Below are positions 1 through 64,000 of a DNA stretch of 64,000 bases, piece by piece (positions within the stretch are counted from its first letter, which is position 1; each line of letters opens with the position of its first letter). The DNA is from Sphingomonadales bacterium (GTDB lineage Bacteria; Pseudomonadota; Alphaproteobacteria; Sphingomonadales; Sphingomonadaceae). A program made the translations under genes and the position numbers. The notes below the pieces were generated by a model that was given only the letters and a program-made list of their open reading frames with translations, searched no databases and was not told where the DNA came from. The stretch is from the NCBI GenBank assembly GCA_027483465.1, contig JAIXUQ010000034.1, forward strand, positions 1 to 64,000. The letters run 5' to 3'.

Positions 1-2477
1 GCATCGATTTCGGGCCATTCCAGCAGGTGCACGCTGCCCGCCTCCGGGAAGCGGGTGGCCCAGACTTCTTCGGCGGTGAACACCAGCACCGGGGCGAGCC
101 AGCGGGTGAGGGCGTGGAAGACGATATCCAGCACGGTGCGCCAGGCGCGGCGGGTGGGCGCGGTGGCGGCGTCGCAATAGAGGCTGTCCTTGCGCACATC
201 CATGGCGAAGGCCGAAAGATCATCGGCGACAAACTCGCTGATCAGGCTGGTGTAGCGATTGAAATCATAGGCTTCCACCGCCTTCCTCAGTTCGCCTGAC
301 AGCACGGCCAACCGGTGCAGCACCCAACGTTCCAGCGCCGGCATCTGATCCACCGGCACGCGCTCCGCGTCGGTGAAGCCGTCCAGCGCGCCGAGCAAAT
401 AGCGGAAAGTGTTGCGCAGCTTGCGATATTGATCGGCCACGCCTTTCAGGATTTCATCGCCGATGCGGTGATCCTCGGTGAAATCGACGGAGAGCGCCCA
501 CAACCGGAGGATGTCGGCGCCATAGGTTTTCATGATGTCGAGCGGATTGATGACATTGCCTTCCGACTTCGACATCTTGCGGCCACTGGCATCCATGGTG
601 AAACCGTGGGTGAGGATCGCCTTGTAGGGCGCGCGGCCGCGGGTGGCGCAGCTTTGCAGCAGGCTGGACTGGAACCAGCCGCGATGCTGGTCGCTGCCTT
701 CCAGATACAGGTCCGCCGGCCATTGATATTCGGGCCAATGGCCGCTTTCCAGCACATAGGCGTGGGTGCAACCACTGTCGAACCACACGTCCAGGATGTC
801 GGTGATCATCTCATACTGGTCAACGCGGTCGCCGAGCAGTTCGGCAGCAAATTCCGGCGTCCAGGCGTCCACGCCTTCGGCCTTGAACCGCTCGATGATC
901 TTCTGGTTGATCGCCTTGTCGACCAGATAGTCGCCGGTCTTCTTGTCGACAAACAGGGTGATCGGCACACCCCAGGCGCGCTGGCGGGAGAGCACCCAAT
1001 CCGGGCGGCCTTCCACCATGGAGCCGATGCGGTTGCGGCCCTTGTCGGGCGTGAACTGGGTGGCGGCGATCGACGCGAGGGCGCGGGCGCGGAGCGTGTC
1101 GGCGGGATCGGCGGACAGCGCCCGGTCCATTGGCACGAACCATTGCGGCGTGCAGCGGAAGATCACCTTCTTCTTGGAGCGCCACGAATGGGGATAGCTG
1201 TGCTGGAACGGCCCGGCGCTCAGCAATGCACCGGCTTCGCGCAGATCAGTGCAGATCGGGCCATCGGGCGCGTTCAGATTGGGGTTGATGACGTTCTTGG
1301 CCTCGCCGCCGAGCCACAGCCAGTCGGCGCGGTAACGGCCATCACCCTCCACGGCAAAGACGGGATTGATGCCATGCGCCTTGCACAGCGCGAAATCATC
1401 CTCGCCATGATCCGGCGCCATGTGGACAAGGCCGGTGCCGGCATCGGTGGTGACGAAATCACCGGGCAGGAAGGGGCGGGGCGTCGCGAAGAAGCCACCG
1501 AGATGGTGCATCGGGTGGCGGGCCTTGGCATCCTGAAAAGCATTTGCGCCAACGACAAACTCTTCGACAAGCGTTAGCCCTGAGCGATCCGAGAAGTTGC
1601 GTGCCAGTATGCGTGACAATACAAACAGCCTGCCGTCGCTTGCACGAAACCGGGCGTAGCTAGGATCAACAACATCTTCGTCGTCTGAGCTTTGCGCGAC
1701 ATAATGCAAGTAAGGATTGTATGCGATGCCCTGGTTCACCGGGATGGTCCACGGCGTCGTCGTCCAGATGACGGCGTAAGCGCCCACCAGTTCCGGCGCG
1801 TTCGGCGCCTCCACAATCTCGAACGCCACGTCGATCTGGGTCGAGGTGATGTCGTGATATTCCACCTCGGCATCGGCCAGCGCGGTCTTTTCCACCGGGC
1901 TCCACATCACCGGCTTGGCGCCGCGATAAAGCTGGCCGCTTTCGGCGAATTTCAAAAGTTCTGCCACGATGGTCGCTTCCGAGGCGAAGTCCATGGTGAG
2001 ATAGGGTTTTTTCCAATCCCCATTGATGCCCAGCCGCTGCAATTGCTGGCTCTGCACATTCACCCAATGCTGGGCATAGGCGCGGCATTCGGCGCGGAAT
2101 TCCCTGGCCGGCACCTCGTCCTTGTTCTGTTTCTTGGCGCGATAGGCCTCCTCGACCTTCCATTCGATCGGCAGGCCGTGGCAGTCCCAACCGGGCACAT
2201 AGGGCACATCCTTGCCCAGCAGCGATTGGGTGCGCACCACCGCATCCTTGAGGATATGGTTCAGCGCGTGGCCGATGTGCATGTCCCCGTTCGCGTAAGG
2301 CGGGCCATCGTGATAGATGAATTTTTCCCGGCCGTTGCGGGCAGCGCGCAGTTGCGCATACAGGTCCGCCGCCTGCCATTTGGCCAGGATCTGCGGTTCC
2401 TTTTCCGGCAGGCCGGCCTTCATCGGAAAGTCGGTCTTGGGCAGGAACACCGTGGGGCGATAATCGGGCGCGCTCAT
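1..2477 (-). CDS. ileS: Isoleucyl-tRNA synthetase, C-terminal end cut by the window edge
   Basis: Cytoplasmic class I aminoacyl-tRNA synthetase that charges tRNA-Ile and edits mischarged valine. The reading frame opens at ATG 2475-2477 (MSAPDYRPTV) and stays open to the left edge, giving about 825 of the usual 900-960 residues; the C-terminal anticodon-binding end lies outside. The HIGH signature is intact at residues 67-70 (preceded by DGPPYANGDI) and the KMSKS loop (KMSKSEGN) lies near residue 636. Between them sits the CP1 editing domain, with IWTTTPWT and the DAGTGLVHMAPDHG block. It is the last visible gene of a long co-directional run, 179 bases after ribF, and that gap holds an inverted GC-rich repeat. 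Codon use changes abruptly at about 1540-1722 (see findings). Identity is certain. Confidence 0.98.
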   Translation of the reverse strand, partial: MSAPDYRPTVFLPKTDFPMKAGLPEKEPQILAKWQAADLYAQLRAARNGREKFIYHDGPPYANGDMHIGHALNHILKDAVVRTQSLLGKDVPYVPGWDCHGLPIEWKVEEAYRAKKQNKDEVPAREFRAECRAYAQHWVNVQSQQLQRLGINGDWKKPYLTMDFASEATIVAELLKFAESGQLYRGAKPVMWSPVEKTALADAEVEYHDITSTQIDVAFEIVEAPNAPELVGAYAVIWTTTPWTIPVNQGIAYNPYLHYVAQSSDDEDVVDPSYARFRASDGRLFVLSRILARNFSDRSGLTLVEEFVVGANAFQDAKARHPMHHLGGFFATPRPFLPGDFVTTDAGTGLVHMAPDHGEDDFALCKAHGINPVFAVEGDGRYRADWLWLGGEAKNVINPNLNAPDGPICTDLREAGALLSAGPFQHSYPHSWRSKKKVIFRCTPQWFVPMDRALSADPADTLRARALASIAATQFTPDKGRNRIGSMVEGRPDWVLSRQRAWGVPITLFVDKKTGDYLVDKAINQKIIERFKAEGVDAWTPEFAAELLGDRVDQYEMITDILDVWFDSGCTHAYVLESGHWPEYQWPADLYLEGSDQHRGWFQSSLLQSCATRGRAPYKAILTHGFTMDASGRKMSKSEGNVINPLDIMKTYGADILRLWALSVDFTEDHRIGDEILKGVADQYRKLRNTFRYLLGALDGFTDAERVPVDQMPALERWVLHRLAVLSGELRKAVEAYDFNRYTSLISEFVADDLSAFAMDVRKDSLYCDAATAPTRRAWRTVLDIVFHALTRWLAPVLVFTAEEVWATRFPEAGSVHLLEWPEID

Positions 2478-2524
2478 GATCGGGTGGCTTTAGGGGAAGC
2501 GGGCGGCGCTGTCACGCGTGAGTT

Positions 2525-2638
2525 CCTCCCCCTGTGGGGGAGGTGCCGAGCATGGCGAGGCGGAGGGGGCGGCGCACGTGACGGCAAGTGAGCCGCCCCC
2601 TCCGCCCTTCGGGCACCTCCCCCAGAGGGGGAGGATCA
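2525..2638. repeat. Paired inverted GC-rich intergenic repeat (copy 1)
   Basis: The ileS-ribF gap holds two inverted copies of one element. The left arm (2525-2572) contains CTCCCCCTGTGGGGGAGGTG followed by GGCGGAGGGGGCGG. The right arm (2593-2638) is its near reverse complement, CCGCCCCCTCCGCC then CACCTCCCCCAGAGGGGGAG. Each arm is also internally palindromic (CCCCC..GGGGG). The same element occurs again, as a pair in the opposite arrangement, at 55185-55344. This is an REP-like dispersed repeat family; transcribed, it would fold into a strong stem between ribF and ileS and could attenuate or protect the transcript. Confidence 0.85.
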
Positions 2639-2656
2639 ATTCCCGCTGGGGCGGAT

Positions 2657-3586
2657 TTACTGCCCGCGCAGCACCCGCCTGGCATTGTCCGCATCGGCCG
2701 CGATCTGCGCCTTGAGCGCGTCCAGCCCCGGCAGCTTCATTTCGGGCCGCAAATAGGCCACCAGTTCGACGGCGATGCTCTGGCCGTACAGATCGCCGCT
2801 CCAATCCATCAGCCAGGTTTCGAGCAGTTCGATGGGCGGTTCGATCATCGGGCGGATGCCGAGATTGGCGACCCCGTCGACGCGCGTGCCATCGGGCAGC
2901 CGCACGCGCACGGCATAGACGCCATAGGCCGGCCGCACATAATCGCCGAGGGTGAGGTTGGCGGTGGGAAAGCCCAGGGTGCGGCCCAGCTTGGCGCCAT
3001 GTTCCACCGTGCCGGCGATGGTGAAGGGCCGGGTGAGCATCTGGCCGGCGACGCCCGGCTGCCCGGCGCGCAGCGCGGCGCGGATGCGGGTGGAGCTGAT
3101 GGTGCCGCCGCCATCGTTGACCGGATCGACCACGCGCGCGGCAAAGCCGGACGCGATGCCCAGCCGCGCCAATTCGGCCACATCGCCGGACCGGCTCTTG
3201 CCAAAGGTGAAATCGCCGCCGGTGACGACGCCGGCCACGCCCAACCGCATATCGAGCCAGTGATCGACGAATTCGGCCGCCGACAATGAAGCCAGTTCGG
3301 GCGAGAAGGGGATCATCACCAGCCCGTCCATGCCGAAATCGGCCAGCCATGCGGCGCGCTGTTCGATGCTTGACAGGCTGAACGCCGGCACATCGGGCTG
3401 GAACAGCCGCGCCGGGTGGGGATCAAAGCTGGCGACCAGCGCCGGCCGGCCGAGCTTGCGCGCCCAGTCACGCGCGGCGCCCACCACGGCCTGGTGGCCG
3501 GCGTGAAAGCCATCGAAATTGCCCAGCGCCACGATGCCGCCACGCAAATCGCCGGGCAAGGCGTCTCCCCTGGTGATCAGCTTCAT
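2657..3586 (-). CDS. ribF: Bifunctional riboflavin kinase / FAD synthetase
   Basis: Makes FMN and then FAD from riboflavin and ATP in the cytoplasm. At 309 residues it has the normal bacterial RibF length. The N-terminal nucleotidyltransferase has GNFDGFHAGH at residues 22-31 and ISSTRIR at 163-169. The C-terminal riboflavin kinase has GFPTAN at 205-210 and a later NLGIRP motif. It starts at ATG 3584-3586 and lies 11 bases after the M19 dipeptidase stop, in the same transcription direction as ileS. A ribF-ileS neighbourhood (often with lspA) is common in proteobacteria; here no lspA is visible within the window. No FMN riboswitch was seen upstream. Confidence 0.96.
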   Translation of the reverse strand: MKLITRGDALPGDLRGGIVALGNFDGFHAGHQAVVGAARDWARKLGRPALVASFDPHPARLFQPDVPAFSLSSIEQRAAWLADFGMDGLVMIPFSPELASLSAAEFVDHWLDMRLGVAGVVTGGDFTFGKSRSGDVAELARLGIASGFAARVVDPVNDGGGTISSTRIRAALRAGQPGVAGQMLTRPFTIAGTVEHGAKLGRTLGFPTANLTLGDYVRPAYGVYAVRVRLPDGTRVDGVANLGIRPMIEPPIELLETWLMDWSGDLYGQSIAVELVAYLRPEMKLPGLDALKAQIAADADNARRVLRGQ

Positions 3587-3597
3587 GGCGCTGGGGC

Positions 3598-4764
3598 TTA
3601 ACGGGGTGCGAGGCCGGCGGCAAGCAGGCGCGCCGCATTGCCGCCCATCACCTTGGCGATATCGTCATCCGAAAGCCCGGCATCGATCAGCGCCTGCGTG
3701 ACCGCAGCGAGATGGGCGGTATCAAATCCCACCGTGGTGGCCCCATCATAATCGCTGCCCAACCCGACATGATCGATGCCGGCCACCTTGATCACATGCA
3801 AGATGGCCCGCGCCGTGGCCTGCGGCGTGGGTTCGCACACGGCGGCATCCCAATAGCCGATGCCGATCATGCCGCCATTGGCCTTCAATTGCCGCAACTG
3901 ATCATCGCTGAGGTTGCGCGGCGTGTCGCAGGTGGCCTTCACGCCGCCATGGCTCACCACCACCGCGCGGGTGGCCTGTTTCATCACATCGGCAAAGCTG
4001 GCGGCGCTGCTGTGGGCCAGATCGATGATCATGCCGCGCTGTTCGGCTTCGCGCACCACCTGCCGGCCGAGTGGGGTGAGGCCGTGCTTCTTCAGCCCGT
4101 GCATCGATCCGGCGACTTCATTGTCAAAGAAATGCGCCAGGCCGATCATGCGGAAACCGGCGGCGTGCAGCCGGGCGAGATTGGCCAGATCGCCTTCGAG
4201 GTTTTGCGCGCCTTCGGTGGAGAGCAAGGCGCCGGTGACCGGGCGGCCGGCGGCGCGATCGGCCAGCAGGGCGGCAAGATCGGCCGGGGTCTTGATGATG
4301 CGCAGCCGGCCCTGGGCGCGATCCTGCGCATCATGGAGTTTCTGGGCGTGCCACAGCGAGCGTTCGAGCAGGCTGAACCAGGTGCGGGTGGGCTGCAACT
4401 GGGCGATCACCAATGGGGTGATATTGTCGGTATCGCCGCCATTGGCCTCGTAATTCTGGCCGCGCGGGGTCTTGGTGACGCTGGAAAACACCTGGAGGGC
4501 GACATTGCCGGTTTCCAGCCGCGCCAGATCGACATGGCCCTGCGGCGCCTCGCCCAGCATGTCACGCTTCCACATCAGCGTATCGGCGTGCAGATCGATC
4601 ACCGCCAGCCGCTTGTGCAGGCCAGCGGCCCGTTCCGAAACCGGCCACACCGCACCGGTGAGGCGGTTCATGCTGCGCTCGGCCAGGCCGGGGCCAAAGC
4701 CGAACAGGCCGATGCCGGCCATGGCCAGCAGCAAGCCGGCGCCCAGCAGCAATTTGCGCATCAT
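3598..4764 (-). CDS. Membrane dipeptidase, peptidase family M19
   Basis: Zinc dipeptidase related to renal dipeptidase, predicted to cleave dipeptides, including D-amino-acid-containing ones, outside the cytoplasmic membrane. The 388-residue protein opens with an uncleaved anchor or signal segment (hydrophobic residues about 5-27). The metal site is seen as IDLHAD (H59, D61), then IDLAHSS, VVSHGG and GLGSDYDG, the usual order of M19 ligands. The first ATG overlaps the folA stop by four bases (ATGA), so it is translationally coupled to folA. Two adjacent ATG codons make the start uncertain by one residue. The substrate cannot be told from sequence; a role in peptide or cell-wall turnover is inference. 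Confidence 0.93.
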   Translation of the reverse strand: MMRKLLLGAGLLLAMAGIGLFGFGPGLAERSMNRLTGAVWPVSERAAGLHKRLAVIDLHADTLMWKRDMLGEAPQGHVDLARLETGNVALQVFSSVTKTPRGQNYEANGGDTDNITPLVIAQLQPTRTWFSLLERSLWHAQKLHDAQDRAQGRLRIIKTPADLAALLADRAAGRPVTGALLSTEGAQNLEGDLANLARLHAAGFRMIGLAHFFDNEVAGSMHGLKKHGLTPLGRQVVREAEQRGMIIDLAHSSAASFADVMKQATRAVVVSHGGVKATCDTPRNLSDDQLRQLKANGGMIGIGYWDAAVCEPTPQATARAILHVIKVAGIDHVGLGSDYDGATTVGFDTAHLAAVTQALIDAGLSDDDIAKVMGGNAARLLAAGLAPR

Positions 4765-5273
4765 GCCATCCTTTCCGGCCGCCGTTCCAGCGTGACAAAG
4801 GCAAAGCCCGGCCGGCCTTCGCTGGGCGGGGTGGGCACGCGCGCCACCTCGCGCCAGCGCGCCGGATCAAAGGCGGGTAGGATCGTGTCACCGGCCGGTT
4901 CGGCGTCAACCTCGGTGATTTCCACCCGGGTGGCGACCGGCAGCGCCAGCGCATAGATTTCGGCGCCGCCGATGATCATCACATCGCCGCGGGCGCGCGG
5001 GTCCATGCCGGCGGCCACGATGGCTTCGGCCAGATTGGGCACCACGGTGACGCCGTCGGCCACCCAGGCCGGATCGCGGCTGAGCACGATATTGTGGCGG
5101 CCGGGCAGCGGCTTGCCGATCGATTCAAACGTCTTGCGGCCCATCACCACCGGCTTGCCCACGGTGATCGCCTTGAAGCGTTTGAGATCGGCCGGCAGAT
5201 GCCAGGGCAGGGCGCCGGCATTGCCGATCACGCCGTTCCTGGCCCGGGCCACCACGATGGTGATATCGGCCAT
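4761..5273 (-). CDS. folA: Dihydrofolate reductase
   Basis: Reduces dihydrofolate to tetrahydrofolate with NADPH. The length (170 residues) and motifs are standard: an NGVIG loop near residues 13-17, LPWHLPADLKRFK with the catalytic acid D29, VVMGRKTFES, and IIGGAEIYALAL near the C terminus. It starts only three bases after the stop of the spermidine dehydrogenase-like gene and overlaps the downstream M19 gene by four bases. An essential folate enzyme is therefore placed in the tail of an amine-catabolism transcript. thyA, its usual partner, is 21 kb away at 26593-27489. Confidence 0.96.
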   Translation of the reverse strand: MADITIVVARARNGVIGNAGALPWHLPADLKRFKAITVGKPVVMGRKTFESIGKPLPGRHNIVLSRDPAWVADGVTVVPNLAEAIVAAGMDPRARGDVMIIGGAEIYALALPVATRVEITEVDAEPAGDTILPAFDPARWREVARVPTPPSEGRPGFAFVTLERRPERMA

Positions 5274-5276
5274 GGT

Positions 5277-7130
5277 TCAGACCAGTTCGGCGATGGCGCG
5301 GGCGGCCTGATCGATGGCGATATCGGTATAGGCGCCGTTGCCGCAATCGCTGTTGGCAATGGCGATGCGGCCGTGGCGGGCGCGGGCGATGATGTGCGGC
5401 ATGCGATCGGGCGCCACATCGGGTTGCCACAGATAGTTGTATTCGGGCGCATAGCCGTGCGGCCAGCGGTTGACGGTGATGGCGGTGATGTCACGCGCCA
5501 CATCCAGGCCGTGGGCACCAAACATGGCGGCCAGTTGCTGGCGGATTTCCAGCTCAAAGCGTTCAAACGGCGTCGCCAGCAGTTCGGCGCGGCCGGCGCG
5601 GTTCTGGTCATGCTCGGGCAGGCCGGGCTGGCAGGGGGTGCGGGCGAGGAACAGGATGGTGGGTTTGTCGGGGTCGCGCTCGGCGGTATAGTCCCCCATG
5701 TCGACGGGGCGGTTGAGCCAGATGTTGGTCCAATAGGCGGCGGGGCAGCGCACCTGTTGCACGCCGGCCTTCACCATCGGCCGCCAGTGGCGCAGCGCCA
5801 CGCTGGTGTAGACGAGCGGGCCTTTCACCAGCCCGTGCAGGGCGCTGGCCTGCGCGGCGGGCAGATCGGGCACCAGATAGGGGATGATGGCGTTCCAGCA
5901 GGCCAGCACACAGGCGCCGGCGCGGGCCTTGTGCAGCCTGCCGGCGGTGGACCAGGTGACCTCCACGCCGCCGCCGCGGTTTTCGGCGCGCACTACCGTG
6001 CTGTTCAGCCGGATGCGCACCTGGTTGGCGGGGGCATCCAGCCGGCCATAATCGAGCCGCGCCGTCACCACATCCTGCGCGGTGCGGCCGGGCAGGCTGC
6101 CGGGGATCAGGCCGCGCACCAGCAGGCGCACGATGGAGGCATTGCCATCGGGGAAGTGGAAGCTTTCCGAGCCGCCCTCGACATAGCCGGCGGGTGTGTA
6201 GCTCATGCGCGGGGCGGCGCGCGGGGTGAGGTTGAGGCCGGCAAAGCCGGGCAGGCCAAAGCCCCAGGCATCCAGCGCCGACACGCTGTCGGCCCCGGCG
6301 CACCATTCGCCCTGGGTGCGGCTTTGATACCAGGCCATGGCGGTGGCGCCGATGCGGTGATGATCCGTTAGCCAGGCCCGCCACGACAGGCGGGAGAGGA
6401 AATCCTTTTTCGCGGCATCGTCGCGGCCGGAGAGCAGATCCTTCGTGTCGGTCTGCACCCGGATGATGTCGGCCCGGGCCTGGGCATCAAGCGGTGTCTT
6501 GGCCAGAAAGGCGGCCCAGGCGGCGGCATCGGCATCGTCAGCGGGGACGCCGGCGATCAGCGCATCCTGCCCGAAGGTGGCGGCATCAAGGAAAACGCCG
6601 CGGCCCAGACCCTTGTAGACCTCGGGCCGGTTGTGCGCCTTGGCGAGCGCCGTGGGCTGGATGCCCAGTTCGGTGAGCAGGCCGGCGGCAACCCGGCTGT
6701 AGGGGCGCGGGCTGTCGATCATCAGCGTGCCGCCGTTGATCAGGTGCAACTTGCCATCCAGCCAATATTCGTTGCGGCGGGCGTGGCCGCCGACATCGTC
6801 GTGATTGTCGAGGATGAGGATGCGGGCGGCGGGGTTGCGGGCGCGGGCAAACCAGGCCGCGGCCAGCCCCGATATGCCGCCGCCCACGATGATCAGGTCA
6901 TAGGCCTCGCCGCTGTCGGCCGCGCGGGCCAGCGCAGCGCCATCGCGCAGGGCGTGGGCCGCCTCGAACGTGCCGGGCCCGCTGCCGCGCAGGCCATGGA
7001 GCAGCGGCGGATAATAGCCGGGAGGCAGGCCCTGCGCCCGTGCGCCGCCCACCAGGCCCAACGCGGCCAGCGCGGCGCCGCCGCCCAGGAGGTCGCGCCG
7101 GTCGATGGCGCTGTTCATGCCCAGATCCAT
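5277..7130 (-). CDS. Spermidine dehydrogenase-like FAD amine oxidoreductase, Tat-exported
   Basis: FAD-dependent oxidoreductase of 617 residues. The length and the conserved block after the signal (GYYPPLLHGLRGSGPGTFE, residues 39-55) resemble Pseudomonas SpdH, which cleaves spermidine to 1,3-diaminopropane and 4-aminobutyraldehyde. A twin-arginine-type leader is present (IDRRDLLGGG, RR at 11-12), followed by a dinucleotide-binding GGGISG at 83-88. A purine-rich AAGGGGGG about 10 bases before ATG 7128-7130 supports this start over the in-frame ATG four codons later. It lies 16 bases after puuB and 3 before folA. The polyamine operon context supports spermidine as substrate, but another amine is possible. 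Confidence 0.82.
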   Translation of the reverse strand: MDLGMNSAIDRRDLLGGGAALAALGLVGGARAQGLPPGYYPPLLHGLRGSGPGTFEAAHALRDGAALARAADSGEAYDLIIVGGGISGLAAAWFARARNPAARILILDNHDDVGGHARRNEYWLDGKLHLINGGTLMIDSPRPYSRVAAGLLTELGIQPTALAKAHNRPEVYKGLGRGVFLDAATFGQDALIAGVPADDADAAAWAAFLAKTPLDAQARADIIRVQTDTKDLLSGRDDAAKKDFLSRLSWRAWLTDHHRIGATAMAWYQSRTQGEWCAGADSVSALDAWGFGLPGFAGLNLTPRAAPRMSYTPAGYVEGGSESFHFPDGNASIVRLLVRGLIPGSLPGRTAQDVVTARLDYGRLDAPANQVRIRLNSTVVRAENRGGGVEVTWSTAGRLHKARAGACVLACWNAIIPYLVPDLPAAQASALHGLVKGPLVYTSVALRHWRPMVKAGVQQVRCPAAYWTNIWLNRPVDMGDYTAERDPDKPTILFLARTPCQPGLPEHDQNRAGRAELLATPFERFELEIRQQLAAMFGAHGLDVARDITAITVNRWPHGYAPEYNYLWQPDVAPDRMPHIIARARHGRIAIANSDCGNGAYTDIAIDQAARAIAELV

Positions 7131-7146
7131 GGTCAACGGCCCCCCT

Positions 7147-8430
7147 TCATCCCACCCGATCACGCATTGCATACCACAGCATTCCAGCAACATGCAGCGG
7201 CGCGCGCAAGAGTTGCCCGCCCGGAAAGGCCGGCGGCGCCACCGATGCGAACAGATCAAAGCCCGCGCTGGGCCCCAGCATCGCTTCGGCCACCAGCGTG
7301 CCGCCCAGCGTGGAGAGCACGGCGCCCTGGCCCGAATAGCCGTGCGCCCACCAGATCGGGCCATCGCGGCCCAGATCGGGCAGGCGGGTGCGGGTGATGG
7401 AGACCAGCCCGCCCCAGGCATGGGTGATGGCCATGCCGGCCAGCATCGGGAAGGCCCGCTCAAGATAGGGGCGGACAAAGCCCGCCATGTCGGCCGGCGG
7501 ATGGGGGGAATAGCGCTCGCCGCCGCCGAACAGCAGCCGGCCATCGCCGGTGCGGCGGAAATAATTCACCACGAAGCGGTTGTCGCTCACCGCCTGGTTG
7601 CCGGGGATCAGGCTGGCGCCGCCATCGGGCAGGGGCTCTGTCGCAACGACATAATTGGCCACCGGCATGATGCGGGCATGGGCGCTGGGCAACAGCGGCC
7701 CGATCAGGGCATCGCCGGCGAGCAGGGCGTTGGCGGCGCGCAGGCGCCCGGCCGGGGTGGTGATCAGCACGCCATCGCTGCGGCGCGACAGGCTGAGCGC
7801 CGGGCTGCCCTCGTGCAACCGGGCGCCGGCGCTGGCGGCGGCCCGCGCGAGGCCCAATGTGTAGTTGAGCGTGTGGAAATGCCCGCCGTCGGGATCGAGC
7901 AGCCCGCCATGGCCGGGGCTGGCCACAGCGGCGCGCATGGCGGCGGCATCCAGCACGGCCAGGCCGTCATGGCCCAAGCGGGCGGCGGCTTCGGCCTCGG
8001 CAGCGAAATCGGCGAGGTCGGCCGGGCGCTGGGCGGTGGTGAGATGGCCGGTGAGGGCCAGATCGCAATCGATGCCGTGGCGGGCCACCAGCCCGGCCAC
8101 CAGCGGCACCGCCGAACGGGCCAGCCGATACAGCGCGCCGCCGCGCTCCCGGCCCAGCCGCGCCTCGATCACGTGGGCGCCCCAGCGCAGGCCGGGGATG
8201 ATCTGGCCGCCGTTGCGCCCGGATGCGCCCCAACCGATGCGCCCGGCTTCCAGCAGCGCCACGGCCACGCCGCGTTCGGCCAGGTGCAGCGCGGCGGCAA
8301 GGCCGGTGGCGCCGCCGCCGATGATGGCGACATCGCAGGCCGCATCGCCGGCCAGCGCCGGCCACGCCGGGGCCGCGTTGGCGGTGGCGGCATACCAGCT
8401 GGCGGCCATGGCCAGGCCGTCATTGCCCAT
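7147..8430 (-). CDS. puuB: Gamma-glutamylputrescine oxidoreductase
   Basis: DAO-family FAD enzyme of 427 residues, predicted to oxidise gamma-glutamylputrescine to gamma-glutamyl-gamma-aminobutyraldehyde. The N terminus carries the FAD-binding CDVAIIGGGATG (GGGATG 38-43), preceded by the PuuB-type SWYAATA segment. The C-terminal part has HAWGGLVSITRTRLPDLG and the HGYSGQG FAD-site motif typical of PuuB/OrdL proteins. The start at ATG 8428-8430 has an AAGGTG ribosome site and lies two bases after the puuA stop. The next gene in the pathway, an aldehyde dehydrogenase (puuC), is not in the window. Confidence 0.92.
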   Translation of the reverse strand: MGNDGLAMAASWYAATANAAPAWPALAGDAACDVAIIGGGATGLAAALHLAERGVAVALLEAGRIGWGASGRNGGQIIPGLRWGAHVIEARLGRERGGALYRLARSAVPLVAGLVARHGIDCDLALTGHLTTAQRPADLADFAAEAEAAARLGHDGLAVLDAAAMRAAVASPGHGGLLDPDGGHFHTLNYTLGLARAAASAGARLHEGSPALSLSRRSDGVLITTPAGRLRAANALLAGDALIGPLLPSAHARIMPVANYVVATEPLPDGGASLIPGNQAVSDNRFVVNYFRRTGDGRLLFGGGERYSPHPPADMAGFVRPYLERAFPMLAGMAITHAWGGLVSITRTRLPDLGRDGPIWWAHGYSGQGAVLSTLGGTLVAEAMLGPSAGFDLFASVAPPAFPGGQLLRAPLHVAGMLWYAMRDRVG

Positions 8431-8432
8431 GC

Positions 8433-9779
8433 TCACACCTTCAGCAGCAGGTGATCGCGTTCCCAACTGCTGATCACGCCCTGGAAGGCTTCCAGTTCGG
8501 CGGCCTTGATGGCGGTGAAGCTGCGGAAGAAATAATCGCCCAGCAGCACCCGCACCGGATCGCAATCGTTGAACCGCTCCAGCGCCTCTTCAAGGTTGCG
8601 GGGCAGGGTGCGTTCATAATTATAGGCGTTGCCGATGGCGCGGGCCGATGGTTCCAGTTCCTCGGTCATGCCCAGATAGCCGGCGATCAGCGTGGCTGTC
8701 ATCGCCAGATAGGGATTGGCATCGGCGCCGGGCAGGCGGTTTTCGATGCGGCGGTTGTGCCGGTCCGAAATCGGCACGCGCAGGCCGCAGCTGCGGTTGT
8801 CGCTGCCCCACTGCACATTGATCGGCGCGCCATGATTGGGCCGCATCCGCCGGAAACTGTTGACATTTGGCGCAAACATCGGCGCGATTTCAGGCAGATA
8901 GCCCTGCAGCCCGCCCACGAAATGGCGGAACAGCGCGGCATCGCTGCCATTGGCATTGGCAAACAAATTGGTGCCGCTTTTCGCGTCCACCACCGATGTG
9001 TGCAGGTGCATGGCGCTGCCCGGCTGGTTTTCCATCGGCTTGGCCATGAAGGTGGCATAGACCCCGTGTTTCAGCGCCACCTGCCGCACGATCCGCTTGA
9101 ACAGCATCACCTGATCGGCCACCCGCACTGGATCGCCGTGGACGAAGTTGATCTCCAGTTGGGCGGTGCCGGCCTCGTGGATCATCGTGTCGAGGTTGAG
9201 CTCGGCGGCTTCGGCATATTCATAGATGGATTCGATCAGATCCTCATGCTCGGTGATGGCTTCCAGGCCATAGGGCTGCGACGAGGTTTCGGCGCGGCCC
9301 GAGCGCCCGGCCGGCGGGGTGAGCGGCAGATCGGGATCGGGATTGGGCGCGGTGAGATAGAATTCCAGTTCCGGCGCCATCACCGGCTGCCAGCCACGTT
9401 CGGCATAGAGCGCCATCACCCATTTCAGCAGATGGCGCGGGGAGGAGGCCCAGGGCGAGCCATCGGGGTGATGGGCATCGGCAAACACATAGGCGGTGGG
9501 CGTCTTGAAGCCCGGCGCCACGCACAGGGTGGCCGGATCAAGCCGCAGCACCATGTCAGGATCGGAATAGGCCTCCACCGTGTCGTCCAGATCGGCATAA
9601 TCGCCGGTGATCGTCACCGAAAACACCGATGAGGGCAGGCGCAGCGCGTTGTTGCGCGAAAATTGCACCAGCTTGGCGGCCGGAAACACCTTGCCGCGCA
9701 GCACGCCGTTCATGTCGGGCACCAGGCATTCCACCTCGGAAATGCCGTTGCTCTGCACCCAGTCGCCAATATCGGCCAT
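8433..9779 (-). CDS. puuA: Gamma-glutamylputrescine synthetase (glutamine synthetase family)
   Basis: A 448-residue glutamine synthetase-fold ligase, predicted to couple glutamate to putrescine with ATP. Family features are visible: a short beta-grasp N terminus with VPDMNGVLRGK, the catalytic-domain ELEFYL acidic motif, MHLHTS, and the C-terminal RIENRLPGADANPYLAM block. It belongs to the GSIII-like PuuA/GlnA3 group, not to true nitrogen-assimilating GlnA. It is followed two bases later by puuB and preceded 15 bases earlier by the aminotransferase. A second, divergent paralogue (15848-17215) heads the same operon, so the substrate split between the two is open. Confidence 0.92.
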   Translation of the reverse strand: MADIGDWVQSNGISEVECLVPDMNGVLRGKVFPAAKLVQFSRNNALRLPSSVFSVTITGDYADLDDTVEAYSDPDMVLRLDPATLCVAPGFKTPTAYVFADAHHPDGSPWASSPRHLLKWVMALYAERGWQPVMAPELEFYLTAPNPDPDLPLTPPAGRSGRAETSSQPYGLEAITEHEDLIESIYEYAEAAELNLDTMIHEAGTAQLEINFVHGDPVRVADQVMLFKRIVRQVALKHGVYATFMAKPMENQPGSAMHLHTSVVDAKSGTNLFANANGSDAALFRHFVGGLQGYLPEIAPMFAPNVNSFRRMRPNHGAPINVQWGSDNRSCGLRVPISDRHNRRIENRLPGADANPYLAMTATLIAGYLGMTEELEPSARAIGNAYNYERTLPRNLEEALERFNDCDPVRVLLGDYFFRSFTAIKAAELEAFQGVISSWERDHLLLKV

Positions 9780-9794
9780 GGCCGCCTTCTCCCT

Positions 9795-11186
9795 TCACAG
9801 CGCCTTCAGCGCCGGTTCGGCTTCGTCCAGCGCGGCGGCAATCGTGTCCACCAGGAAATCAATTTCGGGCCGGGTGATGATCAGCGGCGGGCTCATCACG
9901 ATCGAATCCTTCACGCCTCGCACCATCAGCCCCTTGGCGATGCAGATGTCGCGCACCACAAAGCCGGCCTTGCCGCCGGGGCCAAAGCGGCGGTTCGTGC
10001 CCTTTTCGGCAACGATCTCCACCGCGCCGATCAGGCCCAGGCTGCGCGCCTCTCCCACCAGCCGGTGCCCGGCCAGCCGCTCGGCCAGCCGCTGCGCCAG
10101 ATAGGGGCCGGTGTCTTCGGCGGTGCGGCGCACCAGCGCCTCGCGCTCCATGATGTCAAGATTGGCCATGGCGACGGCGGCGGCGGTGGGATGGCCGCTG
10201 TAGGTATAGCCATGAACGAAATCATCGGCCTCGGCCTTGATCGCGGCAACGACATGATCGGCCACACCCACCGCCGAAATCGGCAGATAGCCCGAGCTCA
10301 GCGCCTTGGCCATGGTGATCAGATCGGGCTGGATGCCATAATGCTGGTGGCCAAACCAGCGGCCCAGCCGGCCAAAGCCGCAGATCACCTCGTCACACAC
10401 CAGCAATATGCCATATTTGCGGCAGATCGCCTCCACCCGCGGCCAATAGCCGGCGGGCGGGATGATGACGCCGCCGGCGCCCTGCACCGGTTCGCCCACG
10501 AAGGCGGCGACATTTTCCGGCCCGGCGGCCAGGATGGCATCCTCCACCGCTTGCGCGGCGCGGGCGGCAAAATCCGCCTCGCTCTCGCCAAAGCCCTCGG
10601 CGAACTGATAGGGCTGCATCACATGCACGAAACCGGGCAACAGCGGCCCGCCCTGGGCGTGCATCGGCGCCATGCCGCCCAGGCTCATGCCGGCGATGGT
10701 CGATCCGTGATAGCCATTCACGCGGCCGATGATCACCTGCCGCTGCGGCTGGCCCTGCACCTGCCAATAATGGCGCACGATGCGGATCATCGTGTCGATC
10801 GCTTCGCTGCCCGATGAATTGAAGAAGACATGCTGCAACCGCCCGCCCATCAGGCCGGCCAGCCGTGCCGCCAGTTCGACGGTGGGCGGCGTCGTCGTCT
10901 TGAAGAAGCTGTTGTAATAGGGAAGCTCCAGCATCTGGGCATGGGCGGCATCGGCCAGTTCGCGCCGGCCATAGCCCACCGCCACGCACCACAGGCCGGC
11001 CATGCCATCCAGCAGCCGCACGCCATCGCCATCAATGATGGTGGAGCCTTCGGCGCGCACGATGATGCGGCTGCCGCCCATGTCCTCCACCGCCTGCCAA
11101 TCCTGCTGTGGGGCGAGGTGATGGGCGACATCCAGCCGGCGCAGTTCGGCAATATCGTGGTTGCGCAGCGAAACAGGCGGGGTCAT
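9795..11186 (-). CDS. spuC: Class III aminotransferase, putrescine:pyruvate type
   Basis: PLP-dependent omega-amino acid/diamine aminotransferase of 463 residues. The cofactor aspartate lies in LLVCDEVICGFGRLG and the Schiff-base lysine in ITMAKALSSGY. The SGSEAIDTMIRI and GYHGSTIAGMSLGGM blocks are typical of the SpuC/YhxA group, which moves the putrescine amino group to pyruvate to give 4-aminobutyraldehyde. The start ATG 11184-11186 overlaps the puuD stop by one base (TGATG), and an upstream in-frame ATG is rejected because it lies inside puuD. This provides a transamination route beside the gamma-glutamyl route. Substrate assignment rests on operon context. Confidence 0.87.
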   Translation of the reverse strand: MTPPVSLRNHDIAELRRLDVAHHLAPQQDWQAVEDMGGSRIIVRAEGSTIIDGDGVRLLDGMAGLWCVAVGYGRRELADAAHAQMLELPYYNSFFKTTTPPTVELAARLAGLMGGRLQHVFFNSSGSEAIDTMIRIVRHYWQVQGQPQRQVIIGRVNGYHGSTIAGMSLGGMAPMHAQGGPLLPGFVHVMQPYQFAEGFGESEADFAARAAQAVEDAILAAGPENVAAFVGEPVQGAGGVIIPPAGYWPRVEAICRKYGILLVCDEVICGFGRLGRWFGHQHYGIQPDLITMAKALSSGYLPISAVGVADHVVAAIKAEADDFVHGYTYSGHPTAAAVAMANLDIMEREALVRRTAEDTGPYLAQRLAERLAGHRLVGEARSLGLIGAVEIVAEKGTNRRFGPGGKAGFVVRDICIAKGLMVRGVKDSIVMSPPLIITRPEIDFLVDTIAAALDEAEPALKAL

Positions 11187-11938
11187 CAATCGCTCTCCGG
11201 CACCAGCGGCTGGCCACGCAGCGCGCGCCCCAGCAACTGGAAAAACTGGGCGGATGCGGCATTGGCATCGGCATCCCATTCCGGATGCCATTGCACGGCC
11301 AGCACCGGCGCACCGTTCGCGCTGCCCGAAACCGCCTCCACCATGCCATCGGGTGCGCGCGCCTCCACGGCCAGGCCCGCGCCCAATTCGGCAATGCCCT
11401 GATAATGCACGCTGTTGACGTTGAGCGCCAGTGCCCCGTGCGCCCGCGCCAGGATGCCGCCGGGCGCCAGCGCCACATCATGGCGATGATCGAACATGGC
11501 AGCAAACGCGACATCATCGGGTGCATGATGCGCCATCGCCGCGCCAGCCTGGCGGGTGAGGCGGCCGCCAAGCGCGACATTGATTTCCTGCAGGCCGCGG
11601 CAGATGCCGAACAGCGGCTTGCCCAGCCCCAGCGCCCCGGCCACCAGCGCCTGCATCATGGCGTCGCGGCCCGGATCATGCGGCGGATCGCCGTCTTCAT
11701 CCTCACCATAAAGGCGCGGCTGCACATTCGACGGGCTGCCGGTGAGCAGCACGCCATCCAGCCGGCCGATCACCTCGCGCGCGCTCATCAGATCGGGCAG
11801 GGCAGGCACCAGCAGGGCGGCGCAATCGGCATGGCGCATGGCCGCCCGCACATAGCGGTTGATGACGCTTTGCGCCGGTTCCACCCCCACCTGGCGGGTG
11901 CAGCAGATGATGCCCAGCACGGGCCGGCTGTCGCTCAT
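11186..11938 (-). CDS. puuD: Gamma-glutamyl-gamma-aminobutyrate hydrolase
   Basis: Class I glutamine amidotransferase-like hydrolase (peptidase C26) of 250 residues, predicted to release GABA and glutamate from gamma-glutamyl-GABA. The nucleophile cysteine is in PLFGICRGLQEIN and the His-Glu pair in VQWHPEWD. The start ATG 11936-11938 overlaps the potA stop as ATGA. The gene is followed by the aminotransferase with a one-base overlap, so the three gene products are likely made from coupled translation. It is the last step of the gamma-glutamylated putrescine pathway; the aldehyde dehydrogenase that would feed it is missing here. Confidence 0.92.
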   Translation of the reverse strand: MSDSRPVLGIICCTRQVGVEPAQSVINRYVRAAMRHADCAALLVPALPDLMSAREVIGRLDGVLLTGSPSNVQPRLYGEDEDGDPPHDPGRDAMMQALVAGALGLGKPLFGICRGLQEINVALGGRLTRQAGAAMAHHAPDDVAFAAMFDHRHDVALAPGGILARAHGALALNVNSVHYQGIAELGAGLAVEARAPDGMVEAVSGSANGAPVLAVQWHPEWDADANAASAQFFQLLGRALRGQPLVPESD

Positions 11939-13062
11939 GTCAGCAGCACCGCCGGCGAACAGGCATGCCAGGCCAGCCACACCGCTTCGCCCAAGGCGAA
12001 ATCCTCCTGATCCCACCGCGTGAGGTTAGAACGCAGCGCCTTCAGCCGCTGGCCATCGCCCAGTTCCACCTCATAGAGCGATTCGCTGCCCAGATAGGCG
12101 ACATGGCGGATGGTGCCGGCCACCACGTTGCGCCCCGGCGGCGCATCGCCGGGATGGGGCGGGGCGGGCGATGCCGGATCATATTTGTGCAATTCGATCT
12201 TTTCCGGGCGCAGCGCCACCCACAGGCTGGTGCCGGCCGCACCCGTCACGCCATGATCAAGGAACAGCGGCTCTGCGATGCCGGCCACGGCGATCTCGGC
12301 ATGGTCAGGCTCGTCCACCACCAGCCGGCCTTCGAGCAGGTTCACCGATCCGATGAAATCGGCGACAAAGCGGCTGGCCGGGAATTCATAGAGATCAGAG
12401 GGGCTGGCCACCTGCTGCAACAGGCCGCGCTGCATCACCGCGCAGCGATCGGCCAGCGCCAACGCCTCGTCCTGATCATGGGTGACCATGACGAAGGTGA
12501 TGCCCACCTTGGCCTGCAACTGGCAGAGTTCGGTGCGCATCGCCTCGCGCAGCTTGGCATCCAGCGCCGACAGGGGCTCATCGAGCAGCAGCACGCGCGG
12601 CCGCTTGACCAGCGCGCGGGCCAGCGCCACCCGCTGCCGCTGCCCGCCCGACAATTGGTCGGGCCGGCGGTCGCCGAAATTGTCCAGCTTCACCAGCGCC
12701 AGCGCCTCGGCCACGCGCGCCGCGCGCTCGGCCGCGCCAACCCCGTCAACCTTCAGGCCATAACCGACATTGTCGGCCACGCTCATGTGCGGGAACACGG
12801 CATAATTCTGGAACACCATGTTCACCGGCCGGCGGTTGGGCGGCACCGCGGTCACATCCTGGCCATCGATCAGGATGCGGCCTTCCGAGGGCACTTCAAA
12901 GCCGGCCAGCATGCGCAGCAGCGTGGTCTTGCCGCAGCCCGACGGCCCGAGCAGGGCGAAAAACTCGCCCTCCCGCACCTCAAGGCTGACATTGTCCACC
13001 GCCAGCACCTTGCCATAGCGTTTGGTGACGCCATCGAAGCAGATGATCGCATCGCCCTTCAT
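11935..13062 (-). CDS. potA: Polyamine ABC transporter ATP-binding protein
   Basis: A 375-residue ATPase of the PotA/PotG type that powers putrescine or spermidine uptake. It shows Walker A GPSGCGKTT (from residue 39), the Q-loop region NMVFQNYAVFPHM, the ABC signature LSGGQRQR, Walker B VLLLDEP and the H-loop VTHDQDEA. About 120 C-terminal residues form the TOBE regulatory domain (LWVALRPEKIEL). It overlaps potI by four bases upstream and puuD by four bases downstream. Together with potI, potH and potF it makes a complete importer. Confidence 0.96.
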   Translation of the reverse strand: MKGDAIICFDGVTKRYGKVLAVDNVSLEVREGEFFALLGPSGCGKTTLLRMLAGFEVPSEGRILIDGQDVTAVPPNRRPVNMVFQNYAVFPHMSVADNVGYGLKVDGVGAAERAARVAEALALVKLDNFGDRRPDQLSGGQRQRVALARALVKRPRVLLLDEPLSALDAKLREAMRTELCQLQAKVGITFVMVTHDQDEALALADRCAVMQRGLLQQVASPSDLYEFPASRFVADFIGSVNLLEGRLVVDEPDHAEIAVAGIAEPLFLDHGVTGAAGTSLWVALRPEKIELHKYDPASPAPPHPGDAPPGRNVVAGTIRHVAYLGSESLYEVELGDGQRLKALRSNLTRWDQEDFALGEAVWLAWHACSPAVLLT

Positions 13063-13892
13063 GCCGCCTCCTTGCCCAGATCAGCGCCCTGCAGCCACAG
13101 CGCCAGCGCGGTGAGCAGGGCGGTGAGCAGGATCAGCAGGGTGGAGGCGGCATTGACCGCCGGCGTGACCGAAAAGCGCACCATGGCATAGACTTTCACG
13201 GGGAAGGTGATGGTATCCGGGCCCGAGGTGAAGAAGGTGATGACGAAATCATCGAGGCTGAGGGTGAAGGCCAGCAGCGCACCGGCCACCAGCCCCGGCA
13301 CCAGGTGCGGCAGGATGATATCCCGCAGGATCAGCCATTCGCCGGCGCCCAGATCGCGCGCCGCCTCGATCAGCGCCATGTCGAAACTGGCGAGCCGGGC
13401 GCGTACCACCAGCGCGACAAAGCTGAACGAGAAGGTGGCGTGGGCGAGGATGATGGCGCCCAGGTTGAGCGGCCAGGGCAGTTCCGCCGGCCAGGGCACC
13501 ACGGCGGTGAAAAACACCAGGAAGGCGACGCCCAGCGCGATTTCCGGCACCACGATCGGCAGGCCCAGCACCGCTTCCAGCGCGGCCTTGCCGGCAAAGC
13601 GGAAGCGCCACAGCAGCAGCGCGGTGGCGGTGCCCACTGCCAGCGCGATCAGGGTGGAAACCAGCGCGATCACCAGCGAATTGCCGAAGGCGGCCAGCAA
13701 TTCGCCATCTTCAAACAGGCTGGCATACCAGCGGGTGGTGAAGCCGCGCCAGGCGGTGGTGCGCCGGCTGTCGTTGAAACTGAAGACAATCAGGATCAGC
13801 AGCGGCGCATAGAGGAACAGGCCAACCCCGGCCAGCCACAGCCGCAGCGGCCAGCGCGCCAGATAATCCAGTGGCCCCGATGGCGTGCCCAT
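13059..13892 (-). CDS. potI: Polyamine ABC transporter permease, PotC/PotI type
   Basis: Inner-membrane permease of 277 residues with about six transmembrane helices. The first, APLLILIVFSF, is followed by NDSRR, a hallmark of PotC/PotI proteins. The EAA coupling loop is ALIEAARDLGAGEWLILRDI, and FTLSLDDFVITFFTSG is the conserved C-terminal segment. The start ATG 13890-13892 overlaps the potH stop by one base (TGATG); longer in-frame starts would sit inside potH and lack homology. It pairs with PotH to form the channel. Confidence 0.94.
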   Translation of the reverse strand: MGTPSGPLDYLARWPLRLWLAGVGLFLYAPLLILIVFSFNDSRRTTAWRGFTTRWYASLFEDGELLAAFGNSLVIALVSTLIALAVGTATALLLWRFRFAGKAALEAVLGLPIVVPEIALGVAFLVFFTAVVPWPAELPWPLNLGAIILAHATFSFSFVALVVRARLASFDMALIEAARDLGAGEWLILRDIILPHLVPGLVAGALLAFTLSLDDFVITFFTSGPDTITFPVKVYAMVRFSVTPAVNAASTLLILLTALLTALALWLQGADLGKEAA

Positions 13893-14791
13893 CAGCCCTG
13901 CGCCTCCCGCGCGGCGCTGCGCCGCTGCGCCAGCGCCTGCACCGCCAGCGCGATGAAGGTGAGATACATGAGGAGGAACGACAGCGCCGCCCCGAACGGC
14001 CAATCATTGGCGGAACGGAACTGGCGCTCGATGATGTTGGCGATCATCTGGCTGTTGGTGCCCCCCAACAGATCGGGGGCGAGATAGGCGCCCAGCGCCG
14101 GGATGAAGGTGATGATGATGCCCGAGACGATGCCGGGCAGCGCCAGCGGCACCACCACGCGCCACAAGGTGGCCAGATGGCCGGCACCCAGATCGAGGCT
14201 GGCCTCGATCAGCGAGCGGTCAAGCCGGTCGAGCGCGGCATAGAGCGGCAACACCATGAACGGCAGGTGGACATAGACAAGGCCCACCAGCACGGCGAAA
14301 TTATTGTTGATCAGCGGCAGCGGCTCGAACGGGCCGGCCCCCAGCGGCACCGCCACCGTTCCCCACAGCGCGCCCGCCAGGCTGTTGATCTGGCCTTCGG
14401 TGCGCAGGATCGCCATCAATGCATAGGTGCGGATGAGCAGGTTGGTCCAGAACGGCAGCATGATGGCCACCAGCAGCGCCAGCCGCGCGCGCGGCCCGGC
14501 AAAGGCGATGCTGAGCGCCACCGGCAGGCCAACAATGAAGCAGATGGCCGTGGTGATGCCGGCAAACAGCAGCGATTTCAGCAGGATCGCCAGATAGAGC
14601 GGTTTCAGCGCGCGGGCATAATTGGCCCAACTGCCGGTGATCGCGATATCGATGAGGGTGCGGTTCTCGCCAAAGCTGTAGCCCCAGATCACCGCCAGTG
14701 GCGCTGCAAACAGCAGCAGCAGCCAGGCCAGCGGCGGCACTGCCAGCAGCGTGAACAGCAACGGGGCAGAGCGGGCGGGCTGCTCCTTCAT
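13892..14791 (-). CDS. potH: Polyamine ABC transporter permease, PotB/PotH type
   Basis: Inner-membrane permease of 299 residues. After a short cytoplasmic N terminus comes the first helix (about residues 12-36, ending before GYSFGENR), and the EAA loop is seen as SLIEASLDLGAGHLATLWRV. The segment LPFMVLPLYAALD is typical of PotB/PotH. It overlaps potF by four bases (ATGA) and potI by one. Gene order F-H-I-A differs from the Escherichia potFGHI order because the ATPase comes last. Confidence 0.94.
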   Translation of the reverse strand: MKEQPARSAPLLFTLLAVPPLAWLLLLFAAPLAVIWGYSFGENRTLIDIAITGSWANYARALKPLYLAILLKSLLFAGITTAICFIVGLPVALSIAFAGPRARLALLVAIMLPFWTNLLIRTYALMAILRTEGQINSLAGALWGTVAVPLGAGPFEPLPLINNNFAVLVGLVYVHLPFMVLPLYAALDRLDRSLIEASLDLGAGHLATLWRVVVPLALPGIVSGIIITFIPALGAYLAPDLLGGTNSQMIANIIERQFRSANDWPFGAALSFLLMYLTFIALAVQALAQRRSAAREAQG

Positions 14792-15855
14792 GCCGCCATC
14801 ATCCTTGTGATGGCTTCATCAACGGCGCGGATATGGCCAATGCCTTCAAAGCGGCCATATTCGCTGTTCGCCATGCCGGGGCCGGTGGGGAAAATCACCG
14901 GATTGTTGCGATACTCGCCGGGCATCAGCGCCAGCGCGGCGGCATTGGGCGTGGGATAGCGGATGGTCTGCGAAATGCCGGCGCTCACCTGGGCATCCAG
15001 CAGATAGTTGATGAAGCGATGGGCATTGTCGGGCCGCGGCGCCCCGGCCGGGATGCACAGGCTGTCGCTGTTGATCAGCGTGCCTTCGCGCGGCACCACA
15101 AAGCCCAGATCATCATCATCGGCGATCACCTGCGCCATGTCGCCATTATATTCCACCACCAGATCGATATCGCCGGCGGCCAGCAGATCCTGGCCTTCAT
15201 CGCGGTGGAACAATTTCACATGGCGTTTCTGGGCGATCAGCATGTCGGTCACCCGGGTCATCAGCGCGGGGCCAACATCATTCACCGAGTGGCCCAGATA
15301 TTTGGCCCCCAGCCGGATCAGATCGTCGCTTTCGGCAAACAGGCCGATGCGCCCGGAATAGCGATCGGAATCGAGCACCCATTTCCACGAATCCGGCACC
15401 CCATCCACTTTCGACTTGCGATAGCCGATGCCCAGCACCAGCCACGTGTAGGGCATCGACCAGCGCCGCCCCGGATCGTAGGGCACATCGCGGAACGCCG
15501 GCGCCAGATTGGCCATGTTGGGGATGCGGCCGTGATCCAGGGGCTGCAACAGGCCCGACATGCCCAGCCGCGTGACAAACTCGTTGGACGGCACGATCAC
15601 ATCGAAACCGGGATTGCCGGCGCGCAGCCGGGCAAACAGTTCGTCGTTGTTGGCATAAAGGCTCATGCGCACCTCGATGCCGGTGGCCTTTTCGAAATCG
15701 GCCAGCGTGGTCTCGCCGGTATAAGTGTCCCAATTGTAGAAATTGACCCGGCGCTCCTCGCCATTGGCACCCTTGGGCCAACGCTTGGCGCAGCCATCCA
15801 GCACCAGCGCCGCCGCGATGCCGGAAAGGGCGCTGCGGCGGTTCAGATCAGGCAT
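14788..15855 (-). CDS. potF: Polyamine-binding periplasmic protein of the Pot transporter
   Basis: Solute-binding protein of 355 residues (spermidine/putrescine family). The leader MPDLNRRSALSGIAAALVLD ends at GC (C22). The pair RR at 6-7 suggests Tat-type export, and C22 may be lipid-modified although the aspartate at -2 makes the lipobox atypical. The mature start has the family block VNFYNWDTYTGETTLADFEK, and EYNGDMAQ and ILP/IPAGAPRPDNAHRFINY follow, as in PotD/PotF. It overlaps the upstream ligase gene by eight bases. Ligand preference (putrescine versus spermidine) is not determined by the sequence. Confidence 0.93.
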   Translation of the reverse strand: MPDLNRRSALSGIAAALVLDGCAKRWPKGANGEERRVNFYNWDTYTGETTLADFEKATGIEVRMSLYANNDELFARLRAGNPGFDVIVPSNEFVTRLGMSGLLQPLDHGRIPNMANLAPAFRDVPYDPGRRWSMPYTWLVLGIGYRKSKVDGVPDSWKWVLDSDRYSGRIGLFAESDDLIRLGAKYLGHSVNDVGPALMTRVTDMLIAQKRHVKLFHRDEGQDLLAAGDIDLVVEYNGDMAQVIADDDDLGFVVPREGTLINSDSLCIPAGAPRPDNAHRFINYLLDAQVSAGISQTIRYPTPNAAALALMPGEYRNNPVIFPTGPGMANSEYGRFEGIGHIRAVDEAITRMMAA

Positions 15856-17215
15856 TGGCCAGATACCATTCCAGATCGAGCGGCGGCACCACCGCCATGT
15901 AACGCTCCTGCTCGGTGCGCTTCACGCTGGCAAACATCGTCACCAACTGCTCGCCCAGCGCGGCCTTGAGAATCTGGCCGCCGGCCAGCGCGTCCACCGC
16001 GGCAAACCAGTTGCCCGGCAGCGGCGCGGCGCCGGGATCATGGGCCGCCGCCGCGGCATAGCCATCGCCCACCACCGGCGGGCCCGGATCAAGCCGGCCG
16101 GCCAGCCCGTGCGCCACCCCGGCCAGCAGCGCCGCCAGCGCCAGATAGGGATTGGCATCGGCGCCGGCGATGCGATGCTCGATATGGCGGCTGCCCGGCG
16201 GCCCGGCTGTTACCCGCAGGCTGGTGGTGCGATTGTCATGCCCCCAACTGGCCGCCACCGGGGCAAAGCTGCCGGCCCTGAACCGGCGATAGCTGTTGGC
16301 ATTGGGCGCAAAAATCGCAAAACTTTCGGCCAGCGCCGCCTTCAGCCCGCCCAGCGCGTGCAGCAGCGGCGGGGATGGCTGGCCCGGCGGCGAGGCGAAG
16401 ATATTGTGGCCGGCCGCATCGTTGATCGACACATGCAGGTGCAGACCATTGCCGGCCAGATCGGCAAAGGGCTTGGCCATGAAGCTGGCGAGCAGGCCGT
16501 GCCGGCGCGCCACCTGCTTCACCAGCCGCTTGTAGAGCACGACATCATCGGCCACGCGCAGCGGATCGGCGCGGTGCTTCAGGGTCAGCTCCATCTGGCC
16601 GGGGGCATATTCGGAAATGGCGGTTTCCAGCGGCAGGCCGGCGGCATCGGCCGCTGCCCACAGATCAGCCAGGAACGGCCCGGCATCGTCCAGTTCCTCC
16701 AGGCCATAGGTGCCGTGGGTGGTGGGCGTGCCGCCGCCGGGCATGGCCGGTCGCAGCGGCTCGCCCGGCGCGCGGGCCAGGAGATAGAATTCCAATTCGC
16801 AGGCCACCACCGGCGTGAGGCCCAGGGCGGTGATGCCGGCCACGGCGCGATCCAGCACGGCGCGGCAATCAATGTCACACACCGGGCCATCGGGTTCGAA
16901 CAGGCTGGTGATCACCGCGGCATGGCCGGGCGCGGTGGGCACCAGCGTCCCCGGCGCCGGGCGGGCCAGCCGGTCACTATCGCCATTCTCCCACACCAGC
17001 CCGGTATCGAAACAATCCTGCCCGGTCACATCGGCGACCAGGATCGATACCGGCAGCGGCCGTCCCCCGGCATAGAGCGCCGCCAGTTCGTGGGCACGGA
17101 TGCGCTTGCCGCGCGCCGTGCCCGACAGGCCGGTGAAGATGATATCGATGAACCGGGTTTCGGGATGGGCAGCCAGAAAGTCCCGGCCTTCCGCCGGCGG
17201 CGCGATCATGATCAT
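15848..17215 (-). CDS. Second glutamine synthetase-family gamma-glutamyl-amine ligase
   Basis: First gene of the polyamine operon. It encodes a 455-residue GS-fold ligase, paralogous to puuA at 8433-9779 but clearly diverged. Motifs include FTGLSGTARGKRI at the N terminus, ACELEFYLLAR, NGLHLHVS and HIEHRIAGADANPYLAL. The start at ATG 17213-17215 has GGAGG eight bases upstream; a second ATG two codons later is possible, and longer versions reach a low-complexity Cys/Pro segment and are rejected. It overlaps potF by eight bases. It may act on a different amine (spermidine, 1,3-diaminopropane or a monoamine) or be a second gamma-glutamylputrescine synthetase; context cannot decide. Confidence 0.87.
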   Translation of the reverse strand: MIMIAPPAEGRDFLAAHPETRFIDIIFTGLSGTARGKRIRAHELAALYAGGRPLPVSILVADVTGQDCFDTGLVWENGDSDRLARPAPGTLVPTAPGHAAVITSLFEPDGPVCDIDCRAVLDRAVAGITALGLTPVVACELEFYLLARAPGEPLRPAMPGGGTPTTHGTYGLEELDDAGPFLADLWAAADAAGLPLETAISEYAPGQMELTLKHRADPLRVADDVVLYKRLVKQVARRHGLLASFMAKPFADLAGNGLHLHVSINDAAGHNIFASPPGQPSPPLLHALGGLKAALAESFAIFAPNANSYRRFRAGSFAPVAASWGHDNRTTSLRVTAGPPGSRHIEHRIAGADANPYLALAALLAGVAHGLAGRLDPGPPVVGDGYAAAAAHDPGAAPLPGNWFAAVDALAGGQILKAALGEQLVTMFASVKRTEQERYMAVVPPLDLEWYLANA

Positions 17216-17386
17216 GGCAGCGGCCTCCGGCAACGGGCAGGGCGGCGGACAGAGCGGTGGACAGGGCGGCGGGCCGGCGTTTTGGATTGGATCCCCATTG
17301 GCAGCATCATGGCAAAGCGGCCTGCCGGCGGCAACTCCCCGCGCGCGGGGCATTTTCCCCATGGCGCGGCGGGCGTGGCTGCGCCT
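17216..17386 (-). promoter_or_regulatory. Presumed promoter region of the polyamine operon
   Basis: These 171 bases separate the end of the amine dehydrogenase cluster from the first polyamine gene, both on the minus strand. It is the only sizeable gap upstream of the operon, so a promoter here is inferred from position. It contains a palindrome CCCCGCGCGCGGGG at 17337-17350, which could end the upstream transcript although no T-run follows, and a short GGACAG(A/G)GCGG repetition at about 17230-17270. No confident -35/-10 or operator could be assigned. Confidence 0.4.
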
Positions 17387-17917
17387 TCAGCCGCCCTTGC
17401 GTGACCGGGTGGCAGCCAGCCGCGGCGGGGCCTGGCCAGGATACATCAGCCGCAGCGCCGCCGGAGCGCCGCACTGGCGGATCAACTGTTCCACCAGCAC
17501 GGCGCGGGTTTCGACCAGCGAGACGGAGGTGAAGGGCGTGGACCGCGCCTGCGCCACTTCGGCGCCGGTGAATTTCTTCGTGCCGGCCGGGGTGGAGGAT
17601 CCGCCCAGGCCGAACAGCATGAAATTCAACAGATCGGCGAGCTGGTCATTGTCGGTGATGCGGGAGCGGGCGATGTTGGGCAGCCGCACCAGATAGGCGC
17701 GGCCCTGCGGCAGGCAGGTGAACCAGCCGACCCGATCCTTCAGCGTGGGCAGATCGGCCGGGGCGGCGATGCCATGGATGCCATGGCAGCCGCCGCAATG
17801 CTCGACATAATCCGATTGCGCCTGGGTCATTTCCGCCGGGTAGCTGGGGGCCGCTGCCGGCTGGGCCGCCGCCGGCAACGCCACCACCAGAGCACCCAGG
17901 GCCAGCGCGGCGCGCAT
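17387..17917 (-). CDS. Periplasmic monohaem c-type cytochrome of the amine dehydrogenase cluster
   Basis: A 176-residue exported protein: signal peptide residues 1-19 (ending AAAQ), one haem-binding CGGCH at 41-45, and no second CxxCH. It directly follows the TTQ light-chain gene (gap five bases). In the Alcaligenes faecalis aau cluster, as I recall it, a small monohaem cytochrome gene also follows aauA, which makes this the likely electron acceptor or relay for the dehydrogenase. The start ATG 17915-17917 is chosen because it begins the signal peptide; longer frames run into the light-chain gene. The C-terminal half (about 90 residues with PGTKKFTGAEV) has no motif I recognise. Confidence 0.85.
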   Translation of the reverse strand: MRAALALGALVVALPAAAQPAAAPSYPAEMTQAQSDYVEHCGGCHGIHGIAAPADLPTLKDRVGWFTCLPQGRAYLVRLPNIARSRITDNDQLADLLNFMLFGLGGSSTPAGTKKFTGAEVAQARSTPFTSVSLVETRAVLVEQLIRQCGAPAALRLMYPGQAPPRLAATRSRKGG

Positions 17918-17922
17918 CGGCC

Positions 17923-18468
17923 TTACTGCGCCTTGCCCACCATCACCGCGGTGGAGCAGTGATATTCCATGCTGCTGGTGCCGAAACACCAGATCACATT
18001 GTTGTTGAGCTGCGGCATGTAGAGCTGCGTTTCGCGATCGGTGTTGTCGCAGCCGCACTGGCCGCAACCGGCCTTGCCGCAGCAATCGCGATAGGCGATC
18101 AGATAGGCGTTGCCATCGTCAGGATTGATGCAGGTGCCCACCCAGGAAACCGGCGATGGCTCGGTGCCGGCCGGGCAGGAGGCGACGCCACCGCCGCAGC
18201 AGCTGCACAGGCTGCCATCAATGGCACAATAGCGCCAGTAATTGCACTTGGTGTCGTCCTTGGTCTGCGCGTTGCGGGCGAATTCGGTCTTGGCCTCGGG
18301 CGACCGGTCCGGCTTGGCGGCGCGGGCGCGGCTGACGGGCAGCAGCGGGAAGACCGGCGCGGCCACGATGGTGGCGCCCAGTTTGGTCAGGAACGAGCGG
18401 CGCGAGCTGTTGCCCGCCATCCGGCGCAACAGCCGTTCGCCCATGCCATCCAGATCAAATCCGCTCAT
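17923..18468 (-). CDS. aauA: Quinoprotein amine dehydrogenase light chain (TTQ subunit), AADH type
   Basis: Catalytic small subunit of a periplasmic tryptophan tryptophylquinone amine dehydrogenase, which oxidises primary amines to aldehydes plus ammonia. The 181-residue precursor has a Tat leader (SSRRSFLTKLG, RR at 23-24). The two cofactor tryptophans are W109 (PVSWVGTC) and W160 (VIWCFG), 51 residues apart as in the family; D84 and D128 (RDCC) match the acidic residues needed for TTQ formation and catalysis. Fourteen cysteines follow the leader, twelve at the family's disulphide positions. W109, W160 and D128 agree with the AADH numbering I remember. S172 stands where AADH has Thr172. Confidence 0.93.
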   Translation of the reverse strand: MSGFDLDGMGERLLRRMAGNSSRRSFLTKLGATIVAAPVFPLLPVSRARAAKPDRSPEAKTEFARNAQTKDDTKCNYWRYCAIDGSLCSCCGGGVASCPAGTEPSPVSWVGTCINPDDGNAYLIAYRDCCGKAGCGQCGCDNTDRETQLYMPQLNNNVIWCFGTSSMEYHCSTAVMVGKAQ

Positions 18469-18493
18469 CTCGGTTAACCCCCCAAACCTGCCG

Positions 18494-19120
18494 TCACTCA
18501 GCCGCCACACCAACCGCCGGAGCCGTGCGCTGGCCCAGCGTCTTCACATAATCCTGCACATGCGCCACGCCCATCTCGTGGGCATTGATCAGGCTTTCCA
18601 GATGCTCCCGGCTGTTGACCAGGCCCTTGGACAGCACGGTGCCGGCCGCATCGAGCAGCACGGCGTGGGGCAGCTTGTCCACCTCGAACAACTGGCCCAC
18701 CTCGCCGCTGTTGACAAAGCTGCCCGGCGCCAAGTCGTGCGCCGCCGCCATCGCCTTGAGCGCGGCCGGATCATCATCGCCCACGAACAGCAGCGAGACC
18801 CGCTCGGCCGCCGCGAAATTCTTCGCCACCGGGATCAGCCCCTTGCACAGCGGGCAGGCCGGCGAGACAAACATCAACAGGCGCAGGCCCGGCAGGCCGG
18901 AAGCACCGCCCACCACCATCGCCTTGCCATCCAGCGTGGTGGCCGGGATCGGCGGGGCAATCTCGCCCAGCGCCGGGCCGCGCCCGGCATCAAGCGCACC
19001 GGCCGGGGCAACGCGCACATGCAGCACGCCCACCTGCCGCGCCAGCGCCAGGCCCGCCACGCCCAGTCCGGCCAGCACCAGCCATTGCAGAACTTCGTTG
19101 ATGATCAGCAGGATATCCAT
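18494..19120 (-). CDS. aauD: Amine dehydrogenase accessory thioredoxin-like protein
   Basis: A 208-residue membrane-anchored thioredoxin-fold protein, equivalent to MauD/AauD, needed to form the six disulphides of the light chain or keep it stable. One N-terminal transmembrane helix (about residues 9-28) is followed by a periplasmic domain with the redox motif CPLC (C89, C92) in FVSPACPLCKG, and a cis-proline-type VDKLPHAVLLD segment. It lies 8 bases after aauE and 25 before the light-chain gene, the family order B-E-D-A. No other disulphide enzyme is encoded nearby. Confidence 0.92.
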   Translation of the reverse strand: MDILLIINEVLQWLVLAGLGVAGLALARQVGVLHVRVAPAGALDAGRGPALGEIAPPIPATTLDGKAMVVGGASGLPGLRLLMFVSPACPLCKGLIPVAKNFAAAERVSLLFVGDDDPAALKAMAAAHDLAPGSFVNSGEVGQLFEVDKLPHAVLLDAAGTVLSKGLVNSREHLESLINAHEMGVAHVQDYVKTLGQRTAPAVGVAAE

Positions 19121-19128
19121 CGCCGCCC

Positions 19129-19680
19129 TTATCCCTTGATGCCGGGCGCCAGCCCGTGCGAGGCCGCCGATTGCGCCAGCCGGCGCAGGGCGGCAAACAG
19201 ACCGGCAAGCAGATAGAGCGCCGTTCCGGCCAGCAGCGCCAGCAGCCGCGTTGCCGCATCAGCCGGGGCCGCCGCCAGCACCGGCAACGCCAGCAGCAGC
19301 GCCATGGCGAGGCCGATGTTGCGCAACACCGGCCCCCAGCCCAGCGGCTGGCGCAGCGCGGCATGGCCACAGCCGCAATCGATGTGCCGGCGCCCGCGCC
19401 CGATGTTGATCGCCATGGCACCGGCAAAAACCAGCAGCAGCGCCGCCGCCGCCAGCGCCGCCGGGGCCAGCCCGGCGAGCAGGCCGAGCGCCACCAGCAG
19501 TTCGGCCGGGGCCAGCAGCAGCGCCGCCGGCGCCACCGCCCAGCCGGGCAGCAGGCGGTAATTGGCGATCACGCCGGGCAGCAGCGCGCGGTGCCGCAGC
19601 TTGCCGATGGCGGCCACGGCAAACAGCAGCGCCACCGCCGCCATCACCGCCAGCGCCAGCAGGGCAGGCACCGCCGCCAT
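19129..19680 (-). CDS. aauE: Amine dehydrogenase accessory integral membrane protein (MauE family)
   Basis: A 183-residue protein with about four or five transmembrane helices and the MauE-type motif HIDCGCG between helices (near residues 97-103). MauE/DoxX-like proteins work with MauD in folding or export of the TTQ light chain; the paired cysteines in the loop fit a redox relay to AauD. It lies five bases after aauB and eight before aauD. It is rich in alanine and leucine, as is normal for this family. Confidence 0.9.
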   Translation of the reverse strand: MAAVPALLALAVMAAVALLFAVAAIGKLRHRALLPGVIANYRLLPGWAVAPAALLLAPAELLVALGLLAGLAPAALAAAALLLVFAGAMAINIGRGRRHIDCGCGHAALRQPLGWGPVLRNIGLAMALLLALPVLAAAPADAATRLLALLAGTALYLLAGLFAALRRLAQSAASHGLAPGIKG

Positions 19681-19685
19681 CGCGC

Positions 19686-20897
19686 TTATTCGCCGCCCAC
19701 GGTGGCGATGATGCCACCGCCGGTGCGTTCCACCTTGTGCTTTTGCTCAAAGCTGGTGCCATCCATGATGATGGTGGCGCCTTCATCGCCGGTCATGAAC
19801 AGCAGCGGCTTGTCGTCCTGGGTCACTTCCAGGTTGCTGGCACGCACCTTCAGCGGCACGCGCTTCTTCACCTTGCGGCTGGCCAGATCGACCACCCAGA
19901 TTTCCTCGCCGTCTTCCTTCTGGGTCCAATATTCGCCGCGGTGCATCAGCACATAGAGCGTGCCGGTCTTGCGGTGCAGCGCCATCAGCTGGCGGCCGCC
20001 CGGCATCCAGTTGATGTCAAGCGGCCTGGTGTCCCCCGGGCGCAGGCCGGCGGCGGCCTGGATCGACCAGGCCTCACCCACCGTGGGCGCCGCGCCCATC
20101 TTGGCGGTGCGGATCAGGCCGGTGTAGGTGAGGAACACCGCAGTGCCGGTGCCCCGGTCATAGATATAACTGTCAAAGATCGGGTCTTCGGCGGCCTTGA
20201 AGAAGGGCTGGCTGTGGGTGATCACCGGCGCCTTGCCGGCCAGCGCGACGGTGGCGATGGTGCCATCGCTGCACAGCGAGGCAAAACCCACGCCGGCCAC
20301 CGGCATCAGGCTGGCGCAGCCGGGCAGTTCCACCACGCGGCCCATCTTGCGCTTTTCCAGATCGACCACGTTCACCGACGAGGCCGGGCTGAAATTGTAG
20401 ACAAAGCCGGTCTTGCCATCATCGCTGATGACGAAATTGTTCTTCATCGCGCCGATGATCAACCGGCCGGGCAGGGGAATTTCGCTGAGCAGCGCCAGCG
20501 TCACCGGATCATAGACCGCGATATAATCCTGCCGCGTGCCGCGGTTGATCTTGCTCCAGATGGTTTCGGCAACATAGATCGCCTTGCCGGCGGGATCGAG
20601 CGCCAGATCGGACCAGCGGGTGGTCTGCACCAGGCCCAGCATCTTCCCGCTGTCCCCATCCAGGATGCGGGTGCCGCCGCTTTCCCAGCCGCCGCGCACA
20701 AAGCCCCAGCGCTGGGACAGCGGCGGCAATTTGTGGGTGTAAGCCTCTTCGGGCTGCAGGCCGTTGGGATCGCCCGACGGGGCTGCGGCCGGCTGCGCCG
20801 ATGCCATTGAGCCCAGTGCCGCCGCTGCGAGCAGCAGGGTGCGGCCAGCCCAATGGCCCCGATGGCGCAGCGCCCGCCCTGTTGTTGCCTTCACCAT
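19686..20897 (-). CDS. aauB: Quinoprotein amine dehydrogenase heavy chain
   Basis: The large, non-catalytic subunit (403 residues) of the TTQ enzyme, expected to fold as a seven-bladed beta-propeller around the light chain in the periplasm. A signal peptide covers residues 1-34 (ending ASA). Repeated short beta-blade segments are visible, such as AIYVAETIWSKINRGTRQDYI, IGAMKNNFVISDDGKTGF and LDINWMPGGRQLMALH. The start ATG 20895-20897 is chosen because the signal peptide begins there and an AGGGGGG lies upstream. It is first in the B-E-D-A-cytochrome run, so the cluster promoter should lie in 20898-21152. Confidence 0.92.
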   Translation of the reverse strand: MVKATTGRALRHRGHWAGRTLLLAAAALGSMASAQPAAAPSGDPNGLQPEEAYTHKLPPLSQRWGFVRGGWESGGTRILDGDSGKMLGLVQTTRWSDLALDPAGKAIYVAETIWSKINRGTRQDYIAVYDPVTLALLSEIPLPGRLIIGAMKNNFVISDDGKTGFVYNFSPASSVNVVDLEKRKMGRVVELPGCASLMPVAGVGFASLCSDGTIATVALAGKAPVITHSQPFFKAAEDPIFDSYIYDRGTGTAVFLTYTGLIRTAKMGAAPTVGEAWSIQAAAGLRPGDTRPLDINWMPGGRQLMALHRKTGTLYVLMHRGEYWTQKEDGEEIWVVDLASRKVKKRVPLKVRASNLEVTQDDKPLLFMTGDEGATIIMDGTSFEQKHKVERTGGGIIATVGGE

Positions 20898-20937
20898 GAT
20901 CGCGCCGGCCCCCCTGCCTTGCCTGATCCAGAAATGT

Positions 20938-20970
20938 GCATGATGCCGAAACCTGCCTGGTTCATCATGC
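20938..20970. promoter_or_regulatory. Inverted repeat upstream of aauB
   Basis: GCATGATG (20938-20945) and CATCATGC (20963-20970) are perfect complements separated by 17 bases. The spacer itself contains AACC and GGTT that can pair next to the right arm, so the whole unit can form an extended hairpin. It lies 41-73 bases before the aauB start, in the 255-base gap shared with the divergent cytochrome gene. Position and symmetry suggest an operator for an unidentified regulator, or a 5' leader hairpin. No regulator gene is adjacent. Confidence 0.5.
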
Positions 20971-21152
20971 GCCACATCGGCTCAGCGATGCCCTTGTGGG
21001 CCTGGCCGAATGTGAACGACCGTCATGCTGAGCGCGGGTGCCGGCTTCGTCAAGGGGCGCTTTGGGTGCTTGCGCGAAATGCGTATATCACCTCCGCGTG
21101 CCTTGGGCTTGGCTGATGACGCAGAACCGCAAAACAGGGCAGGGACGGGCAG

Positions 21153-21614
21153 ATGAAGACCATGGGCGTTGGCGTGTTGGCGATGGCCCTGCTGGCGGCG
21201 GCGCCGGCGGCGGCGCAGGGGGCCGATGGGTTTGTGGCGCGCTGCGGCATGTGCCACCAGGCCACCGGCGAGGGCCTTGCCGGCCAGTTCCCGCGGCTGG
21301 CGGGCCGCGCCGCGGCCATTGCCCAGAGCGAGCCCGGCCGCCGTTACATGGTGCGGGTGGTGCTGGGCGGCATGGCCGGGCCGATCAGCGTGGACGGCAA
21401 GCCGCTGATGGGCGTGATGCCGGGCATGGCCAGCCTGTCGGACGATCAGATCGCCGCCGCGCTCAACCAGGCGCTGGCGCTGGGCAAGCCGGCCAAGCCG
21501 GCCAAGCCGTTCAAGCCGGCCGATGTGGCCAAGGTGCGCGCCGAAGGCCGCCCGGCAATGGCCGACAATGCCGCCCTGCGCGCCGAACTGGTGGGCAAGG
21601 GCCTGATCCCCTGA
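21153..21614 (+). CDS. Small periplasmic c-type cytochrome, divergent from the amine dehydrogenase cluster
   Basis: A 153-residue class I-type monohaem cytochrome with a signal peptide (residues 1-22), haem motif CGMCH (31-35) and a likely axial methionine in PLMGVMPGM. A lysine-proline stretch (GKPAKPAKPFKPADV) follows the haem domain, and a charged tail of about 40 residues ends the protein. It shares an intergenic region with aauB but points the other way. It may be a second electron carrier for the amine dehydrogenase or for a respiratory chain. It ends five bases from the stop of the convergent TPR-sulfotransferase gene. Confidence 0.86.
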   Translation: MKTMGVGVLAMALLAAAPAAAQGADGFVARCGMCHQATGEGLAGQFPRLAGRAAAIAQSEPGRRYMVRVVLGGMAGPISVDGKPLMGVMPGMASLSDDQIAAALNQALALGKPAKPAKPFKPADVAKVRAEGRPAMADNAALRAELVGKGLIP

Positions 21615-21618
21615 TCGT

Positions 21619-23634
21619 TCAGGCCAGATCGGGCGGCACCGCCGGATAAAGCCGGGCGACATCGCCCAGCGTGTCGGCCAGCGGGCCCAGCCAGGGCGCA
21701 AAGCCCTTCCACTGATCCAGCCCTTCGGTGAAAATCGGCCGGCGCACCTGTTCGGAGCTGGCAGTGCGCACCGCCCGCTCGGTCTGCCAGAAGGTGAGGC
21801 AGGCGGGCTCGAACGGCAGGCCGCAGGCGGCGAGCAGGCGGCGCACCTGGGTTTCGGTGTCGGCCACCATATCCTCATGCAACACGCGGATCACGGCGCC
21901 GGGCAGCACCCGGTCCACCGCCGCCATATGGCGCACATAATCGCGGTAATAGCGGCCAACTTCAACCAGATCATAGGAAAAACTCTGGCCGCGGGCGAAG
22001 TGCTGTTTCCACGCTGAAAAGCCGCAGGCCATCGGGTGCCGCCGGGCATCGATGATGCGGGCGCGCGGCAGCACCAGCCGGATCAGGCCAACATGGCTCC
22101 AGTTGTTGGGCATCTTGTCGATGAACAGCGGCCGGCCGCTCTTGCGGTGCACGCGGGTGCGATCCAGATATTCCTCGCCCAGCCGCTGCCGGTCCGCCGG
22201 CGACAGGCTGGTATAAAGCGCCGACAGGCTGGGGAATTCACCGTCGTCCACCCGCGCGGCCAGGCGGGCGGCGATCATCATCATTTCCGGCAATTCCATC
22301 GTGCCTTCCACGGCGGAATGGCTGGCCAATATCTGTTCGATCAGGGTGGAGCCGCTGCGCGGCAGGCCCAGGATGAAGATGGGATCATCGGCCGGGCAGC
22401 CGCCATCACCGGCCGCCGCCACCACGTCCAGCGCGGCGATGCAGCCGTCAATCTCCCGGCTGAAGGCATCGGCATCATGCACGATCAGGGTGCGGCGCAG
22501 GCGGTTGCCCTGGTCATAATGGCCAAAGGCAGCCGCATGCTCGGCGCGGTCCTCATGCGCCTTGCCCAGCGCGAAATGCAGGTGGAAACGGTCTTCGGTG
22601 CGCTCGCCGCCGTCCAGGCTGGCCAGGGCTGCGCCCATCGCGGCAATATCGGCTTCGTCCAGCTTCACCGTCTTCAGATTGGCCAGGCTCCACCAGGCCT
22701 CGCCCAGCGCCGGCTGGCGGCTGGTGGCCTCGCGATAGGCCGCCACCGCCTCGGCCTGGCGGCCCAGTGTCTTTTCGACATGGCCCAGATTCTGCCACAC
22801 CAGCGGCTGGCCCGGCGCCTTGGCCAGGATGGCGCGATACAGGTCACGCGCCGCCTCCTGCTCGCCCAGCCGCACCAGCACAGACGCCCGGATCAGCGCA
22901 TGGCCGGGGTGGGGGCGCGGCGATCCGGCCAATATGTCGGCCTGCTCGCGGGCTTCGGGCAGGCGGTTGGTCGCCATCAGCAGGCGGATCAGGAATTCGC
23001 GCGCCAGATCATGGCCGGGCGCCAGCGTCAGCGCGGCGTGCACCTGTTCGATGGCGGCGGCGATATCGCCCTGGCGCCAGATCACTTCGCCCAGCAGCCG
23101 CGCCGCCGGCGCATCATCGGGCGTCTGCGCCAGCCGCGCCCGCAGCAGCGCCGCCGCCTCGTCCAGCCGTTCTTCACGCATGGCCAGTGCGGCCTTGATC
23201 AGTTCAGGATCATTGGCCGCTGCCTCCACACCGTCCAGATCGGCGGCCCAGGCCTTGGCCGGTTCGCCGATGGCGCGATACTGGCGCGCAAGCAGGAACC
23301 AGCCGCCGGCCACCGCCGGCCAGTGGCGCGTGAGATGCGCCAGCGCCCGGATCGCGCCGGCATGGTCCCCGGCTTCGGCGGCGGCCTGCGCCAGTTCCCA
23401 ACTGGCGGCCGGCACGCCCGGGTGGCGGGCGGCCAGCCCCGTCAGCAGGGGCACCGCCTCGGCGGCGCGGCCCAGCGCCCGCAAAGCCTGGCCGGCGATC
23501 AGCGTGGCGCGCGGCTCCTCCGGCGCGCGGGCCAGCACGGCCTGTGTCAAGGCCAGCGCTCGTGCCGGATCGCCGGCCAGTGCCGCCTGCGCATCGGCAA
23601 TCGCTGCCATGCCATCTTGAGCCTGTGTCGCCAT
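21619..23634 (-). CDS. Tetratricopeptide-repeat sulfotransferase
   Basis: A 671-residue cytoplasmic protein. The N-terminal 380 or so residues are alanine-rich TPR helices (for example AVAAYREATSRQPALGEAWW). The C-terminal domain is a PAPS-dependent sulfotransferase with the 5'-phosphosulfate loop GLPRSGSTLIEQIL near residue 424 and the 3'-phosphate region RARIIDARRHPMA. The ATG at 23632-23634 is preferred to the ATG seven codons upstream because AAAGGGGG lies just before it. It is divergent from a TonB receptor, a pairing often seen in sphingomonads. The acceptor substrate is unknown. Confidence 0.9.
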   Translation of the reverse strand: MATQAQDGMAAIADAQAALAGDPARALALTQAVLARAPEEPRATLIAGQALRALGRAAEAVPLLTGLAARHPGVPAASWELAQAAAEAGDHAGAIRALAHLTRHWPAVAGGWFLLARQYRAIGEPAKAWAADLDGVEAAANDPELIKAALAMREERLDEAAALLRARLAQTPDDAPAARLLGEVIWRQGDIAAAIEQVHAALTLAPGHDLAREFLIRLLMATNRLPEAREQADILAGSPRPHPGHALIRASVLVRLGEQEAARDLYRAILAKAPGQPLVWQNLGHVEKTLGRQAEAVAAYREATSRQPALGEAWWSLANLKTVKLDEADIAAMGAALASLDGGERTEDRFHLHFALGKAHEDRAEHAAAFGHYDQGNRLRRTLIVHDADAFSREIDGCIAALDVVAAAGDGGCPADDPIFILGLPRSGSTLIEQILASHSAVEGTMELPEMMMIAARLAARVDDGEFPSLSALYTSLSPADRQRLGEEYLDRTRVHRKSGRPLFIDKMPNNWSHVGLIRLVLPRARIIDARRHPMACGFSAWKQHFARGQSFSYDLVEVGRYYRDYVRHMAAVDRVLPGAVIRVLHEDMVADTETQVRRLLAACGLPFEPACLTFWQTERAVRTASSEQVRRPIFTEGLDQWKGFAPWLGPLADTLGDVARLYPAVPPDLA

Positions 23635-23901
23635 CGCACCCCCTTTTGTGGCCAAGGCTTAACCGGCCGTGGCAGGCCCTGCAATTGCCCGCGCGCTGCC
23701 GGCGGCGGTGGCTGGGCCCGGTGGGGGAGTGCAAAACGACGTATTGCGGTGCGCGATGGCGGCGTCATGCTGATGTCACAAACGGGCGTGTGCCCGGTTG
23801 CGTGCCAGTGTGCCGGCAGGCGGGAGGCCGAACAAACCCGCCGCCGGATGAAGCGGTCACCGGGGGGTGGCCTTGGCGAAGACTATGGGGGTTGAACAAC
23901 A
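23635..23901. promoter_or_regulatory. Divergent promoter region between sulfotransferase and TonB receptor
   Basis: 267 bases with no credible reading frame. It must contain the promoters of both flanking genes. A short hairpin ACGGGCGTGTGCCCGG lies at about 23784-23800. A GGGGGTT about 11 bases before the receptor ATG is the only visible ribosome site. No known operator was recognised. Confidence 0.4.
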
Positions 23902-26541
23902 ATGATCATCCGGAACCGCCGCCGCAGCCAGTTCCTGCACCTGCTGGGCTTGTCCACCATGCTCTCCGGCCTGGCCGTGCCGGCCATCGCTGCCGAGGAT
24001 CAGCCGGCCGCCGCCGCCGCTGCCGAACCCGAGTCGGGCTTTGAGGAAATCATCGTCACCGCCACCCGCAGCGCCCAATCCATCCAGAAGGTGCCGATCT
24101 CCATTCAGGCGCTCACCGCCGACACGCTGGCCCAGCGCCAGGTCAAGGGCCTGTCAGACTTTGCCGTGCTGCTGCCGTCGGTGTCCTTCGCCGGCCTGGG
24201 GCCGGGCCGCACCGAAGTCTATTTCCGCGGCATCGTGCCGGCCGGCGGTGCCTATCCGGCCACCGGCTATTATCTCGACGACATCTCGATCAACGTGAAC
24301 AACCTGCCCGATGTCCACCCCTATGATCTGGAGCGGATCGAGGCGCTGTCGGGCCCGCAGGGCACGCTGTTTGGCGCCGGTTCGCTGGCCGGCACCATCC
24401 GCGTGATCACCGCCAAGCCCAAGCTGGGCGAAACGCTGGGCGGCATCGATCTGGAGCTCAACAAATATGGCAAGGGCGATGGCGGCGGCCAGGCCCAGGG
24501 CTTCATCAATCTGCCGCTGGGCGAAACCATGGCGGTGCGCGCCATGGCCTATTACCGGCGCGAGGGCGGCTATGTGGACAATGTGCCCAACAATGGCCTG
24601 TTCAACACCGGTCAGCCGGCGCTGCTGAACCTGGGGGACAACAACCCGCTCACCCGCCGCACGCTCAACAACAGCGCCTTCGTGAAGGATGATTACAACA
24701 GCATCGACGAGTTCGGCGGCCGCCTGCAACTGCTGTGGGAGCCGGCCGAGGGCTGGTCGATCAACCCGATGGTCACCGCCCAGCGCCAGATCTCGCGCGG
24801 TTATTTCGGCTTCGATCCGCGTGTGGGTGATCTGCAGGTGCATGACTATGACGTCACCCGGCAGGATGACAAATGGTACCAGGCGCAAATGGCGATCAAG
24901 GGCCATATCGGCGATTTCGAACTGGTCAGCGCCACCGGCTATTTCCGCCGCAACATCAAGTTGCTGAACGATTACACCTATTATACCGTGGCCTATGACA
25001 GCTTCGGTCCGGGCTATGAATCCTATCTGCAGTTCTTCGATCGTTCGGGCTGCACCGGTTCGGGCGCGTCGCTGCGCTGCACCACGCTGCTCAACCCGCA
25101 GCAATATTACAGCGGCAACCGCAACGAATATATCTTCAGCCAGGAACTGCGGCTGAAAACGCCGTCAAGCTGGCCAGTGGATGTCACCGTCGGCGGTTTC
25201 TACCAGTGGCAGAAGAACGAGATCAACGATGACTATGCCACCCGCGGGCTGAGCAACATCGTGGGCTATACCGAAGCCGGTGGTGGTGACCGGGCCGATT
25301 TCGCCACCTCGTTCGGCGTGCCCACCGCGCAGGGCGGCAGCATGATCCTCGGCTCCCCGGCAGTGAAGCGCGATGCCTTCTACATGACCGAGCAGGACCG
25401 GCGCACACGCGACGCGGCGGTGTTTGCCGAAGGCCATTACAACATCACCCCCGAAATCAAGCTGACCGGCGGCATCCGCTATTTCTGGACCGAGCTGGAC
25501 GTGGTCGGCTTTGCCGGCGTGGCCGCCTCGGCCCGCAACGTGCGCTCCACCTTCGTGCCCACCGGCGCGGCCGGTTGCCCGGTGCCGTTTCCGGCCGAGC
25601 GTTTGCAGTGCCTCAACACCAACTTTGCCCGGCCTGATCAGAAGTTGCTCTACCGGGAGCAGGGGGTGACCTACAAGATCGCGGCGGACTGGCAGATCAC
25701 CCCGTCAAAGCTGGTCTATATCAACTATTCCACCGGCTTCCGCCCCGGCGGCCAGGGCCGGCCGCTGCGCATCGGCGGCCAGGTCTATGCGGTGGCGCCG
25801 TTCCGCTCCGAAGACCTGATCAACTATGAAATCGGCTTCAAGACCACTTGGGGCAACATCTTCCGCTTCAATGCCGCCATCTACATGGAAAAGTGGAAGG
25901 ATCTGCAATATTCGGTGGTTGTCGCCGGGGCGCAGGGCGCCGGCATCACCGGCAACGCCGGCAATGCCGAAGTGAAGGGCATCGAATTTGATGCCGATCT
26001 GAGGCTCGGCAAATTCACCATCTCCACCAGTGGCGCCTTCAACGATGGCAAGCTGAAGGGCAATTTCTGCAACTTCGCTGCGAATGCCGCCAATCTCACC
26101 ATCGGCCAGTTGGCGGATTGCCAGATCGGCGAGTTCGTGCCGGGCAACCCGCCCACGCCCGAAGTGGCCGCCGCCGATGGCACCCGCCTGCCGCGCCAGC
26201 CCAAGTTCAAGGGCACCACGCTGGTGCGCTATGAAACCAAGCTTGGCGGGCTGGATGCCTATCTCCAGGGCGCCGCGCTGTATCAGACCGGCGCCACCCA
26301 GGATCTGAACGTCAGCCTCAACAATCTGCTCGGCAACACCGCCGGCTTCGTCTCGTTCGATTTTGGCGCCGGCATCAAGAAGGACAAGTGGACGCTGGAT
26401 GTGTTCCTGCAGAACGCCTTTGACCGGCGCGGCCTGCTCACCACCAACACCTTCTGCTCGATCTCGATCTGCTCGGGCTCGTCGCGCAGCTTCCCGATCC
26501 GGCCGCAATTCTTCGGCCTGCGCGCCGGTTATCGTTTCTGA
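23902..26541 (+). CDS. TonB-dependent outer-membrane receptor
   Basis: An 879-residue outer-membrane transporter. It has a signal peptide at 1-30 (ending AIAA), a TonB-box-like EEIIVTATR at 48-56, and a plug with PISIQALTADTLAQR and GPQGTLFGAGSLAGTIRVIT. The beta-barrel ends in the aromatic RAGYRF, needed for BamA recognition. The YFRGIVPAG and long extracellular loops do not match a siderophore receptor I know; sphingomonad receptors of this type often serve carbohydrates or aromatics. The substrate is unknown. It is divergent from the TPR-sulfotransferase, and a strong hairpin follows the stop. Confidence 0.94.
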   Translation: MIIRNRRRSQFLHLLGLSTMLSGLAVPAIAAEDQPAAAAAAEPESGFEEIIVTATRSAQSIQKVPISIQALTADTLAQRQVKGLSDFAVLLPSVSFAGLGPGRTEVYFRGIVPAGGAYPATGYYLDDISINVNNLPDVHPYDLERIEALSGPQGTLFGAGSLAGTIRVITAKPKLGETLGGIDLELNKYGKGDGGGQAQGFINLPLGETMAVRAMAYYRREGGYVDNVPNNGLFNTGQPALLNLGDNNPLTRRTLNNSAFVKDDYNSIDEFGGRLQLLWEPAEGWSINPMVTAQRQISRGYFGFDPRVGDLQVHDYDVTRQDDKWYQAQMAIKGHIGDFELVSATGYFRRNIKLLNDYTYYTVAYDSFGPGYESYLQFFDRSGCTGSGASLRCTTLLNPQQYYSGNRNEYIFSQELRLKTPSSWPVDVTVGGFYQWQKNEINDDYATRGLSNIVGYTEAGGGDRADFATSFGVPTAQGGSMILGSPAVKRDAFYMTEQDRRTRDAAVFAEGHYNITPEIKLTGGIRYFWTELDVVGFAGVAASARNVRSTFVPTGAAGCPVPFPAERLQCLNTNFARPDQKLLYREQGVTYKIAADWQITPSKLVYINYSTGFRPGGQGRPLRIGGQVYAVAPFRSEDLINYEIGFKTTWGNIFRFNAAIYMEKWKDLQYSVVVAGAQGAGITGNAGNAEVKGIEFDADLRLGKFTISTSGAFNDGKLKGNFCNFAANAANLTIGQLADCQIGEFVPGNPPTPEVAAADGTRLPRQPKFKGTTLVRYETKLGGLDAYLQGAALYQTGATQDLNVSLNNLLGNTAGFVSFDFGAGIKKDKWTLDVFLQNAFDRRGLLTTNTFCSISICSGSSRSFPIRPQFFGLRAGYRF

Positions 26542-26549
26542 TCGTGCGT

Positions 26550-26579
26550 TCCGGCCGCCGCAGCGATGCGGCGGCCGGA
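26550..26579. terminator. Bidirectional hairpin between TonB receptor and thyA
   Basis: A perfect 12-base-pair stem, TCCGGCCGCCGC (26550-26561) and GCGGCGGCCGGA (26568-26579), with a six-base loop. It lies between two convergent genes, 8 bases after the receptor stop and 13 from the thyA stop. No T-run follows on either strand, so it is a likely but not canonical terminator. Confidence 0.65.
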
Positions 26580-26592
26580 TCTGCCTGATCCG

Positions 26593-27489
26593 CTAAACGG
26601 CCACGTCGGCGGCGATCGCCGGGTGTGGGTCATAGCCCTCCACCACGAAATCGTCGATCCGATAGGCATCGATGCCCGGCGGTGTGCGCACCAGGCGCAT
26701 GCGGGGCCAGGGCCGCGGCGCGCGCGCCAGTTGGGTGCGCGCCTGATCGAGATGATTGGCATAAAGATGGACGTCGCCGGCCATCCAGACCAGTTCGCCC
26801 GGCACCAGACCGGCCTGTTGGGCCAGCATCAGTTGGAGGGCCGCGGCGCCGGTGAAATTGAACGGCGCGCCCAGCAGCAGATCGACCGAGCGCTGGAACA
26901 TCAGGCTGTTAAGCCGGCCGTCGGCCGTGACATGATATTGATAGACCATGTGGCAGGGCGGCAGCGCCATGCTGGCCAGATCGGCCACATTCCAGGCGTG
27001 GAACAACATGCGGCGGCTGGCGGGATTGGTCTTCAGCGTTTCGACCAGCGTCGCAATCTGGTCATGCTCCTGCCCGTCCGGCCCCTGCCAGCGCCGCCAC
27101 TGCTTGCCATAAACCGGGCCGAGTTCGCCCCAGCGCGCGGCAAAATCGGCATCGGCGAGGATGCGTGCCTCGAACTCGGCCTGGCTGATCGCCTCGCCGC
27201 TGGCCTTGCGGTAATTGTCCAGCGGCCAGTCGCTCCAGATCCGCACATTCTGTTCCAGCAGGCTGCGGATATTGGTGCCGCCGGTGAGGAACCACAGCAT
27301 CTCCTTGACCGCGGTTTTCCAATAGACGCGCTTGGTGGTGAGGATGGGCACCACGCCGCCTGACAGATCAAAGCGCAGCATGGCGCCAAACAGGGAGCGT
27401 GTGCCCACGCCGGTGCGATCCAGTCGGGCGTCGCCACGCTCCAGCACCTGCTGCATCAGATCGAGATATTGATATTCGGGGTGGCGCAT
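26593..27489 (-). CDS. thyA: Thymidylate synthase
   Basis: Methylates dUMP to dTMP using methylenetetrahydrofolate. The 298-residue protein has the nucleophile C179 in ALPPCHMVYQY, the dUMP-binding QRSVDLLLGAPFN, the early FLTGGTNI segment, and ends in the usual -AIAADVAV. It begins at ATG 27487-27489 (MRHPEYQYL); longer frames extend into gene-free sequence. It is convergent with the TonB receptor and divergent from the NfrB-like gene. folA is not next to it. Confidence 0.97.
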   Translation of the reverse strand: MRHPEYQYLDLMQQVLERGDARLDRTGVGTRSLFGAMLRFDLSGGVVPILTTKRVYWKTAVKEMLWFLTGGTNIRSLLEQNVRIWSDWPLDNYRKASGEAISQAEFEARILADADFAARWGELGPVYGKQWRRWQGPDGQEHDQIATLVETLKTNPASRRMLFHAWNVADLASMALPPCHMVYQYHVTADGRLNSLMFQRSVDLLLGAPFNFTGAAALQLMLAQQAGLVPGELVWMAGDVHLYANHLDQARTQLARAPRPWPRMRLVRTPPGIDAYRIDDFVVEGYDPHPAIAADVAV

Positions 27490-28028
27490 CCTCGGCTCGG
27501 CATCCGGCCCGCAAGCGGGCGATGATCGTTGTGCCCTCGATAGCCAAGGTCGCCGCCGCTGGCCATGGCAAAGTGGCCAATGAAAAAGCCCACCGCTTCC
27601 CATCGCCCGATCCCGCCGGGCCGCAACGCAACGCCACAATGCAAACGTTGACAATAGCCGCCGTGCCGCCACCGGCAATGCCCCTTTTCAGGGATATCGC
27701 CGCCACGGCGGCGCCCCGGCAGATTTGGCGCAAGGGAATTGGCTGGGGTTCCCTTGCAAGGAAAAATCCATGTCGGGCACGATGCACCACGGCAGCAACA
27801 CCGGCCAGCGCCCCGGATGGCGCCGGCAGCGCGCGCCTGGGGCTTGGTCCGCGTTCGTGCCTCACCCTTTCAGCTTCGCCCACGGAGGCTGCGCGGCGTT
27901 CTGACCCTGCGTCCCGCATCCTCCCGTGGCGAACGGTGCCCCGGCCCGCCATCCCGCACTGCAAACGGCCCTCCCCGTGTGCAGCATCCCGGCGGGGCCG
28001 GGGCACCAACCTATCGCCCAGACCAGCC
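27490..28028. other. 539-base gene-free segment between thyA and the NfrB-like gene
   Basis: No frame here gives a credible protein: the open frames are arginine/proline-rich and lack any domain. Instead the segment holds a succession of inverted repeats, described separately for the strongest (27730-28007). A short stem also lies at 27698-27713 (CGCCGC..GCGGCG). thyA must be transcribed leftwards and the NfrB-like gene rightwards from here. There is no clear ribosome site before the ATG at 28029. Confidence 0.6.
27730..28007 (+). ncRNA. Candidate structured leader or small RNA before the NfrB-like gene
   Basis: Three hairpins occur in a row. H1: GCAAGGGAA (27730-27738) pairs perfectly with TTCCCTTGC (27749-27757). 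H2: GCCCACGGAGG (27878-27888) pairs with CCTCCCGTGGC (27920-27930), with single-base bulges. H3: GGTGCCCCGGCCCGCC (27935-27950) pairs with GGCGGGGCCGGGGCACC (27991-28007) with one bulge, and encloses a second hairpin CTGCAAACGG/CCGTGTGCAG (27959-27984, one mismatch). H3 ends 21 bases before the start codon. The strand is assumed from the downstream gene. It matches no riboswitch class I recognise. Confidence 0.45.
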
Positions 28029-29405
28029 ATGATCGCCATCCTGGCCACCTGCCATGTGCTGCTGGGCGAGGCGCTGCTGCTGCTGGGCTGGATCATCGCC
28101 ATCAATGGGCTGGATGATCTGCTGATCGATCTGGCCTGGCTGGGCCTGCGCCGGCGGCATGGCCCGGTGTCCAGCGGGCGGCCGCCGCTGCCGGCGGGGC
28201 CGCCGGCCAGCTTTGCCATATTGGTGCCGGCGTGGGACGAAGCCGCCGTGATTGGCGCCATGCTGCGCCGCCTGCTGGCCAGCCAGAACTGGCCGGATTT
28301 CACCGTCTTCATCGGGCTTTATCCCAACGATCCCGATGGCCAGGCGGCGGTGGCGGCGGTGGCCGATGGCCGGGTGCGCGCCGTGATCAACGCCCGGCCC
28401 GGCCCCACCACCAAGGCCGATTGCCTCAATCTGGTGTGGCAGGCGCTGCTGGCCGAGGAAATCGTGCGCGGGCGGCCGTTCCGGGCGGTGGTGCTGCACG
28501 ATGCCGAAGATGTGGTGCACCCCGATGAGCTGGCGGTGATGGCCGCCGAACTGGCCGCACCCGATCCGCCGGCGATGGTGCAATTGCCGGTGCGACCGCT
28601 GATTGATCCGGCCAGCCCGTTGATTTCCGGCCATTATATTGATGAATTCGCACAATCCCATGCCAAGGACCTGCTGGTGCGGCAATGGCTGGGCGCGGCG
28701 CTGCCGTCGGCCGGGGTGGGCGTGGCCTTTGACCGGGTGCTGCTGGGCCGGATCGCGGCGGCGCAGGCCGGCCGCCCCTTTGACGACGACAGTTTGACCG
28801 AGGATTATGAACTGGGGCTCAAGCTGCACGCGCTGGGCGGGCGCGGGCGGCTGGTGCGGCGCGTGATCGATGGCGGGCTGGTGGCCACGGCCGAACATTT
28901 CCCCGCCACGCTGGCCACCGCCGTCAGGCAGAAGGCGCGCTGGGCGGTGGGGATTTCGCTGGCCGGCTGGGATCGCATCGGCTGGCGCGGCGGCGCGGTT
29001 GAGCGCTGGATGCTGTGGCGCGACCGCAAGGGGCCGGCGATGGCGCTGGTCTCGCTGGCGGCCTATGCGCTGGCGGTGCTGCTGGCGCTTGAAGGGCTGC
29101 TGCGGGCCTGGTGGCCGCCGGCCGCCGCGCTGCCGCCGCTGGGGCGCGGGATGATCGCGCTCTTGTGGTGGAATTTCGCGCTGCTGTGCTGGCGGCTGAT
29201 CGTGCGGGCCGGGTTCACCTGGGCCGCCGAAGGCCCGGTGGAGGCGCTGCTGGCCACCCCGCGCGCAGCGGTGGGCAATATCATCAACGCGCTGGCCACG
29301 GTGCGGGCGCTGGGCCGTTACACCGCCGCGCTGCGCGCCGGCCGCGCCCCGGCGTGGGACAAGACGGTGCATCGCTTTCCCAACGCCCGCACCGAACCGC
29401 CATGA
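28029..29405 (+). CDS. NfrB-like membrane glycosyltransferase, family 2
   Basis: A 458-residue inner-membrane glycosyltransferase resembling phage N4 adsorption protein B (NfrB). A hydrophobic N terminus (residues 5-26) is followed by a GT2 domain with FAILVPAWDE at 62-71, the DxD-type DAED at 158-161, TEDY at 257-260 and QKARW at 301-305. Together these give the D, D, D, QxxRW pattern of processive GT2 enzymes. Two or more C-terminal membrane helices follow (ALVSLAAYALAVLLALEG, IALLWWNFALLCW). It lacks the extra C-terminal c-di-GMP-binding domain of full-length NfrB. The start is ATG 28029-28031; it overlaps the next gene by four bases. The product is probably an envelope glycan. Confidence 0.85.
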   Translation: MIAILATCHVLLGEALLLLGWIIAINGLDDLLIDLAWLGLRRRHGPVSSGRPPLPAGPPASFAILVPAWDEAAVIGAMLRRLLASQNWPDFTVFIGLYPNDPDGQAAVAAVADGRVRAVINARPGPTTKADCLNLVWQALLAEEIVRGRPFRAVVLHDAEDVVHPDELAVMAAELAAPDPPAMVQLPVRPLIDPASPLISGHYIDEFAQSHAKDLLVRQWLGAALPSAGVGVAFDRVLLGRIAAAQAGRPFDDDSLTEDYELGLKLHALGGRGRLVRRVIDGGLVATAEHFPATLATAVRQKARWAVGISLAGWDRIGWRGGAVERWMLWRDRKGPAMALVSLAAYALAVLLALEGLLRAWWPPAAALPPLGRGMIALLWWNFALLCWRLIVRAGFTWAAEGPVEALLATPRAAVGNIINALATVRALGRYTAALRAGRAPAWDKTVHRFPNARTEPP

Positions 29406-30559
29406 GGCGCGGGCGCCCGCTGCTGGTGTGGGGCGGGGCGCTGGCGCTGATGCTGCTCTGGCTGGGCCTGCGCCTGCCGATGCTGGCGCAGCAGCAGCGG
29501 GCGCTGGTGGCGATGCTCAGCCCGCCGACGCCGCGCCCGGCCCTGCCGCCGGCACCGGCGCTGGCACCGCGCGCGCCCCTGCCGCCGCTGCTGGCCCGCT
29601 TGCCGCCCGCGCCACCCGGGCGCCCACGGCGGGCGATGGTGCCGCAGCCGCCATCGCTGCTGCATCCGGCCGCCGTGATGCCGGCGCCTGCGCCGCTGCA
29701 AACGCCGCTGCTCACGCCGCTGCCTGCACCGCTCCCTGCGCCCACGCCGCCGCCGGCGTCAGTGGCGCTGCCGCCGCCCGATCCCGCCTTTGCGCTTGCC
29801 AGCGCCGGCTATGCCCGGCTTGCTGCCGGTCAGCGCCGCCAGGCCGCGGCCCTGCTGGATGCGGCGCTGGCGCTGGCCCCGGCCAACCGGCAATGGCGGG
29901 CCGATCGCGCCGCGTTGGGCCGGCGCTGGCAGCTGGGTGGCTTTGCCCTGCTGCGCGAAGCCCCGGTGGCGGCGGCCAATGCGCCGGGCAGCGGCCTGGG
30001 CGCGGCGGCGGCCAGCCCGGTGCTGGGCGGGGGCCAGTATGGGGCCAGCATCGCCTATCTGCCCGATCCGCTGGCGCGCCGGCCACTGGCGCTGGTGGCG
30101 CGCGCCAATGTCGCGGCCGGGCCGGGCGGGGTGGCGGCTGACACGGCGCAACTGGCGCTGGGCCTGCGCCAGGCGCTGCTGCCCGGCGTGTCGATCGCGG
30201 CGGAACGGCTGGTGCCGCTGGGCCCGGCGGCGCGCGGGGATTGGACCGTGCGGCTGGCCGGCGGCGCCACGGCCGGCCGCTTCAGCCTTTATGGCGAGGG
30301 CGGGGTGCTGGGGCGCGGCGATGTCTATGCCGGGGCCCAGGCCAGCGCCCGGCTGCTGCGCATCGGCCCGGTGGCGCTGGCCGCCGGCAGTTGGGCCAGC
30401 TTGCAGGGCGGCACGCCCGATGTGTGGCGGGTCGATGTCGGCCCCACGCTCAGCGCGCGGGTGAAGGGCGTGCGGATCGAGGCGGACTGGCGCCAGCGCG
30501 TCGCCGGCAATGCCGCGCCGGGCAGCGGCCCGGTGCTCACCATCGCGGCCGGCTTCTGA
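29402..30559 (+). CDS. NfrA-like exported protein: proline-rich linker, TPR, C-terminal barrel-like domain
   Basis: A 385-residue protein coupled to the NfrB-like glycosyltransferase by an ATGA overlap. Residues 8-28 are a signal or anchor helix. Residues about 38-125 are a proline/alanine-rich spacer. One TPR-like helix pair follows (YARLAAGQRRQAAALLDAAL), then an antiparallel beta-rich C-terminal half ending in AAGF, an aromatic end suited to an outer-membrane barrel. This is much shorter than Escherichia NfrA (about 990 residues) but keeps its barrel-plus-TPR layout. A role in exporting the glycan made by its partner is inferred. Confidence 0.72.
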   Translation: MRRGRPLLVWGGALALMLLWLGLRLPMLAQQQRALVAMLSPPTPRPALPPAPALAPRAPLPPLLARLPPAPPGRPRRAMVPQPPSLLHPAAVMPAPAPLQTPLLTPLPAPLPAPTPPPASVALPPPDPAFALASAGYARLAAGQRRQAAALLDAALALAPANRQWRADRAALGRRWQLGGFALLREAPVAAANAPGSGLGAAAASPVLGGGQYGASIAYLPDPLARRPLALVARANVAAGPGGVAADTAQLALGLRQALLPGVSIAAERLVPLGPAARGDWTVRLAGGATAGRFSLYGEGGVLGRGDVYAGAQASARLLRIGPVALAAGSWASLQGGTPDVWRVDVGPTLSARVKGVRIEADWRQRVAGNAAPGSGPVLTIAAGF

Positions 30560-30561
30560 TC

Positions 30562-31248
30562 CTATTGGTTGTCGTTGGCGATGCGCCGGCGTTCGGCGAG
30601 TTTCTTGAGCAGGGCACGGGTGCGCAACTGGCCCAGCAGCTCGTTGATCGCGGCAATGCCCTGTTCGGCCATGTCCAGCGCCTTGGCCTCGCCCACATGG
30701 CCGGCGGTATGTTCCAGAAAATGCCGGATTTCCTGGCTGGTCAGCCAATCGATCAGCACATGGTAAAGCCGCATCTGGCCGCCATCAAAACCCAGTTCGG
30801 GCGTGAAGCCGATGGCATCCAGCCGGCCCATGGTGCGCAGGATTGCGGCATCGCGCGCCGAAATCGTGCCGTCATCGGCCACACTGATCATCAGATCATC
30901 CAGATGGCTGTGGCCATGATCGGGCAGATCAAGATCGGCCAGCGGCACCCGCGCCGGGCCCGCCTCCTCCAGCCGCTGGGCCAGCAGCGCATCCAGCATC
31001 GGAAAATCATCGGGCAGCAGCCAGCGCTGGCCGTCATCGGCCTCCAGCAATTCGCGGATCACCGCCAGCGGCAGGAAACGCTCCTCCTGCAACCGCTTGA
31101 TCGCCTTCAGCCGCGCCACATGCTCATCGGAATAGCGGGCGCTGTTGCGGCTGGTCTTGTCAGGTTCGGGCAGCAGGCCCTCGCGGATATAGAAACGGAT
31201 CGTCTCCCGCCCCACCCCGCTGGCCTTTTCCAGATCACGCATGCGCAT
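30562..31248 (-). CDS. MerR-family transcriptional regulator
   Basis: A 228-residue DNA-binding protein. The winged helix is at residues 1-70 (MRMRDLEKASGVGRETIRFYIREGLLPEPD, with a RYSDEHVARLKAI dimer-adjacent segment). It lacks the cysteine pattern of the metal-sensing MerR members, and the C-terminal 150 residues form an unrecognised helical effector domain. It ends two bases from the stop of the convergent NfrA-like gene and is divergent (46 bases) from the DNA ligase. Its target is unknown; the short gap with the ligase gene is a natural candidate. Confidence 0.88.
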   Translation of the reverse strand: MRMRDLEKASGVGRETIRFYIREGLLPEPDKTSRNSARYSDEHVARLKAIKRLQEERFLPLAVIRELLEADDGQRWLLPDDFPMLDALLAQRLEEAGPARVPLADLDLPDHGHSHLDDLMISVADDGTISARDAAILRTMGRLDAIGFTPELGFDGGQMRLYHVLIDWLTSQEIRHFLEHTAGHVGEAKALDMAEQGIAAINELLGQLRTRALLKKLAERRRIANDNQ

Positions 31249-31294
31249 GGGCAGGGCCTTAGCGCAAATTGACCGGCCATGCTAATCCGCCGCC

Positions 31295-32866
31295 ATGGAA
31301 GAATTCGCCCGCCTGCTCGATGCGCTGCTCTACACCCGCAGCCGCACCGCCAAGCTGGCGCTGATCGCCGCCTATCTGCGCGATGTGCCGGCGCGCGATG
31401 CCGGCTGGGCGCTGGCGGCGCTCACCAGCACGCTCGATCTCAAGGCGGTGCAGCCCAGCCTGCTCAAATCGCTGATCGCCGAACGGGTGGACGCGACGCT
31501 GTTTGCCCTCAGCCATGATTTCGTCGGCGACATGGCGGAAACCATCTCATTGCTCTGGCCGGAACCGGCCGGCCCGCGCCCGCCGGCGCCCGGCCTGGAT
31601 GCGGTGGTGGCGCAACTGTTCGGGCTTGGCCGCCGCGAGGCGCCGGGCGTGGTCGCTGCCCTGCTCGACACGCTCGACACCCCCGGCCGTTACGCGCTGA
31701 TCAAGCTGGCCACCGGGGCGCTGCGCATCGGCGTTTCGGCCCGGCTGGCCAAGACCGGCTTTGCGCAGGGCTTTGGCCTTGATGTGGAGGCGGTGGAGGA
31801 ATTGTGGCACGGCCTGTCGCCGCCGTTCGCGCCGCTGTTTGCCTGGGCGCGGGGGGAGGGACCACGGCCAACGCCGGGCGATGTGCCGGTGTTCCGCCCG
31901 TTCATGCTGGCCAGCCCGCTGGAGGCGCCGATCGATCTGGGCAGCCATGTCGCGGAATGGAAATGGGATGGCATCCGCGTGCAGATTGTCCATGCCGGCG
32001 GCCAGACCCGGCTGTTCAGCCGCACCGGCGATGATATCAGCGCCAGCTTCCCCGATCTGGCGCTGGATCAGCCGCTGGCGCTGGATGGCGAATTGCTGGT
32101 GCGCGGCACCGGCCAGGCCGATGGCGGGCTGGCCGCCGGCAGCTTCAACGCCCTGCAACAGCGGCTGGGCCGCAAGGCGCCCCCGGCCCGGCTGCTGGCC
32201 GAAGCGCCGGCCTTCATCCGCTGCTATGATCTTCTCTCCCACCGGGGGGAGGATCTGCGGCCGCTGCCCTGGGCCGAGCGCCGTGCCCGGCTGGAAGCGG
32301 TGATCCCCGGCCTTGATCCGGCGCGCTTTGATCTGTCGCCGCTGGTGGCGGCGGCGGATTGGGACGAGCTGGCCGCCTTGCGCGCCGCCGCCCGCGATGC
32401 CGCCATCGAAGGGTTGATGCTGAAACGCCGCGATGCGCCCTACACCGCCGGCCGCCGCGCCGGCCTGTGGTTCAAATGGAAGCGCGATGCGCTCACCGCC
32501 GATTGCGTGCTGATGTATGCCCAGCGCGGCCACGGCAAACGCTCCAGCCTCTACAGCGATTTCACGTTCGGCTGCTGGGCCGATGATGGCCAGCTGCTCC
32601 CGGTCGGCAAGGCCTATTCCGGCTTTACCGATGCCGAACTGGCCCTGCTCGACAAGTTCGTGCGCCAGAACACCACCGCCCGCTTCGGCCCGGTGCGCGA
32701 GGTGGCGAAAAGCTTTGTGGTGGAGGTGGCGTTTGATTCGATCCACGCCTCCAGCCGGCACAAATCCGGCCTGGCCATGCGCTTCCCGCGCATTGCCCGG
32801 CTGCGGCCCGACAAGCCGGCGGCCGAGGCGGACCACATCGCCACGCTGCTGCGGCTGGCGGGTTGA
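31295..32866 (+). CDS. ATP-dependent DNA ligase
   Basis: A 523-residue ATP-dependent DNA ligase, additional to the NAD-dependent LigA expected elsewhere. Residues 1-180 form a ligase N-terminal DNA-binding domain, and the adenylation domain begins at FRPFMLASPL. The nucleotidyl lysine is K223 in EWKWDGIR (motif I, KxDG). Motif IIIa-like IRCYDLL, motif IV EGLMLKR and motif V LWFKWKRD follow, then an OB domain. This matches the bacterial LigB/cisplatin-type group without a nuclease or polymerase fusion. It is likely a repair ligase; exonuclease III lies just downstream. Confidence 0.92.
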   Translation: MEEFARLLDALLYTRSRTAKLALIAAYLRDVPARDAGWALAALTSTLDLKAVQPSLLKSLIAERVDATLFALSHDFVGDMAETISLLWPEPAGPRPPAPGLDAVVAQLFGLGRREAPGVVAALLDTLDTPGRYALIKLATGALRIGVSARLAKTGFAQGFGLDVEAVEELWHGLSPPFAPLFAWARGEGPRPTPGDVPVFRPFMLASPLEAPIDLGSHVAEWKWDGIRVQIVHAGGQTRLFSRTGDDISASFPDLALDQPLALDGELLVRGTGQADGGLAAGSFNALQQRLGRKAPPARLLAEAPAFIRCYDLLSHRGEDLRPLPWAERRARLEAVIPGLDPARFDLSPLVAAADWDELAALRAAARDAAIEGLMLKRRDAPYTAGRRAGLWFKWKRDALTADCVLMYAQRGHGKRSSLYSDFTFGCWADDGQLLPVGKAYSGFTDAELALLDKFVRQNTTARFGPVREVAKSFVVEVAFDSIHASSRHKSGLAMRFPRIARLRPDKPAAEADHIATLLRLAG

Positions 32867-32912
32867 GGGGTCGCGGGTTGACCATGGGGCAGGGGCGGCC
32901 GATGTTGCGGGC

Positions 32913-33404
32913 ATGATCCTGCTTCCCGCCGCCATCGCCGTGATCGGCGCGCTGCCAATGGGGCCGGCGCCGTCCCCGCTGCCGGGGCTGGTGGGCTGCT
33001 GGCAGGTGCGCGGCACGGTGGAGGGCAAGACCACCAGCGCCATCGCGCGCGGCAGCCGCCGGCTGGGCGGCCGTTATCTGCTGCTGGAACTGCACGGGCT
33101 TAACCCGAACGACCGCTATGACGCGGCCATCATCATGGCCGAGGCCGGCCCCGGCCAACTGACCGGCTGGTGGATGGACAGTTTCGGCGGCCCCGGCAGC
33201 GCCGCGGGCAAGGGCGGCGTGACCGGCAACGGCTTTGCCATCAGCTATGATTATGGCAATGCGGTTTTCATCAACGATTTCCAGCGTGATGGCCCTGGCT
33301 GGCGCTGGCGGATCGATGCAAGGCCAACCGGCAAGCCGGCCCGGGCCTTTGCCAGCTACAGGCTCAGCCCGGCGCGGTGCAGCGCGGGCGCTGCGGTTTT
33401 CTAG
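32913..33404 (+). CDS. Small exported protein of unknown function
   Basis: A 163-residue protein with a probable signal peptide (MILLPAAIAVIGALPMG). The mature part starts with LVGCWQVRGTVEGKTTS and contains ELHGLNPNDRYDAAIIM, then GGVTGNGFAISYDYG, a pattern like lipocalin-type beta strands of DUF1579-like proteins. No catalytic motif was recognised. It is 46 bases after the ligase and 8 before the xth start, so it may be co-transcribed with them although the functions differ. No better in-frame ATG lies upstream. Confidence 0.72.
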   Translation: MILLPAAIAVIGALPMGPAPSPLPGLVGCWQVRGTVEGKTTSAIARGSRRLGGRYLLLELHGLNPNDRYDAAIIMAEAGPGQLTGWWMDSFGGPGSAAGKGGVTGNGFAISYDYGNAVFINDFQRDGPGWRWRIDARPTGKPARAFASYRLSPARCSAGAAVF

Positions 33405-33412
33405 GGATGCGC

Positions 33413-34180
33413 ATGCTGATCGCCACCTTCAACATCAACGGCACCAACGCCCGCCTGCCGCGCCTGCTGGAATGGCTGGACGAAGCCCGGCCCGACATCG
33501 CCTGCCTGCAGGAAATCAAGACGGTCAGCGAGAATTTCCCGGTCGATGTGCTGCGCGCGGCGGGCTATCACTGCCTGGTGCATGGCCAGAAGGGCTTCAA
33601 CGGCGTCGCCATCCTGTCCCGCGAGCCGGCCAGCGAGGTGCAGCGCGGCCTGCCCGGCGACGAGACGGACGAGCAGGCGCGCTATCTTGAGGCCGACGTG
33701 ATGGGCGTGCGCGTCGCCTCGCTCTATCTGCCCAACGGCAATCCGCAGCCGGGCCCGAAATTTGATTACAAGCTGGCCTGGATGGACCGGCTCCATGCCC
33801 ATGCCGCCACCCTGCTGGCCAGCGGCCGGCCGGTGGTGCTGGCCGGGGATTACAACGTCATCCCCAACGATGATGATATCTGGGATGCCGGCGCCATGCG
33901 GGATGATGCGCTGCGCCAGCCCGAAGCCCGCGCCCGCTATCGCCAGTTGCTGTGGCAGGGCTGGACCGACGCGGTGCGCCAGCTTCACCCGGCCGGCGGG
34001 GTGTGGAGCTTCTGGGATTATCAGGCCGGCGCCTGGCCGCGTGACCATGGCTTCCGCATCGATCATTTGCTCCTGTCGCCGGCCGCGGCCGACCGGCTGG
34101 TGGATGCCGGCGTGATGAAATCGGTGCGCGGCGCGGAAAAGGCCAGCGACCACGCCCCGGCCTGGGTGCGCTTGGCGTAG
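33413..34180 (+). CDS. xth: Exodeoxyribonuclease III
   Basis: A 255-residue AP endonuclease and 3'-exonuclease of the EEP family. Signature residues: FNINGTNAR near residue 5, the metal-binding glutamate in CLQEIK, YLPNGNP, AGDYNVIPNDDD, the DYQAGAWPRDHGFRIDHLL block with the substrate aspartate, and the catalytic histidine in SDHAPAWV. Two ATGs lie six bases apart; 33413 is preferred because MLIATFNING is where the family starts and AGGG lies six bases before it. It works with the upstream ligase in base-excision repair by inference. Confidence 0.95.
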   Translation: MLIATFNINGTNARLPRLLEWLDEARPDIACLQEIKTVSENFPVDVLRAAGYHCLVHGQKGFNGVAILSREPASEVQRGLPGDETDEQARYLEADVMGVRVASLYLPNGNPQPGPKFDYKLAWMDRLHAHAATLLASGRPVVLAGDYNVIPNDDDIWDAGAMRDDALRQPEARARYRQLLWQGWTDAVRQLHPAGGVWSFWDYQAGAWPRDHGFRIDHLLLSPAAADRLVDAGVMKSVRGAEKASDHAPAWVRLA

Positions 34181-34206
34181 TGGGCCTGCCGCCGGCTGGG
34201 GGCGGT

Positions 34207-36183
34207 TCAGCGCGGGGTGGCGGGCTTTTCGGCGGGCGGCTTGTCTGCCGGTTCGTCCAGCGTCTTGTCCAGCCAGTTCTGGTCCAGCCGCGGGGCCTCG
34301 CCATCCGGGGCGGGTTCGCCTTCGCCGGTGGGGGCGGGTTCCAGCTGGATGCCATAGGATTCGGCGTCAGGCTCGGTCAACGCCGCGTCTTGCGGCACGT
34401 CGGTGAGCAGCGGTTCAGGTGGGGTGCCGCCGACGGCGCGGGCCATGAACTGGGCAAAGGCGCGGGCCGGGGCGCGGCCACCGGCCAGGCCGCGCACGGC
34501 GGCATTGTCATCCCGCCCCATCCACACCCCGGTGGTGATGCCGCTGGAAAAACCGATGAACCAGCCATCCTTGTTGCTGCTGGTGGTGCCGGTCTTGCCG
34601 GCCAGCGGGCGGCCGATCTGGGCGGCGCGCCCGGTGCCGGTTTCCACCGCGGCCTGCATCAATTGCGTCATCTGCGCCGCCACCACCGGGGCCACCACTT
34701 GGCGCGGCTCCCCGGCCACCCGGTTGTAGAGCACGCGGCCGCTGCCGGTGGTGATGCGGGTGATGCCATAGGGCGCCTGTTCCTGGCCGCCGTTGGCCAC
34801 GGTGGCATAGGCATTGGTCATTTCAAACAAGGTCGCCACCGATGTGCCCAGCGCCATCGCCGGCAGCCGGTCAATCGGGGTGGTGATGCCAAAGCGGCGG
34901 GCCACGTCGGCCACCACGTCAACGCCCATCTGCTGGGCGATTTCCACCGCCACCGTGTTGATCGACTGGGCAAAGGCATCGCGCACGCTCACCGGGCCGA
35001 TGAAGCTGTTGTTGTTGTTCTTCGGGCTCCAGTTGCCGATGGTGATGGGCCGGTCTTCATAAATGTCGTCGGGCTTCACCCCGGCTTCCAGCGCGGCCAC
35101 ATAGACGAAGAATTTGAATGCCGATCCCGGCTGCCGCCGCGCCACCAGCGCCCGGTTGTAGTTGGAGCTGATGTAATCGGTGCCGCCCACCATCGCCTTC
35201 ACCCCGCCATCGCGGGCCAGCGCCACCAGCGCGCCCTGGGCGCCGGGCGGGGTTTCGGCGCGGATGGCCGCTTCGGCAAAGGCCTGGGCCTGGGCATTCA
35301 GCGTGGTTTCCACCAGCAGCGGCTCGGTCGCCTCATCGGTGCGGGTTTCCAGTTCGGCCAGCACCCAATCGGTGAAATAGCGCACACCGGCCGGGCGGGC
35401 CTGGGGGGCGAATTGCACCACGCGCGGATCGGCGGCGGCGGCCTCTTCGGGCGTGATGCTGCCGGCATCAACCATCACCGCGATCACCGTGGCGGCGCGC
35501 TGCCGCGCCGCTTCGGCATCGGCCGAGGGCGAGAAGCGCGACGGCGCCTTCACCAGCCCGGCGATGATGGCGGCTTCCTCCAGCCGCAGCCGGCGGGCGC
35601 TGTGGCCGAAGAATTTGCGCGCGGCGGCATCGATGCCATAGGCGCCGCCGCCGAAATAGACGCGGTTGAGATACAGCTCCAGGATCGCCTCCTTGCTGTA
35701 TTTGCGCTCCAGCGCCATCGCCAGCACCACCTCGCGCAGCTTGCGGGTATAATCCTTGGCGGCGGTGAGGAAGAGATTGCGCGCCAATTGCTGGGTGATG
35801 GTGGAGCCGCCCTGGGCCTTGTTGCCGCGCACGGCGTTGACCACCACCGATCGCACGATGCCGATGGGATCGATGCCGGGATGATACCAGAAGCGCCGGT
35901 CCTCCACCGCGATCATGGCGTTTTTCATGGTGGCCGGGATTTCCGCGCCGCTCAGCCATTCGCCATAGCTGGGGCCCAGGCTGGCCAGCACGCTGCCATC
36001 ATCGCCGCGGATTTCCACCGATTGCCCGTTGGGGCTGCGCTTCATCGTGTCGAAATCGGGAAGCGACTGATAGGCGACCGCCACCGCCACGGTGAGCGCG
36101 ATGATGCCGGCAAGGCCAAGCACGATGCCAAGCTTGAAGGCGGTGACAAGCCAGCGGGCGGGCCGGCGCGATGCGGAGGACAT
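34207..36183 (-). CDS. mrcA: Penicillin-binding protein 1A (transglycosylase/transpeptidase)
   Basis: A 658-residue class A PBP, anchored by one N-terminal helix (about residues 12-38) and working in the periplasm on peptidoglycan. The GT51 domain has VEDRRFWYHPG (E94), GGSTITQQLARN and the RKLREVVLAMALERKYSKEAILELYLN stretch. The transpeptidase has the SxxK serine S354 (PGSAFKFF), SIN in AQSINTVAVE and KTGTT. An acidic, proline-rich C-terminal tail of about 60 residues follows. At 658 residues it is shorter than Escherichia PBP1a (850) because it lacks the OB insertion. It is convergent with xth. Confidence 0.95.
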   Translation of the reverse strand: MSSASRRPARWLVTAFKLGIVLGLAGIIALTVAVAVAYQSLPDFDTMKRSPNGQSVEIRGDDGSVLASLGPSYGEWLSGAEIPATMKNAMIAVEDRRFWYHPGIDPIGIVRSVVVNAVRGNKAQGGSTITQQLARNLFLTAAKDYTRKLREVVLAMALERKYSKEAILELYLNRVYFGGGAYGIDAAARKFFGHSARRLRLEEAAIIAGLVKAPSRFSPSADAEAARQRAATVIAVMVDAGSITPEEAAAADPRVVQFAPQARPAGVRYFTDWVLAELETRTDEATEPLLVETTLNAQAQAFAEAAIRAETPPGAQGALVALARDGGVKAMVGGTDYISSNYNRALVARRQPGSAFKFFVYVAALEAGVKPDDIYEDRPITIGNWSPKNNNNSFIGPVSVRDAFAQSINTVAVEIAQQMGVDVVADVARRFGITTPIDRLPAMALGTSVATLFEMTNAYATVANGGQEQAPYGITRITTGSGRVLYNRVAGEPRQVVAPVVAAQMTQLMQAAVETGTGRAAQIGRPLAGKTGTTSSNKDGWFIGFSSGITTGVWMGRDDNAAVRGLAGGRAPARAFAQFMARAVGGTPPEPLLTDVPQDAALTEPDAESYGIQLEPAPTGEGEPAPDGEAPRLDQNWLDKTLDEPADKPPAEKPATPR

Positions 36184-36247
36184 GGGCGGCAGGGGTCAAT
36201 CGGTTGGGAGGAGGGGGCAGAAGCGTGTTAGCCGGCAAATACGGCAG

Positions 36248-37009
36248 CTATTGGGCGGCGGGCCCGCAGGCCGGGCAGGCCGGGTCCTTGGGCAGGCTGA
36301 GCGTGCGCACCCGGCCCGACAGTGCCTCGTAAAGGGTGAGGCGCCCGGCCGATGACGGCGCAAAGCCGGACAATTCGCGGATCGCCTCCATCGCCATCAG
36401 ATTGCCGATGATGCCGGTGAGTGCCCCGATCACCCCGGTTTGCGCACAGTTGCGCGCCGCATCATCATCCGGGCTGCCCACCAGGCAGCGATAGCAGGGC
36501 GCATCGGTGCGGTGGCCGGCAAAGACGCCCACCTGGCCATCCCACGGGCCGACCGCGCCCGACACCAGCGGCACCGCCAGCGCCAGCGCCGTATCGGCCA
36601 CCAGCAGCCGGGTGGCGAAACTGTCGCTGCCATCGATCACCAGATCATGCCCGGCCAGCAACGCATCGCCATTGTCGGGCGCCAGCCGCAGCGGGGCTGC
36701 CACCGTCTGGATATCGGGATTGAGCGCGTGCAGCCGGGTGCAGGCGATTTCCGCCTTCATCGCGCCAATGTCGGCGGTGGTGAACAGCGTCTGGCGCTGG
36801 AGATTCGAGAGCGCCACCACATCATCATCGATGATGGTGAGCCGGCCCACCCCGGCAGCGGCGAGCGTGAGGAGGCAGGGGCTGCCCAGCCCACCGGCGC
36901 CCACCACGGCCACCCGTGCCGCCTTCAGCGCCGCCTGGCCGCGCCCGCCGAATTGCGGCAGCACCAGGTGCCGGGCATAACGCTCAAGCTCGACATCGCT
37001 GAACTCCAT
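36248..37009 (-). CDS. moeB: ThiF/MoeB-family adenylyltransferase
   Basis: A 253-residue E1-like enzyme that adenylates the C terminus of a sulfur-carrier protein (MoaD or ThiS). The ATP-binding GAGGLG is at 37-42, NLQRQTLF and DGSDSFATR follow, and the zinc site is formed by CYRC and CPAC near the C terminus. There is no rhodanese domain, so it is the short MoeB form. The start is ATG 37007-37009, which overlaps the dut stop by one base (TGATG); a TTG one codon earlier is unlikely. It is last in the coaBC-dut-moeB run. Confidence 0.92.
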   Translation of the reverse strand: MEFSDVELERYARHLVLPQFGGRGQAALKAARVAVVGAGGLGSPCLLTLAAAGVGRLTIIDDDVVALSNLQRQTLFTTADIGAMKAEIACTRLHALNPDIQTVAAPLRLAPDNGDALLAGHDLVIDGSDSFATRLLVADTALALAVPLVSGAVGPWDGQVGVFAGHRTDAPCYRCLVGSPDDDAARNCAQTGVIGALTGIIGNLMAMEAIRELSGFAPSSAGRLTLYEALSGRVRTLSLPKDPACPACGPAAQ

Positions 37010-37455
37010 CAAGCGACCCCGGTGGAGCCAAAGCCGCCGGCACCGCGCGCCGTGTCGTCCAGTGTTTCGACCACGGCAAAGCCGGCGCGGGTGACGGCGG
37101 CCGGCACCAGCTGGCAGATGCGCATGCCGCGTTCCACCACGAACGGCTCGGCGCCCAGGTTGATCAGCAGCGCCTTCACCTCGCCGCGATAATCGCTGTC
37201 GATGGTGCCGGGGCTGTTGGGGACGGTGATGCCATGTTTCAGGGCGAGGCCCGACCGTGGCCGCACCTGCACCTCAAAGCCCGGCGGGATCGCCATGCAC
37301 AGGCCCAGCGGCACCGGATAGCGCTCGCCGGGCGCGATGGTGACGGGTTCGGTCACAGCCGCCACGGCGTCCATGCCGGCCGCCCCCGGTGTGGCATAGG
37401 CCGGCAGCGGCAGGCCTTCGCCGTGCGGCAGGATGGTGATGGGGATGCTGATCAT
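37009..37455 (-). CDS. dut: dUTP pyrophosphatase
   Basis: A 148-residue trimeric dUTPase that makes dUMP for thymidylate synthesis and keeps uracil out of DNA. The five motifs are visible: AGMDAVAAV (1), [12 protein letters not shown] (2), [12 protein letters not shown] (3), [10 protein letters not shown] (4) and [10 protein letters not shown] (5). The start ATG 37453-37455 overlaps the coaBC stop as ATGA. Length and motifs are entirely normal. Confidence 0.97.
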
Positions 37456-38639
37456 GGCGCTGCGCCGAAATGGCTGGCGATGCGCGCCACCAGCCGTGTG
37501 GCGACCGCCTGCTTGGGGCAGGGGCCCCAATCCTCGGCACCGGCAGCCGTCACCAGCTGCACATGGGTGTGGTCGCTGCCGAACACGCCTTCTGACACAT
37601 CATTGGCAACGATCCAGTCGGCCCCCTTCCTCACCCGCTTGGCGGCGGCATGGGCCAGCAGATCGCCGGTTTCGGCGGCAAAGCCAACCACCAGCGCCGG
37701 GCGGCGCGCGTCATGGCCGATGCCGGCCAGGATGTCGGGGTTCTCGCGCAGCACCAGTGCGGGCGGCCCGCTGCCATCCTTCTTCAGCTTGGCCGGCGCG
37801 GTTTCCGCCCGCCAATCGGCCACGGCGGCCACCATCACGGCGATATCGGCCGGCAGTGCGGCCTGGCAGGCGGCCTGCATCTGGTGGGCGGTCATCACGT
37901 CCACGCGGCGCACGCCGGCCGGGGTGGGCAGTTGCACCGGCCCGGCCACCAGCGTCACCCGCGCGCCGGCCGCGGCCAGCGCGCCGGCAATGGCAAAGCC
38001 CTGCTTGCCCGATGAATGGTTGCCGATGAAGCGCACCGGATCAATGGGTTCGTGCGTCGGCCCGGCCGTGACCAGCGCATGCAGGCCGGCCAGCGGCCCT
38101 GGGCCAAACTGTGCCGCGATGGCGGCCATGATGGCGGGGATGTCCGGCAGCCGGCCGGGGCCGAACTCGCCGCAGGCCATCTCGCCGTCGTCAGGTTCCA
38201 GCACGGTCACGCCATCGCCGCGCAAGCGTTCGATGTTGCGCTGCGTGGCCGGGTGCAGCCACATGCGCACATTCATCGCCGGCACCATCAACACCGGCGT
38301 GTCGGTGGCGAGCAGCAGCGTGGCGGCCAGATCATCGGCCCGCCCGGCGGCCGCCCGCGCCATCAGATCGGCGGTGGCCGGGCACACGACAATCAGATCG
38401 GCCGCGCGCGAAAGCTGGATATGGCCCATCAGGGCCTCGTCCTCCAGATCCCACAGGCTGGTGCGCACCGTCTCGCCCGCCAGCGCCGAAAGGGCCAGCG
38501 GCGTGACGAAGCGGGCGCCATTCTCGCTGAGCACCGGCAGCACCCGGGCCCCGGCCCGGCGCAGTTCGCGCACCAGTTCCAGCGCCTTGAACGCGGCAAT
38601 GCCGCCGGCCACGATCAGAAGGATGGTCTTGCCCTGCAT
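37452..38639 (-). CDS. coaBC: Bifunctional phosphopantothenoylcysteine decarboxylase / synthetase
   Basis: Two steps of coenzyme A synthesis in one protein of 395 residues. The N-terminal flavoprotein CoaC half has [17 protein letters not shown], an active histidine in [18 protein letters not shown] and the PAMNVRMW motif. The CoaB half begins near [17 protein letters not shown] and includes [14 protein letters not shown]. The start ATG 38637-38639 ([13 protein letters not shown]) is preferred over an ATG four codons upstream. It is first in an operon with dut and moeB, a common alphaproteobacterial arrangement. Confidence 0.96.
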
Positions 38640-38672
38640 GCCGGCCGGCATAGCGCAGCCGCCCGGCCCAGA

Positions 38673-38704
38673 CCAGTCACAGGCGCTTCCAGTCACAGGC
38701 GCTT
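38673..38704. repeat. 16-base tandem duplication covering a gene end
   Basis: CCAGTCACAGGCGCTT occurs twice in direct succession (38673-38688 and 38689-38704). The second copy contains the last codons and the TGA stop of the downstream-reading GNAT gene (minus strand KRL-stop), so the duplication repeats the gene's 3' end, including a second stop. It looks like a replication-slippage event. Confidence 0.9.
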
Positions 38705-39202
38705 GGTGTAAAACATGGTGGGCGCCATCATGCCATCGGGCATCAGCGCATAGGCCGGAATTTCGCCCACCCTGTCCCAGCCGCCCCGCTCATAAAGGCG
38801 GGCGGCGGCGGACCCGCTGATCGTGTCGAGCACCAGCGTGGTGCGGCCGTGCCGGCGGGCGAGGGCCTCCACGGCTGCCAGCAGCGCCGCGCCCACGCCC
38901 TGCCGCTGTGCGCGGGGGGCCACCATCATCTTGGCCACATCGGCGCGATGCGGCTGGTTGGGCATGGCGGCGGGCACCAACGTCACGGTGCCGGCCACGT
39001 CGCCGCCCTGTTCGGCCACGAGGATCATGATTTCGCCGGCCCACGCCGCCGCAAAGCGCCCCTGCCACCAGGCTTCGGCTTCGGGCTGGCTGTATCCGGC
39101 CATGAAACCGATGGAGGCGCCGCCGGCCACGCAGGCCACCATCATCGCGGCCAGCGGCGGGATCAGATGGGCATCGGCGGCGGGATCGATCAGGCGAATC
39201 AT
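38693..39202 (-). CDS. GNAT-family N-acetyltransferase
   Basis: A 169-residue acetyl-CoA-dependent acyltransferase. The acetyl-CoA loop is RAQRQGVGAALLAAVE, after the beta-strand VAKMMVAP, and the C-terminal RLYERGGW is the usual final strand-helix. The substrate is unknown. It is divergent (68 bases) from the MFS carrier. The start ATG 39200-39202 gives a normal GNAT N terminus (MIRLIDPAADAH). The gene's 3' end is repeated in the 16-base duplication at 38673-38704. Confidence 0.9.
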   Translation of the reverse strand: MIRLIDPAADAHLIPPLAAMMVACVAGGASIGFMAGYSQPEAEAWWQGRFAAAWAGEIMILVAEQGGDVAGTVTLVPAAMPNQPHRADVAKMMVAPRAQRQGVGAALLAAVEALARRHGRTTLVLDTISGSAAARLYERGGWDRVGEIPAYALMPDGMMAPTMFYTKRL

Positions 39203-39270
39203 GCCGCGATCATGGCCCGCCAGTTGACGGCGCGCACCCCCAAAGCCAGTGTGGCGGCGGGGAGAACCAC

Positions 39271-40491
39271 ATGCTGTCTGCACCGCTGCGCTGGGCGATC
39301 ATCCTGATCGGCGCCGCCATCGCGCTGAATTATATCGATCGCGGCGCGGTCTCGGTCGCGGCGCCGCTGATCAAGGACGAATTCGGCCTCTCCAACGAAC
39401 GTTATGGCGTAATCGTCTCCAGCTTTTACTGGACCTATGTGCCGGCGCTGGCACTGGCCGGCTGGCTGGCTGACCGGATGAGCGTGCGCTTGCTGATGGC
39501 CGCCGGCGTGGCGATCTGGGCGCTGGCCACGATCGGCATGGGCTTCATCGGCGGCGTGGCCGGCGGGGTCACGCTGCTGATCATCCTGCGCCTGTTCATG
39601 GGGCTGGGCGAAGGCGTGGCCTTTCCCTGCGGTTCCAAGCTGATCGCGCGGGTTCCGGAAGGCGCGCGCGGGCTGGCCAACATCTCGCTGTCGGGCGGGC
39701 TGGCGCTCGGCCCGCTGATCGGCACGCTGGGCGGCGGCTGGATCATGAACATCTGGGGCTGGGAAGCGATGTTCATCACCTTTGGCCTGATCACGCTGCT
39801 GTGGCTGCTGCCCTGGTGGCTGGCGCGCCGCGGCATCGAGGAAGGCGAGGGGAAGCATGACGCCGCCCCCCAGGCCTCCGCACCGATGGCCGCCGTGCTG
39901 CGCCAGCGTGCGTTCTGGGCGATCACCCTGCTGCACCTGGCCGGCACCTTCCCGCTCTATTTCATTGTGGGCTGGCTGCCGCTGTGGCTGGTGAAGGCGC
40001 GCGGCTTTTCGATCATCGACATGAGCCTGCTCACCTCGGTCTTCTATGTCGCGCAGATCCTGGGCGGCACGCTGGGCGCCTGGGCGATCGACCGCGCCAT
40101 CCGGGCCGGCGGCGATGGCTCGGCCTGGCGGCGCGGCATGTTGTTTGGCGCGGTGGCCACGTGCGTTGCCGGCCTGCTGCTGCTGCCCGATATCCAGGGC
40201 TGGCTGCCGCTGATCGGCCTGATTGCCATCACCGGCTTTGGCTATGGCCCGCTGCCCAATCTGCTGTTCGTGATGGGCCAGACGATGGCCGGCCCGGCCA
40301 CCGCCGGCCGCTGGGTGGGGGTGCAGACCAGCCTGGGCAATTTTTCCGGCATCATCGGCCCGGTGATGACCGGCATGATCGTCGATGCCGCCGGCTATCG
40401 CCCGGCCTTCATCGTGACGGCAGCGATCGTCGCCACCGGCACGCTGGTCTTTGGCCTGGTGGTGCGCCGGGTTGATCCGGTGCGCTGGTAG
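39271..40491 (+). CDS. MFS transporter, anion:cation symporter-like
   Basis: A 406-residue inner-membrane carrier with about 12 helices. The N terminus (LNYIDRGAVSVAAPLIKDEFGLS) and the SFYWTYVPALALAGWLADR loop with the WLADRMSVR motif are those of the ACS family, which takes up organic anions such as sugar acids, phthalate or hexuronates. The central loop is short (EEGEGKHDAAPQAS). The substrate cannot be named. It ends three bases from the convergent purC stop. Confidence 0.9.
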   Translation: MLSAPLRWAIILIGAAIALNYIDRGAVSVAAPLIKDEFGLSNERYGVIVSSFYWTYVPALALAGWLADRMSVRLLMAAGVAIWALATIGMGFIGGVAGGVTLLIILRLFMGLGEGVAFPCGSKLIARVPEGARGLANISLSGGLALGPLIGTLGGGWIMNIWGWEAMFITFGLITLLWLLPWWLARRGIEEGEGKHDAAPQASAPMAAVLRQRAFWAITLLHLAGTFPLYFIVGWLPLWLVKARGFSIIDMSLLTSVFYVAQILGGTLGAWAIDRAIRAGGDGSAWRRGMLFGAVATCVAGLLLLPDIQGWLPLIGLIAITGFGYGPLPNLLFVMGQTMAGPATAGRWVGVQTSLGNFSGIIGPVMTGMIVDAAGYRPAFIVTAAIVATGTLVFGLVVRRVDPVRW

Positions 40492-40494
40492 GCC

Positions 40495-41301
40495 TCACTC
40501 GCCGGAGGGCTTGTCCTTACCCAAGGTCTGGACCCTGGCCTTGCGGTGCTCCTCCAGATCGAGCACGGCCGATTCATCCTCGGTCAACAGGCCCAGCCGG
40601 CGCGCCACCTCCTGATAGGCTTCGGCCTCGCCGCCCAGATCGCGGCGGAACCGGTCCTTGTCCATCTTGTCGCCGGTCTTCATGTCCCACAGGCGGCAGC
40701 CGTCGGGGCTGATCTCGTCGGCCAGGATCACGCGGGCATAATCGCCGTCAAACAGCCGGCCGAACTCCAGCTTGAAATCCACCAGCCGGATGCCCACGCC
40801 GGCAAACATGCCGGCCATGAAATCATTCACGCGGATCGCCATGTCGGCAATGTCGTGCATCTCGTCCTGGCTGGCCCAGCCAAAGGCGGCGATATGTTCG
40901 TCGGTCACCAGCGGATCGCCCAGCGAATCATCCTTGTAATAATATTCGATGATGGTGCGCGGCAGCATCGTGCCTTCCTCGATGCCGAAACGCTTGGCGA
41001 TGCTGCCGGCGGCCACGTTGCGCACCACCACCTCGATCGGGATGATCTCCACCTGGCGCACCAGCTGCTCGCGCATGTTCAGGCGGCGGATGAAGTGGGT
41101 GGGAATGCCGATGGTGGAGAGCAGGGTGAAGACATGTTCGGAAATGCGGTTGTTGAGCACGCCTTTGCCGCTGATCGTGCCCTTTTTCTGGGCGTTGAAG
41201 GCGGTGGCATCATCCTTGAAATACTGGATGAGGGTGCCGGGCTCCGGACCTTCATAGAGGATCTTGGCCTTGCCTTCATAAATCTGGCGGCGGCGGGTCA
41301 T
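40495..41301 (-). CDS. purC: Phosphoribosylaminoimidazole-succinocarboxamide synthase
   Basis: Purine synthesis enzyme (SAICAR synthetase) of 268 residues. It has [12 protein letters not shown] at the start, [22 protein letters not shown] and VDFKLEFG with the usual [14 protein letters not shown] block. The start ATG 41299-41301 gives the family N terminus [14 protein letters not shown] highly charged C-terminal tail of about 30 residues ([19 protein letters not shown]) extends past the core. It is divergent from the zeta-subunit gene across 236 bases. Confidence 0.96.
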
Positions 41302-41537
41302 GGCAAGTCTCCGAACGCGGAAATGCAAATGGGCCAGCAGGCTAGCATGCCCCCGGCGCGTGGGGGAGAGGCCATAGCGGCAAAGCCGGGCAGAGACAAT
41401 GTTTGAAGCCGTGCCCCCAACGTTGCGCCCCGGCGCCCCAGCGGTCGGTCCCCGTACCTGGCTTCAGCGGTCTGCCATTGAACCTGCGGCGCGGCTTCTC
41501 TATCTGATGCGGCGAACGCCATGCAGGAAACCCATCC
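41302..41537. promoter_or_regulatory. Divergent purC / zeta-subunit upstream region
   Basis: 236 bases without a credible frame. It must hold promoters for purC (leftward) and the zeta-bolA-grxD run (rightward). No purine riboswitch, PurR-like palindrome or other recognised site was seen. Confidence 0.35.
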
Positions 41538-41855
41538 ATGAGCAGCTTTGACGACCGCGAGAAGGCCTTTGAAACCAAGTTTGCCCATGATGAGGAGGTG
41601 AAGTTCCGCATCCTGGCCCGGCGCGGCAAGCTGATCGGGCTGTGGGCGGCGGAAAAGCTCGGCAAATCGGGCGAGGTGGCCGATGATTATGCCAAGTCGG
41701 TGCTGCTTTCTGATCTGGAAGTGCCCGGCGATGCCGACATCATTGCCAAGCTGCTGGGCGATCTGAAGCCGCTGGGCGTCGCCGAGAACGACATCAAGGC
41801 GATGCTGGCCGAAAAACTGGCCCAGGCCGAAGCCCAAGTGATGGGGGAAGCCTGA
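41538..41855 (+). CDS. F1F0-ATPase inhibitor zeta subunit (DUF1476)
   Basis: A 105-residue alphaproteobacterial protein of the DUF1476 family, whose Paracoccus member binds F1-ATPase and blocks its hydrolytic rotation. The inhibitory N terminus FDDREKAFETKFAHDEEVKF and the four-helix core (KLIGLWAAEKLG, DYAKSVLLSDLE, IIAKLLGDL, AEKLAQAEAQ) are complete. It overlaps bolA by one base (TGATG). The ATP synthase operon itself is elsewhere. Whether this sphingomonad protein inhibits strongly is not known from sequence. Confidence 0.93.
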   Translation: MSSFDDREKAFETKFAHDEEVKFRILARRGKLIGLWAAEKLGKSGEVADDYAKSVLLSDLEVPGDADIIAKLLGDLKPLGVAENDIKAMLAEKLAQAEAQVMGEA

Positions 41856-42085
41856 TGCCGATGGCGGCGAGCGATATCGAATCGGCCATCGTGGCCGCCC
41901 TGCCGGGCGCGCAGGTGGAAATCACCGATCTGGCCGGCGATGGCGATCATTATGCCGCCGTGGTCACTGCGCCGCAGTTTGCCGGCCTTTCGCGGGTTGC
42001 GCAGCAGCGGCTCGTGTATAATGCTCTGGGCGGGCGCATGGGGGGCGTCCTCCATGCCTTGAAGCTCACCACGATTCCGGCCTGA
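41855..42085 (+). CDS. bolA: BolA-family protein
   Basis: A 76-residue BolA/IbaG-type protein that binds a [2Fe-2S] cluster together with a monothiol glutaredoxin. The core [32 protein letters not shown] includes the BolA helix-turn strand. It starts at ATG 41855 directly on the zeta stop (an ATG two codons later is possible) and is 25 bases before grxD, its expected partner. The pair is conserved across proteobacteria. Confidence 0.94.
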
Positions 42086-42110
42086 ACCGGCCAACGGAAG
42101 GACCCCCGCG

Positions 42111-42443
42111 ATGACAAATCCCGTGCATGACCGCATTGCCGACCTGGTTGGCCGCAACGATGTCGTGCTGTTCATGAAGGGCACGCCCTTTTTCCCGCAG
42201 TGCGGCTTTTCCTCCACGGCGGTGGCCATTCTGGAACGGCTGAATGTCGCCTTTGAAAGCGTGGACGTGCTGGCCGACATGGACATCCGCCAGGGCATCA
42301 AGGAATATAGCGACTGGCCGACCATCCCGCAGCTCTATGTGAAGGGTGAATTCGTCGGCGGCAGCGACATCATGATGGAAATGTTCCAGGCTGGCGAACT
42401 CCAGGCCCTGATGGCTGACGCTGGCGTCAAGCCCGCCGCCTGA
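42111..42443 (+). CDS. grxD: Monothiol glutaredoxin, CGFS type
   Basis: A 110-residue Grx4/GrxD protein for iron-sulfur cluster carriage. The cluster cysteine is C31 in FFPQCGFSS, and [27 protein letters not shown] and GSDIMMEM are all standard. It is preceded by bolA in the same direction, which supports a joint [2Fe-2S] function. AAGGA upstream gives a good ribosome site. Confidence 0.97.
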
Positions 42444-42461
42444 TCGCGGCGGCCGGATCCG

Positions 42462-43163
42462 GTGCCCCGCCTCAAGGCCCTTGCCCTGTGGGATGCCATG
42501 GGATCGGCGATCATGGCCGATCTCAACCGGCTGTTCTTCCTGGTGGCACCGTTCACGCTGCTGGTCAGCGTGGCGACCGGCCTGTTTGGCCCGCCGCCGC
42601 CGGCCGGGCTGGACAGCATGACAACGGCGCAGCTGACCTGGCACATCCTGCTGCCCGGCCTGGTGGGCGCGGTGGCGCAGCTGGCGGTTTCGGCGCTGCT
42701 GCTGGCGCCGGGGGCCACCCCGCGTGAGGCCTTGTCGCGCGCGGTGGCGCTGTGGCCGTCGTTCATTCTCAGCAACATGCTGATTTCGCTGCCGGTTGCG
42801 CTGGGCTTCCTGCTGCTGATCCTGCCCGGCATCTGGCTGTTTGCCCGGCTGGCCTTCCTGCCCGGCGCCATCCTGGCGGCGCGCGGCGGCTCCCCGGTGG
42901 ACGCGGTGCGGGCGAGCTGGGAGATGAGCGCCGATGATGGCCTGCAACTGGCGCTGTTCATCCTGATCGGCCTGTTTGCGGTGATCGGCATCGGCCTGAT
43001 CGGCGAAAGCCTGGGCGCCGCGATCGACAGTGTGCTGCGCCTGGCCGGCCTGCCCAGCCTGGGCCGCTTCCTGCACCTGCTGGTGCCGGGCATCGGCAAT
43101 TGCTTCACCACCATCGGCTTTGGCGTGGCCGCCGCCATCGCCTATCAGCGGCTGGTCAGATGA
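42462..43163 (+). CDS. Integral membrane protein of unknown function
   Basis: A 233-residue protein with about five or six transmembrane helices (LFFLVAPFTLLVSVATGLFG, HILLPGLVGAVAQLAVSALL, LISLPVALGFLLLILPGIWLF and a C-terminal pair). The LPGIWLFARLAFLPGAI loop is like the YciC or glycerophosphodiesterase-membrane-domain families. The start is a GTG at 42462 with no strong ribosome site; an ATG at 42498 is the alternative. It overlaps the convergent GNAT gene by eight bases. Confidence 0.75.
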   Translation: MPRLKALALWDAMGSAIMADLNRLFFLVAPFTLLVSVATGLFGPPPPAGLDSMTTAQLTWHILLPGLVGAVAQLAVSALLLAPGATPREALSRAVALWPSFILSNMLISLPVALGFLLLILPGIWLFARLAFLPGAILAARGGSPVDAVRASWEMSADDGLQLALFILIGLFAVIGIGLIGESLGAAIDSVLRLAGLPSLGRFLHLLVPGIGNCFTTIGFGVAAAIAYQRLVR

Positions 43164-43740
43164 TCGGCACGTGCGGGGCGGGGTTGCCGGCGTAGCAGCC
43201 ATCCAGCCGGGGATCGGGATAGGTTTCCACCCAGCGTTCAAACGGCGAGAAACCGGATTTCCGGTAAAAGTCCAGCGCGGCCGGATGATCCAGATCACAG
43301 GTGTGCAGCCACACCCGGCCGATGCCGGGCCGCCACGCCAGGCGCAGGGCATGGTCCATCAGCCAGCGGCCATGGCCGCGCCCGGTCATCGCCGGCTCCA
43401 GCCCGAAATAGACGATCTCGCAAGCGCCGGTCTGCGAAAAATCCAGCTCGATCAGGCCCATGGGCGTGCCATCGCGGCGGCTGGCGACATGGATTTCGGT
43501 GGTCTCGGCATTCAGGATTGCGGCGAGCACGTCGGCCGCCAGCACCAGCCGGCCGCGCCACAGCCAGGGCTCCCCGATGCGGCGGAACAGGGCGAGATAG
43601 GCGGCGACGTCCACCGGCGCCGGCCAGCGCACCAGTTTCAGCACCGATCGCGCCGGCAGGGCGGGTGCCGGGCGCCGGTGCATTTCCAGGCAGGTGACGA
43701 TGGTGGCCAGCTGCCCCTTCGGCACCGGCGTGATCGCCAT
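43156..43740 (-). CDS. GNAT-family N-acetyltransferase
   Basis: A 194-residue acetyltransferase. The acetyl-CoA loop is MTGRGHGRWLMDHAL, and the final HPAALDFYRKSGF strand-helix is typical. Residues 1-60 are an extra segment before the fold. It is three bases from hemF in the same direction, so the two are likely co-transcribed although a functional link is not evident. Its 3' end overlaps the convergent membrane-protein gene by eight bases. Confidence 0.9.
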   Translation of the reverse strand: MAITPVPKGQLATIVTCLEMHRRPAPALPARSVLKLVRWPAPVDVAAYLALFRRIGEPWLWRGRLVLAADVLAAILNAETTEIHVASRRDGTPMGLIELDFSQTGACEIVYFGLEPAMTGRGHGRWLMDHALRLAWRPGIGRVWLHTCDLDHPAALDFYRKSGFSPFERWVETYPDPRLDGCYAGNPAPHVPII

Positions 43741-43743
43741 GGC

Positions 43744-44598
43744 CTATTCCCAGATGGCGAGCGGCGGCAGGCTCATCAGGATGGCATCGGTGTTGCCGCC
43801 GGTCTTCAGGCCAAAGGTGGTGCCCCGGTCATAGACCAGGTTGAACTCCGCATAGAGGCCGCGATATTTCAGCTGCGCCGTGCGCTCCTCGGGCGTGAAC
43901 GGCCGGTGCATCTTCTCGCGCACCAGGCGCGGGTAGGTTTCCAGGAAACAGCGGCCCACATCCTGCGTGTAGGCGAAATCGGCCGCCCAGTCCCCGCTGT
44001 TCAGATGATCATAGAAGATGCCGCCCACGCCGCGGTGGCGGTTGCGGTGGGGCACCCAGAAATAGTCCTCGGCCCACTTGGAATGGGCGGGGTAATAGTC
44101 GGGGTTGTGCCGGTCGCAGGTGGCCTTCACCGCGGCATGGAAGGCGGCGGTCTCGGCCGGATCGGGCAGGGCGGGGTTCAGGTCCACGCCGCCGCCAAAC
44201 CAGCGCTTGGTTGTCACCAGCATGCGCGTGTTCATGTGCACCGCCGGCACCAGCGGGTTGGCCGGGTGGATCACCAGGCTGATGCCGGTGGCAAAGAAGC
44301 GCGGATCTTCGGCGGCGCCATTGATCTGCTTGGCGAAATCCGGATTGAACTGGCCATAAACGGTGGAGATGTTGACCCCGGCCTTCTCAAAAAGCCGGCC
44401 GGTCATGATGCCCATCTCGCCGCCGCCGCCATCGCCGCCGCCGTGATCGGTGCGCTGCCACACCCGCTTTTCAAAGCGGCCGGCGGTGCCGGGCAGGGTG
44501 GATTCATCCTCCAGCTGCTCCAGCATCGCCCAGATATTGTCCCTGAGGGACCGGAACCAGGCCTGCGCGGCCGTCTGCTGTTCATCAAGCGTGATCAT
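43744..44598 (-). CDS. hemF: Oxygen-dependent coproporphyrinogen III oxidase
   Basis: A 284-residue haem-synthesis enzyme that uses O2 to convert coproporphyrinogen III to protoporphyrinogen IX. The conserved segments GGGEMGIMTGRLFEKAGVN, NTRMLVTT, WFGGGVDLNP and RHRGVGGIFYDHLN are intact, and the protein ends MSLPPLAIWE as usual. The start ATG 44596-44598 is preferred, as the longer frame lacks homology. It is divergent from the bc1 operon, so haem supply and a haem enzyme share an upstream region of 227 bases. Confidence 0.96.
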   Translation of the reverse strand: MITLDEQQTAAQAWFRSLRDNIWAMLEQLEDESTLPGTAGRFEKRVWQRTDHGGGDGGGGEMGIMTGRLFEKAGVNISTVYGQFNPDFAKQINGAAEDPRFFATGISLVIHPANPLVPAVHMNTRMLVTTKRWFGGGVDLNPALPDPAETAAFHAAVKATCDRHNPDYYPAHSKWAEDYFWVPHRNRHRGVGGIFYDHLNSGDWAADFAYTQDVGRCFLETYPRLVREKMHRPFTPEERTAQLKYRGLYAEFNLVYDRGTTFGLKTGGNTDAILMSLPPLAIWE

Positions 44599-44825
44599 GG
44601 TGCCTGCCTCTAGACCGGCTTTTTCGCTGGCGAAACCCCCCACGCGCCGGCCGGGAGGGCTGAATCATTACCTGCCTGTCATGTTGCGCCAAAATGTCCG
44701 GGGGTATGGGCTGTTTTGTCCGTTGCGTTGCGGCATGGCCTTGTTTATCCGCTTTTCCGCTGCGGGCAGGCTTGGGCATGCCCGCCTTGCATCCGTTTTC
44801 GGAAGGCATTTTCGGAAGGATCGAA

Positions 44826-45392
44826 ATGGCGAGCGAAGTGCGGCAGGCTGCTGCCGATGACCTGACCCCCGGCGGCGAACGACGCCGCGATTTTCTTTAC
44901 GTGGCCACGGCCGCCTTTGCCGGCGCCGGCGTCGTGCCGGTGGCATGGAGCCTCGTCAACCAGATGAACCCGTCGGCCGACGTGCTGGCGCTGGCGTCGA
45001 TCGATCTTGATCTGTCGGCGGTTCAGGAAGGCCAGGCGATCAAGGCCAGCTGGCGCGGCAAGCCGATCTTTGCCCGCCACCTGACGGCGGCCGAGATCGC
45101 CGAGGCCAAGAAGGTTGACGTGTCCACCCTGCGTGATCCGCAGAAGCTGGAAGACCGCACCAAGCCGGGCAACGAGCAGTGGCTGATCACGCTGGGCGTG
45201 TGCACCCACCTGGGCTGCGTGCCGCTGGGCGCGGCCGAAGGTGAGAGCCGCGGCGATTTCGGCGGCTATTTCTGCCCCTGCCACGGTTCGCACTATGATA
45301 CCGCGGCCCGTGTCCGCAAAGGCCCGGCGCCGAAGAATCTGGAAGTGCCGCCCTATCAATTCAAGTCGCCCACGTCGGTGACGATCGGCTGA
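44826..45392 (+). CDS. petA: Ubiquinol-cytochrome c reductase iron-sulfur (Rieske) subunit
   Basis: A 188-residue Rieske protein of the cytochrome bc1 complex. It has an N-terminal twin-arginine-type anchor ([18 protein letters not shown], about residues 18-38), and the [2Fe-2S] ligands in CTHLGC (C126, H128) and CPCHGS (C150, H153), with the disulphide pair C131/C152. The start ATG at 44826 has GGAAGG upstream; longer frames run into intergenic sequence. It is first in the operon with cyt b and cyt c1. Confidence 0.97.
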
Positions 45393-45403
45393 GGACGAGG
45401 ACC

Positions 45404-46696
45404 ATGAGCTTTCCCTGGGCCAAGCAATATCAGCCGACTTCGGCCGTCGGCAAGTGGATGGACGAGCGGCTGCCGCTGCCGCGCTTCATCTTCGGCGCAT
45501 TGGGGCCGGGCTATCCGACGCCCAAGAACCTCAATGCCTTCTACAATTTCGGCGTGCTCGCCGGCGTGGCGCTGGTGATCCAGATCATCACCGGCGTGGT
45601 GCTGGCCATGCACTTCGCCGCCGATACCCGCGTGGCGTTCGACTCCGTTGAACACATCATGCGCGATGTGAACGGCGGCTGGATGATCCGCTACATGCAC
45701 GCGGTGGGCGCCAGCTTCTTCTTCGGCGTCGTCTATATCCACATCTTTCGCGGTCTCTATTACGGCTCCTACAAGCCGCCGCGCGAGATGATCTGGATGC
45801 TCGGCCTGGTGATCTTCCTGCTGATGATGGCCACCGCCTTCATGGGCTATGTGCTGGTCTGGGGCCAGATGAGCTTCTGGGGCGCCCAGGTCATCACCGG
45901 CCTGTTCTCGGCCTTCCCGGTCGTTGGCACCTACATCCAGACGCTGCTGCTGGGCGGTTTCTCGCCTGACAATGCGACGCTCAACCGCTTCTTCTCGCTG
46001 CACTATCTGCTGCCGTTCGTGATCTTCGGCGTGATCGTGCTGCACGTGTGGGCGCTGCACATCCCCGGTTCCAACAACCCGACCGGCCTGGACGTGAAGA
46101 CCGAAGCTGACACCGTGCCCTTCCACCCCTATTACACGGCGAAGGATTTCGTCGGCCTCGGCATCTATCTGATCGTCTTCTCGGCCTTCGTCTTCTTCAT
46201 GCCGAACAGCCTGGGCGAGCCGGACAATTATATCCCGGCCAACCCGCTCTCCACGCCGGCCCACATCGTGCCGGAATGGTATTTCTGGCCCTTTTACGCC
46301 ATCCTGCGCGCCTTCACGACCGACTTCCTCGGCGTGCCGGCCAAGCTGTGGGGCGTGCTGGCGATGTTCGCCTCCATCCTGCTGCTGTTCCTGCTGCCCT
46401 GGCTGGACCAGTCGCCGGTGCGCTCGAACAACTATCGTCCGGTCAGCCGGCTGTTGTTCTGGGTGTTCGTGGCGGTGGGCCTGCTGCTCGGCGTGTGCGG
46501 CGGCAAGCCGGCCGAAGAGCCCTGGGTGCGCCTGTCGCAGATCCTGACGGCCTATTATTTCGCCCATTTCCTGATCATCCTGCCGATCGTCTCCAAGCTG
46601 GAGAAGACCAAGCCGCTGCCGGGTTCCATCTCGGAAGCCGTGCTGGGCAAGTACGGCAAGGCAGGCGGCGCGCCCATCGCGCAGCCGGCCGAATAA
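45404..46696 (+). CDS. petB: Ubiquinol-cytochrome c reductase cytochrome b
   Basis: A 430-residue inner-membrane cytochrome b of the full bacterial type with eight helices. Qo-site features include [15 protein letters not shown] (the PEWY motif) and [11 protein letters not shown]. Haem ligands lie in the second and fourth helices ([40 protein letters not shown]). It is 11 bases after the Rieske gene and 12 before cyt c1. It is not split and not fused to cyt c1. Confidence 0.98.
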
Positions 46697-46708
46697 GGAG
46701 ACCGACCC

Positions 46709-47530
46709 ATGATCCGTCTCGGCGCTCTTGCCGTTGGCCTGTTGTTCGTCATCAACGTGTTGTGGGGGGCGATTGCCCCCCGCGAAGACGCGGCGCCCGA
46801 CATGGCCAAGCAACTCCACAAACATCCCAAGCACATGGAATGGGCCCACAACGGCCCCGGCAACATCGGCATCCTCGGTACCTTTGACCGAGCGCAGTTG
46901 CAGCGCGGCTTCCAGGTGTACAAGGAAGTCTGCTCGGCCTGCCACTCGATCAACCGCGTCGCCTTCCGCGATCTGGCCGATCTTGGCTTCAACGAAGCCC
47001 AGATCAAGGCCATCGCCGCGGAATATGAAGTCGCCGCGATCGACAGCGCCGGCGAACCGACCACCCGCAAGGCCACCCCGGCGGACAAGTTCCCGCTGGT
47101 CTATGCCAACGAAGCGGCGGCCCGCGCGGCCCAGAACGGCGCTTACCCGCCCGACCTGTCGCTGATGACCAAGGCCCGGCACGATGGCACCAACTATGTC
47201 TATTCGCTGCTGACCGGTTATTCGGATGACATTCCGAAGGGCTGGGTGAAGCCGGACACGTCCTACTACAACCCCTATTTCCACAGCATCAACATCGCCA
47301 TGCCGCCGCCGCTCGCGGCAGACGGCCAGGTCACCTATGCTGACGGCACGCCCGGGACCGTGGATCAATATGCCAAGGACGTGGCGACCTTCCTGACCTG
47401 GACCGCCGAACCCAAGCTGGAAAACCGCAAGGAAACCGGCGTCGCGGCGATCCTGTTCCTGATCGTCATGACCTTCCTGGGTTATCTGTCGTACCGCAAG
47501 GTCTGGGCCGACATCAAAAAGCCGGCCTGA
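46709..47530 (+). CDS. petC: Ubiquinol-cytochrome c reductase cytochrome c1
   Basis: A 273-residue membrane-anchored cytochrome. The N-terminal segment residues 3-22 is a signal or anchor helix, the haem motif CSACH is at 75-79, and the axial methionine region is NIAMPPPL. A C-terminal helix (AAILFLIVMTFLGYLSYRKVW) anchors it. The GAYPPDLSLMTKAR block is typical. It is last in the bc1 operon, followed by a clear terminator at 47551-47586. Confidence 0.97.
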   Translation: MIRLGALAVGLLFVINVLWGAIAPREDAAPDMAKQLHKHPKHMEWAHNGPGNIGILGTFDRAQLQRGFQVYKEVCSACHSINRVAFRDLADLGFNEAQIKAIAAEYEVAAIDSAGEPTTRKATPADKFPLVYANEAAARAAQNGAYPPDLSLMTKARHDGTNYVYSLLTGYSDDIPKGWVKPDTSYYNPYFHSINIAMPPPLAADGQVTYADGTPGTVDQYAKDVATFLTWTAEPKLENRKETGVAAILFLIVMTFLGYLSYRKVWADIKKPA

Positions 47531-47550
47531 TCGGCGCACGCCAAACGGCA

Positions 47551-47586
47551 AAAAGGGCGGTCACCCACGCGGGTGGCCGCCCTTTT
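47551..47586 (+). terminator. Rho-independent terminator after the bc1 operon
   Basis: AAAAGGGCGGTCACCC (47551-47566), a four-base loop and GGGTGGCCGCCCTTTT (47571-47586) form a 12-16 base-pair stem followed by a T-run. It ends the Rieske-cyt b-cyt c1 transcript 20 bases after the stop. Confidence 0.93.
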
Positions 47587-47699
47587 TCGTTGCCCGTCAG
47601 CAGCGCTTCCCGTGGCCACGGCCCGGTGCAATCCCACGCCCGCCAGGCGGAAGCTGTCGATGCCCGCACATTGCGGGCAGCATGCCGCGCACAAACGCA

Positions 47700-47725
47700 A
47701 ACGGCGCCGGAAACCCGGCGCCGTT
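47700..47725 (-). terminator. Terminator of the DUF6481 gene
   Basis: An 11-base-pair perfect stem, AACGGCGCCGG (47700-47710) and CCGGCGCCGTT (47715-47725), with a four-base loop. On the minus strand it is followed by a T-rich TTGCGTTTGTG, and it lies 22 bases past the stop at 47748. Confidence 0.8.
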
Positions 47726-47747
47726 GGTGCTTGAACGGGAAGAATGC

Positions 47748-48077
47748 TTACTTCACGCGGGCCTTGCGGGCGGCATAGCGGGCATCGCGGGCGGCCTTCT
47801 GTGCGGCCTCGCGGGCAATGGCTTCAAGGCGCTGCTGTTCGGCCTGCTTCTCGCGCTGGGCTTCCTTCAGCTTCTTTTCCTCGGCCAGCTGGCGGGCGCG
47901 TTCGGCGCGGGCGGCCTTGGCCTCGGCCTCCTTCTGGGCGCGCTTTTCGGCGCGGGCCTTGGCAGCGGCCAGAGCCTCCTCGCTGGGCGGCGCGGCGGTC
48001 TTGAACTTGTCGAGCTTGGCCTTGCGGGCTTCGGCGGCGGTCTTGGCGCGATCGTTGAAGTCGGGGAGTTTGAACAT
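47748..48077 (-). CDS. DUF6481 family small charged protein
   Basis: A 109-residue highly charged, helical (coiled-coil-like) protein that begins MFKLPDFNDRAKTAAEARKA, the signature of the DUF6481 family common in sphingomonads. The rest is Ala/Lys/Glu/Arg repeats with a basic end (ARKARVK). The start ATG 48075-48077 is chosen over an ATG seven codons upstream because homologous proteins begin with the F-x-x-P-D-F-N motif. The function is unknown; nucleic-acid or ribosome binding is only a guess from its charge. Confidence 0.87.
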   Translation of the reverse strand: MFKLPDFNDRAKTAAEARKAKLDKFKTAAPPSEEALAAAKARAEKRAQKEAEAKAARAERARQLAEEKKLKEAQREKQAEQQRLEAIAREAAQKAARDARYAARKARVK

Positions 48078-48088
48078 AGGCCCCTGCT

Positions 48089-50200
48089 TTAGCGCCAAGC
48101 CGCCGTTGCTGCAACCGCGAAGGAACCGGTTTTGGCCGGCGCGATTCGCACCGGCGTGCCTACCAGCGCCGCCGTGCCCGACAGGATGTCGATGCGCCCG
48201 CGCAGGGTGAGATCATTGTGGCTCACGCCCGGCCGCTGCCCGGCCACTGCCATCTGCACGCCGGGCCGGCCATGGCCAAAGCCGTGCGGCAGCGAGACGA
48301 CGCCGGCCATGATCTCCTCCGTGATCCGCGCCGGCACGTCCACCGCACCCGCAGCGCTGCTGATCCGCACCAGCTCGCCATCGCCGATGCCATGCGCCGC
48401 CGCATCGGCCGGATTGATCAGCGCCACGCATTTGTCTGGCCCCTTGGCCAGGCGCGGGGCATTGCCCAGCCAGCTGTTGTTGCTGCGGATGTGGCGGCGG
48501 CCGATCAGGCTGAGGCCGGGTTCGGGCGGCGTGGCCAGCCAATCGGCAAAGCGGCCGGTGAGATCGGCCATGAGCGCCGGCGGCGCGCAGCGGATGCGCT
48601 GGTCGGGCGTGAACAGCCGATCGGGCAGGCGGGGCTGGTGCGGGCCCAGATCAAGCCCGTGCGGATGCGCCGCCACCTCGGCCAGCGAGCGGCCGCCCTT
48701 GTGCAGCATCCGGTCAAGCTGGGCGCGCGGATCGACCGGCGGCGGCAGCGCCATGCCCTGGGCATCGGCCAGGGCGCGGGCCAGTTCTGCCACGATTTCC
48801 CAATCGCGCTTCTGGCCGGGCAGCGGCTCCCACAGGGCGGGCGAGAATCTGGCGAAGTTGCGAAAGGCAATTGGCGCCAGCAGCAGCGGATAATGATCCT
48901 TGGCCAGCGGGCCGCAGGGCGGCAGGATATAATCGGCATGGGCCGATGTGGCGGTGATCATCGGATCGATGCTCACCATCAGCTTGAGGCCGGCCAGCGC
49001 CGCATCCATCGCGCCGCCATCGGGCACGGACAGCACCGGATTGCCGGCAATCACCACCAGCGCCTGCACCTGGCCGTCTCCGGCCGTGGTGATTTCCTCG
49101 GCCAGGCTCACCGCCGGAAATTCACCCATCACTTCGGGATGGCCGCTCACCCGGCTGAAGAAGCGGCCGTGGCTGCCGGGGCCGGAGCCGCCGGCGATAT
49201 CCACCGCCGGGCTGGAGAACATGGCCCCGCCCGGCCGATCAAGATTGCCGGTGGCGATATTGACCAGATTGATCAGCCAGTGCGCCAGCGTGCCGAACAG
49301 CGCGGTGGACACCCCGATGCGGCCATACAGCACGGTGGGCCGGCCATCGCCGATTTCGGCGGCGAGTGCGCGGATGGCGTCAACCTCCCAGCCGCAGGCG
49401 CGGGCCAGATCGGGCAGGGCAAAGCCGCGCAGCGTTGCCCACAATTCGTCCCAACCGGCCAGCATTGGCGCCAATCGGCCGGGCTTGACCAGGCCGGCCT
49501 CGTCCAGCGCCAGCAGCAGGCCGATCAGCAGGGCGGGATCGCTGCCGGGGCGGATGAAATGATGGGCATCGGCCACCCCGGCGGTTTCGCTGCGGCGCGG
49601 ATCGATCACGGTCAGCTTGCCGCCGCGGCCGCGCAGTTCGGCGATGCGGCGCTTCACATCCGGCACCGTCCACACGCTGCCGTTGGAGGCGAGCGGATTG
49701 CCGCCCAGGATGACGAGATGCTGCGTGCGCTCGATATCCGGGATGGGGAACAGCGCGTTGTGGCCATAAAGCCAATATTGCGCCAACTGGTGCGGCATCT
49801 GATCAACAGTGGAGGCCGAATAGACGGCACGCACGCCCAGCGCCTTTTTCAGCGCGCCCGTTTGCATGCCCAGCGCGAAATCATGGGCGGTGGGATTGCC
49901 GACATAGAGCGCGGCGCTGCCGCCGGCCGCCCTGATCGCCGCAAAACGCGCGCCGATTTCGGCCAGCGCCGTCGCCCAGTCCAGCGCCACCCACTGATCG
50001 CCCACCCGCTTCATCGGGCCGGCCAGCCGATCGGGATCGGATTCGAGATCGGCGATGGCATTGCCCTTGGGGCAGATATGGCCGCGGCTGATCGGATCAT
50101 CCGCATCGCCGCTGATGCGCAGCACCTGCCGGCCTTCGGTTTCCACCAGCAGGCCGCAATTGGCTTCGCAGATGTGGCAGGTGCGGGTGTGGATGGCCAT
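48089..50200 (-). CDS. Molybdopterin-dependent oxidoreductase
   Basis: A 703-residue member of the DMSO-reductase superfamily with an N-terminal [4Fe-4S] site (C8, C11, C15, C43) and the bis-MGD-binding domains (NPLASNGSVW, VIDPRRSETAG, SIDPMITATSAHAD, C-terminal NDLTLRGRIDILSG). There is no signal peptide, so it is cytoplasmic. The stretch expected to supply the molybdenum ligand reads ASTVDQMPHQL (128-138), with no Cys, SeCys or Ser in the usual place. There is no partner subunit nearby. The substrate is unknown; the ATG at 50198-50200 gives the family N terminus. Confidence 0.9.
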   Translation of the reverse strand: MAIHTRTCHICEANCGLLVETEGRQVLRISGDADDPISRGHICPKGNAIADLESDPDRLAGPMKRVGDQWVALDWATALAEIGARFAAIRAAGGSAALYVGNPTAHDFALGMQTGALKKALGVRAVYSASTVDQMPHQLAQYWLYGHNALFPIPDIERTQHLVILGGNPLASNGSVWTVPDVKRRIAELRGRGGKLTVIDPRRSETAGVADAHHFIRPGSDPALLIGLLLALDEAGLVKPGRLAPMLAGWDELWATLRGFALPDLARACGWEVDAIRALAAEIGDGRPTVLYGRIGVSTALFGTLAHWLINLVNIATGNLDRPGGAMFSSPAVDIAGGSGPGSHGRFFSRVSGHPEVMGEFPAVSLAEEITTAGDGQVQALVVIAGNPVLSVPDGGAMDAALAGLKLMVSIDPMITATSAHADYILPPCGPLAKDHYPLLLAPIAFRNFARFSPALWEPLPGQKRDWEIVAELARALADAQGMALPPPVDPRAQLDRMLHKGGRSLAEVAAHPHGLDLGPHQPRLPDRLFTPDQRIRCAPPALMADLTGRFADWLATPPEPGLSLIGRRHIRSNNSWLGNAPRLAKGPDKCVALINPADAAAHGIGDGELVRISSAAGAVDVPARITEEIMAGVVSLPHGFGHGRPGVQMAVAGQRPGVSHNDLTLRGRIDILSGTAALVGTPVRIAPAKTGSFAVAATAAWR

Positions 50201-50296
50201 AGCGGCAAGGATAGCGCCGACACCCCCCAATGGCGACAGGCTTTGCGGGGGCGGCGGCTTGGGCTAGCAACAGCGGCAGGGAGGATCGCAGGCCAG

Positions 50297-50920
50297 GTGG
50301 ACGATTGGCTGGAACCCAAGGCGCGTGCAGCCGCCGCCGGCATTGCCATGCTGGCCGGCGGGGCGCTGTTTGGCCAGATCGCGGTGGACATGGTGGAAAA
50401 GGGGCGGGGGCTGTTTGCCGCCTTTGCCGGCCTGTTCGGCTATTTCACCATCTGGGCCAATGGCATCGTGGCGATGGTGGCGGGTTGGTGCGGGCTGATC
50501 GGCCGGGCGCGCGGGCCGGGCCACCCGGCGCTGCTGGCGGCCAGCGCGGTGTTCATCCTGGTGGTGGGTGTGGTCTACAACACGCTGCTGGCCGGGCTGA
50601 ACCATCCGCCCACGCTGCTGCGCGCGCTGATCGATCATGTCTTCCACATCGCCACGCCGCTGCTGTGGCCGGCCTGGTGGCTGTGGCTGCGCCCGCGCCG
50701 GGCCCTTGACTGGCGGTACGTGTGGGCGGTGCTGCCGGTGCCGCTGCTGTATTGCGCATTTTCGCTGATCAGCGGCGGGCAGACCGGCCGCTATCCCTAT
50801 TTCTTCATTGATGTCAGCCTGTTGGGCTGGCCGCAGGTGATCATCAACAGCGCCGGTTTTGCCGCGCTGTTTGCCGGGTTGATGGCCGCTGCCATCGCCT
50901 GGGATCGCCGGGCCCGCTGA
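50297..50920 (+). CDS. Pr6Pr-type integral membrane protein
   Basis: A 207-residue protein with about six transmembrane helices and the Pr6Pr family layout (helix, FAGLFGYFTIWANGI, DHVFHIATPLLWPAWWLW, ending PYFFIDVSLLGWPQV). The start is a GTG at 50297 with AGGGAGG 12 bases upstream, or an ATG at 50348. It is divergent from the molybdopterin gene by 96 bases. The function of the family is unknown. Confidence 0.8.
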   Translation: MDDWLEPKARAAAAGIAMLAGGALFGQIAVDMVEKGRGLFAAFAGLFGYFTIWANGIVAMVAGWCGLIGRARGPGHPALLAASAVFILVVGVVYNTLLAGLNHPPTLLRALIDHVFHIATPLLWPAWWLWLRPRRALDWRYVWAVLPVPLLYCAFSLISGGQTGRYPYFFIDVSLLGWPQVIINSAGFAALFAGLMAAAIAWDRRAR

Positions 50921-50943
50921 TCCGCCCCAGAAAGGAGCCCCCC

Positions 50944-52470
50944 ATGCACCCCTTCCACCACGCCGCCGCCCAGCCCGACACGCCCGCCATCATCATGGCC
51001 GGCAGCGGCGCCAGCCTGAGCTATGCCGAACTGGAGGCGCAATCCAACCGCATCGCCCATCTGTTGCGCGGCCTGGGCCTGAAGCGCGGCGACGTGATCG
51101 CCCTCCTGATGATGAACGAGCTGGATTATCTGCCGATCTGCTGGGCGGCCCAGCGCTCGGGCCTGGTCTATGTCGCCATGTCGACCAAGCTGAACGCCGA
51201 CGAGGCCGGCTATATCGCGCAGGACTCAGCCGCGCGGGCGATGTTCTGCTCGCCGGCCCTGGCCGAGGTGGCGGTGGCGGCGACGCCCGGCCTGGCGCCG
51301 GCGGCGCGGCTGTGCACCGGGGCGGGCGCACCGGGCTGCACGCCGCTGGCCCAGGCCATCGCTGGCCTGCCAAGCGACCGCATCGCCGATGAGAGCGCCG
51401 GGCGCGACATGCTCTATTCCAGCGGCACCACCGGCCGGCCCAAGGGCGTGAAGGGCCCGTTGCCGGAAGGGCCGATCGATCAGCTCGATGCGCTCACCGG
51501 GCTGGTGGCGCATCTTTACGGCTTTGGCCCCGGCATGGTCTATCTTTCGCCGGCGCCGCTCTATCATGCCGCGCCGCTGCGTTATTGCATGAGCGTGCAC
51601 AAATTCGGCGGCACCGTGGTGGTGATGGAGAAATTCGATCCGGAAACCTATCTGGCGCTGGTGGAAAAACACCGCATCACCCACAGCCAGTTGGTGCCCA
51701 CCATGTTCGTGCGCATGCTGAAACTGCCCGAGGATGTGCGCCGCCGCCATGACACCAGCTCGATCAAGGTGGCCATCCACGCCGCCGCGCCCTGCCCGGT
51801 GGACGTGAAGCACGCCATGATCGCCTGGTGGGGGCCGGTGATCTATGAATATTACAGCGCCACCGAAGGCGCCGGCTTCACCGCGATCAGCCCGCAGGAA
51901 TGGCTGGAGCGGCCGGGCAGCGTGGGCAAGGCGATCCTGGGCGAAATCCGCGTGCTGGATGATGACGGCAATCTGCTTGGCCCCAACCAGACCGGGCGCA
52001 TCTTCTTCCACGGCGGCGGCAGCTTTTCCTATCACAATGATGCTGCCAAGACCGCCAGCGTGATGAGCGAGCATGGCGCCACCTTTGGCGACATCGGCCA
52101 TGTTGATGAGGCGGGCTATCTGTTCCTCACCGATCGCCAGGCGTTCATGATCATTTCAGGCGGTGTGAACATTTATCCGCAAGAAGCCGAAAATGCCCTG
52201 ATTTCCCATCCCGATGTGGCCGATGTCGCGGTGTTTGGCATCCCGGATGATGTGATGGGCGAGGCGGTGCACGCCGTGGTGCAGCCGCGTGACATGGGCC
52301 GCGCCGGGCCGGCGCTGGAGGCGGAACTGATTGATTATGTGCGCGGCCGGCTTTCGCACGTGAAATGCCCCAAGCGCATTGATTTCCGCGCCGAACTGCC
52401 CCGGCACGACACCGGCAAACTCTACAAGCGGCTGCTGAAGGACGAATATTGGGCCAAGGCCGCCGGTTGA
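50944..52470 (+). CDS. Acyl-CoA synthetase (AMP-forming)
   Basis: A 508-residue ANL superfamily ligase that activates a carboxylic acid to an acyl-CoA. The phosphate-binding loop is YSSGTTGRPKG (158-168), ATEGAGF and GDIGHVDEAGYLFLTDR follow, and the catalytic lysine is in HDTGKLYKR near the C terminus. Chain-length preference is not evident; the LYHAAPLRYCM segment is that of the medium- or long-chain FadD-like group. It is 23 bases after the Pr6Pr gene, with AAAGGAG before its ATG. Confidence 0.92.
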   Translation: MHPFHHAAAQPDTPAIIMAGSGASLSYAELEAQSNRIAHLLRGLGLKRGDVIALLMMNELDYLPICWAAQRSGLVYVAMSTKLNADEAGYIAQDSAARAMFCSPALAEVAVAATPGLAPAARLCTGAGAPGCTPLAQAIAGLPSDRIADESAGRDMLYSSGTTGRPKGVKGPLPEGPIDQLDALTGLVAHLYGFGPGMVYLSPAPLYHAAPLRYCMSVHKFGGTVVVMEKFDPETYLALVEKHRITHSQLVPTMFVRMLKLPEDVRRRHDTSSIKVAIHAAAPCPVDVKHAMIAWWGPVIYEYYSATEGAGFTAISPQEWLERPGSVGKAILGEIRVLDDDGNLLGPNQTGRIFFHGGGSFSYHNDAAKTASVMSEHGATFGDIGHVDEAGYLFLTDRQAFMIISGGVNIYPQEAENALISHPDVADVAVFGIPDDVMGEAVHAVVQPRDMGRAGPALEAELIDYVRGRLSHVKCPKRIDFRAELPRHDTGKLYKRLLKDEYWAKAAG

Positions 52471-52504
52471 GCTTGGGCCCCCGCTGCTGCTAAGGGGCGC
52501 CGCG

Positions 52505-53365
52505 ATGCTATTGATCCGCCGCCTGCTGCTCGCGCTTGCGCTGCTGTTTGCCGCGCCCGTGTGGGCGGTGCCGGCGCTGTGGCAGGTGGGCAGCGGCGAT
52601 CGCACGGTCATGCTCTATGGCACCATCCACGCCCTGCCCAATGGGCCCGATTGGCTCACCCCGGCCGCCGCCAGCGCCTTTGCCGCCGCCGATGCGCTGG
52701 TGGTGGAGGTGGTGTTCCCCGACAATCCGGCCGAAATGGCCGGCGCGCTCGGCCGGCTGGCCCTGCTGCCGGCGCCCAGCCCGATCCTCGATCGCGTGCC
52801 GACCGATCTGCGGCCGAAACTGGCGGCGCTGATCGCCGGGTCCGGCCTGCCGGCCTCGGCCTTTGATGGCATGAAAAGCTGGTATGCCGCCATCACGCTG
52901 GTGCAGCTGGAATTGGCCCGCGCCGGTCTCGATCCCGCCGCCGGGGTGGATGTCACCCTGATCGCCCGGGCCCGCGCCGCCGGCCGCCGGCTGGTGCCGC
53001 TGGAAAGCGTGGAGGGCCAGCTGAAGCTGTTCGATGCCCTGCCCGAAGCCGATCAGCGCCTGCTGCTGGCTGCCGCCGTGGCCGAAAGCGGTGATGCCGC
53101 CGGGCAGTTGCAGGCGCTGGTCAAGGCGTGGGAGGCCGGCGATGTCGAGCGCATCCTGAAGGATTTTGACGATTCCAGCCTGTCCCCGGCCATGCACGAG
53201 GCGCTGTTCCGCCGCCGCAACGCCGCCTGGGCCGATTGGATCGCCAATGCGCTCAAAGCGCCGGGCCGGCATTTCATGGCGGTGGGCGCCGCCCACATGG
53301 CCGGGCCCGACAGTGTGATCGCCATGCTGGGCGCGCGCGGCATTGCGGTGCGGCGGGTGGAATGA
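52505..53365 (+). CDS. TraB/GumN-family exported protein
   Basis: A 286-residue protein with a signal peptide (residues 1-21). It shows the GumN/TraB-fold blocks WQVGSGDRTVMLYGTIHALP at the start, and a C-terminal GAAHMAGPDSVIAML with the conserved histidine. Two GxxH motifs have been taken to suggest a Tiki-like metalloprotease fold, but activity is unproven for bacterial members. It overlaps the following lipoprotein gene by four bases. Confidence 0.9.
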   Translation: MLLIRRLLLALALLFAAPVWAVPALWQVGSGDRTVMLYGTIHALPNGPDWLTPAAASAFAAADALVVEVVFPDNPAEMAGALGRLALLPAPSPILDRVPTDLRPKLAALIAGSGLPASAFDGMKSWYAAITLVQLELARAGLDPAAGVDVTLIARARAAGRRLVPLESVEGQLKLFDALPEADQRLLLAAAVAESGDAAGQLQALVKAWEAGDVERILKDFDDSSLSPAMHEALFRRRNAAWADWIANALKAPGRHFMAVGAAHMAGPDSVIAMLGARGIAVRRVE

Positions 53366-53745
53366 GGCGCTGGCTGGCCCCGGTGGCCGTGATGGCCATG
53401 CTCGCCGCCTGTTCGCCGGCCGATGAAAAGCGCGCCCACCAGGTGGTGGACCGGTTCCACGCGGCCCTGAATGCCGGGGACTGGCCAGCGATCGACGCGC
53501 TGCTCACCACCGACGCGCGCCGTCTGCGCCCTGGCCTCGGCACGGCGCGCGCGTTCCGCAACCTCATCACCCGCCACGGCCGCTATCTGGGCGGCGAACT
53601 GGCCGGCATCACCGCCGAGGATGGCCGCACCACCCTGGCCTGGTCCGCCCGCTATGAACAGGGCCCGGTGTCGGAACTGTTCGTGCTGCGCGAGGAAGGC
53701 GGCGCGCTGAAGATCGAGAGCTTCACCGATAATCCCGAGCCCTGA
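53362..53745 (+). CDS. Small lipoprotein with NTF2-like domain
   Basis: A 127-residue lipoprotein. The lipobox is MLAAC with C17 (MRRWLAPVAVMAMLAAC). The mature domain, AHQVVDRFHAALNAGDWPAIDALL, followed by a strand set ending LKIESFTDNPEP, is an NTF2/DUF4019-like pattern. The start ATG overlaps the GumN-like stop (ATGA), so the two are coupled. The last codons and stop lie in the first copy of a 14-base tandem repeat. Confidence 0.82.
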   Translation: MRRWLAPVAVMAMLAACSPADEKRAHQVVDRFHAALNAGDWPAIDALLTTDARRLRPGLGTARAFRNLITRHGRYLGGELAGITAEDGRTTLAWSARYEQGPVSELFVLREEGGALKIESFTDNPEP

Positions 53746-53787
53746 GGCCCGAGCCCTGAGGCCCGAGCCCTGAGTCCGGAGCCCTGA
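53734..53787. repeat. 14-base tandem repeat at a gene end
   Basis: CCCGAGCCCTGAGG is repeated in a row: 53734-53747, 53748-53761, 53762-53775 (last base T), plus a partial fourth at 53776-53787. The first copy contains the final codons and stop of the lipoprotein gene. The unit is not a multiple of three, so each copy carries TGA in a different frame. It is likely a slippage product. Confidence 0.92.
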
Positions 53788-53907
53788 TCCCCCGGCTTGC
53801 CAAAGCCGCGCTGATCGCCTATGCGCGCCGCTTCGCACGGCTGCCGCCATTTTCGCATCCCTGGAGGCGGGGGCGGCCGCGCGATCATCCCCAATCAGGA
53901 GCGAGCA

Positions 53908-54504
53908 ATGAGCGAAACCTTCAAGCTCGCGGCTGAACTTCGCGCCAAGGCAGGCAAGGGAGCCTCCCGCGCGATCCGCCGCGAAGGCCGTGTGCCGGCC
54001 GTGATTTATGGCGCCGGCGAAGCCGCGACCACCATCCATGTCGAGGAGAAGATCCTCGTCCGCCAGCTGCACACTGGCCATTTCATGAACGCCATCGTCG
54101 AGCTGGAGCTGGACGGCAGCACCATCCGCACCCTGCCGCGCGATGTCGCCTTCCACCCGGTCACCGATCGGCCGATCCATGTCGATTTCCTGCGCCTGTC
54201 GGGCAATGCCGTCGTCACCGTCACAGTGCCGGTGCATTTCGTCGATCAGGAGCTTTCGGCCATCAAGCAGGGCGCCATGCTCAACATCGTGGCGCACGAG
54301 CTGAAGCTGGATTGCCCCGGCGATGCCATCCCGGATGACATCACCATTAGCCTGGCCGGCCTGCAGGTGGGTGCCTCCATCCACATCGCCGATGTCACCC
54401 TGCCGGAAGGCGTGAAGCCGCACGGCCGCGAAACCGGCCTGACCATCGCCACCATCGTTGCCCCCAAGGGCATGGTGAGCGACGCCGGTGACAACAACGC
54501 CTGA
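53908..54504 (+). CDS. rplY: Large ribosomal subunit protein bL25 (Ctc-type)
   Basis: A 198-residue 50S protein binding 5S rRNA. The N-terminal L25 domain (SETFKLAAELRAKAGKGASRAIRREGRVPAVIYG) is followed by the C-terminal TL5/Ctc beta domain, so it is the long form usual in alphaproteobacteria. It starts at ATG 53908 with AGGAG five bases upstream. It is followed by a terminator-like hairpin and then pth, a widespread pairing. Confidence 0.97.
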   Translation: MSETFKLAAELRAKAGKGASRAIRREGRVPAVIYGAGEAATTIHVEEKILVRQLHTGHFMNAIVELELDGSTIRTLPRDVAFHPVTDRPIHVDFLRLSGNAVVTVTVPVHFVDQELSAIKQGAMLNIVAHELKLDCPGDAIPDDITISLAGLQVGASIHIADVTLPEGVKPHGRETGLTIATIVAPKGMVSDAGDNNA

Positions 54505-54524
54505 TCCTGCGGGATTGGTGAAGC

Positions 54525-54568
54525 AACGGGCGGGGCAGGGGGTTCATCCCTTGCCCCGCTTGCCGTTT
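54525..54568 (+). terminator. Hairpin between rplY and pth
   Basis: GCGGGGCAGGG (54530-54540) pairs with CCCTTGCCCCGC (54548-54559) with one mismatch, and flanking AACGG/CCGTT extend the stem. A short TTT ends it. It may attenuate read-through from rplY into pth rather than fully stop it, since the pth start follows 14 bases later. Confidence 0.7.
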
Positions 54569-54581
54569 CAGGGGTAGCGCC

Positions 54582-55154
54582 ATGCAGATCCTGGTTGGTC
54601 TGGGCAATCCGGGCGCGCACTATGCGCTGCACCGCCACAATGTCGGCTTCATGGCCATTGATGCCATCGCCGCGCGCTGGGGCATCGGCCCGTTCCGCCC
54701 GCGCTTTCAGGGGCTGGCCGCCGAAGGCCGCATCGGCAGCGCGCGCGTGCTGTTGCTGAAACCCGCCACCTTCATGAACGAAAGCGGCCGCAGCGTGGCC
54801 GAGGCGGTGCGCTTCTTCAAGGCCGATCCGGCCGCGGCGTTGAGCGTGTTCTATGACGAGCTTGATCTGGCGCCGTTCAAGCTGAAGATCAAGCAGGGCG
54901 GCGGCGCCGCCGGCCACAACGGCATCCGCTCCATCGATGCGCATCTGGGCCCGGAGTGGCGGCGCGTGCGGATCGGGATTGGGCATCCTGGCCACAAGGA
55001 CCGGGTGACCGGGCATGTGCTGGGCAATTTCGCCAAGGCCGAGATGGAGCCGCTGGCCGATCTGCTGGGCGTGATGGCCGATGAACTGCCCACCCTGCTG
55101 GCCGGGGACGAGGCGCGCTATCTGTCCGACATTGCGCTGCGGCTGAAGGGCTGA
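54582..55154 (+). CDS. pth: Peptidyl-tRNA hydrolase
   Basis: A 190-residue enzyme that recycles tRNA from peptidyl-tRNA. It has QILVGLGNPGAHYALHRHNVGF with the catalytic histidine (H20), PATFMNESG, FYDELDLAPFKLKIKQGGGAAGHNGIRS and the RVRIGIGHPGHKDRVTGHVLG block. Length and motifs are normal. Confidence 0.98.
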   Translation: MQILVGLGNPGAHYALHRHNVGFMAIDAIAARWGIGPFRPRFQGLAAEGRIGSARVLLLKPATFMNESGRSVAEAVRFFKADPAAALSVFYDELDLAPFKLKIKQGGGAAGHNGIRSIDAHLGPEWRRVRIGIGHPGHKDRVTGHVLGNFAKAEMEPLADLLGVMADELPTLLAGDEARYLSDIALRLKG

Positions 55155-55184
55155 GGGGCGGGTTCGCGGAGGGTGGGGCTGGCT

Positions 55185-55344
55185 TGCCCCCTCCGCCTCG
55201 CTTCGCTCGGCACCTCCCCCAGAGGGGGAGGATCTTTTCCGTGCGTCGCGCCCAACAGATTATCCCCCACAGGTGAAGGACCTGCTTGGCGCTGCCTCGT
55301 TGATCCTCCCCCTCTGGGGGAGGTGCCCGCAGGGCGGAGGGGGC
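55185..55344. repeat. Paired inverted GC-rich intergenic repeat (copy 2)
   Basis: In the 301-base gap between pth and ychF, element A (55185-55234, with CACCTCCCCCAGAGGGGGAG) and element B (55302-55344, its reverse complement with CCCTCTGGGGGAGGTGCC) form an inverted pair. Both match the elements in the ileS-ribF gap at 2525-2638, with the two members in swapped order. The 67 bases between the members are unique. The rest of the gap holds no credible gene. Confidence 0.87.
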
Positions 55345-55455
55345 GGCGCGCTGTGAAGGATGCGCCGGCCACCGGCCGTGGCAGGGCGCTTGCCTTTGCG
55401 CATGGTTGGCGGCTATCGGCTGCGCCACATCACGTCCCAGCGGGAACCCCTTTGC

Positions 55456-56556
55456 ATGCCCATCCGTGTCGGTATCGTCGGCCTGCCCAATGTCGGCAAG
55501 TCCACCCTGTTCAATGCGCTCACGCAGACGGCGGCGGCGCAGGCGGCCAATTATCCGTTCTGCACGATCGAGCCCAATGTGGGCAATGTGGCGGTGCCCG
55601 ATCCCCGTATCGATCGGCTGGCCGCCATCGCCAAATCGCAGAAGATCATCGAGACCCAGCTGGGCTTCACCGATATCGCCGGCCTGGTGAAGGGTGCCAG
55701 CAAGGGCGAGGGGCTGGGCAACCAGTTTCTGGCCAATATCCGTGAAACCGATGCCATCGCCCATGTGCTGCGCTGTTTCGAGGATGATGACGTGACGCAT
55801 GTCGCCGGCCGGGTGAACCCGGTGGAGGATGCCGAAACGGTTGAGACCGAGCTGATGCTGGCCGATCTGGAAAGCCTGGAGAAGCGGCTGCCGGCGCTGG
55901 CCAAGAAGGCGGCGCAGGGGGACAAGGAGGCCAAGGTGCAGGTGGCCATCCTGGGCCCGGTGCTGGATCTGCTGAAGGCCGGCAAGCCGGCGCGGCTGGC
56001 CGAGCCGAAGGACGAGGAGGAGGCAAGGGCGCTGAAGAACGCCCAGCTGCTCACCACCAAGCCGGTGCTCTATGTGTGCAACGTGGAGGAGGCCAGCGCC
56101 GCCAGCGGCAACGCCCACAGCGAAGCGGTTGCAGCGATGGCGGCCGGCATCGGGGCGAAGGCGGTGGTGGTTTCCGCCGCGATCGAGGCGGAGATTGCCA
56201 CGATGGACCCGGCCGATCGGCAGGAATATCTGGAAAGCCTGGGCCTGGCCGAGACCGGCCTCGCCCGTGTGGTGCGTGCGGCTTATGATCTGCTCGGCCT
56301 GATCACCTTCTTCACCGTGGGCCCCAAGGAAGCCCGCGCCTGGACGTTGAAGAAGGGGGCCCGCGCGCCGCAGGCCGCCGGCGAAATCCACGGCGATTTC
56401 GAGAAGAAATTCATCCGCGCCGAAACCATCGCCTATGATGATTACGTCACGCTGGGCGGGGAAAGCGCGGCCAAGGAGGCCGGCCGGCTGCGCGCCGAGG
56501 GCAAGGATTATGTGGTGCAGGATGGCGATGTGATGCATATCCTGCACGGCGCCTGA
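55456..56556 (+). CDS. ychF: Redox-regulated ATPase/GTPase YchF
   Basis: A 366-residue OBG-family P-loop protein that binds ribosomes and ATP. The G1 motif is GLPNVGKST (10-18), and G3 is FTDIAGLVKGASKGEGLGN. A coiled-coil insertion lies in the middle, and the C-terminal TGS domain (FTVGPKEARAWTLKKGARAPQAAGEIHGDF) is complete. The ATG at 55456 is the start of the family N terminus. There is no visible ribosome site. A function in stress and translation control is known for the family. Confidence 0.97.
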   Translation: MPIRVGIVGLPNVGKSTLFNALTQTAAAQAANYPFCTIEPNVGNVAVPDPRIDRLAAIAKSQKIIETQLGFTDIAGLVKGASKGEGLGNQFLANIRETDAIAHVLRCFEDDDVTHVAGRVNPVEDAETVETELMLADLESLEKRLPALAKKAAQGDKEAKVQVAILGPVLDLLKAGKPARLAEPKDEEEARALKNAQLLTTKPVLYVCNVEEASAASGNAHSEAVAAMAAGIGAKAVVVSAAIEAEIATMDPADRQEYLESLGLAETGLARVVRAAYDLLGLITFFTVGPKEARAWTLKKGARAPQAAGEIHGDFEKKFIRAETIAYDDYVTLGGESAAKEAGRLRAEGKDYVVQDGDVMHILHGA

Positions 56557-56728
56557 TCTGCATCAGGCGCCGGGCGCGCGCCAGTTAGTGATTTTGCCGA
56601 TATCAAAGCCCAGCATAATCAATTTCCTGATTGCAACCTCCCGCCGCTAGCGTGCGGATGTCGGGTGCGTTCGCCGGGGCTGTTCCCCGGATCGTTCACG
56701 CCCGGATCAAATTGAAGGGAGCAATCAG
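56557..56728 (+). promoter_or_regulatory. Upstream region of katG
   Basis: 172 bases of lower GC (notably 56580-56640) before the catalase-peroxidase gene. A 5-base inverted repeat AATCA..TGATT lies at about 56620-56635. A GAAGGGAG ribosome site lies about 7 bases before the ATG. No convincing four-element OxyR site was found. Promoter function is inferred from position. Confidence 0.45.
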
Positions 56729-58960
<2,232 letters not shown>

Positions 58961-58978
58961 GCCCTGCGGCCAGCGACG

Positions 58979-59018
58979 ATGGGGGGGCGGTGCCAGTGCC
59001 GGCGCCGTCCCCATTTTT
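58979..59018 (+). terminator. Rho-independent terminator after katG
   Basis: ATGGGG and CGGTGCC pair with GGCGCCG and CCCCAT across a small bulge (58979 to 59014), followed by a TTTTT run to 59018. It lies 18 bases after the katG stop and separates it from the TpsB gene. Confidence 0.85.
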
Positions 59019-59130
59019 GTGCAGCCGGCATGCCATAATTCCAACAAGTGGCTGGCGCTGGGCTGCATCCCTGTTCTAGGATGCCCGTAAATACAAAAGG
59101 TCGCAGGCAAACTGGTTGGGGGAACAGGGA

Positions 59131-60918
59131 ATGCAGCAGCGGCACGTGCGTGCGGCCGGCCGGCGCCTATGGCGTTCGGGCCTGGTGCTGGCATCGATGC
59201 TCGGCGGCCTGGCGCCGGTGGCGGCGCAGGTTGGCGTCACGGGTGCGCCCACCCGCGAGGAAATCGATCCGTCGCGCCGCCCGCAGGCCACCGCGCCCAC
59301 CCGCCTGATCGTTGATGGCGACATCGAACGCAGCCCCTGCGCGCTGGCCGATCCGGCCTATGCCACTATCAGCCTGACGCTGGCCGATGCCCAGTTCAAC
59401 AATCTGGGCCCGGTGCCGGCGGCCGAACTGGAACGCTATTGGAAACCGCTGGCCGGCAAGCCGCAGCCGGTGGCGGTGCTGTGCGAAATCCGCGATGCGG
59501 TGGCCACGCATCTGCGCCGGCTGGGCTATGTTGCCGCCGTGCAGGTGCCGGCGCAGCGCATCGAAGGCGGCGTGGTGCGCTTTGAGGTGCTTTATGCCCG
59601 CCTCACCGCCGTGCGCGTGCGCGGCGATGCCGGCCGCAACGAGGGCCAGATCGCCCGGTATCTCAACAAGCTGGTCACCGGCCAGGTGTTCAACCGCATT
59701 GCCGCCGAACGCTATCTGCTGCTGGCGCGTGATCTGCCCGGCATGGATGTGCGCCTGGCCCTGAAACCGGCCGGCAGTGCGCCGGGCGAGATGGTGGGCG
59801 AGGTGACGGTGCGCCGCCGCACCATCGAAAGCGATCTGGTGATCAGCAATCTGGCACCGTCGCAAACCGGCCCCTTCGGCGGCCAGGTGCGCTTGCAGCT
59901 GAACGGCCTCACCGGGTTGGGCGATCACAGCTTCATTTCCTATTATGCCACCGGCGATTTTGCCGAACAGCATGTGCTGCAGGCCGGCCATGATTTCGCC
60001 ATCGGCGGGGAAGGGCTGCGGCTGGGCGGCCGTGTCACCCAGGCGTGGACCGAGCCTGATCTGGGCCCGACCGTGCCACCGGTGGACGCCCGGGTGTTTT
60101 TCGCCAATCTCGAGCTGAGCTATCCGCTCAAGCGCTCGCAGGCCGCCTCGCTGCTGGCCCGCACCGGCTTTGATCTGGTCAACCAGCGGGTCAGCTTCAA
60201 CGCCAGGCCGCTGTCGCGCGATCAGCTGCGGGTGGCCTATCTGCGGCTGGATGGCGATTGGCAGGATCTGCGCGGGCGCGGCCCCGGCGGCACCAGCGCC
60301 TGGCGGCTGGGCGGCAGCCTCGAGGTGCGGCAGGGCCTCGACATGCTGGGCACCTCGCTCGATTGCTCGCGCGATCTCAGGGCCTGTGGCCGGGCCGGGG
60401 TGATCCCGCCCAGCCTGATCACCGGCAGCCCCACCGCCACGGTGGTGCGCTTCACCGGCCTGGCCGAGCTGCGCCTGTCCTCTCGGCTCACCGCCGTGCT
60501 GCAACCGCGCGGCCAATATGCCAGCGGCGGCCTTTACGGCTTCGAACGCTTTGCGCTGGGCAATTACACCGTGGGCCGCGGCTATGAACCCGGCGTCCTC
60601 ACCGGGGATGATGGCCTCGCCGCCGCGCTCGAACTGCGCCACGATGCCATCCTGCTTTCCGAAGACTGGAAGCTGGCAGTGCAACCCTATGTGTTTGCCG
60701 ATGCCGGCTGGGCCTGGTCACGCGGGCTGGGGCCCGATCTGGCCAATCCGGTCAGCCTCGTCTCGGCCGGCGCCGGCGGGCGCTTCATCCTCTCCGATCG
60801 GGCGCGGCTCGATCTGTCGGGCGCGGTCGCCTTGAAGGACGCCGGCCCGGTCAGGAGCGGCGATGTCCGCCTGCTCCTCACATTCACCACCCGTATCCTG
60901 CCGTGGAGGGCCCGCTGA
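59131..60918 (+). CDS. TpsB-type outer-membrane transporter (ShlB/FhaC/HecB family)
   Basis: A 595-residue partner of two-partner secretion. A signal peptide (about 1-33, ending VAAQ) is followed by a POTRA-like region (LIVDGDIERSPC, then YVAAVQVPAQRIEGGVVRFEVLYARLTAVRV) and a C-terminal 16-strand-type barrel with GFERFALGNYTVGRGYEPG, the region of the VRGY/VRGF motif (here VGRGYE). The ATG at 59131 has GGGGGAACAGGGA before it; a TTG at 59116 is rejected. It overlaps the TpsA gene by one base (TGATG), so the two are coupled. Confidence 0.93.
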   Translation: MQQRHVRAAGRRLWRSGLVLASMLGGLAPVAAQVGVTGAPTREEIDPSRRPQATAPTRLIVDGDIERSPCALADPAYATISLTLADAQFNNLGPVPAAELERYWKPLAGKPQPVAVLCEIRDAVATHLRRLGYVAAVQVPAQRIEGGVVRFEVLYARLTAVRVRGDAGRNEGQIARYLNKLVTGQVFNRIAAERYLLLARDLPGMDVRLALKPAGSAPGEMVGEVTVRRRTIESDLVISNLAPSQTGPFGGQVRLQLNGLTGLGDHSFISYYATGDFAEQHVLQAGHDFAIGGEGLRLGGRVTQAWTEPDLGPTVPPVDARVFFANLELSYPLKRSQAASLLARTGFDLVNQRVSFNARPLSRDQLRVAYLRLDGDWQDLRGRGPGGTSAWRLGGSLEVRQGLDMLGTSLDCSRDLRACGRAGVIPPSLITGSPTATVVRFTGLAELRLSSRLTAVLQPRGQYASGGLYGFERFALGNYTVGRGYEPGVLTGDDGLAAALELRHDAILLSEDWKLAVQPYVFADAGWAWSRGLGPDLANPVSLVSAGAGGRFILSDRARLDLSGAVALKDAGPVRSGDVRLLLTFTTRILPWRAR

Positions 60919-63900
60919 TGCGCCTGTTTGACGAAAGCGCACCATCGCGGACCGCATCCCTGCCGGCCCGCACCCGGCTGGCGCTGGCCGCCTCGCCCAG
61001 CGTGCTGGCGGCCATGCTGGCGCTGCAACCGCAGATCGTGCGCGCCCAGGCCTTCCAGGGCAGCGCCACGGTGATCAACGGCTCGGTCAGCCGCGCATCG
61101 GGCAGCGGGGTGGATTTCCTCACCGTCAACGCCGAGCAGAACACCATCAACTGGACCCCGAACGACACGATGGCCGGCGGCGGCGCCATTGATTTCCTGC
61201 CCACCGGCACCACCGCCAATTTCCTCGCCGGCTCCGGCATCAGCAGCTACACGGTGCTCAACCGCATCATCGCCGCCGATCAGTCACGCGCCATCAGCTT
61301 TGCCGGCACGGTCAACAGCGGTGCGGGCGGCAGCCTGTGGTTCTATGCCCCCGGCGGGCTGTTGCTGCAGGGCAGCGCGCGCTTCAATGTCGGCAGCCTG
61401 CTGCTCACCACCAATGATCCGGTGGGCGCGGCCAACGGCAATGATTATCTTTCGGCCAACAATGATTTCCGCCTGAGGGGTGCCGCGGGCAGCACCGCCG
61501 CCATCGAAATCAGCAACGGCGCCCAGATCAACGCGCTGAGCAACAACAGCTATGTGATCGCGGTGGCCCCGCGCATCACCATGGCCGGCGCCGTCCAGGT
61601 GAATGGCTCGGCCGCGCTGGTGATGGCCGAGGATGTCAGCTTCACCCTCAACGGCGGCCTGTTCGATATCACCGCCAATGTGGGCAGCGCCGCCGGCGGC
61701 ACCAACCAGGTGGATGGCAGCATCACCGGGCCGGCCGGCAATTCCGGCGTGGGCGATTATCACCGCATCTACATGATGGCGGTGCCCAGGAACGATGCCA
61801 TCACGCTGCTGCTCACCGGTTCGCAGCAGATCGGCTTTGCCATTGCCAGCGCCGCCGATGTGGATGGCAATGCCATCATCCTGTCGGGCGGGCATGATAT
61901 CGTCAGGAACCCCACGGGCGAGGGGCTGGACTCGTTCAGTGCTCAGCCGTCGGCCGGCGCCGGCAGCGGCCGGATCACGGTCAATCTCGATGCCGTCACC
62001 CTCACCTCCAACGCCACCGTGCGGTCACGCGATGTCGGCCAGGCCATTGCCTCCACGGGCCAGCTTGATGTGGCCCGCAACCTTGCGGTGTTTGCCGGCG
62101 AAAACGCCTTCATCGGCGCCACCAATGGCCAACTGCTTGAGGTGACGGGCGACATTCTGGCCGATGCCTCCAATCGGTTCAGCGCCGGCAACGGGGCCAA
62201 CCGCACCGCCGGCGCGGCCTCGGTGCTGGCCAGCGACGGCAATGTCTCGGTGCTGGGCAATATCGTCGTCAGGGCCGATGGCATCGGCGATAATGCCAGC
62301 GCCGCAGGACAGGCCGGCGGCACCGGCACCGGCGGCAGCGCCCAGGTGAGTGTGGCAAGCGGCGGCTCCCTGCAGGCCACCACGGTCACCATCAGCGCCA
62401 CCGGCACCGGCGGCACCGCAGCCCAGGGCCGCGGCGGCGCGGCCGTGGGCGGCATTGCCATCTTCCAGCAGGCGGCCGGCACCACCCTGCAACTGGAAAC
62501 CGATCTGGTGATCGATGCCGGGGCCACCAGCAGCCAGGGTGCCGATGGCCAGCCCACCGGCAACGCCAGCGGCGGCCTGGCCCAGGCGACATTTTCCACA
62601 TCCAACAACATCAACGGCGGCCTCAGCATCACCAGCAACGCGCTGGCCAGCCCCGGCCAGCGCCAGGTGCCGCTGCAAACCGGCGGTGCCACCATCCAGG
62701 GCGGCGCAGCCCGGCTGAGCGTGCTCGATGGCGGCGGCATTGGCGCCTTGTCCCTCAACATCAGCGCCACGGCCGGTGCCATCGGCAGCGGCGGCGGCAT
62801 TGATTATCGCGGCGGCATCGCCGAAATCCTCGCCAACAGCAGCAGCGATGGCGTGGCCGTGGCCATCGCCGGCAGCGCCGCACTGGATGCGCGCGCCTTT
62901 GGTGCCGATGGCCTTGCCGGCGGCGCGCGCGACGGCGGCACTGCCACCGGTGGTGCGGCCCGCATCGTGGTCGATGGCAATGCCAATGTGCTGTTCAACA
63001 CCAATCTGCTGCTGAATGCCTCCGCCACGGGCGGCAATGGCGTGGGCATTGGCAATGGCGGCAGCGCCACCGGCGGCACCACCCGCATCGCGCTGGCGTC
63101 CGGCGGGCTTTCGGTGGCCGGTCCGGTGGAAATGCGCGCCGAAGCCTTTGGCGGCAGCGGCTTGAACGGCGGCGCGGCCACCGCCAGCAACGCCAATGCC
63201 GGCTTTGCCCCGGCGGTTGATCTTTTCTATGGCACCGCCGGCCAACCCGGCCAGACCGGCATCGACATCCTGGGCGGGCCGCTGATCCTGGCGGCCCGCG
63301 CGCTGGGCGGGGCGGGCAGCAATGCCGGCACCGGCGGCGCTGCCACCGGCGGCAGCATCGTGGTTGATCTGCGCTCCCAAAGCCATCAGGCCAGCGGCAT
63401 CAGCATCGATGCCGGGGTGAGCGGCGGCAACGCCGCGCTGGGCGGCAATGCCGTGGGCAGCGATGTTTCGCTGGTGCTGTTCAACAGCGTGCTCGACAGC
63501 CAGGGCAGCTTCACCATCGATGCCTCGGCCCAGGGTGGGGAGGCGCTGGCCCAGCCGGTGGCCAATGGCGGCACCGGCGGCAATGCCCAGTTTGGCAGCG
63601 TGCAGATGGTGCTGCGCGGCCAGCCGGGGACAACGGCCAACCTGCTGGCGCCCTCACTCACCATCAATGCCAATGTGACCGGCGGCGATGGCGGTTTCTC
63701 CTCTGGCGGCATCGGTGGTGCCGGCGGCCTCGCCAATGCGCGCGGGGTGGGTCAGGGCCTGTCAATCCTGGGCCAGGCCGGCGATACCGCCATCACGCTG
63801 GGCAGCACCAGCATCAACCATGCGGCCATTGGTGGCCGCGGCGGCAACACCGATACCGGCAGGCTGGGCGATGGCGGTGCCGCCACCGGCGGTGCCATCA

Positions 63901-64000
63901 CGCTGGGCCTGTCAAGCGGGCCGCTGGGCCCGATTCCCAATCAGGCGCTGATTGATCTGGGCACCCTCAACATCGACGCGCGCAGCCGTGGCGGCGATGC
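60918..64000 (+). CDS. Two-partner-secretion exoprotein (TpsA), 3' end outside the window
   Basis: Open to the right edge: 1027 complete codons and still open. A long N-terminal signal (about residues 1-45, hydrophobic 20-42, ending RAQA) is followed by a haemagglutinin-type TPS domain: NGSVSRASGSGVDFLTVN (54-71), AIDFLPTGTTANFLAGSG (90-107), YTVLNRIIAADQSRAISFAG (111-130) and FYAPGGLLLQGSARFNVGS (142-160). The usual NPNGI is replaced by APGGL. The rest is Gly/Ala/Asn/Thr-rich beta-helix, with GxATGG turns at A676, A717, A809 and A989. It is probably a large surface or secreted adhesin. Confidence 0.9.
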   Translation, partial: MRLFDESAPSRTASLPARTRLALAASPSVLAAMLALQPQIVRAQAFQGSATVINGSVSRASGSGVDFLTVNAEQNTINWTPNDTMAGGGAIDFLPTGTTANFLAGSGISSYTVLNRIIAADQSRAISFAGTVNSGAGGSLWFYAPGGLLLQGSARFNVGSLLLTTNDPVGAANGNDYLSANNDFRLRGAAGSTAAIEISNGAQINALSNNSYVIAVAPRITMAGAVQVNGSAALVMAEDVSFTLNGGLFDITANVGSAAGGTNQVDGSITGPAGNSGVGDYHRIYMMAVPRNDAITLLLTGSQQIGFAIASAADVDGNAIILSGGHDIVRNPTGEGLDSFSAQPSAGAGSGRITVNLDAVTLTSNATVRSRDVGQAIASTGQLDVARNLAVFAGENAFIGATNGQLLEVTGDILADASNRFSAGNGANRTAGAASVLASDGNVSVLGNIVVRADGIGDNASAAGQAGGTGTGGSAQVSVASGGSLQATTVTISATGTGGTAAQGRGGAAVGGIAIFQQAAGTTLQLETDLVIDAGATSSQGADGQPTGNASGGLAQATFSTSNNINGGLSITSNALASPGQRQVPLQTGGATIQGGAARLSVLDGGGIGALSLNISATAGAIGSGGGIDYRGGIAEILANSSSDGVAVAIAGSAALDARAFGADGLAGGARDGGTATGGAARIVVDGNANVLFNTNLLLNASATGGNGVGIGNGGSATGGTTRIALASGGLSVAGPVEMRAEAFGGSGLNGGAATASNANAGFAPAVDLFYGTAGQPGQTGIDILGGPLILAARALGGAGSNAGTGGAATGGSIVVDLRSQSHQASGISIDAGVSGGNAALGGNAVGSDVSLVLFNSVLDSQGSFTIDASAQGGEALAQPVANGGTGGNAQFGSVQMVLRGQPGTTANLLAPSLTINANVTGGDGGFSSGGIGGAGGLANARGVGQGLSILGQAGDTAITLGSTSINHAAIGGRGGNTDTGRLGDGGAATGGAITLGLSSGPLGPIPNQALIDLGTLNIDARSRGGD

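Follow-up and report, generated by a model that had tools for sequence, protein, structure and literature searches.

We know of no TTQ maturase other than MauG, the textbook enzyme for this step, yet many TTQ-positive genomes carry no detectable member of its family. The window analyzed here (the whole stretch of 64,000 nucleotides from a Sphingomonadales bacterium) contains a minus-strand operon at 17387-20897 that raises the question of which protein would complete the cofactor where MauG is missing. Our tentative answer is the small cytochrome encoded at the end of this operon.

Operon layout and conserved residues

The operon encodes a heavy chain, MauE, MauD, a light chain, and a c-type cytochrome that we call cytX. 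An earlier note on this DNA had read the order as B-E-D-A-cytochrome on the minus strand, which profile matches and open reading frames bore out; the ends that it gave also fit, with the heavy-chain ATG at 20897 and the cytochrome frame stopping at 17387. The features of the operon and its flanks are as follows:

19686..20897, minus strand: heavy chain, beta-propeller (aauB/mauB-like), 403 aa from ATG; PF06433, 165.6 bits, E 1.9e-48
19129..19680, minus strand: MauE-like membrane protein; PF07291, 77 bits, E 2.1e-21
18494..19120, minus strand: MauD-like accessory protein; TIGR02661, 163.1 bits, E 5.1e-48, below the cut-off of 188.6
17923..18468, minus strand: TTQ-bearing light chain, 181 aa from ATG; PF02975, 177.1 bits, E 1.7e-52
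17387..17917, minus strand: cytX, candidate TTQ maturase; c-type cytochrome with one heme and no axial-Met stretch, 176 aa
21153..21614, plus strand: cytY, divergently oriented c552-type cytochrome that carries the Met; PF00034
21619..23655, minus strand: TPR-sulfotransferase; PF13469
23902..26541, plus strand: TonB-dependent receptor; PF00593
5277..17362, minus strand: polyamine genes (PotF-like, two glutamine-synthetase/PuuA-like, PuuD-like, class III aminotransferase, FAD oxidoreductases; an ABC ATPase and permeases were assigned by eye alone)

The genome holds a single PF02975 match (E 1.4e-52), above the curated cut-off and far beyond chance, and the heavy chain matched the methylamine dehydrogenase (MADH) and aromatic amine dehydrogenase (AADH) heavy chains of the PDB with E values from 1e-42 to 7e-16. 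By eye, a CPLC motif was found in the MauD-like protein and a twin-arginine sequence, RRSFLTKLG, in the light-chain leader. With a PF06433 heavy chain, MauD (below its equivalog cut-off), and MauE in one gene row, and a PF02975 light chain bearing both TTQ tryptophans and the catalytic aspartate, the locus is, as far as sequence can tell, a genuine TTQ dehydrogenase operon with an aau-like order.

Numbered from the ATG at 18468, the light chain has W109, D128, and W160 as the earlier note had claimed, and an alignment of 133 light chains showed these residues to be kept throughout: W109 in 133/133, W160 in 131/131 (2 gaps), and D128 in 132/132 (1 gap). Twelve cysteines do occupy the positions of Paracoccus versutus MADH, as had been proposed; the mature region, however, contains 14 in total, all common to Alcaligenes faecalis AADH. 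Ser172, singled out earlier as a possible peculiarity, is present but not special, since serine occurs at this position in 109 of 131 rows (threonine in 21, arginine in 1).

Ancestry, distribution, and surroundings

A light-chain tree set against MADH and AADH (133 sequences and 112 columns, with many weak forks and no true root) did not place the window's sequence inside the MADH clade, which comprised all 6 MADH rows with a support of 100/100. The sequence grouped instead with those of sphingomonads, Gluconacetobacter, and Caulobacterales, its nearest named relatives being Sandarakinorhabdus and other Sphingomonadales. A 99/95 branch parted the window and MADH from the side holding the A. 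faecalis AADH (2agl, which sits on a long end branch in this 112-column tree) and the Pseudomonas aeruginosa aau copy. The light chain shares 58/106 residues with A. faecalis AADH and 56/106 with P. versutus MADH, and the tree path length was 1.85 to either enzyme. Among solved structures, the light chain matched best to the MADH precursor of P. versutus (177.7 bits, a longer chain), mature chains scored 142 bits (AADH) and at most 134 bits (MADH), and the heavy chain leaned to MADH; the structures thus do not settle the type. The AADH type by descent that had been suggested for this locus did not survive these comparisons, as the light chain lies outside the AADH clade and equally far from both enzymes; on this tree, a third clade is its best description.

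Identity as a methylamine dehydrogenase was likewise rejected: besides its position outside the MADH clade, the locus fell below both MADH NCBIfam equivalog cut-offs (192.9 versus 196.85 bits for the light chain, 164.3 versus 454.45 bits for the heavy chain), and tblastn with Paracoccus denitrificans proteins at E<=1e-6 gave no match in the window for mauF, amicyanin, mauJ, mauG, or the NapGH-like proteins.

TTQ dehydrogenases had been thought unusual in sphingomonads, a view contradicted by the order sample, in which PF02975 was found at 55 loci in 44/396 genomes. The corresponding counts were 13/398 in the phylum sample and 13/385 in the class sample; both totals take in the source genome as well as one or two weak, stray hits. 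Scanning the named genomes recovered 67 related loci, mostly from Sphingomonadales. To judge from these matches, the third-clade dehydrogenase is widespread in sphingomonads. Novosphingobium aromaticivorans DSM 12444 also has a cluster of this kind, on pNL2 (L169). One light chain with cytX behind it came from Methylacidiphilum (Verrucomicrobiota; L150), a possible transfer between phyla, and that of Sphingobium sp. Ant17 (L144:9992-10554) lies in two overlapping frames, either by frameshift or by sequencing error.

The neighbor counts cover 62 named loci, all of the 67 except L087, L093, L138, L149, and L150; the families were named from single examples and the gene caller was crude, so these counts are rough. 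Within 7.5 kb, a TetR-type regulator family was found at 46/62 loci, the TPR-sulfotransferase family at 33/62, the TonB receptor family at 32/62, and a molybdopterin oxidoreductase at 18/62. The TetR-type regulator, called by the heavy chain in many relatives, is uncalled at 20975-21153 here, where there is a short gap to the divergent cytochrome.

The operon order and the adjacent polyamine genes had led the earlier note to read the locus as an A. faecalis-type AADH in an amine-utilization island. Given the third-clade light chain, and polyamine genes that lie elsewhere in same-genus genomes, we regard this as very improbable. The PotF-like gene and the TTQ locus were on separate contigs in 3/3 other same-genus genomes carrying both. 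No match to the PotF-like gene was found at E<=1e-50 in the genomes of two close relatives (L090 and L085), while those of L086, L087, and L088 matched it but gave no PotF-TTQ distance. The polyamine genes thus adjoin the operon but, on the genomes compared, are not a conserved neighbor.

A candidate maturase in place of MauG

MauG is described as the known TTQ maturase in PMC7876137 and PMC6405878. A profile search detected no member of its family (PF03150) in the source genome, and the same family had no match in 29/44 TTQ-positive order genomes (two TTQ-negative genomes also lacked it) or in 30/57 and 6/11 TTQ-positive genomes of further sets, which may overlap. Across the even phylum and class samples, MauG lay beside only one clear TTQ locus. 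Among 177 stretches searched by tblastn with P. denitrificans proteins, which overlap and in places cover a single site repeatedly, MauF was found in six (L149, L166, L172, L175, L177, and L199) and MauJ in all of these as well as in L185, which duplicates the L199 site; tblastn detected MauG in five of the six, and separate searches detected it in L199. All six of these MADH-type clusters lacked cytX, in a cluster type that was under-read (15 of 30 plasmid matches were annotated mauA, and 4 of those 15 were read).

Outside the MADH type the picture is reversed. In the order sample, cytX stood directly behind the light chain at 55/55 loci and occurred in 45/396 genomes; PF02975 was matched in 44 of these, and in the remaining one the locus is cut off by the contig end. 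Its closest solved relative, by sequence and by fold, is Thermus thermophilus cytochrome c552. Although cytX keeps this class I fold, about 18 residues are missing from the stretch that holds the axial Met of c552, and this stretch was absent from 129/129 distinct cytX sequences. The heme face should therefore be open. Against a maturase, some Met occurs between the Arg and the Asn in 68/129 sequences, at scattered places, and some residue other than the lost Met might serve as heme ligand. For mitochondrial cytochrome c, PMC8398203 describes peroxidase-like activity upon replacement of the Met.

Two cytX sequences deserve mention. One match (G084:C103:17352-17711) contains a single in-frame TAA, and on a Sphaerotilus sulfidivorans plasmid (L174) two cytochromes, one of them cytX-type, lie beside a partial light-chain match, with the heavy chain absent from the annotation, as in a remnant cluster.

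We envisage that the light chain would be exported by the Tat route, that MauD and MauE would guide its disulfides, and that W109 would be oxygenated and then joined to W160 to form TTQ. In this scheme cytX, not MauG, would complete the cofactor, its open heme reacting with O2 or peroxide and withdrawing electrons from the precursor tryptophans as a single-heme counterpart of MauG. The periplasmic enzyme would then oxidize amines, its presumed substrates, to aldehyde and ammonia with D128 as the base, and pass the electrons to a Met-ligated cytochrome such as cytY. A maturase is the most economical reading because, among the loci compared outside the MADH type, cytX is the heme protein constantly found with MauD and MauE, and because the ligand that would restrict it to electron carriage is gone; we favor it tentatively, at somewhat short of even confidence. 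More speculatively, cytX may found a class of single-heme maturases that arose from a carrier by excision of the Met stretch and that acts in the sphingomonad clade as well as in the AADH type; this class may even be the older one, displaced by MauG in the MADH lineage.

The main rival, which we consider rather unlikely, is that the dehydrogenase passes its electrons to cytX, either as physiological acceptor or as a fixed relay, and that TTQ is made otherwise. A small c-type cytochrome adjoining every light chain of the order sample would suit this role. On the other side, a carrier would not typically lack the axial-Met stretch, and many of these clusters also encode a cytochrome that has the Met, with a Met-bearing paralogue of cytX often nearby. 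In the window, cytY aligned without interruption to c552 of T. thermophilus (E 2.1e-22) and is the likely electron carrier. Nevertheless, the light-chain tree shows the switch between cytX and MauG only once, so their correlation rests on one event; this, together with several loci at which the crude gene caller showed no second cytochrome nearby, keeps the acceptor reading in play.

TTQ could also form by autocatalysis or through an unlinked oxidase or flavoprotein, leaving cytX dispensable, which we think improbable. PMC7876137 indicates that the first tryptophan hydroxylation of MADH is thought to be autocatalytic and that flavoproteins act in CTQ formation. Unlinked PF03150 members, found in 15/44 TTQ-positive order genomes versus 57/246 in the order at large, are slightly commoner with TTQ but far from present in all; in those 15 such a peroxidase may conceivably act as maturase, whereas the many TTQ-positive genomes with no PF03150 match argue against this route, and no other oxidase family was constant among the neighborhoods compared. 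Open-heme cytochromes bind small ligands, and cytX could also be a peroxide- or NO-responsive protein, a scavenger, or a structural subunit with no part in TTQ chemistry; its near 1:1 association with TTQ light chains makes this quite improbable.

Two genomes bear on the maturase reading from other directions. In L196 (G1027:C4), a heavy-light pair (light chain at 6844-7401) has neither MauD nor cytX within 17 kb, which counts against a maturase; the same genome also has a full cluster (L197), and the pair may be matured in trans. Genome G1103 combines a MADH-type cluster with MauF, MauJ, and MauG (L199, C55) and a cytX-type cluster (L202, C64), offering a natural test of both routes.

Neither TTQ enzymes nor cytochrome-containing aau-type clusters are new. 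What is added here, on comparative grounds, is that cytX has lost the Met stretch, that it is constantly present, and that it and MauG exclude each other among the loci read; we found no earlier statement of this in the open-license literature. If the maturase reading is true, a small cytochrome became a tryptophan-oxidizing enzyme by losing its axial-ligand stretch, which would explain how AADH-type enzymes mature and provide a small tool for producing protein-derived quinones.

Comparison with the mau and aau clusters

The only feature that cytX would share with MauG is the proposed role of a heme protein completing TTQ. MauG is a diheme protein according to PMC7876137 and belongs to PF03150, whereas cytX has one CxxCH, a c552 fold, and no PF03150 match; its single heme counts against the maturase reading. 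Like the mau cluster of P. denitrificans PD1222 (L166), the window has the same heavy- and light-chain families, MauD, MauE, and the TTQ residues; unlike it, the window carries cytX and leaves MauF, amicyanin, MauJ, MauG, and the NapGH-like proteins unmatched.

The closer parallel is the aau cluster of A. faecalis, whose order is BEDA-cytochrome, and which the window matches in having this order without mauG. It differs in its light-chain clade, in having Ser172 rather than Thr, and in having one cytochrome downstream plus a divergent Met-bearing one. The P. aeruginosa RW109 plasmid copy of the aau cluster (L167) likewise runs heavy chain, MauE, MauD, light chain, cytochrome(s); as in the window, mauG was neither annotated nor matched in the plasmid stretch, and a cytX-type cytochrome lies behind the light chain.
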